Virus record (IMG/VR): IMGVR_UViG_3300031670_000016
Coordinates: 1 to 23,097 of that record
Length of the DNA stretch: 23,097 nt
Reading direction: 5' to 3' (one strand)
From: a virus
The notes below the pieces were generated by a model, which saw only the letters and a list, made by a program, of their open reading frames with translations, did not search any database and had not been told where the DNA came from. The number at the start of each line of letters is the position of its first letter. Positions within the stretch are counted from its first letter, which is position 1. A program made the translations under genes and the position numbers. Of this stretch, positions 1 to 23,097 are shown piece after piece.

Positions 1-2
1 GG

Positions 3-92
3 GGATCACTCGAAGAGGTACGACTTGATGCGGCCACGAGGTGGTCAGATTACCAGGCCCAGCGAGACAAGCTAAAGGAGGCTGCCAAGTGA
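3..92 (+). CDS. C-terminal end of an unknown phage protein (partial)
   Basis: This is the last 29 codons of a gene that begins before the window. The visible tail reads as a charged, probably helical segment (GSLEEVRLDAATRWSDYQAQ followed by RDKLKEAAK). Its stop overlaps the GTG start of the next gene in a GTGA arrangement, which supports this frame over the other two, and its end lies over the AAGGAGG ribosome site of that gene. Too little is visible to name a family. Confidence 0.5.
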   Translation, partial: GSLEEVRLDAATRWSDYQAQRDKLKEAAK

Positions 93-868
93 GCGATGTG
101 AACACATCGGCCAGAACCGTATGCCACTTTTCTTGCGGAGCAGCTTCCGCAGTTGCGACGAAGCTCACACTTGTAGGCAATCCGGGCGCGGTAATCTACA
201 ACGCTTTCATAGTCGAAGAAAACAGCGATAACCGCAGATTTTTGGCGGATTGCGAAAAATGGTTCGGGCATCCCGTGACGGTCCTCGCTGACACTAAATA
301 TGGAGCATCCGTCCGAGAAGTATGGAAACGCGAGCGTTTTATAAAGTCGAGATTAGGAGCGCCGTGCTCGGTCAAGCTTAAAAGGGAAGTGATAGAAGCG
401 CGCTGCCTGCCAACGGATAAGCACGTGTACGGATTCACTTGGGATGAGCGGCACAAGGAGCGCGTTGAGAGATTCTTGGCAGTGGGAGGCCTGTGTCCAC
501 TGATAGAGCGGCAACTCACGCATAGTGATTGCTTGGCGATTATTCAGGATGCGGGAATTCTCCTACCGTTGCGCTACCGGCAAGGATGGAATAACGCGAA
601 CTGTGACGGCTGCTGTAAAGGCGGGGAGGGATACTGGAACAAGGTCCGCAGGGAACAGCCCGATGTTTTCTTGGAGGTTTCTCAGATCGAGGAAAGCCTC
701 GGTCCAGGAGCTTATTTGTTTCGCAACCGCAAGACAGGTCAACGATTTCCCCTCTCACAATTGCCAATCAATTCTGGAAGACACGAGGAATCGGCTCCGG
801 AATGTTCACTCTTCTGCGCGGAAGTCGAGGAAGAGATTTGTAGTTCTCCGCTAGAGGCTTGCAAGTGA
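89..868 (+). CDS. PAPS reductase/DndC-like PP-loop family protein
   Basis: This 259-residue protein looks like the phage branch of the phosphoadenosine-phosphosulfate reductase (adenine-nucleotide alpha-hydrolase) superfamily. Near the N-terminus, HFSCGAAS (residues 13-20) sits where the ATP-binding PP-loop SGGxxS is expected. A GAPCSVKLKR segment (90-99) and a late NCDGCCKGG cluster (CxxCC, 172-176) give cysteines that could hold an Fe-S centre or act as thiols, as in DndC and TtcA relatives. I chose the GTG at 89 because an AAAGGAGG ribosome site lies 7 bases before it; the TTG at 41 would add 16 unlikely residues. Phage members often sit close to packaging genes. The substrate is unknown: sulfate assimilation is unlikely here, and nucleotide or DNA modification is a guess. 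Confidence 0.8.
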   Translation: MSDVNTSARTVCHFSCGAASAVATKLTLVGNPGAVIYNAFIVEENSDNRRFLADCEKWFGHPVTVLADTKYGASVREVWKRERFIKSRLGAPCSVKLKREVIEARCLPTDKHVYGFTWDERHKERVERFLAVGGLCPLIERQLTHSDCLAIIQDAGILLPLRYRQGWNNANCDGCCKGGEGYWNKVRREQPDVFLEVSQIEESLGPGAYLFRNRKTGQRFPLSQLPINSGRHEESAPECSLFCAEVEEEICSSPLEACK

Positions 869-1020
869 GCGTTCAAGGTGCAGGACACGTCAAGATTCGC
901 ACGCTTGCCGAGGAGCGAGAACGCGAGGAGCGCGACCGTAAAAACCGCATCGACTGGAAGCGGAAGTACCGCGCAAAGCAGAAAGCGAGCCAACCACGAA
1001 ACGCAAAAGCTCAAAACTAG
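865..1020 (+). CDS. Small basic protein, unknown
   Basis: This 51-residue frame starts at a GTG that overlaps the stop of the PP-loop gene (GTGA). It is extremely charged: a run of glutamate and arginine (LAEEREREERDRKNR, residues 14-28) is followed by a lysine-rich tail, which suggests a helix and nucleic-acid contact. No family is recognised. The stop falls inside the region where the reading frame of the following nuclease is already protein-like, so this could be a separate coupled gene or the 5' part of a frameshifted nuclease gene. Confidence 0.5.
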   Translation: MSVQGAGHVKIRTLAEEREREERDRKNRIDWKRKYRAKQKASQPRNAKAQN

Positions 1021-1046
1021 AGGACGATCTCTTTGCCGAATTTGAA

Positions 1047-1424
1047 TTGTTCGGGCTGGAGCTACCCGTCCGCCAGTATCGCTTTCATCCCATGCGGCAG
1101 TTTCGCGCCGACTTCGCATGGCCGGAACGCAAGATTCTGCTCGAAGTGCAGGGTGGCATCTTCATGCCAGGCGGTAAGGGCGGCCACAATCGCGGTGCCT
1201 ACATGGAGCTTGAATACGAAAAGCAAAACGAAGCGGTCAGACTTGGCTGGGCCGTTTATAAATTCGGGCCAAAATGGTGCCATCGGCAAAAGCGCACCGC
1301 GCGGCCGAGTAAAGCGTTGGAGTTCATGTTCCGGGTTTTGGGCAAGACTGAGGCGCTTCCAATCGCAACAGATATTTCTTCTGTTCAAGTTCCCAAGAGA
1401 AAGAGTCTTGAGCCGTTCGTCTAA
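1047..1424 (+). CDS. PD-(D/E)XK-type endonuclease (Vsr/DUF559-like)
   Basis: The 125 residues match the small phage nuclease fold seen in Vsr/DUF559-like proteins. It has an RFHP...FRADFAWP segment with the likely metal-binding Asp22, then LLEVQGG, in which E33-x-Q35 stands for the D/E-x-K motif with Gln in place of Lys. A GGHNRG turn, a YEKQNEA helix and LGWAVYKF follow. Such enzymes cut or resolve DNA and often sit near terminase genes. The TTG at 1047 is the only usual start codon in the frame, yet the frame stays family-like upstream (KRKSSKLEDDLFAEFE, about 1000-1046). The true N-terminus is therefore probably longer and begins at an unusual codon, or is reached by frameshifting from the 51-residue gene. 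Confidence 0.75.
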   Translation: MFGLELPVRQYRFHPMRQFRADFAWPERKILLEVQGGIFMPGGKGGHNRGAYMELEYEKQNEAVRLGWAVYKFGPKWCHRQKRTARPSKALEFMFRVLGKTEALPIATDISSVQVPKRKSLEPFV

Positions 1425-1439
1425 ATTCAAGGAGCAAAA

Positions 1440-1667
1440 ATGAAATATCGCATCGACGTAACGTTCACCGAAGCTCTGCTGGCCAGCTCGCCGCAAGACC
1501 CGAAGGTGTACGAGCAATTCATTGCCGCCAGAAAACGCAGCGACGCGGAAGACCGTGGCGATGAAGTTGCGACACTTCCCGCGGAGGAAATCGATATGGA
1601 GGCAATGGAGAACCCGGAAAGACAAACTGGAAGTGGCAAAGGTTTTCCGCATCGGCGTTTTCGTTGA
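1440..1667 (+). CDS. Small hypothetical phage protein, possibly truncated
   Basis: This 75-residue protein starts at an ATG behind an AAGGAG ribosome site (1429-1434). The opening MKYRIDVTFTEALLASSPQD and the following VYEQFIAARK resemble, from memory, the N-terminus of a longer phage protein family that usually starts with a Y-x-I-x-V-T-F-T-E-x-L-L pattern. The last 15 residues turn basic and low in hydrophobics, unlike the first part, and the +1 frame there reads as a more protein-like segment ending at 1686. The gene may be a shortened or frameshifted relative. No function is known for it. Confidence 0.6.
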   Translation: MKYRIDVTFTEALLASSPQDPKVYEQFIAARKRSDAEDRGDEVATLPAEEIDMEAMENPERQTGSGKGFPHRRFR

Positions 1668-1707
1668 TGGTTCCAAATCCCGATAAGATACGTTACACTT
1701 TGGGAAT

Positions 1708-2262
1708 ATGAATCAGAAGCAGAAGAGATTCGTTGCCGAGTACATAAAAGACGTGAACGGCACCCAGGCCGCAATCCGCGCGGGCTATAGCAAAAAAACA
1801 GCAAACGAGCAAGCTTCCAGGCTGTTAGCCAAAGCTAATATTCGTGCGGCTGTAGAGGCTGGCCAGAAAAAGTACATGGACAAGCTTGAGGTTACGACGG
1901 AGAGAATCCTTTCCGAACTTAGCCTGATGGGATTTGCGAATATGCTGGATTACATAAGAACGCAAAAAGACGGTTCGGCATATGTGGACTTCTCGAAGCT
2001 CTCCCGAGAACAGGCGGCGGCGATGCAGGAGATCACAGTCGAAGAATACACCGATGGCGGCGGCGACGATGCGCGACCAGTCAAGCGCACGCGGTTCAAG
2101 TTGGGAGACAAGCGGGGAAGCCTGGAGCTACTCGGGAAGTACCTGAAAATGTTTACTGACAAAGTTGAGCATACTGTCAGCACCGATCCTCTCGCTGAGC
2201 TTCTCGCCGAATTTAAGATCGAACACGAAAAATCAGCGGTGTCCGTTGACCCTTCGTCTTAA
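1708..2262 (+). CDS. terS: Terminase small subunit (Terminase_2 family)
   Basis: This 184-residue protein recognises the packaging site on phage DNA and hands it to the large terminase. The N-terminus MNQKQKRFVAEYIKDVNGTQ then AAIRAGYSKKTA is the classic Terminase_2 (PF03592) helix-turn-helix opening, followed by ANEQASRLLAKANIRAAV. The middle region (about residues 60-150) contains the usual ERILSELS...GFANMLDY and LGDKRGSLELLGKYLKMF segments, which belong to the oligomerisation part. The length is typical. The ribosome site is weak (GGGAAT directly before ATG). Its end overlaps the presumed TTG start of the large subunit by about 17 bases. Confidence 0.93.
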   Translation: MNQKQKRFVAEYIKDVNGTQAAIRAGYSKKTANEQASRLLAKANIRAAVEAGQKKYMDKLEVTTERILSELSLMGFANMLDYIRTQKDGSAYVDFSKLSREQAAAMQEITVEEYTDGGGDDARPVKRTRFKLGDKRGSLELLGKYLKMFTDKVEHTVSTDPLAELLAEFKIEHEKSAVSVDPSS

Positions 2263-3478
2263 TTACGGACCACGCCTCAAGCAATTAGCTTACAAGCCCC
2301 TGGAATTGGATTCCCGCCTCAACATCCTTGAGGGAACTGTCCGTAGTGGAAAAACGTGGGCACTTCAGCCAAAGATTCTACGGGCGTGCCGGTATCCAGT
2401 GAAGGGCTGGCGCCTGATTACTGGAGTCTCGAAGCAGACCATTTTCGCCAACGTTCTAAACGACCTGTTCAACCTGATTGGAACGAAACACTATAAATAC
2501 AACCATCAAAGCGGGCTCTTGCGCCTGTTCGATTCGTATTGGATGGTGATGGGCGCGAAGGACGAGGGCTCTGAAAAGTACATCCGGGGAATGACTGTCG
2601 GCGTTGCGGTATGCGATGAAGTCACATTGATGCCGCACGAATTCTTTCAAATGCTCTTGACGAGGCTTTCCCCGGAAGGTGCGCGTCTTTACGGTACGAC
2701 AAATTGTGATTCACCGAAGCATTGGCTAAAAGTTGAACTGCTCGACAATGAACCACTTCGCAAAATGGGGGTTCTGTCGAGTATGCATGTAACGATGGAC
2801 GACAACCCAAACCTGAGCGAAGAGTACAAAAGATCGCTAAGGACGCTATACAAGGGCCTCTTTTACGAGCGATACATTCTTGGTCTATGGGTGATGGCCG
2901 AAGGGGCGATCTATCGGGATGTCCTCGGAAGTCATTGCCGTTTCGATGAAGACTCCAGGCCGGCCGGATTATATTCATCTTTCGCTGCACGCTATATAGG
3001 CGTAGATTACGGAACAACGAATCCATGTGTTTTCTTGGATGTGTACGATGATGCAAAGTGGCTATGGCAGGACAATGAATATTATTGGGATTCTGAAACG
3101 ATGCAGCGACAAAAAACCGATTCTGAATATGCGGACGACATGATCGAGTTCATTGGGCCAAACAAAAGAGGAGTGATCGTGGTGGTGGACCCAAGCGCCG
3201 CCAGCTTCAAGACTGAATTGATTAAGAGAGGCCTGCTCGTGAAGGATGCAAAGAACGAAGTGCAAGAGGGAATTAGAAAGGTATCTTCCGCACTTAAGAC
3301 CGGACTATACCGCATTCACTCACGATGCAAAAAGACTCTCAGTGAAATGGAGAATTATTCGTGGGATAAAAACTCCTCGCAAAAGGGAATCGAGAAGCCC
3401 ATAAAATCGAATGACCACTGCTGTGACGGTGTGCGGTATGTTATACATACGATGGTTCCTGGATGGAGGATTGGATGA
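2246..3478 (+). CDS. terL: Terminase large subunit
   Basis: This is the packaging motor ATPase and nuclease. With the TTG start at 2246 it has 410 residues. Walker A is GTVRSGKT (30-37), Walker B is VGVAVCDE (118-125) and the coupling motif follows as YGTTN. The C-terminal RNase H-like nuclease begins at YIGVDYGTT (Asp254), followed by VVVDPSAASF and a DHCCDGVRY motif near the end that supplies the later acidic residues. The frame stays open to another TTG at 2165, but those 28 extra residues lie wholly inside terS and do not look like terminase. The stop overlaps the portal start (ATGA). The organisation is typical of PBSX/SPP1-type terminases. Confidence 0.93.
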   Translation: MTLRLNYGPRLKQLAYKPLELDSRLNILEGTVRSGKTWALQPKILRACRYPVKGWRLITGVSKQTIFANVLNDLFNLIGTKHYKYNHQSGLLRLFDSYWMVMGAKDEGSEKYIRGMTVGVAVCDEVTLMPHEFFQMLLTRLSPEGARLYGTTNCDSPKHWLKVELLDNEPLRKMGVLSSMHVTMDDNPNLSEEYKRSLRTLYKGLFYERYILGLWVMAEGAIYRDVLGSHCRFDEDSRPAGLYSSFAARYIGVDYGTTNPCVFLDVYDDAKWLWQDNEYYWDSETMQRQKTDSEYADDMIEFIGPNKRGVIVVVDPSAASFKTELIKRGLLVKDAKNEVQEGIRKVSSALKTGLYRIHSRCKKTLSEMENYSWDKNSSQKGIEKPIKSNDHCCDGVRYVIHTMVPGWRIG

Positions 3479-4920
3479 GCGGAAAAGCAAAGAGTTTGGC
3501 TATTCGCAAAAAGTTGAAGGCCCCATCGCAGAAACAGGCGAATGCCGCAAAAGACATGTACGCCAATCCAGCCTCTAACACCGGCTTCGGATCAACCAGT
3601 CAAGTAAACGCCGGGACCTACATCCCCTACCGTATTTCGCTCGACTATCTGAAACTTCTCTTCATGTATCGCGGTTCTTGGATTGTGCGTGCGGTAGTGG
3701 ACACCATTCCCGAAGACATGCTAAAGGAGTTTCCCGCACTAGAGACGCAGCAGAAGGCCGAGGACATCGCCGAGTTCGACAAGATGGTCGCCAATACGAT
3801 GACGCTGCAAAAGCTCATTGAGGCGTTGAAATGGGGGCGGCTGTTCGGCGGTGCTCTCGCGATCATAATCATCAAGGGCGACAACGATTTGTCGAAGCAA
3901 TTGAAAATTGAAGATGTGGACATTGGCAGTTACCGTGGGCTAATCATTGTGGACAGGTGGAGTGGGGTTAATCCTGGGGCCGAACTTATTTCCGATCTCG
4001 ATAATCCCGCCGAATATGGACTGCCAAAGTATTATCAGGTGACCACGGAAACAAATCAGAATTTTACCGTGCACCATAGCCGTGTTCTTAGGTTCACTGG
4101 GCGCGACCTGCCGCTATTCGAGAAGCAGATCCAAACATACTGGGGAATGTCGGAAGTCGAAGCGATATTTCAAGAACTCCAGCGCCGCGATTTCATCGAG
4201 GCTGGCATTGCCGACCTCGTATCGCGTGCCTATGTAATGGTGATGAAAGAACCCATGCTGGCTCAGATGCTCTCGGGTGTGGGCCTGTCGCAGCAGATGT
4301 ATGTAGATTACGTGAATCGGCTGCGCGCCGTTTCGGAAAGCATCACAACGAACGGAATCCTGGCCCTCTCGGAAGATGGCGAGTTGCAATCGCAGGCATT
4401 CACTTTCTCGGGCCTGAGCGACATTGAGCAGAACACAATGAGGAATGTGTCGGCAGCGTGCGGGATTCCCGTTTCCCGACTGTTCGGAACGCTGTCTGGG
4501 GGACTCGGCGACAATGGAGACTCGGACCTGCAAACGTATTACGACACAATCGACCAGAAGCGCAAGAGGGAATTAAGGCCCATCTTCGACAAGCTGATTC
4601 CGATTATGTGCATGAGTGAATGGGGAGAAATTCCAGATGATCTGGATTATCATTTCCCTCCTATACGAACCGTGAACGACAAGGAAAGATTCGATCTTGG
4701 TCAGGCTCAAACCGAGCCTATATTCTCCGCATTCAATGCCGGAATCATTGGGAGGCAGACGGCGCTGCGTGAATTGAAACAGGCTTCGGATGTGACCGGC
4801 TTATTCACGAACATCACCGACGAGGACATTGCAAGTGCTGACGATGACGTATCCATGCCGGGAGAATCCAATATAGCCGATCCTAATAAATCAACGGACG
4901 ATAAAGACTCGGAATCCTGA
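3475..4920 (+). CDS. Portal protein (DUF1073/PF06381 type)
   Basis: This 481-residue protein forms the dodecameric DNA gate at the capsid vertex. Typical features include YRGSWIVRAVVDTIPEDMLK (about residues 63-82), KLIEALKWGRLFGGALAIII, RVLRFTGRDLP, a YWGMSEVE helix and the LSGGLGDNGDSDLQTYYD segment of DUF1073 portals, followed by QKRKRELRPIFDKLI and an acidic C-terminal tail. I chose ATG 3475 because it overlaps the terL stop as ATGA and has GGAGGA 4-9 bases upstream; an ATG at 3463 would give four more residues. Databases may label this family as anti-CBASS Acb1-like N-terminal domain. Its position between terminase and MuF makes portal the right call. Confidence 0.92.
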   Translation: MSGKAKSLAIRKKLKAPSQKQANAAKDMYANPASNTGFGSTSQVNAGTYIPYRISLDYLKLLFMYRGSWIVRAVVDTIPEDMLKEFPALETQQKAEDIAEFDKMVANTMTLQKLIEALKWGRLFGGALAIIIIKGDNDLSKQLKIEDVDIGSYRGLIIVDRWSGVNPGAELISDLDNPAEYGLPKYYQVTTETNQNFTVHHSRVLRFTGRDLPLFEKQIQTYWGMSEVEAIFQELQRRDFIEAGIADLVSRAYVMVMKEPMLAQMLSGVGLSQQMYVDYVNRLRAVSESITTNGILALSEDGELQSQAFTFSGLSDIEQNTMRNVSAACGIPVSRLFGTLSGGLGDNGDSDLQTYYDTIDQKRKRELRPIFDKLIPIMCMSEWGEIPDDLDYHFPPIRTVNDKERFDLGQAQTEPIFSAFNAGIIGRQTALRELKQASDVTGLFTNITDEDIASADDDVSMPGESNIADPNKSTDDKDSES

Positions 4921-4921
4921 A

Positions 4922-5770
4922 GTGAAGACCGACCTGTTCTCGCCGCATCGCCGCATCGAATCCGAATTTCGGACGGCCATCAACCGGATATTCTTGCGGC
5001 TGTTTCAGTTGTCGCCCACGGACACAGCACGGCAGATCGATCAAAAGCTGGCAGTACTATCGAGCAATTCGGAGTTTCTCGAAGAGATTGGTGCGCGTAT
5101 TGCCTTGCGCATGGCTACGCAGATTCGTGCGTCAAATGCGCGATCATGGCGTGAGGCTGCGCGCCGAGCCAGCCGAGGACGGGAAATCTACAATGCACTT
5201 GAACGCGAGATGCGAACCAACGTTGGCGAGCGCGTCAGTTCCATCGTCTCGGAAAACGCCAGGCTGATAAGCGCTATCCCAGACCGCATTCGAGAATCGG
5301 TCAACACGGAAATAGCCGAGATGCACAGGCAAGGTCTCAGGCACGAGGCTATTGCAGAGCATCTTCGTCGACGTGTTCCGGAACTCACGCGCAGCCGTGC
5401 CGCATTGATTGCACGAACCGAAACAGGGAAGGCGTCCACGGCGATCACGCAGGCGCGTAGCGAAGATTTGGGAATCGAATGGTATCAATGGGCAACGTCA
5501 GAGGACCAGCGCGTCAGGCCATCGCACCGCATCATGGACAAAGTCCTAGTTAGATGGAGCGATCCTCCGTCGCCCGAAGTTCTTGATCGATTGCCATCCG
5601 TGGGACGCTACGCTCCAGGTGAAATATGGAATTGCCGATGCGTGGCACTGCCTCTTGTGGCTCTTAATGTGGTTTCGTGGCCTGCCGTGGTATACATGAA
5701 TCGATCACTCCGCAGAATGACGCGTGCGCAATTCGTGGATATTAGCGGGATGCAGCGTAGGGCGGCCTAG
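4922..5770 (+). CDS. Minor head protein, phage Mu gpF-like (MuF)
   Basis: This is a 282-residue head morphogenesis protein that associates with the portal. The first 150 residues are helical and charged. The conserved MuF core (PF04233) follows: SRAALIARTETGKASTAITQ (about 160-179), then EWYQWATSEDQRVRPSHR and the closing GEIWNCRCVALPLV, which includes the conserved NCRC. The GTG at 4922 sits one base after the portal stop, which suggests coupled translation; no strong ribosome site is visible. No toxin domain is fused to the C-terminus, unlike some MuF polymorphic toxins. It is the last plus-strand gene before the minus-strand cassette. Confidence 0.9.
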   Translation: MKTDLFSPHRRIESEFRTAINRIFLRLFQLSPTDTARQIDQKLAVLSSNSEFLEEIGARIALRMATQIRASNARSWREAARRASRGREIYNALEREMRTNVGERVSSIVSENARLISAIPDRIRESVNTEIAEMHRQGLRHEAIAEHLRRRVPELTRSRAALIARTETGKASTAITQARSEDLGIEWYQWATSEDQRVRPSHRIMDKVLVRWSDPPSPEVLDRLPSVGRYAPGEIWNCRCVALPLVALNVVSWPAVVYMNRSLRRMTRAQFVDISGMQRRAA

Positions 5771-5830
5771 AATGGCTGGATTCCTTTTGTTTGAATCAAT
5801 CGTGCCAAGGATCGATCATTGATGGCGGTT

Positions 5831-5868
5831 GAACCTCCCCACGGCTAAAGCTGGCGGATTCCAGACTG
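5831..5868. repeat. Degenerate hairpin resembling an IS200/IS605 end
   Basis: The segment contains CCCCACGGCTAAAGCTGGCGG followed by ATTCCAGACT. It closely resembles the CCCACGGCTAAAGCCGTGGG hairpin found at many IS200/IS605 (TnpB) element ends. The right arm has changes, so only about six of eight pairs form, one of them G-U. No transposase or tnpB frame is present beside it. It lies between two convergent genes and could be a scar of an insertion or act as a weak bidirectional stop. The resemblance is from memory and not from a search. Confidence 0.4.
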
Positions 5869-5873
5869 CCTTA

Positions 5874-6065
5874 TTACTCGGCGATTATCAATGAGAGCAG
5901 CTGGCTTCTACGGATCAGAGTGCGACCGCCGATTTTGTACCGTGTCAATCGCTTCTGTGTCAGGAAACGTCTTATTGAAACTTCGCTCAGCGTAGTAAAA
6001 ATCGCGGCCTCTTTGACGTTCACAAAATCTGAGGCTGTCCTGCTAACCTGATCCGTTTTAGCCAT
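5874..6065 (-). CDS. MerR/excisionase-type helix-turn-helix protein
   Basis: The 63-residue product has the winged-helix pattern of HTH_17/excisionase proteins: FVNVKEAAIFTTLSEVSIRR (about residues 14-33) and then FLTQKRLTRYKIGGRTLIRR, where the last part is the wing, ending in SQLLSLI. Such proteins bind DNA as phage excisionases, directionality factors or small repressors. The ATG at 6065 has a perfect AAGGAGG 8 bases upstream on the minus strand. A promoter-like TTGACA/TATACT pair lies further upstream. It runs against the late genes, so it is probably expressed independently of them. Whether it acts on excision or on transcription cannot be read from the sequence, and no integrase is present in the window. 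Confidence 0.82.
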   Translation of the reverse strand: MAKTDQVSRTASDFVNVKEAAIFTTLSEVSIRRFLTQKRLTRYKIGGRTLIRRSQLLSLIIAE

Positions 6066-6089
6066 CGGTAATCCTCCTTGAAGAACTCA

Positions 6090-6120
6090 AGTATAGTGTG
6101 AGATACCCAGACAATGTCAA
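6090..6120 (-). promoter_or_regulatory. Putative promoter of the helix-turn-helix gene
   Basis: On the minus strand a perfect -35 box TTGACA (6120-6115) and a -10 box TATACT (6095-6090) are separated by 19 bases, about 24 bases before the start codon. The spacing is longer than the ideal 17, as in promoters that MerR-family activators twist into shape. A perfect inverted repeat TGACA-gca-TGTCA style site (6142-6154) lies upstream and could be an operator. Confidence 0.45.
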
Positions 6121-6222
6121 ATAAAATACAGTCCAGGAATATGACAGCATGTCAACATCTAGGGGCGTTGTCGGCCGCCCGAGCCCAGAAAATAAAAGTT
6201 CTATCCCCACAGTTATTTCAGC

Positions 6223-6333
6223 CTATTTTTGATTCGCCAGCCAATAATCGGCTAATTCATGCGCCAGCACTCCAATAGCTTTGGACGATCCATCAGACGC
6301 ATCGCTCACGTCCTCTTTTGACTTGCCAGCCAT
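6223..6333 (-). CDS. Possible 36-residue protein after the immunity gene
   Basis: This short minus-strand frame overlaps the 3' end of the immunity gene in another frame. The ATG at 6333 follows GGAGAAG on the minus strand; an internal GTG (GTGA) overlaps the immunity stop and is an alternative start. The product begins MAGKSKEDVSDASDG and ends HELADYWLANQK. Position and coupling favour a real gene, but it is short and matches no family I recognise. Confidence 0.3.
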   Translation of the reverse strand: MAGKSKEDVSDASDGSSKAIGVLAHELADYWLANQK

Positions 6334-6554
6334 TCGAGCTGCTTCTCCGCAAGCTGCCTCTGTATATCTCGTTCCTTGCCAGCTAATCCCGTGCATGACC
6401 ACACCAGGCAAGCAATCCACGCAATGACCGTCCAGCCGAGCAGAAGATTCAAAACGAAGATCGCCAGTTTGGATTGATGGCCCCGTGATTGAGCTACTAT
6501 CGAAGGAAGGAAGTACGCGACAACTGCGAATACCGCAATGGCGCCTGGGTCCAT
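6306..6554 (-). CDS. Superinfection immunity family membrane protein
   Basis: The 82-residue product matches the superinfection-immunity family (PF14373; phage T4 Imm is the namesake). Two hydrophobic helices are visible: about residues 5-21 (AIAVFAVVAYFLPSIVA) and 30-55, the second containing the family hallmark IFVLNLLLGWTVIAWIACLV. They are followed by a charged cytoplasmic tail rich in Lys, Gln and Glu. Such proteins sit in the inner membrane and hinder DNA entry by related phages, although many family members are untested. The ATG has AAGGAGGTG 6-7 bases before it. A longer frame over the same bases (to 6561) is not membrane-like and was not chosen. It is probably co-transcribed with the repressor gene at 6573-6722. 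Confidence 0.85.
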   Translation of the reverse strand: MDPGAIAVFAVVAYFLPSIVAQSRGHQSKLAIFVLNLLLGWTVIAWIACLVWSCTGLAGKERDIQRQLAEKQLEWLASQKRT

Positions 6555-6572
6555 CGGACACCTCCTTTCCGT

Positions 6573-6722
6573 TCAGTACTTGATGCCTTTTCTTTCGGCC
6601 ATGTCCCGCACGGCCAATTCCAGAACGTGAGCTTTACCTATACCGAGGTTTTTTGCGAGTGCTGCCATGAGGTGCAATACAGTCACGCTGAGTCTTAGGT
6701 CTGCCCGCTTCCGTTCGGTCAT
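6573..6722 (-). CDS. Small ribbon-helix-helix repressor-like protein
   Basis: This 49-residue protein has the size and pattern of Arc/CopG ribbon-helix-helix repressors: a basic beta strand (KRADLRLSV), helix A (TVLHLMAALAKNLG), a turn (IGKA) and helix B (HVLELAVRDMAERKG). I prefer ATG 6722 over ATG 6740 because the predicted transcription start lies near 6742 and the stretch 6724-6740 is a copy of the upstream operator repeat. The longer form would add MSGNIT. It is the first gene of the minus-strand unit that continues into the immunity gene, so it probably represses itself and that gene. RHH identity rests on pattern only. Confidence 0.7.
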   Translation of the reverse strand: MTERKRADLRLSVTVLHLMAALAKNLGIGKAHVLELAVRDMAERKGIKY

Positions 6723-6723
6723 C

Positions 6724-6762
6724 GTAATATTACCCGACATTTGCCGTGATTTTACCCGTCAT
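6724..6762 (-). promoter_or_regulatory. Two 17-base operator-like repeats
   Basis: On the plus strand GTAATATTACCCGACAT (6724-6740) and GTGATTTTACCCGTCAT (6746-6762) agree at 14 of 17 positions and are 22 bases apart, two helical turns. The first holds the perfect palindrome GTAATATTAC. One copy covers the -10 box of the minus-strand promoter and the other its start point, which is where an autorepressor would bind. Confidence 0.55.
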
Positions 6763-6777
6763 TCTCCACAAAATCAA
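6749..6777 (-). promoter_or_regulatory. Putative promoter of the repressor-immunity unit
   Basis: The minus strand shows TTGATT (6777-6772) and TAAAAT (6754-6749) with an ideal 17-base spacer. The predicted transcript begins near 6742, giving a leader of about 20 bases to the ATG at 6722. The -10 box lies inside one operator-like repeat. The promoter points away from the capsid genes that start at 6839. Confidence 0.5.
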
Positions 6778-6838
6778 TAGTCAATAGCGTAATTGCTGCA
6801 TTTTGCTTTGCGGAATCCTGTTAGGTTTTCGTTGTCAC

Positions 6839-8284
6839 ATGCCCCTTGCTGCCGGAACTTCGCAAAAAGTTATCAGCAGGAATATCGCGACCGAGATACG
6901 CGCGGGACGCAAGCGATCCCAGGCTGCCGCCATCGCATACTCGAATGCGCGTAAGTCGAAAGACGCAGCCACGAAGACTCCCAGTAACAAGCTCAGTTAT
7001 TACGCCTCCCTGCTGCCCGGCAAGGAATCTCAGTTTCAAACCCCGGAAGGCTACCGCATCTACAAAAACGTGCCAATCGCACGCACTGGAACTCAGACAT
7101 ACCTTGGACGGGAACTCAAAAAGAATGCTGGTTATGACCCTTCATGGAATCTTTCCGACGACGAGCAGGTAGAAGTCTATCGGCCAATCGAGGAAGTAAC
7201 TGCACCGGAAACATTAGCTTCATTCGAGGGCAAGTCCGTCCTGGATGAGCATCCGGAAGGTGAAAAAATACTCGTGGACGCCCTGGACGAATACGACGGC
7301 TATACCAAGGGCCACGCGCAGAACGTTCGCGTCGGCGACAAGCTTCCGGATGGCGAGACTTCCTTGGTGGCCGACCTCCAAGTAAAGCACCCTGACCTGA
7401 ATGTGAAGATCGATGGCGGCGTGCGTGACGTGTCCTGTGGCTACACGTTTCTGCTGGCCAAGGATGAATCCGGAAGGCTGATCCAAACCAAGATTCGAGG
7501 CAATCACATTGCCGTAGTTCCAAAAGGACGAGCCGGTGAAGAAGTTGGCATTCGAGACGCGGCAATCGACGAGGCTCCAATACGAAAGAGGGTGGCCATG
7601 AAATTCAGAGATTTGCTTAGTGCGATTGGATTCCAGAATTGGGCGAAGGACGCGAAGCCTGAAGAGATCGCGGATGCCCTCGCCGAGATGAAGGACGAAA
7701 AGGAAGACGAGGAAAAGCGGGACGAGAAAAAAGAGTCTAAGGTCAAGGACCGCAAGAAAGCGGCCCGCGATGCCATGCACTCCGCCCTCGACGCCTACAT
7801 GGACGCGAAGGATGACGACGAAGACGAAGGCCAGGAAGAGGGCGAAGACAAAAAGGCCAAGGACGAAGAGCCCGACGATGAAAAGGTCGAAAAGCTCGTG
7901 GAAGAGGAAAAGGCCAACGGCGACAAGAAGGGCGGAAAAGACGACGCCGAAATCCTGCCTCCCGATGAGCGCGGAAAGACTGAATGGAAGGTCGGGGACG
8001 CGGCGGCTTCTCTCGGCGCGATTCGCCCATTGATTGCCAAATCGAAGGATTGCAAGGCGATCAATGCCTTCAACAAGATCGCTCGCAGTGTGAAGGAGAT
8101 TCAATCCGGAGTCAAGGATGGAGCGCCCGATCCGTTCGAAGCCCTTACAAAAATCAGCGGCGGGGCGAACGACTCAGAGCCTGACATTCCTATGTTCGAA
8201 TTCTTCAATGGAAAGTCATACGCCGATGGACTCAAGGCGTGGAACGAGCATTTGAAGGCGAGAGGAGAACGACATGCCAGTTAG
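6839..8284 (+). CDS. DUF2213 capsid protease/scaffold-like protein
   Basis: This 481-residue protein belongs to the DUF2213 (PF09979) family, found just before cement and capsid genes and thought to act as prohead protease with scaffold. Residues 1-40 form a separate motif (SQKVISRNIATEIRAGRKRS then QAAAIAYSNARKSK) known from other phage proteins. DUF2213 spans about 45-250, with VLDEHPEGE, VRDVSCGYTF and RGNHIAVVPKGRAGEE, the last resembling protease core strands. Residues 254-375 are highly acidic/lysine-rich and probably coiled, followed by a C-terminal helical part. ATG 6839 begins the conserved motif; an upstream TTG at 6803 is less likely. No strong ribosome site is visible. An internal ATG at 7598 with GAGG upstream could yield the scaffold alone. 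Confidence 0.88.
   Translation: MPLAAGTSQKVISRNIATEIRAGRKRSQAAAIAYSNARKSKDAATKTPSNKLSYYASLLPGKESQFQTPEGYRIYKNVPIARTGTQTYLGRELKKNAGYDPSWNLSDDEQVEVYRPIEEVTAPETLASFEGKSVLDEHPEGEKILVDALDEYDGYTKGHAQNVRVGDKLPDGETSLVADLQVKHPDLNVKIDGGVRDVSCGYTFLLAKDESGRLIQTKIRGNHIAVVPKGRAGEEVGIRDAAIDEAPIRKRVAMKFRDLLSAIGFQNWAKDAKPEEIADALAEMKDEKEDEEKRDEKKESKVKDRKKAARDAMHSALDAYMDAKDDDEDEGQEEGEDKKAKDEEPDDEKVEKLVEEEKANGDKKGGKDDAEILPPDERGKTEWKVGDAAASLGAIRPLIAKSKDCKAINAFNKIARSVKEIQSGVKDGAPDPFEALTKISGGANDSEPDIPMFEFFNGKSYADGLKAWNEHLKARGERHAS
7598..8284 (+). CDS. Possible internally started scaffold protein
   Basis: An in-frame ATG at 7598 (MKFRDLLSAIGFQ) is preceded by GAGGGTGG, with GAGG at 7588-7591. It falls exactly where the DUF2213 protease-like part ends and the acidic coiled part begins. 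A 228-residue product from here would be a free scaffold, as lambda Nu3 is made from within gene C. Residues rich in Asp, Glu and Lys dominate the first half. This is inferred from position and start signals only; proteolytic release of the same part is an alternative. Confidence 0.35.
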   Translation: MKFRDLLSAIGFQNWAKDAKPEEIADALAEMKDEKEDEEKRDEKKESKVKDRKKAARDAMHSALDAYMDAKDDDEDEGQEEGEDKKAKDEEPDDEKVEKLVEEEKANGDKKGGKDDAEILPPDERGKTEWKVGDAAASLGAIRPLIAKSKDCKAINAFNKIARSVKEIQSGVKDGAPDPFEALTKISGGANDSEPDIPMFEFFNGKSYADGLKAWNEHLKARGERHAS

Positions 8285-9137
8285 TGTAATCCCGGTTACA
8301 GGAGCACTTGAGCAGCCGGTCGGTGCAATTTCTCAGACAGACTTCCCGCTGATTAGTCCGCGACTGGTGGAGACGACCGACACGCTGAATATCAACTTCG
8401 GCGATCCGTTCGTGTTGAATCCCGACAATACCTATTCGAGTGTAGCTTCCTTCATTTCTAAAAACAGCGTTGCGGCATTCATTGCCCTCATGCAGGACAA
8501 TCAGCCGCTATATCCGCTGGGCATCGCGAAGGACACAGTCGAGGCCAACGCTTACTTCCCGCTCTCTGGCGGAACTAACATGCCAGCCGGGTACTACGCG
8601 CCGGGCATGATTTGCAATGGCCTCACGCGCGGAACAATCAACATCGCGATCAATAACGGCACGCCTTCCGGGGCTGGCGTTCCGGTGTACATCCGGACGA
8701 CCCTGAACGGCGCGATTCCGAATGGCGTGGTTGGTGGATTTGAGGCGGTTAACGATGGCGTGACTCCGGTGGGCACCGCATTTGCCGGCAATGTCGGCAA
8801 TGCGACCATCGGCACTCTTTCGAACCTGCCATTTGCCATTACCGGAACCTACCTGGTCGATTTCTTTACCGCGACATCATTTTTGGTATTCGATCCAATG
8901 GGACGTTTCCTGGGAGTGGGAACCACCGGGGTTGCCTTCAATGCCGGGAATCAGATTCAGTTCACGATCACGGCTGGTGGCACGGCGATGACTCGCTCGG
9001 ATGGATTCTCCATCGTCGCGGCAATGAAGACAATTCTTATCGAAAACATGGTCTTCAAGACGGGCCTGCTGTCTACCGATCCCGTCACGGCGCAGGTAAC
9101 AGCGCAAGCAACGATTCTTGAAAGGAAGGTGGCATAA
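8274..9137 (+). CDS. Structural cement (capsid decoration) protein, gp24-like
   Basis: This 287-residue protein sits between the protease/scaffold and the major capsid gene, where phages of this type encode a structural cement protein that stabilises the shell. The body is beta-rich with many Gly, Thr and Asn residues. Recognisable pieces are TYSSVASFISKNSVAAFIAL, NMPAGYYAPGMICNGLTRG and repeated strands such as GVPVYIRTTLNGAI and FLVFDPMGRFLGV. The ATG at 8274 overlaps the end of the previous gene and has GAGGAG 7 bases upstream. It ends five bases before the capsid start. The name rests on position and general family resemblance. Confidence 0.8.
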   Translation: MPVSVIPVTGALEQPVGAISQTDFPLISPRLVETTDTLNINFGDPFVLNPDNTYSSVASFISKNSVAAFIALMQDNQPLYPLGIAKDTVEANAYFPLSGGTNMPAGYYAPGMICNGLTRGTINIAINNGTPSGAGVPVYIRTTLNGAIPNGVVGGFEAVNDGVTPVGTAFAGNVGNATIGTLSNLPFAITGTYLVDFFTATSFLVFDPMGRFLGVGTTGVAFNAGNQIQFTITAGGTAMTRSDGFSIVAAMKTILIENMVFKTGLLSTDPVTAQVTAQATILERKVA

Positions 9138-9141
9138 ACCC

Positions 9142-10221
9142 ATGATCGAAAAATACTCTACCGGGCGCAGTACGCGGAGAGACCCGGAACTCGAAGCGAA
9201 ACTAAAGTCCTCGTCTTACTTGAGCGACCTGATGGCGCTTCGAATTCACGGTTCCCATGCTGTCAAGGACGCGGTCGCCACCGGGCAGATTTTCTTGCAG
9301 TCGGAGCTGAACAAGGCAGACACGATCCTGCATATGCCGCTCGAAGGGCATACGTGGTTCCGTGACGTGCCCCTGACCAATGGTGGCGGATGGGTCACTT
9401 CCGAAACGTCCGAATTCGTATCCGTTGGCGATTCGAATATCGACGGAGCTGGCGCCGGTGCAAACGACATCGGCGTGGTCAACTACACGCGTTCGCAGGA
9501 CGTGTACCCTGCGTTCCCGTGGCAGCGCTCGATCCGCATTCCCTTAATCGAATCGCTGATGCTGGCCCAAGCCAACAAGAGCCCGAACGACATCCTCAAC
9601 GATGCCGTGCGCGTGGTGTGGAACAAGACGCTCGACCAGCGTGTGTACGACGGGAAGTTTGGGAAGCCGGGCCTCGTAAATCAGGACGGAGTTACCGCGC
9701 AGGCGGCGGCGAATGGCGCGACATCCGGAACTCCAGGATGGGCGACGAAAACCCCCTTGGACATCTTCAACGACTTCCAGAACGCCGCATCGATTACATG
9801 GGCAGCTTGCGGATATGCGCTCGACTCCGTTCCGGATCGCTTCCTGGTTCCGGGAACGGCATATCCTCTCCTGCTTCAGCCAATGGTCCTTCCGACAGGA
9901 AGCGCGACCTCGGTCGGCATCTTCAAAAACGTTCTCGAATACATCAAGGCAAACTATTTCGGTCTGGCCATCAATGGCAAGACCCCCGAAATCGTGCCGG
10001 TTCCTAACTGGCTCGAAACGGTTGGCGCTTCTAGTTCGCGGCGCTTGGTGTCCTACAGCTTCAACAAGAATTTCGTGGAGTTCGGGATTCTTCAGGACAT
10101 CCAGAGAATGGGTGGACCGCTATCGCTTCAGGATGGCGCATTCGTCGCAACGTACATCGGGAACACCGGGATCGTGAAGGCCAAAGCTCCCCAGACGATG
10201 CTGTACCAAGACAAAATTTGA
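9142..10221 (+). CDS. Major capsid protein (DUF2184-type, HK97 fold)
   Basis: This 359-residue protein forms the icosahedral shell. It shows the DUF2184 capsid pattern: a helical N-arm (DPELEAKLKSSSYLSDLMAL), SQDVYPAFPWQRSIRIPLIE (about residues 120-139), WNKTLDQRVYDGKFG, PDRFLVPGTAYPLLL, a glycine-rich P-domain strand region and a late MGGPLSLQDGAFVATYIGNT typical of capsid C-termini. ATG 9142 is chosen; GGAAGG at 9122-9127 is rather far, and a TTG at 9118 would add eight residues that overlap the cement gene. Its N-terminal arm is short, which fits a separate scaffold. Confidence 0.9.
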   Translation: MIEKYSTGRSTRRDPELEAKLKSSSYLSDLMALRIHGSHAVKDAVATGQIFLQSELNKADTILHMPLEGHTWFRDVPLTNGGGWVTSETSEFVSVGDSNIDGAGAGANDIGVVNYTRSQDVYPAFPWQRSIRIPLIESLMLAQANKSPNDILNDAVRVVWNKTLDQRVYDGKFGKPGLVNQDGVTAQAAANGATSGTPGWATKTPLDIFNDFQNAASITWAACGYALDSVPDRFLVPGTAYPLLLQPMVLPTGSATSVGIFKNVLEYIKANYFGLAINGKTPEIVPVPNWLETVGASSSRRLVSYSFNKNFVEFGILQDIQRMGGPLSLQDGAFVATYIGNTGIVKAKAPQTMLYQDKI

Positions 10222-10230
10222 GGAGCTCTC

Positions 10231-10497
10231 ATGGCGCTAGTCATTTCGAATCGGAGACTTTCTTTCTCGGATGAAGAAGGAACACATACTGCGGTTCCTC
10301 TAGACCGTCCGCAGATATTTCCGGATAGATTTTTAGGCGATCCGTATTTCAAGGCGGCGCAGCAATCCCGCTGGATCGAAGTTGTCAATGCACCCGAAGC
10401 CGCGCCTGTCGATAGTCAATCATCGGTTGACGTACCGGAGGTGAACGACACAGCCACAAACACAAAAAAACAGACCCCGAGAAAGCAACTAAGGTGA
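10231..10497 (+). CDS. Small protein downstream of the capsid gene, unknown
   Basis: This 88-residue protein starts at an ATG behind GAGGAG, nine bases after the capsid stop. The first 52 residues look ordered (MALVISNRRLSFSDEEGTHT and DRPQIFPDRFLGDPYFKAAQ). The rest is a disordered Pro/Ser/Asp/Thr tail ending in a basic NTKKQTPRKQLR. Genes of this size often follow the capsid gene and may help head completion, but I recognise no family. Seven consecutive A (10464-10470) near the end form a possible -1 slippery site, and the -1 frame continues into the 39-residue frame that follows. Confidence 0.7.
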   Translation: MALVISNRRLSFSDEEGTHTAVPLDRPQIFPDRFLGDPYFKAAQQSRWIEVVNAPEAAPVDSQSSVDVPEVNDTATNTKKQTPRKQLR

Positions 10498-10613
10498 CAG
10501 GACTGCCGACGAGAGGGGCGCTCGCACAGAGAGGCGCGGGCGCAGTGGACTCCTTTGCGGTGAGTATAAAGACGGCATCTCGGCAGTCTGCCTCTTGCAA
10601 AGAGAAGAGCTGA
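10494..10613 (+). CDS. 39-residue frame, possible frameshift extension
   Basis: A GTG at 10494 overlaps the stop of the preceding gene (GTGA), and the stop TGA overlaps the next ATG (TGATG), so the frame is locked to both neighbours. The product (VTGLPTRGALAQRGAGAVDS then FAVSIKTASRQSASCKEKS) is basic and of unknown function. The same frame is reached by a -1 slip on the A-heptamer at 10464-10470, so it may be a C-terminal extension of the 88-residue protein. It includes a 9-base inverted repeat. Confidence 0.4.
   Translation: MTGLPTRGALAQRGAGAVDSFAVSIKTASRQSASCKEKS
10501..10588 (+). other. Inverted repeat around the 39-residue frame
   Basis: GACTGCCGA (10501-10509) is the exact reverse complement of TCGGCAGTC (10580-10588), with 70 bases between them. 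Allowing one bulge, the pairing extends by three more bases on each side. As RNA this would form a closed long-range stem that ends about 24 bases before the DUF4054 start codon. It lacks a U-tract, so it is not a terminator. Confidence 0.4.
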
Positions 10614-11335
10614 TGTTTCCTGACCTGACGCTATTCTACATGTCGATTTATGGAGGTTTCGGATACGACTATTCCGCGATTGGCGATGCGTATCAGGGCC
10701 TGGCGGCAGGCATCCCGCAGACAGGCAATCCACCGTATACCGTGAACGATTTTCTCTCTGTCTACCCTAAATTCTATGGTCCTGGAACTTCAGTAAGTGG
10801 CACCTTGACGGCCACGTCTCCAGTAATTTCCGGCGTGTCGTCGACCGCCGGCGTATTTCCCGGCCAGCTTGTAATTGGCAATGGAATTCCCGCTGGAACC
10901 GTTGTTGCAGGCACCACATCTAACACGATCACCCTTTCCCTGAATGCGACCGTTTCGGCAACCGAGACGGTGACGATTTACGAAAGCCAGATCGTGACGC
11001 TCGCGGTCATTCAGTTATATCTGAATCTGGCCTATGCGTCGTTGATGCAATCTCGGTGGCGCGAGATGTGGTACATCGCAATGGGTTGGTACATCGCGCA
11101 CTTCCTGAGCCTCTATCTGCAATCCGATGGGAATACAAACACCACCGCAGGACAGATCGCCTCGCAGGCTATCGCCAATGGAATTCAGGTCAGTAAGTCG
11201 GTGGGAGATGTGAGCGTTACCTATCAGCCGCTAACCGCGCTCGATAACTGGGCGGCGTGGAACCTGACGATTTATGGGCAGCAGCTAGCAACGCAGGCTC
11301 GTGTTGTGGGATGTGGTCCGGTGTACGTGGGATGA
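10613..11335 (+). CDS. Head-tail connector (DUF4054) with inserted beta domain
   Basis: This 240-residue neck protein attaches below the portal. The DUF4054 (PF13262) parts are YTVNDFLSVYPKFYG (about residues 42-56) and, after a long insert, QIVTLAVIQLYLNLAYASLM with a following helical region (GWYIAHFLSLYLQ). Family members are usually only 120-150 residues long. Here residues 59-124 form a Thr/Ser/Gly/Val-rich insert (GTLTATSPVISGVSSTAGVF, VIGNGIPAGTVV, TITLSLNATVS) that looks like a small beta-sandwich repeat of the kind found on virion surfaces. ATG 10613 is preferred because it overlaps the previous stop and follows GAAGAG; a TTG at 10595 is the alternative. Confidence 0.82.
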   Translation: MFPDLTLFYMSIYGGFGYDYSAIGDAYQGLAAGIPQTGNPPYTVNDFLSVYPKFYGPGTSVSGTLTATSPVISGVSSTAGVFPGQLVIGNGIPAGTVVAGTTSNTITLSLNATVSATETVTIYESQIVTLAVIQLYLNLAYASLMQSRWREMWYIAMGWYIAHFLSLYLQSDGNTNTTAGQIASQAIANGIQVSKSVGDVSVTYQPLTALDNWAAWNLTIYGQQLATQARVVGCGPVYVG

Positions 11336-11460
11336 GACATTTCTACATAACGGGAAACGTGATGTATGTCGCATCTTGGGCGCGCGAGTTTTTTAGCGAG
11401 AAAGCTATCGAGAATAGGCACAAGAGCAATATCCGGTTGGCCGTGAGCATCAAGAAATGA
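11332..11460 (+). CDS. 42-residue coupled small protein, unknown
   Basis: The ATG overlaps the DUF4054 stop as ATGA, and the stop overlaps the next ATG again as ATGA, with a GTGGG ribosome site. This double coupling makes a real gene likely. The product (MRHFYITGNVMYVASWAREF then FSEKAIENRHKSNIRLAVSI) is basic with an aromatic N-terminal half and matches no family I know. Its place between two neck genes suggests an assembly or closure accessory role. Confidence 0.6.
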   Translation: MRHFYITGNVMYVASWAREFFSEKAIENRHKSNIRLAVSIKK

Positions 11461-11945
11461 CACCGAATATCTCACTTTCGAAGGGCGGACCTGGAATCAA
11501 GCGGTTTCAGTCAGCGCTCGCGAAGATCGCCAAGTCCGAGGTGCTGGTCGGCATCCCGCAGAGTCGCAACTCCCGAAAGGGAGAAAAGATCGGCAACGCA
11601 GCCCTGATGTACATTCTGGCGAATGGTTCGCCTGGCCACAAGATTCCCGCTCGCCCGGTAATCGAGCCTGCAATCGCGGCGGACGGAAACAGGCAGGCGA
11701 TTGCCTCTGATTTGCAAGATGCGGTCAAGGGAATGCTAAACGATAATCCCACGCAGGCCACCACGGCCCTGCGCCGCGCGGGGATGGCCGGAAGCAATGC
11801 GGCGAAGGCGTGGTTCACGGACCCGCGAAATAACTGGCCTCCCAATAGGCCCTCCACGATTCGGCGCAAGAAGTCGGACCGGCCATTGATTGACACTGGG
11901 GATCTGCGGCGGTCGATTACTTACGTCGTTAGGGAATCGCGATGA
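11457..11945 (+). CDS. Neck/tail completion protein, HK97 gp10-like
   Basis: The 162 residues follow the HK97 gp10 pattern: SEVLVGIPQSRNSRKGEKIG (about residues 27-46), then NAALMYILANGSPGHKIPAR with PVIEP, which is the family hallmark (NA..Y...GSP.HKIPARP). The C-terminal PLIDTGDLRRSITYVV is the typical closing strand. These proteins connect the head to the tail or complete the tail end. It overlaps its neighbours at both ends by ATGA and so belongs to the coupled neck gene chain. Confidence 0.88.
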   Translation: MTPNISLSKGGPGIKRFQSALAKIAKSEVLVGIPQSRNSRKGEKIGNAALMYILANGSPGHKIPARPVIEPAIAADGNRQAIASDLQDAVKGMLNDNPTQATTALRRAGMAGSNAAKAWFTDPRNNWPPNRPSTIRRKKSDRPLIDTGDLRRSITYVVRESR

Positions 11946-12304
11946 TAAGCGTGGCCGAGGTCGTCAACGAACCCGATCTGGCACAGGCATTCACGATCCT
12001 TCGCTCAACTGGCTCTTGGCTGAATGGGGTGTGGCAGTCGGTAACGGCCACCGTTCAGGGATATGGAGTAATCGCCGAACCAAGCGGACGCGACCTGGAC
12101 ATGGTTCCCGAGGGCGATATCGTTAAGGGGATGATGGTTTTCTGGTCCTCGCAAATCATTTATGGGACGCACGCGACCGCTGGCGTGGGTGGATCAAGCG
12201 ACATTTTGGTGTGGCGCGGCGAGAACTACCGCGTGCTGTTCGTCAAGCAGTACGTCGATTACGGATACTGGCGTGCGATGGCCACGAGGATGAAGGCCGA
12301 CTAA
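11942..12304 (+). CDS. Putative head closure/stopper protein
   Basis: This 120-residue protein lies between the gp10-like and terminator genes, where the head-closure (SPP1 gp16-like) protein belongs. It is beta-rich with an N-terminal helix (VVNEPDLAQAFTIL) and strands such as TATVQGYGVIAEP, KGMMVFWSSQIIYG, DILVWRGENYRVLFV and YWRAMATRM, consistent with a small barrel. Its ATG overlaps the previous stop and its TAA overlaps the next ATG (TAATG). The function is inferred mainly from order and size; sequence motifs are weak. Confidence 0.65.
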   Translation: MISVAEVVNEPDLAQAFTILRSTGSWLNGVWQSVTATVQGYGVIAEPSGRDLDMVPEGDIVKGMMVFWSSQIIYGTHATAGVGGSSDILVWRGENYRVLFVKQYVDYGYWRAMATRMKAD

Positions 12305-12915
12305 TGGGCGCTTCGATCACATATCCTGACGGATCGGTTCTGACTTCCTCGGCGCTGACGATTGCTCAAATCAACGCGATCATGCAGCCGTTGACGTGCG
12401 GAATGATTGGGGTGGCCGACCCAACGACTACTTCACGGGTACGCATCGAATGGCCCACGGTCGGCGCACCGTTCCAGGAAGCGACCGAGGATATTTGCTA
12501 CCTGCGTTGCGTTCCAAAGGATGACCCATACGACAAAATCCGCGATGTGTTCAATTTACCATTGAACGATACGGACCTGAACGAGCAGTGGAACTATACG
12601 AGGGCATGGTCGATTCGTTGGTGCTTTTACGGACCAAATTCAACCGACCTGGCGCGCGCTATCAGAAGCGGTTTGTACCAGGACTATTTTGTCGGTGCGC
12701 TGGCCCTCTCACAGCTTTTCCCGGTAAGCGATTTCCCGCAAGAGGTGCGTGCCCCTGAATTGATCGATGGGCAATGGTTTGAGCGCGTGGACCTGGAAGT
12801 TGAAATGTACGAATTCGTGACGGAGAACATTGACCGTCAGACGATTCTGAGCGTGGAAACGCTGATTGAAGGTAATGGCGGCGTTCTGGCCGACTTTACC
12901 GTTACGGCAAGTTAA
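12304..12915 (+). CDS. Neck/tail terminator protein (LIC_12616-like)
   Basis: This 203-residue protein matches the LIC_12616-like phage neck terminator group. Recognisable segments are RVRIEWPTVGAPFQEATEDI (about residues 41-60), CYLRCVPKDDPYDKIRD, EQWNYTRAWSIRWCFYGPNS (the strongest hallmark) and TDLARAIRSGLYQ. Members cap the tail tube and join it to the neck in contractile phages that carry DUF3383 sheaths. The chosen ATG overlaps the preceding stop; a longer upstream frame overlaps the closure gene and reads as arginine-rich shadow. The next gene starts ten bases later. Confidence 0.82.
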   Translation: MGASITYPDGSVLTSSALTIAQINAIMQPLTCGMIGVADPTTTSRVRIEWPTVGAPFQEATEDICYLRCVPKDDPYDKIRDVFNLPLNDTDLNEQWNYTRAWSIRWCFYGPNSTDLARAIRSGLYQDYFVGALALSQLFPVSDFPQEVRAPELIDGQWFERVDLEVEMYEFVTENIDRQTILSVETLIEGNGGVLADFTVTAS

Positions 12916-12924
12916 GGAGATGCG

Positions 12925-14322
12925 ATGGGCTCAACCCCGAGTTCTTTACCGCTAAGCGATATCGTTGTCGTGAACGTTTCGGTTGCCCAGGGCTCCGTTG
13001 CGCCGCGACCATTCAATCAGGGCCTCATTGTGGGCCCGTCCACCGTCATTCCATCATATGGAGCGAACGCGCGCATTCGCCAATATCCCTCTCTCGCTGC
13101 GATGCTGACGGATGGATTCGTTGACACGGACCCTGAGTACATTTCCGCCGGCCTGTATTTCAGTCAGGTTGCAGTTCCGCAATTCGTGTGGATAGGACGG
13201 CAGGACCTTACAGCCATCCAAACGGCGATTCCCCATAGTGGATCGGCGGGTACCGGATACGCAGTCGGAGATACTGTTACGCCGACGCAGGCTGGTGCGT
13301 CAAATGCAAAACTGGTCGTTCTTACTGTAGATGCTGGCGCGGTCCTAACATTGGGAACCACCCCTGGCAATCAGGGGACCGGATATTCCGTTGCCACGGC
13401 GTTGCCGACAACGACGAGTGGAGCAGGAACCGGCCTGGAAGTTGATATTACGGCCATCGGTGAAACTTTGCTCCAGGCTGTCGAGGCGTGCAGCCTGGTG
13501 AACCAGCAATGGTATTGCTTCATGTGCTGTGGGGCGGTAGACGCCGATCATCTCGCTTTGGCCGCATGGTCCTCGGCGAACTGGATGACGGCCATGTATT
13601 TTGGCTCGACTGCCGACAGCTCTATTCCAGCCGGAACGACCGGCAATCTTGCCCTCGAGATGCAGGCGGCGAAGTATCGTGCCTACCTGAGCTATGACAC
13701 CACGCAGACGGGGGACGAGTTCCCGAATAACATCTATGCAGCCGCCGCGATTATCGGGGCCGCGTGCGGTCTGAATACTGGGCTGGCCGGGAGCGCCTTT
13801 ACCCTCAATCTCAAGTCCCTTGTAGGCATTGCGCCGGAACCTCTCACGCAGACTCAATATGCGGCCATTGCGGCGGCGAACTGCAATACATGCGCGAGCT
13901 TTGGACCATATGACGGATACATAGTTTCGGGAATCCTCTCAAGCGGAGAATTCTTCGATCAGATTCTCGGCCGCGCCATGCTTGTCAACCTGATTCAAAC
14001 CAATCTGATGAATTTACTTGTCAGTGTACCGAAGATTCCGCAAACGGACCCAGGAGAGCATCAGCTTATCGCTCAAGTGGAAAACTCCTGCGCGCAGGAA
14101 GCCTTGATCGGCTATATCGGACCCGGCGTGTGGGAAGGCGCGCCCGTCCTGAATTTGACCACCGGCCAAGCGTTGCCTCAAGGATATTTTGTGCAAGCGC
14201 AGTCCTTTACGCAGCAATCTTCGGGAGATCGCGCGGCGCGTAAGGCCATGACAATTTACGCCGCGATTCTTGAGGCAGGCGCGGTGCATAGCGTTATCGT
14301 TAACGTGAACGTGCAGTTATAG
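12925..14322 (+). CDS. Tail sheath protein (DUF3383) with inserted beta domain
   Basis: This 465-residue protein is the contractile sheath. The N-terminal DIVVVNVSVAQGSVAPRPFN then QGLIVGPSTVIP, the FVWIGRQD strand and the C-terminal SSGDRAARKAMTIYAAILEA with GAVHSVIVNV agree with DUF3383 (PF11863). Residues 104-178 look like an inserted domain: two GTGY motifs (GTGYAVGDTV and GTGYSVATAL) about 42 residues apart with Thr/Gly/Val strands and a closing GLEVDITAI. The ribosome site AAGGAG lies 6 bases before the ATG. The insert is known from other structural proteins and would probably face outward on the sheath. Confidence 0.9.
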   Translation: MGSTPSSLPLSDIVVVNVSVAQGSVAPRPFNQGLIVGPSTVIPSYGANARIRQYPSLAAMLTDGFVDTDPEYISAGLYFSQVAVPQFVWIGRQDLTAIQTAIPHSGSAGTGYAVGDTVTPTQAGASNAKLVVLTVDAGAVLTLGTTPGNQGTGYSVATALPTTTSGAGTGLEVDITAIGETLLQAVEACSLVNQQWYCFMCCGAVDADHLALAAWSSANWMTAMYFGSTADSSIPAGTTGNLALEMQAAKYRAYLSYDTTQTGDEFPNNIYAAAAIIGAACGLNTGLAGSAFTLNLKSLVGIAPEPLTQTQYAAIAAANCNTCASFGPYDGYIVSGILSSGEFFDQILGRAMLVNLIQTNLMNLLVSVPKIPQTDPGEHQLIAQVENSCAQEALIGYIGPGVWEGAPVLNLTTGQALPQGYFVQAQSFTQQSSGDRAARKAMTIYAAILEAGAVHSVIVNVNVQL

Positions 14323-14332
14323 GGGAGAGCAA

Positions 14333-14797
14333 ATGTTCGGACCTGTTCAGACTACATACAGCTTCAGGGATTTGACTGGAGTTCTAATAAACCCCATCCT
14401 CGACATTCCATATCAGCTTGTCGGCGGAAATATCGGCCTCGGCTCAATCACCATAAAAATGTTGACCGAGCGAGCCGACGTGCTGGTCGGAACCGATGGA
14501 AGTGTAATGCCCATGTATATCGCCGGCGCGAACGCCGAGATGACCATTGAAGTGCAGCAAACCTCCGACCTGCACCATGCACTTATAGATCTCTACAATC
14601 TCCTCGTGACTGCGGCGGACTGGAACAACGACGTGAGCTTCTGGGCGGCAACGACTATCAGCCTGCGAACGATCACGGACGGGACAGGCCACTACTTGAC
14701 CGGAGTCATGCCTCGAAAGATCCCCGACAAGCCCTATGCTGCAAAAGGGCAAAACGTCACGTGGAACTTCCTGGCGGCGAATGCGATAACGCAATGA
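14333..14797 (+). CDS. Tail tube protein (DUF3277-like)
   Basis: The 154-residue product is the inner tube subunit, which forms hexameric rings inside the sheath. Features include YSFRDLTGVLINPILDIPYQ (about residues 9-28), SITIKMLTERADVLVGTDGS, an AEMTIEVQQTSDLH strand, and DGTGHYLTGVMPRKIPDKPY near the end, consistent with DUF3277 (PF11681). The start has GGGGAG 7 bases upstream. It directly follows the sheath gene and precedes the chaperone pair, the standard myovirus order. Its stop overlaps the chaperone start by ATGA. Confidence 0.86.
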   Translation: MFGPVQTTYSFRDLTGVLINPILDIPYQLVGGNIGLGSITIKMLTERADVLVGTDGSVMPMYIAGANAEMTIEVQQTSDLHHALIDLYNLLVTAADWNNDVSFWAATTISLRTITDGTGHYLTGVMPRKIPDKPYAAKGQNVTWNFLAANAITQ

Positions 14798-15267
14798 CGC
14801 CAAAAACAAAAATCGTGGAGTTTTCCGGCACGCGCTATCAGGTGCGCAAGCTCTCTCCGGACGTGGGATCGTTCATTCTCGGCAAGGCCCTGATGGTCGG
14901 AATAAAGGCTTCCGAGGAAAGCGCCGCAAGCAACGGAGATGCCGTGGCCGCGCCGGACAAAGCCGCACCGGAAGACATGGCGCGCGCGATCGCCTTTTCG
15001 TTCGTGTTCCGTGGGGCCGATTTCGAGACGCATCGCTTCGTGCAGGGAAAATGCCTTGCGGTGTGCTCGAGGATGGAAAGCAAGGATGGCGGCCCCGAAC
15101 TGCCCATGCCAATAGTGAACGATGCGGGCGCTTGGGCTATCCCTGAAATACGGGACGATGTCGCGCTGGTGATGCGACTAGAAGTTGAAGTGCTGGCATT
15201 CAATTTCACGGATTTTTTCGCCGTAGGGGGCCTGAATGCGATGGCGGGTCAGGTTTCAGCGGCATAG
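14794..15267 (+). CDS. Tail assembly chaperone, short (gpG-like) form
   Basis: This 157-residue protein occupies the place of gpG between tube and tape measure. It opens MTPKTKIVEFSGTRYQVRKL, has an Ala/Asp-rich middle (residues 45-70) and closes with LEVEVLAFNFTDFFAVGG. Chaperones of this kind bind the tape measure protein and recruit tube subunits and are not in the finished virion. The ATG overlaps the tube stop. A T TTT TTC slippery site (15213-15219) lies at codons 140-142, from which about 77 more residues can be added in the -1 frame, giving the longer gpGT-like form. Confidence 0.8.
   Translation: MTPKTKIVEFSGTRYQVRKLSPDVGSFILGKALMVGIKASEESAASNGDAVAAPDKAAPEDMARAIAFSFVFRGADFETHRFVQGKCLAVCSRMESKDGGPELPMPIVNDAGAWAIPEIRDDVALVMRLEVEVLAFNFTDFFAVGGLNAMAGQVSAA
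15213..15219 (+). promoter_or_regulatory. Programmed -1 frameshift site T TTT TTC
   Basis: In the chaperone frame the bases read T TTT TTC over Phe-Phe codons, the ideal X XXY YYZ pattern, so both tRNAs can re-pair after a -1 slip. The -1 frame is then open to 15452 and encodes a T-like domain. A run of five G follows at 15226-15230 and may help slippage or pausing. Confidence 0.7.
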
Positions 15268-15452
15268 AGTTTCCGCCGAATCTGGATGGCTTTCTGTGGC
15301 GTCCCGTTCTTGCGGGGATGTGGATGCAGAAAGAAACGTTCGATGGAACCTACGATTTCTCGGACTTGGTCGCGGTAAATGACGTGCTCGACTGGAAAGA
15401 AGAGAACGAGCGGCGATACATAGAAAATGCCCAATCAGAACGTCATCGATGA
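15219..15452 (+). CDS. Tail assembly chaperone, frameshift extension (gpT-like)
   Basis: After the slip at 15213-15219 the -1 frame runs 77 residues to a TGA, giving a 219-residue fusion with the first 142 residues of the short form. The extension has GIEFPPNLDGFLWRPVLAGM then WMQKETFDGTYDFSDLVAVN and DVLDWKEENERR, a Trp/aspartate-rich helical pattern typical of the T part of gpGT chaperones. No good independent start is present apart from internal ATGs, and the frame overlaps the tape measure start by 26 bases. Without it, 15268-15426 would be an unexplained gap in a packed operon, which supports the call. Confidence 0.78.
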   Translation, partial: RRRGPECDGGSGFSGIEFPPNLDGFLWRPVLAGMWMQKETFDGTYDFSDLVAVNDVLDWKEENERRYIENAQSERHR

Positions 15453-16860
15453 ATATCTCGTCAAGCTTGGATTTCAATCCGACTCGGTAAGTTATGCCCG
15501 CTTCGCGGCAGACCTGCGTGATGCTTCCGCCCTCGTTGACAACCAATTCCTTCGCATGGGCAAAAGCATTCTGGAATTCCAGTCCGCAATCATTGGAGCG
15601 TTTGCGGCTACGGGTGCCGCTGCTATTGGGATCGTCGACAAGACGGCGATGGCGGACCAGGAATACCGCTTGCTCGCTCTGCACATGTACACATCCCTGC
15701 CTGTAGCCCGCGAGCTGAAGGTTGCCCTAGACGCGCTGGGACAGCCGCTGGAAAACGTGATGTGGGACCCGGAACTTGCCGGACGTTTCCACCAGCTAGT
15801 GCAGGATCAGAGGACACTTACGCAGCAGTTGGGGCCGGGATTCGAGAATCAAATGCTCAGGATTCGCGACGTGCGTTTCGAGTTCACGCGCCTGGGAGTT
15901 GAACTGCAATACCTGTCAATGAATGTTGTTCAGGACCTCGCAAGGGCATTCGGAACGACCATTGATGGCCTGCTAGAAAAGATGCGCCATTTCAACGCGT
16001 GGTTTATCGCCAACATTCCATTTTTCGCGCAGGTTATTGCCACGAAACTGAAGCCCGTCTTGATCGACGTTTGGAACGTTCTTAAAAGCACGGGAGAGCT
16101 AATCAAGCAAATCGGCATCGACATATCGCAGCTTCCCATACAGAAGTTCATTCACGATATAGCCACATCCGTGATGGGACTGAACTCTATCGAGAGCGCC
16201 TTTGCCAAGATGGCCAGAGGCGACTTCAAGGGTTCATGGTCGGACCTGAAAGAGGCCAATAAACTGCTGGGTCCCGAAGGACAAGGACCGGCCCTATCGA
16301 TCCTTCCAGGTTCTCCCATTGATGTTCTGCTTCATGGGCAAACGCACGTTTCTAAATCCTCGATACAGGCTGACATCGTTTCTCAGGCGAAAGCGCTCGG
16401 AGTGGCTCCGGAGTTGGCCCTTGCTGTCGCTCAAATAGAAAGCAATTTCCAGCAATTCGATAAATCCGGAAATGTGCTGACCTCGAATGTTCCAGGCTCT
16501 CATGCGGCGGGGATATTCCAGCTTCAGCCGGATACCGCGAAGATGCTAGGCGTCAATCCGTCCAGCATTGGAGAAAACGTATATGGAGGCGTGAAATATT
16601 TGAAGCAGCTCCTCGATAGGTATCACGATGTCGGTGCCGCTCTTCAGCACTACTACGGAAGCAAGAATCCCGCCGAGAATGCGGCATATGCCAATCGCGT
16701 TCTCCAGGCCGAAGCGACTATTAATGTCACGGTGAATGTGGCAAGCAACGCCGATCCTAAAAAGATAGCCACGGAAACGGCCAAGGCGGTCGCGGCCACT
16801 CAGAACCAACGCACCCAGAGGAACATCGCCGAATTCCAGACGCCCGGATGGAGCTATTAG
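15427..16860 (+). CDS. Tail tape measure protein with lytic transglycosylase domain
   Basis: This 477-residue protein sets tail length and probably helps DNA entry. Residues 1-300 are mainly helical, with hydrophobic stretches at 52-72 (SAIIGAFAATGAAAIGIVD) and about 192-206 (WFIANIPFFAQVIAT) that could insert into membrane. Residues 313-417 form an SLT/GH23 domain: ALAVAQIESNFQQF with the catalytic Glu338, then HAAGIFQLQPDTAKMLGV, NVYGGVKYLKQLLDRY and ALQHYYGS. This would open peptidoglycan during infection. At 477 residues it is short for a tape measure, implying a short tail. The ATG lies within the end of the chaperone extension, with a weak ribosome site. Confidence 0.88.
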   Translation: MPNQNVIDEYLVKLGFQSDSVSYARFAADLRDASALVDNQFLRMGKSILEFQSAIIGAFAATGAAAIGIVDKTAMADQEYRLLALHMYTSLPVARELKVALDALGQPLENVMWDPELAGRFHQLVQDQRTLTQQLGPGFENQMLRIRDVRFEFTRLGVELQYLSMNVVQDLARAFGTTIDGLLEKMRHFNAWFIANIPFFAQVIATKLKPVLIDVWNVLKSTGELIKQIGIDISQLPIQKFIHDIATSVMGLNSIESAFAKMARGDFKGSWSDLKEANKLLGPEGQGPALSILPGSPIDVLLHGQTHVSKSSIQADIVSQAKALGVAPELALAVAQIESNFQQFDKSGNVLTSNVPGSHAAGIFQLQPDTAKMLGVNPSSIGENVYGGVKYLKQLLDRYHDVGAALQHYYGSKNPAENAAYANRVLQAEATINVTVNVASNADPKKIATETAKAVAATQNQRTQRNIAEFQTPGWSY

Positions 16861-17577
16861 ATGAGTTCCGGTGCTACGTGGCGTCCCCCGCAATGGCAAA
16901 CGACATCCGCGTCCAAGGTGCTGATTACATTTCCTGGACAAGGAAACGCCCCGCAATATAGCGGGACGGCTGGATCGAATGCGACACTTCCGGCCACGCA
17001 GACCTTGTATGCGTTCGATGCCGAATTCGAGATTGAGCATCAGCAAGAACTGCGCAGAACAGAGCACCCGGTACAGACTGGCGCGAGCGTTTCCGATCAC
17101 GCCTACATCGTTCCAGCGCGCCTTGTTTTGGATGTGGGGATGTCCGACGCGATGGACGCCTACTACAACCCGACTACCTGGTCAGGCTCGACATCAAAAA
17201 GCGTTTCCGCATACCAGACAATGCTGGCCTTGCAGTTCTCGCGTATTCCTCTATCGATCACAACCAAGCTTCGAACCTATCAAAACATGGTGATTGAGGC
17301 GCTGACGCCGCAAGAGAGCGCAAAAACCATTGCTGGACTTAGGATGCGTGTCGAGTTTGGACAGATTTTCATGGCCGATGTGTCGATGCCAGCAGTAAGC
17401 GCGCGCAGTCAGGATACCGACACAACCAACCTGGGTTCATTGACCACGCAGCCACCATCGGCTTCGCAGACGCAGCAGAACGAAGTACCTCCCACATATG
17501 TCCCGTGGAATGCGGTAGGGGCGGGGAACTGGTCAAGCAATGCGGTTTCAAATTCCAACGGACTGCCGAGCAAATAA
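16861..17577 (+). CDS. Dit-like baseplate/tail protein
   Basis: The 238-residue product resembles the N-terminal domain of Dit-like distal tail proteins. The signature FDAEFEIEHQQELRRTEHPV (about residues 52-71) is followed by SDHAYIVPARLVLDVGMSDA, the strongest match to that family, then YQNMVIEALTPQE. The C-terminal 60 residues are Ser/Gln/Asn-rich and probably flexible. It starts directly at the tape measure stop and ends directly before the plug gene. It probably forms the ring that joins tube to baseplate. Confidence 0.83.
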   Translation: MSSGATWRPPQWQTTSASKVLITFPGQGNAPQYSGTAGSNATLPATQTLYAFDAEFEIEHQQELRRTEHPVQTGASVSDHAYIVPARLVLDVGMSDAMDAYYNPTTWSGSTSKSVSAYQTMLALQFSRIPLSITTKLRTYQNMVIEALTPQESAKTIAGLRMRVEFGQIFMADVSMPAVSARSQDTDTTNLGSLTTQPPSASQTQQNEVPPTYVPWNAVGAGNWSSNAVSNSNGLPSK

Positions 17578-17934
17578 ATGCCTCAGATCATTCCACTCGC
17601 GCCATCGCCGAATCAGAGTTTCGCGGTACAGCTCCATGTGGATGGATCTCCACTGACCTTGAACCTCGTATTGCGTTGGTCCGAGATGGCCGGTTATTGG
17701 GTGATGACGATATTCGACTCGGCGCAGAATTTGCTTCTGGATTCCATTCCGTTGATTACCGGCTGGTATCCAGGAGCCAACATCCTCGCGCAGTATGCCT
17801 ATTTGGCTATCGGATCCGCTTTCATTCTCAATGAAGGAAATTCCCTTTCGGACTATCCAGGACGAAGCGATCTGGGAACTAGCTTCGCGCTGCTATGGGA
17901 CGACACAGCGCCAGCACAAGAGGCTATCGCGTGA
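17578..17934 (+). CDS. Baseplate plug protein (Pam3 gp18-like)
   Basis: This 118-residue protein resembles the plug subunit described in cyanophage Pam3. Typical pieces are SFAVQLHVDGSPLTLNLVLR (about residues 14-33), YWVMTIFDSAQNLLLDSIPL (40-59) with ITGWYPGANILAQYAYLAIG directly after, and a late DLGTSFALLWD. The plug closes the baseplate centre between hub and tube. The ATG follows the previous stop without a gap, and its stop overlaps the GTG of the hub gene (GTGA). Confidence 0.8.
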   Translation: MPQIIPLAPSPNQSFAVQLHVDGSPLTLNLVLRWSEMAGYWVMTIFDSAQNLLLDSIPLITGWYPGANILAQYAYLAIGSAFILNEGNSLSDYPGRSDLGTSFALLWDDTAPAQEAIA

Positions 17935-18968
17935 GCGCAACGTCGGCTATCCCGCTGTGGGGCCGGGCATGGAAACTATCGGTAAAGCTCGCCTCCGGCG
18001 ACATACAGGTTCTCTCCCAGAGCAGTTGGGACCCGGAAGCATTGCGGATAGTATTCGACATTCTTGAAAGCACGCTTCCATCTCCTTTCTGGTATGCGGA
18101 TGTGATTGTTTACAACCTGAACGACCCGGAAATGCAAAACATTCTTTTTAATGCCGTGTGGCTGACTCTTGAGGCTGGTTATCAGTCCGGCCCGAGCAAG
18201 TCGTCGATCATCTGGGACGGACCTGTCTTGCAGGTCATGTTTGATCGCGAGGACGTTGTAAATCTGACGATGCATTTCAACTGCCTCGCCGGGCCGTGGC
18301 TCATTGAGGAGCAATTCGTAAACGTGGCAATGGGACAGATGTCGAGCCAGCTTCAGGTTGTTTCATCCATGATCGATCAAATGGGCGGAAATGTGGACGA
18401 GCAGGTCAGTCCAAAGGCGAAAAAACTACTTGGCGCGAAACAATACCCTCGGGGGAAGACGATCTTCGGTAAGGTTAGCAAATATGTTTCGCAGATGGCG
18501 GACGATAACTTTCTGAATCATTGGATAGGAGGGAATCAACATTTTTTGAGCGAGCTGTTTGACTCATCCATTACGATGAATCCCGATCTGGTGTTCGGAC
18601 CTCCATTCCCACCGAATTACAACGCGGGATCTTCTTCGGATACATCGATCACGCGAAGCATTGTGGGGGTTCCGAAGCAGAACACGTTTGGGGCAATCTT
18701 TACGGTTCTGCTCGATCCGCGATTGAAGGTGCAGCTTCCGCCTCTCCTGGTCAAGCTCGACCAGACGGTCATATCGCAATTGAAGATTCAGTATGGGCAG
18801 GTCCTCACTCCGCTCGACCAAAGCGGACTATTTGTTGCCGCGCAGGTTCGTCATTACGGTGATACGCGAGGAAACGACTGGTATACGCAAGTGACGGGCT
18901 ACACGCGAGGATATGCGCAAGGGCTTTTGAGTGGGACGTTCGTGGCGTCCACGGCGGGTGTGCAATGA
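17931..18968 (+). CDS. Baseplate hub protein (gpD/gp44/Pam3 gp19-like)
   Basis: The 345-residue protein occupies the hub position between plug and spike. Beta-rich N-terminal strands (LWGRAWKLSVKLASGDIQVL) and a segment WDGPVLQVMFDREDVVNLTM begin it. The middle has a lysine-rich stretch and KTIFGKVSKYVSQMADDNFL, and the end has the conserved GLFVAAQVRHYGDTRGNDWY followed by TQVTGYTRGY, typical of trimeric hubs in which the latter resembles LysM/late-control D domains. GTG 17931 is chosen because it overlaps the plug stop; an upstream ATG at 17895 is a shadow start. Its stop overlaps the spike ATG. Confidence 0.8.
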   Translation: MSATSAIPLWGRAWKLSVKLASGDIQVLSQSSWDPEALRIVFDILESTLPSPFWYADVIVYNLNDPEMQNILFNAVWLTLEAGYQSGPSKSSIIWDGPVLQVMFDREDVVNLTMHFNCLAGPWLIEEQFVNVAMGQMSSQLQVVSSMIDQMGGNVDEQVSPKAKKLLGAKQYPRGKTIFGKVSKYVSQMADDNFLNHWIGGNQHFLSELFDSSITMNPDLVFGPPFPPNYNAGSSSDTSITRSIVGVPKQNTFGAIFTVLLDPRLKVQLPPLLVKLDQTVISQLKIQYGQVLTPLDQSGLFVAAQVRHYGDTRGNDWYTQVTGYTRGYAQGLLSGTFVASTAGVQ

Positions 18969-19669
18969 TTAGAGGAATATTGAATGCACTATCCCGCCTA
19001 TTCCAGCCGCAACTGACGCCTTCTCAGCTAAACTACGCGGAAACGGCGCAATGGAAGGAAATCCTCAATCAGGCGATAGCCGACCTTCGGGTTTCCGTCC
19101 CTGCCATCGTGCAATCGTTCGACGCATCGACGCAAACGGTTTCAGTGCAGATCGCCATCCGTGAAGTGGTTCGCACGCCATCGGGACCGCAGAACATTGC
19201 CATATCCCCGATCTATAACGTTCCCGTTATGTTTCCTTCGGCCGGCGGATTCTCGCTGACATTGCCATTGGAAAAAGGAGACGAAGGGCTTCTGGTGTTT
19301 TGCGATATGTGCATTGATCTGTGGTGGGTTCGGGGAGGAATCCAGAATCAATTCGAACGCAGGCGTCACGACGTTTCCGACTGCGAATTTTATCCTGGAG
19401 GACGCAGCCAGCCTCGCGTCCTTCCAAGCTATTCGTCCGATTCAGCGCAGCTTCGCAGTGACGACGGTACGGTCATTGTGGATGTGGCCGAGTCGGGAAT
19501 CGCGCTGACGGCACCGAAGGTGACGATCAATTCATCCGGCGATGTGGACATTTCGGCTGCCGGGAACGTCAATATTTCAGGAACGGCAATCATTGAGGGC
19601 AAGAGCTTCCTGACGCATTTGCATACAGGCGTAACGACAGGCAGCAGCGACACGGGGCCGGTGCTCTGA
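18965..19669 (+). CDS. Baseplate spike protein (gpV/Gp138-like)
   Basis: This 234-residue protein makes the central membrane-piercing spike. An OB-fold of the Gp138 N-terminal kind occupies about residues 40-150 (VPAIVQSFDASTQTVSVQIA, FPSAGGFSLTLPLEKGDEGL with LVFCD, and DLWWVRGG). A beta-helix follows (KVTINSSGDVDISAAGNVNI). The tip has SFLTHLHTGVTTGSSDTGPV, where HLH (H-x-H) is the motif that holds an iron ion in P2 gpV tips. It overlaps both neighbours (ATGA at its start, TGATG at its end). Confidence 0.88.
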   Translation: MIRGILNALSRLFQPQLTPSQLNYAETAQWKEILNQAIADLRVSVPAIVQSFDASTQTVSVQIAIREVVRTPSGPQNIAISPIYNVPVMFPSAGGFSLTLPLEKGDEGLLVFCDMCIDLWWVRGGIQNQFERRRHDVSDCEFYPGGRSQPRVLPSYSSDSAQLRSDDGTVIVDVAESGIALTAPKVTINSSGDVDISAAGNVNISGTAIIEGKSFLTHLHTGVTTGSSDTGPVL

Positions 19670-20055
19670 TGTCGGCAATCACCTATTTGCGGCTTGATGC
19701 TAACCACGATCCCATCTTCGATCCCGACGCGGAGTTAAGCAATTTGGACGCTGTAGCTCAAGCCATCGACACGCGACTGCTCTTGTTTCAAGGGGAATGG
19801 TGGGAAAACCTAAGCGAAGGCACGCCAATGTTTCAGGGGATCATTGGAAACCGCGCATCACAGAGCGGCTTAGAGGTTATGTCTCTCGCCATTTCTTCGC
19901 GCATTGCTGGCACGCCTTATGTTTCGGCTGTCGAGAATATCTCGATCACGTTCAACCCGACAAACAGGAAGTTGACCTTCAGTGCGATAGCGCAAACGTC
20001 TTTTGGTTCTGTGCCCGTAACCTTCACGCCGGGCGCCGTGGCGAGTCTTGGATAG
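19669..20055 (+). CDS. Baseplate wedge protein, gp25/gpW-like
   Basis: The 128-residue protein is placed between spike and J-like genes, as gp25-like wedge proteins are. It opens with YLRLDANHDPIFDPDAELSN, and the core FQGEWWENLSEGTPMFQGII (about residues 40-59) followed by SLAISSRIAGTPYVSAVENI resembles the gp25 family pattern in which G-E-W and the NLxxG turn are kept. It would bind sheath initiation subunits. The start overlaps the spike stop as TGATG, and the next gene starts three bases after its stop. Confidence 0.78.
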   Translation: MSAITYLRLDANHDPIFDPDAELSNLDAVAQAIDTRLLLFQGEWWENLSEGTPMFQGIIGNRASQSGLEVMSLAISSRIAGTPYVSAVENISITFNPTNRKLTFSAIAQTSFGSVPVTFTPGAVASLG

Positions 20056-20058
20056 GGT

Positions 20059-21240
20059 ATGGCCTACGCTCCACCATCGATAACCTCGGCGGGACTAACA
20101 ATTCCAAGCTATCAGGACATCATTGCGGATAATGTCGCGCAGTACCTCAAGATTTATGGGGCGAATCAGTACGTTGGCGACGATTCGGCAATCTATCAGC
20201 TTCTTTCCATCCTCTCACTCAAGATGTCGGATACCTGCGAAGCACTCCAATATGCTTACAACCAATCATCTCCGCTGACGGCCATCGGGGCGGGTCTCGA
20301 CCGGATCGTAAAGCTGAATGGAATCGCCCGGCTGCCATACACCTACTCGACGGCAACTGTAGCCGTGACAGGGGTGGTGGGAACTGTAATTAAAAACGGA
20401 GTGGCACAGGACACGAACGGAAACCAGTGGAACCTTCCGCAGCCCACCGTGACGATCCCAAGCGGAGGAAGTATCAACGTTTTGGCGACCTGCACTACGG
20501 CGGGAAATGTCACCGCCGAGCCCGGAACGATCACGATCATAGCAACGCCTGTGGGCGGCTGGTCCAGCGTGACGAATGCGGCGGCGGCTATACCCGGAAC
20601 ACCCATAGAAACGGATTCCCAGCTTCGCGCACGCCAGGCAATCTCGGTCTCGCTTCCTTCAGTAACGATGCTGGCCGGAACCGTGGCCGATCTTGAGGCC
20701 GTGTCCGGGGTGACGCGTGTAAATGTTCTGGAGAATCCCACTGGTGGAACGGACGCGAATGGAAATCCACCGCATTCGATTACAGCGGTGGTGGAAGGTT
20801 CAACCGATCTCTCCGTCGCAACGGCAATCTATAACAACCGAGGAATCGGCTGCTATACCAACGGGACCACAACGGTCGTTATCACCGACCCGGACACTGG
20901 GTACACCATGCCGATCCGTTTTGACCGGCCCACCTACGTTCCGATTTATGTCTCGATGTCCATCCACCTTTTAGCCGGTGGAACGAGCGCAACGTTGCTG
21001 GCGATTCAGGCCGACGTGGTCGCATATCTTAATTCTCTTGAAATCGGTGAGACGGTCGTTTACAGCGAACTCTATGGGTCCGCATTGAATGCCCGATCCA
21101 ATCCCGACCAGCCGACATTTTCAATTCGCGCCGTGACTTCCGGCATAGCGCCATCTCCGGTGGGAACTTCGGATATCACTCTGACCTTCAATGAAGTGGC
21201 GCAAGGTGCCTCGGCCAATGTGGTGATTACCAGTGTCTAG
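20059..21240 (+). CDS. Baseplate assembly protein J-like
   Basis: This 393-residue wedge component belongs to the baseplate J-like family (PF04865). Visible marks are QDIIADNVAQYLKIYGANQY (about residues 19-38), LTAIGAGLDRIVKLNGIARL (75-94), a beta-rich TCTTAGNVTAEPGTI segment, SQLRARQAISVSLPSVTMLA and VEGSTDLSVATAIYNNRGIG. Repeated Thr/Val strands in the middle point to a beta domain. It links the hub to the outer wedge and fibres. GGGT lies just before the ATG. Its last bases overlap the GTG of the next gene. Confidence 0.88.
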   Translation: MAYAPPSITSAGLTIPSYQDIIADNVAQYLKIYGANQYVGDDSAIYQLLSILSLKMSDTCEALQYAYNQSSPLTAIGAGLDRIVKLNGIARLPYTYSTATVAVTGVVGTVIKNGVAQDTNGNQWNLPQPTVTIPSGGSINVLATCTTAGNVTAEPGTITIIATPVGGWSSVTNAAAAIPGTPIETDSQLRARQAISVSLPSVTMLAGTVADLEAVSGVTRVNVLENPTGGTDANGNPPHSITAVVEGSTDLSVATAIYNNRGIGCYTNGTTTVVITDPDTGYTMPIRFDRPTYVPIYVSMSIHLLAGGTSATLLAIQADVVAYLNSLEIGETVVYSELYGSALNARSNPDQPTFSIRAVTSGIAPSPVGTSDITLTFNEVAQGASANVVITSV

Positions 21241-21877
21241 TCAGAATCCATTCTCGTTGCAAGGTTACGGATCGGGCGAGTTCGGCAACGCGCCGGTGGA
21301 GATGCTGATAATCGGCTATTACATGAATTTGCTTACATCCGAATATCGGAGTTCTCCTAAGTTGATCGCCTTTCTGACGATGCTCCTGAAGAAGTTTGAC
21401 GACATCTCGCAGTGCCAAGTTGCGATGGACATGGCTTTCGACGTGGACAATGCGATTGGAGAGCAGCTCGACGCCGTTGGGGCGATTGTAGGGGCTAACC
21501 GCACGGTAGGCTTTCAGCCATCTGGCGGCGTGAGTCCCGTCCTGGATGATGCGACGTACCGGATTTACATCAAGGCGCGCGCTGCACAGAATCAGTGGGA
21601 TGGAAAGATCGATAGCCTTCAGGCAATTTGGGAGACGCTTTTCCCTTCAAGAACAATCGCCATTGGCGATAATCAGAACATGACAGCGAGTATTTTCCTG
21701 ACCGGAACATTCACATCGATAGAGCAGGACTTAATCGTGAATGGCTACATCGTGCCAAGGCCAGAAGGCGTTCTTTACAACTACGTTTTCTCGACGCTGC
21801 CAGCCTTCGGATTCGACTTGAACAATACATGGGTGTCCGGATTTGACGTTGGGAGATTTGCGGGATTCAACGCATAG
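21233..21877 (+). CDS. Baseplate protein, DUF2612 type
   Basis: The 214-residue product resembles DUF2612 (PF11041), a gpI-like wedge/fibre-connector family. Matches are LLTSEYRSSPKLIAFLTMLL (about residues 33-52), AMDMAFDVDNAIGEQLDAVG with AIVGANRTVGF, and DDATYRIYIKARAAQNQWDG, followed by an immunoglobulin-like end with VNGYIVPRPEGVLYNYVF. The GTG start overlaps the J-like gene stop; the ORF is open only from there. It sits last before the fibre gene and probably anchors it. Confidence 0.83.
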   Translation: MSSQNPFSLQGYGSGEFGNAPVEMLIIGYYMNLLTSEYRSSPKLIAFLTMLLKKFDDISQCQVAMDMAFDVDNAIGEQLDAVGAIVGANRTVGFQPSGGVSPVLDDATYRIYIKARAAQNQWDGKIDSLQAIWETLFPSRTIAIGDNQNMTASIFLTGTFTSIEQDLIVNGYIVPRPEGVLYNYVFSTLPAFGFDLNNTWVSGFDVGRFAGFNA

Positions 21878-21885
21878 GGGAGTAA

Positions 21886-22653
21886 ATGTCAACCAACTTT
21901 TTGCAATGGAATCCGACTGAAGCAAACCAAGAGACGGATGCGGAATACACGGCGGACACTCTTCGTGCCGGTGGGGCGACCGTCGATGCCCTATTCCCAA
22001 GCCCTTTGGCGAACAAGCTATTTTTTCAGGCAAGCACGATGGCTGCGGCAATTGCGCAATTTATGGTTGCGCAAGGGATTTCCGCATCAGATTCCAATCT
22101 GGCGACCCTAGCCGACAATATATCAACAGCTATAATGCAGGCCGGTTCTTACGTTTTATTCATCGACCGAAGCCCCGTGACGGTTAATGCGAATGTCATA
22201 ACCGTACAGAATTTGATGAGTCAGGTTGTAGGGCCGGCTGGCTTTCTAAATGTGGTTCCACGGGTCATTCGCGTAACCGCTTTCGGCGTCTTTGCTACAA
22301 GTGGATCTGCGGAAAGCGTAAGTTTTGGACTGGCGATGTCCGGTGGATTTTCCATGGGCCTGGGGTCTCCTAGTATTCCCGCCTCGGCTGGAACTTTCGG
22401 ATGGCGTTCAGTAATCGAACTTGTAACTACTGCTGGAGGGTCTTCAGGAAATATACTAGCTAGCTTCTCCAGTATTTTCGGGCAAGGCACTTCTGGCATT
22501 ACCATCACCCAACCCTTCGAGGCGTATAGCCAGAATCTTACTCCCATCGATTTAACCGCTCAAATTCTCATGACGTTCCAGGTGGGCTTTAGTGTTGCAT
22601 CAGCATTGAATAGCTGCACTCAGTACGGAATGCTTGTAGAAGTTCTGGAATAA
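21886..22653 (+). CDS. Putative tail fibre/receptor-binding protein
   Basis: This 255-residue protein follows the last baseplate gene and has GGGGAG 5 bases before its ATG. Residues 1-80 form an N-terminal attachment-like part (NFLQWNPTEANQETDAEYTA, DTLRAGGATVDALFPSPLAN). The rest is Ser/Gly/Thr/Val-rich and beta-like with a glycine-serine stretch (FGLAMSGGFSMGLGSPSIPA). No enzymatic motif is visible. The opening resembles N-termini of short fibre proteins in related phages, from memory. It might be the receptor-binding protein or only an adaptor to the larger fibre at the right edge. Confidence 0.65.
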   Translation: MSTNFLQWNPTEANQETDAEYTADTLRAGGATVDALFPSPLANKLFFQASTMAAAIAQFMVAQGISASDSNLATLADNISTAIMQAGSYVLFIDRSPVTVNANVITVQNLMSQVVGPAGFLNVVPRVIRVTAFGVFATSGSAESVSFGLAMSGGFSMGLGSPSIPASAGTFGWRSVIELVTTAGGSSGNILASFSSIFGQGTSGITITQPFEAYSQNLTPIDLTAQILMTFQVGFSVASALNSCTQYGMLVEVLE

Positions 22654-22654
22654 A

Positions 22655-22849
22655 ATGGCTAATAAACCCGAAAGTTTCGAGATAATCGGCCCTGATGGCA
22701 TGTCGCTTACGGTCACGAAGGAAGTGTATCGCGCCGTGGAGGCGTTCATTAAATCGGAAGATCCGATATCCGGGTCGGTAACATTGCATTTCGCGGCGAG
22801 CAGAATAGCAAGCGTTGAATCGCTTACAAAAAAGGTTTATAAGTACTGA
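22655..22849 (+). CDS. Small protein after the fibre gene, unknown
   Basis: The 64-residue product starts one base after the fibre stop. It opens with MANKPESFEIIGPDGMSLTV, where FEIIGPDGMSLTVTKEVY resembles an antiparallel hairpin, then VEAFIKSEDPISGSVTLHFA and a basic tail. It may be a fibre chaperone or minor tip protein judging by its place, but it matches no family I know. It is the last gene before the terminator, so the late operon seems to end here. Confidence 0.55.
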   Translation: MANKPESFEIIGPDGMSLTVTKEVYRAVEAFIKSEDPISGSVTLHFAASRIASVESLTKKVYKY

Positions 22850-22899
22850 TAGCTGACTTGGCCGTGATCTAAGTTTCCCGCAAGGGAGAGACAAAGATT

Positions 22900-22943
22900 G
22901 GCCCGCAATGCGGATAAAACCGCGTGGCGGGCCTTTTTGTTTT
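22900..22943 (+). terminator. Rho-independent terminator of the late operon
   Basis: GGCCCGC (22900-22906) pairs with GCGGGCC (22927-22933). An inner GCGG/CCGC stem (22910-22913 with 22920-22923) encloses an ATAAAA loop. The U-rich tail TTTTTGTTTT follows directly. A smaller hairpin with a GCAA loop (about 22874-22889) lies just upstream. The site separates the structural genes from the fibre-like gene at 22961. Confidence 0.85.
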
Positions 22944-22960
22944 AGGGGAGAAGGGATCGC

Positions 22961-23097
22961 ATGAAATTGTCTCGATATTGGGCGGCAATCTTGACGGTTG
23001 TGTTGTTCGCGGTCTTCTGCCCCGAGGCCCATTCTCAGGCCACGGTAACGCCTAACATCGGCCTGCAATTGCCGTCCTACCAGCAAACCAACTGGCA
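22961..23097 (+). CDS. Secreted fibre-like protein, N-terminal part only
   Basis: The gene starts at an ATG after AGGGGAGAAGGG and runs off the right edge after 45 codons. It begins with a clear signal peptide: a basic start (MKLSRYW), a hydrophobic core (AAILTVVLFAVFC) and a small-residue cleavage area around AHSQA (about residues 23-27). The mature part starts TVTPNIGLQLPSYQQTNW, which resembles the opening of phage fibre-type or host adhesin proteins. It lies after a terminator and so needs its own promoter or read-through; no promoter was recognised. It could be a lysogeny-conversion gene or the first flanking host gene. Confidence 0.7.
   Translation, partial: MKLSRYWAAILTVVLFAVFCPEAHSQATVTPNIGLQLPSYQQTNW

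What the first reader, a model, noticed from the sequence alone, without database searches (positions are those of the whole stretch)
14794..15452. Programmed -1 frameshift in the tail assembly chaperone
The chaperone frame contains T TTT TTC (15213-15219) in the correct phase. The -1 frame is open to 15452 and encodes a 77-residue T-like domain that no ordinary start codon explains well. This fills the 160-base gap before the tape measure gene. G/GT pairs made by frameshift are well known in phages; the site and partner here are directly visible.
Basis: partly seen in the sequence, partly recalled or inferred. Interest (0 to 1): 0.55.

Follow-up and report, generated by a model that had tools for sequence, protein, structure and literature searches.

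The report
Ribosomal frameshift in phage tail chaperone
This contractile-tailed phage very probably makes a second, longer version of a tail-building helper protein by having ribosomes slip back one base, a well-known phage trick, here with a slip signal kept in nearly all relatives examined and apparently backed up by a small RNA hairpin.

Summary
The finding holds. The tail chaperone frame (14794-15267, 157 aa, Pfam Phage_TAC_15) carries T TTT TTC at 15213-15219 in phase; the -1 frame runs to 15452 and adds 77 residues (219-aa fusion). No ATG/GTG/TTG occurs in that frame before 15318. The extension matches Pfam DUF6889, 'unknown function', as do all 54 aligned extensions at E <= 1. Among 86 distinct loci, 82 show a chaperone ORF in the -1 relation, all 82 with an in-phase heptamer; three more have it on broken or truncated contigs, one rearranged contig does not (85 of 86). 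Codon shuffling gives an in-phase TTTTTT in 1.9%. In a second panel 12 of 13 have an in-phase heptamer. Two relatives, Mulock and Magia, are already annotated with this frameshift, and the Magia announcement says so: a new member of a known kind. Added here: DUF6889 is the frameshift-encoded T-position domain of TAC_15 chaperones, and over 55 diverse loci a hairpin starting about 8 nt after the site pairs better within than between loci (Z -8.5; eight controls -3.8 to +0.95). Frameshifting is inferred, not measured.

The parts
14794..15267 (+). tail assembly chaperone, zero-frame product (gpG position), 157 aa, Pfam PF21822 Phage_TAC_15
   Evidence: E 5.6e-7, above curated cut-off; relative L009 starts MTPKTKIV like it; start overlaps the stop of the upstream gene at 14797
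15213..15219 (+). slippery heptamer T TTT TTC, in phase for -1 frameshifting
   Evidence: in-phase site in 85 of 86 distinct loci
15219..15452 (+). -1 frame extension, 77 aa, Pfam PF21829 DUF6889 / phrog_4364 (gpT position)
   Evidence: 54 of 54 aligned extensions match DUF6889 at E <= 1
15220..15263 (+). predicted stimulatory RNA hairpin; core stem 15227-15235 with 15249-15257, 7 nt after the heptamer
   Evidence: 15219-15300 folds at -32.9 kcal/mol, z -1.77; arm-swap interaction for the window -6.5 kcal/mol; supported statistically over 55 loci, not in this locus alone
15427..16860 (+). tape-measure-position protein, 477 aa, with an SLT transglycosylase domain; its start overlaps the end of the -1 frame by 26 bases
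   Evidence: phrog_12506 tail length tape measure, E 1.2e-4; PF01464 SLT, E 9.4e-10
14333..14797 (+). KPP10_Orf10 / phrog_280 structural protein, probable tail tube, the presumed partner of the T domain
   Evidence: (PF11681, E 5.9e-28); tube role inferred from its place after the sheath
12925..14322 (+). tail sheath (DUF3383)
   Evidence: phrog_205, E 5.1e-83; PF11863, E 3.6e-50; shows a contractile tail

Best explanation
A -1 programmed ribosomal frameshift of the phage G/GT kind. Most ribosomes end at 15267 and make the 157-aa chaperone. A minority, reading GAT TTT TTC with tRNA-Phe in both P and A sites, slip one base back on T TTT TTC, helped by a hairpin whose core stem begins 7 nt downstream, and go on in the -1 frame to 15452, making a 219-aa chaperone-T fusion. 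By analogy with lambda gpG/gpGT the chaperone part binds the tape measure protein and the DUF6889 part recruits tail tube subunits; neither is expected in the finished virion. Shown here: the site, its phase, the open frame, protein conservation of the extension, conservation of site and frame relation, and statistical support for the hairpin. Inferred: that shifting happens, its efficiency, and the binding roles.
For: Site, phase and frames. Families: 50 of 52 chaperones match TAC_15 at E <= 0.1, 54 of 54 extensions match DUF6889 at E <= 1. Conservation: 82 of 86 distinct loci with the -1 relation, all 82 with an in-phase heptamer; 85 of 86 after reading broken contigs: TTTTTTC 67, TTTTTTT 8, TTTTTTG 7, TTTTTTA 1, GGGAAAT 1, AAAAAAA 1. 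Chance 1.9% by codon shuffling. Second panel 12 of 13. 64 of 85 have no ATG/GTG/TTG between site and the first PV, 78 of 85 no ATG; in the slightly different stretch, 53 and 71 of 85. Median extension 77 aa. Hairpin: 5'-arm pairing probability 0.80 at offset 10, control mean 0.47; arm-swap Z -8.5, 0 of 2000 permutations. Mulock and Magia records carry the same frameshift, as does the Magia announcement PMC7883833 (one passage read). The TAC model is nearest to a PICI-like protein 5ir0 (Z 7.7) and the HK97 tail chaperone 2ob9 (Z 6.4, rmsd 4.1, 85 residues), next entry 2.8. Lambda roles: passages of review PMC5009743.
Against: Nothing measured. L135 (Edwardsiella ZHS) and L122 (below the Pfam cut-off) keep both frames without a strict heptamer; L105 has the extension without chaperone or site, on a rearranged contig. 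The arm-swap controls are not centred on zero: the one at -250 has Z -3.8 and also 0 of 2000 permutations, those at +60 and +100 have Z -2.9 and -2.5. A second fold peak lies at +70 over the conserved RPVxAG codons, and with only 11 single-linkage groups the peak at the site was not clear. So the hairpin is supported rather than proved; for the window alone the fold z is -1.77. Fold-search scores for the chaperone are under 8 and the extension has no PDB fold match at E <= 0.001.
Confidence: 0.93

Rival explanations
1. The second frame is a separate small gene with its own start (ATG 15318 or 15324, 44 or 42 aa), translated by re-initiation after the chaperone stop.
For: Eight of 19 annotated phage records opened call a separate or partial gene there; ATG 15318 exists in the window. 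21 of 85 loci do have some ATG/GTG/TTG between site and PV.
Against: The conserved part starts upstream of 15318 (FLxRPV). 64 of 85 loci have no common start codon between site and PV. It does not explain the in-phase heptamer in 85 of 86 loci or the -1 relation in 82 of 86.
Confidence: 0.04
2. RNA polymerase slippage on the T run makes mixed mRNAs, rather than ribosome slippage.
For: T6 to T7 runs in most loci; A8 in L072.
Against: The run here is T6; a passage of PMC3711429 gives T runs above 8 for transcriptional realignment. Relatives use mixed heptamers G GGA AAT, A AAT TTT and C CCT TTT in the same phase, which suit tandem tRNA slippage better. The hairpin lies where ribosomal stimulators usually do (usual spacing recalled).
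Confidence: 0.03
3. An assembly or sequencing error, or a decayed gene, splits one reading frame in two.
For: Only indirect: L016 appears to carry such an error.
Against: The same -1 relation in 82 of 86 distinct loci, among them a prophage-like locus in Clostridium puniceum (L102), and in phage records.
Confidence: 0.005

Closest known systems
Phage lambda gpG/gpGT -1 frameshift (Levin 1993; Xu 2004, 2013, 2014: seen only as citations in the review PMC5009743, of which passages were read)
   Same: chaperone frame with a slippery site near its 3' end, -1 extension, position before the tape measure gene (lambda gene order recalled)
   Different: different protein families (TAC_15 and DUF6889), contractile tail, T TTT TTC in place of lambda's G GGA AAG (lambda site recalled), and a hairpin conserved in many relatives
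Klebsiella phage Mulock and Burkholderia phage Magia tape measure chaperone frameshift products (MN098327, NC_070954)
   Same: homologous gene pair in the same place, same -1 shift, annotated as frameshift product
   Different: their sites are the stack G GGA AAT TTT TTG and C CCT TTT; Mulock's extension is 32-39% identical to the window's, Magia's was not compared directly
HK97 tail assembly chaperone (2ob9)
   Same: nearest named phage chaperone by fold, Z 6.4 over 85 residues
   Different: 12% identity, weak score, not among the PDB sequence matches
E. coli dnaX -1 frameshift signal (a passage in PMC3711429, describes heptamer, SD-like element and hairpin)
   Same: heptamer followed by a hairpin
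   Different: no excess of SD-like sequence upstream here (12 of 85, within the control range)

Membership tests
[quoted passage not shown]
phage G/GT-type tail chaperone frameshift | open, protein-coding -1 extension without its own start codon ahead of the conserved part | tested here: met
   window; 64 of 85 loci
phage G/GT-type tail chaperone frameshift | gene order tail tube - chaperone/extension - tape measure | tested here: met
   tube identity inferred; same order in annotated relatives such as Mulock, EKP1 and Magia
phage G/GT-type tail chaperone frameshift | conservation of the shift in related phages | tested here: met
   85 of 86 distinct loci; 12 of 13 in a second panel
phage G/GT-type tail chaperone frameshift | fusion protein made at a low, balanced ratio | not testable with these tools
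   needs a reporter or mass spectrometry
phage G/GT-type tail chaperone frameshift | chaperone part binds tape measure, extension binds tube protein | not testable with these tools
   inferred from lambda only
Pfam Phage_TAC_15 | score above curated cut-off | tested here: met
   30.6 bits against 22
Pfam DUF6889 | score above curated cut-off | tested here: met
   27.8 bits against 23.9
HK97-type tail chaperone fold | fold match to 2ob9 | tested here: inconclusive
   VIA Z 6.4, rmsd 4.1, 85 aligned; Foldseek E 2.4

The most novel reading that the evidence does not exclude
Pfam DUF6889 is the frameshift-only T domain of TAC_15 tail chaperones in a broad group of myophages and prophages of Proteobacteria and Firmicutes, and its expression is set by a two-part signal, an X XXY YYZ heptamer plus a covarying hairpin about 8 nt downstream; the lineage without an obvious hairpin (mostly enterobacterial phages) instead stacks three overlapping heptamers (GGGAAATTTTTTG), so the ratio of the two chaperone forms is held while the signal is rebuilt.
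Probability: 0.5. Interest if true: 0.4.

Novelty: new member of a known kind. Interest (0 to 1): 0.27.

Why it matters
It gives a likely role to a Pfam family of unknown function (DUF6889) and says why gene callers miss it: of 23 phage records opened, 4 had no annotation; of the other 19, 9 leave the frame unannotated, 8 give a separate or partial gene (one as NTP pyrophosphohydrolase) and 2 draw the frameshift. The hairpin offers natural frameshift signals for measuring how phages set the ratio of the two chaperone forms. The mechanism itself is long known.

Tried and rejected
Upstream Shine-Dalgarno-like stimulator: 12 of 85 loci, within the control range of 0.04-0.37. Rfam on 15100-15460: no match up to E 1. 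Fold search for the 77-aa extension (model pLDDT 88.3, three helices) and PDB sequence search with both profiles: nothing usable. NCBIfam: nothing above cut-off for the three proteins given. DUF6889, DUF3383 with frameshift, Klebsiella phage Mulock and Phage_TAC_15 in the paper library: no paper. Searches joining phage tail frameshifts with stem-loop, hairpin or pseudoknot listed reviews, prediction tools, genome reports and others; of all papers listed I read only passages of PMC10885494, PMC5009743, PMC3711429 and PMC7883833 and one part of a section of PMC5009743, so I do not claim that phage tail hairpins are unreported. Whole window against phage records by near DNA match: none; chaperone protein against phage records: none.

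Errors of mine, corrected: the site picker took a wrong TTTTTTG in L044, fixed; one search's fold profile and its heptamer tally still used it (1 of 55 loci). One search read L120 and L121 on the wrong strand; one search repeats them the right way round. Single-linkage clustering gave only 11 groups and no clear fold peak at the site (mean z -0.68, se 0.52); greedy clustering at 70% gave 55. Rows dropped: 21 of 107 loci as duplicates over a 320-base stretch, near-duplicates remaining until the 70% step; the viral scan kept 80 of 91 confirmed relatives; of 17 phage records I opened 10, of 37 I opened 13 others. L009 was found through the chaperone and is outside the 86.

Full report
What is there. 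The window is a 23,097-base virus record from a contractile-tailed phage: terminase, portal, capsid, DUF3383 sheath, KPP10_Orf10 structural protein, chaperone, tape-measure-position protein with an SLT domain, Dit-like protein and baseplate genes lie on the + strand. The chaperone runs 14794-15267 and matches Pfam Phage_TAC_15 (5.6e-7). GAT TTT TTC at 15211-15219 gives T TTT TTC in phase. The -1 frame, open 15189-15452, adds 77 residues. These match Pfam DUF6889 and phrog_4364. There is no ATG, GTG or TTG in that frame before 15318.

Conservation. A search with the extension alone gave five loci, two of them identical to the window there. A four-member alignment found 80 viral loci (91 confirmed, 80 kept) and 16 loci in bacterial genomes; ten phage records were added. 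After removal of 21 duplicates of 107, 86 distinct loci with the window remained. In 82 a chaperone ORF lies in the -1 relation, and all 82 have an in-phase heptamer with YYY = AAA or TTT. Twelve of the 82 also have an out-of-phase one in the overlap: nine are the same homopolymer run read one base on, three lie elsewhere (L015, L053, L106). The other four loci: L023 starts inside the gene, L016 has a frame error, L104 is chimeric, and each still has T TTT TTC in phase; L105 is rearranged, without chaperone or site. So 85 of 86: TTTTTTC 67, TTTTTTT 8, TTTTTTG 7, and one each of TTTTTTA, GGGAAAT and AAAAAAA. Codon-shuffled ORFs have an in-phase TTTTTT in 1.9%. L009, outside this count, also has T TTT TTC in phase.

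A second panel tests distance. Of 13 further phage records (Escherichia, Salmonella, Yersinia, Hafnia, Citrobacter, Acinetobacter, Burkholderia, Elizabethkingia and Edwardsiella phages and the unassigned WC36-2), 12 have an in-phase heptamer, with the sequence changed: the stack GGGAAATTTTTTG, A AAT TTT with or without G GGA AAT, or C CCT TTT. Edwardsiella ZHS has only GAT TTT ATG. A Pfam scan of 398 genomes of one phylum gave four matches: one is L102's own genome; L120 and L121 have an in-phase site; L122, below the cut-off, has only GAT TTT TCG. The site thus changes in sequence while its phase and place are kept, which speaks for tandem tRNA slippage and against polymerase slippage.

Is the -1 frame a protein? 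Yes. The 54-member alignment has invariant D42 and G43 and near-invariant P29, V30, G33, W35, T44, Y45, D49 and L50, and all 54 match DUF6889 at E <= 1, best 2.1e-20, while the chaperones are less alike (mean column identity 26% against 44%; 50 of 52 match TAC_15 at E <= 0.1). In 64 of 85 loci no ATG/GTG/TTG lies between site and the first PV (53 of 85 in the slightly different stretch). In those loci, and in the window, a frameshift is the plain way for the conserved start of the domain to be translated.

RNA signal. In 55 loci under 70% identical, 50-nt windows starting right after the site fold better than dinucleotide shuffles (mean z -0.90; control mean -0.22, Mann-Whitney p 4e-5). A second peak at +70 (-0.99) covers the conserved RPVxAG codons and may come from the protein. 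The 5' arm is focused 8-15 nt after the site (pairing probability up to 0.80; control mean 0.39-0.48, highest control 0.62 over that stretch). Swapping arms between loci costs 2.8 kcal/mol on average (Z -8.5, 0 of 2000 permutations), and 34 of 55 loci are better than their swaps by over 2 kcal/mol after centring. Eight control positions gave Z from -3.8 to +0.95 and 8 to 15 such loci of 54 or 55; the control at -250 also had 0 of 2000 permutations, so the test has a background, probably shared base composition within a genome. The window is among the stronger loci (-6.5, seventh of 55). In the Acinetobacter phages the stem GGGCTG/CAGCCC of L131 and L133 is GGACTG/CAGTCC in L127, a change on both sides. 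Relatives with the stacked site show no comparable stem by eye. I take the hairpin as well supported for the group and probable for the window, whose own fold z is -1.77.

How it likely works. As in lambda, a majority short chaperone and a minority fusion; the chaperone part binds the tape measure protein and the extension brings tube subunits (review PMC5009743, passages read). The chaperone model (pLDDT 93) has its best two matches in a PICI-like protein and the HK97 tail chaperone (Z 7.7 and 6.4; next 2.8), suggestive only. The extension (pLDDT 88) is three helices without a PDB match. GeneTack authors measured 6% and 7% shifting in two HK97-like chaperone genes (PMC3711429, passage); I have no figure for this one.

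Known or new. Mulock and Magia records carry the frameshift product in the homologous gene, and the Magia announcement states it (passage). I file this as a new member of a known kind. Not found in the library by my searches are the reading of DUF6889 as the frameshift-encoded T-position domain and the covarying hairpin in this group; few of the listed papers were opened.

Noticed in passing
window 5771-6802: About 1 kb inside the head gene cluster has no clear + strand gene but small minus-strand ORFs: 6306-6554 matches Imm_superinfect (superinfection immunity, 9.5e-21) and 5874-6065 is near HTH_17 (below cut-off), so perhaps a cargo insert in the structural operon.
   Followed up: partly
L010, L013, L015, L017-L019, L123-L126, L128, L129: These phages (mostly enterobacterial) have three overlapping in-phase heptamers, GGGAAATTTTTTG, and no obvious downstream stem in those folded.
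   Followed up: partly
L019 2537-2689 (MK448230), also MK422455 and MK416019: The DUF6889 frame is annotated as 'NTP pyrophosphohydrolase' in these records, with no support seen here.
   Followed up: no
L105 about 2340-2501; L104 about 2350: Two rumen MAG contigs join the extension to unrelated upstream DNA; L105 may join it to a tape-measure-like start. Misassembly or rearrangement.
   Followed up: partly
L072 around 1440: One locus has an A8 run (CAA AAA AAA GAG) in place of the T run, where polymerase slippage could also act.
   Followed up: no
window 15289-15339 and the same place in relatives: A second peak of RNA folding at +70 from the site over the conserved RPVxAGMW codons; probably protein-driven.
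   Followed up: no
L135 (Edwardsiella ZHS) 700-800: Keeps both frames in the -1 relation but has only GAT TTT ATG, so a one-tRNA slip or separate start may be used.
   Followed up: partly
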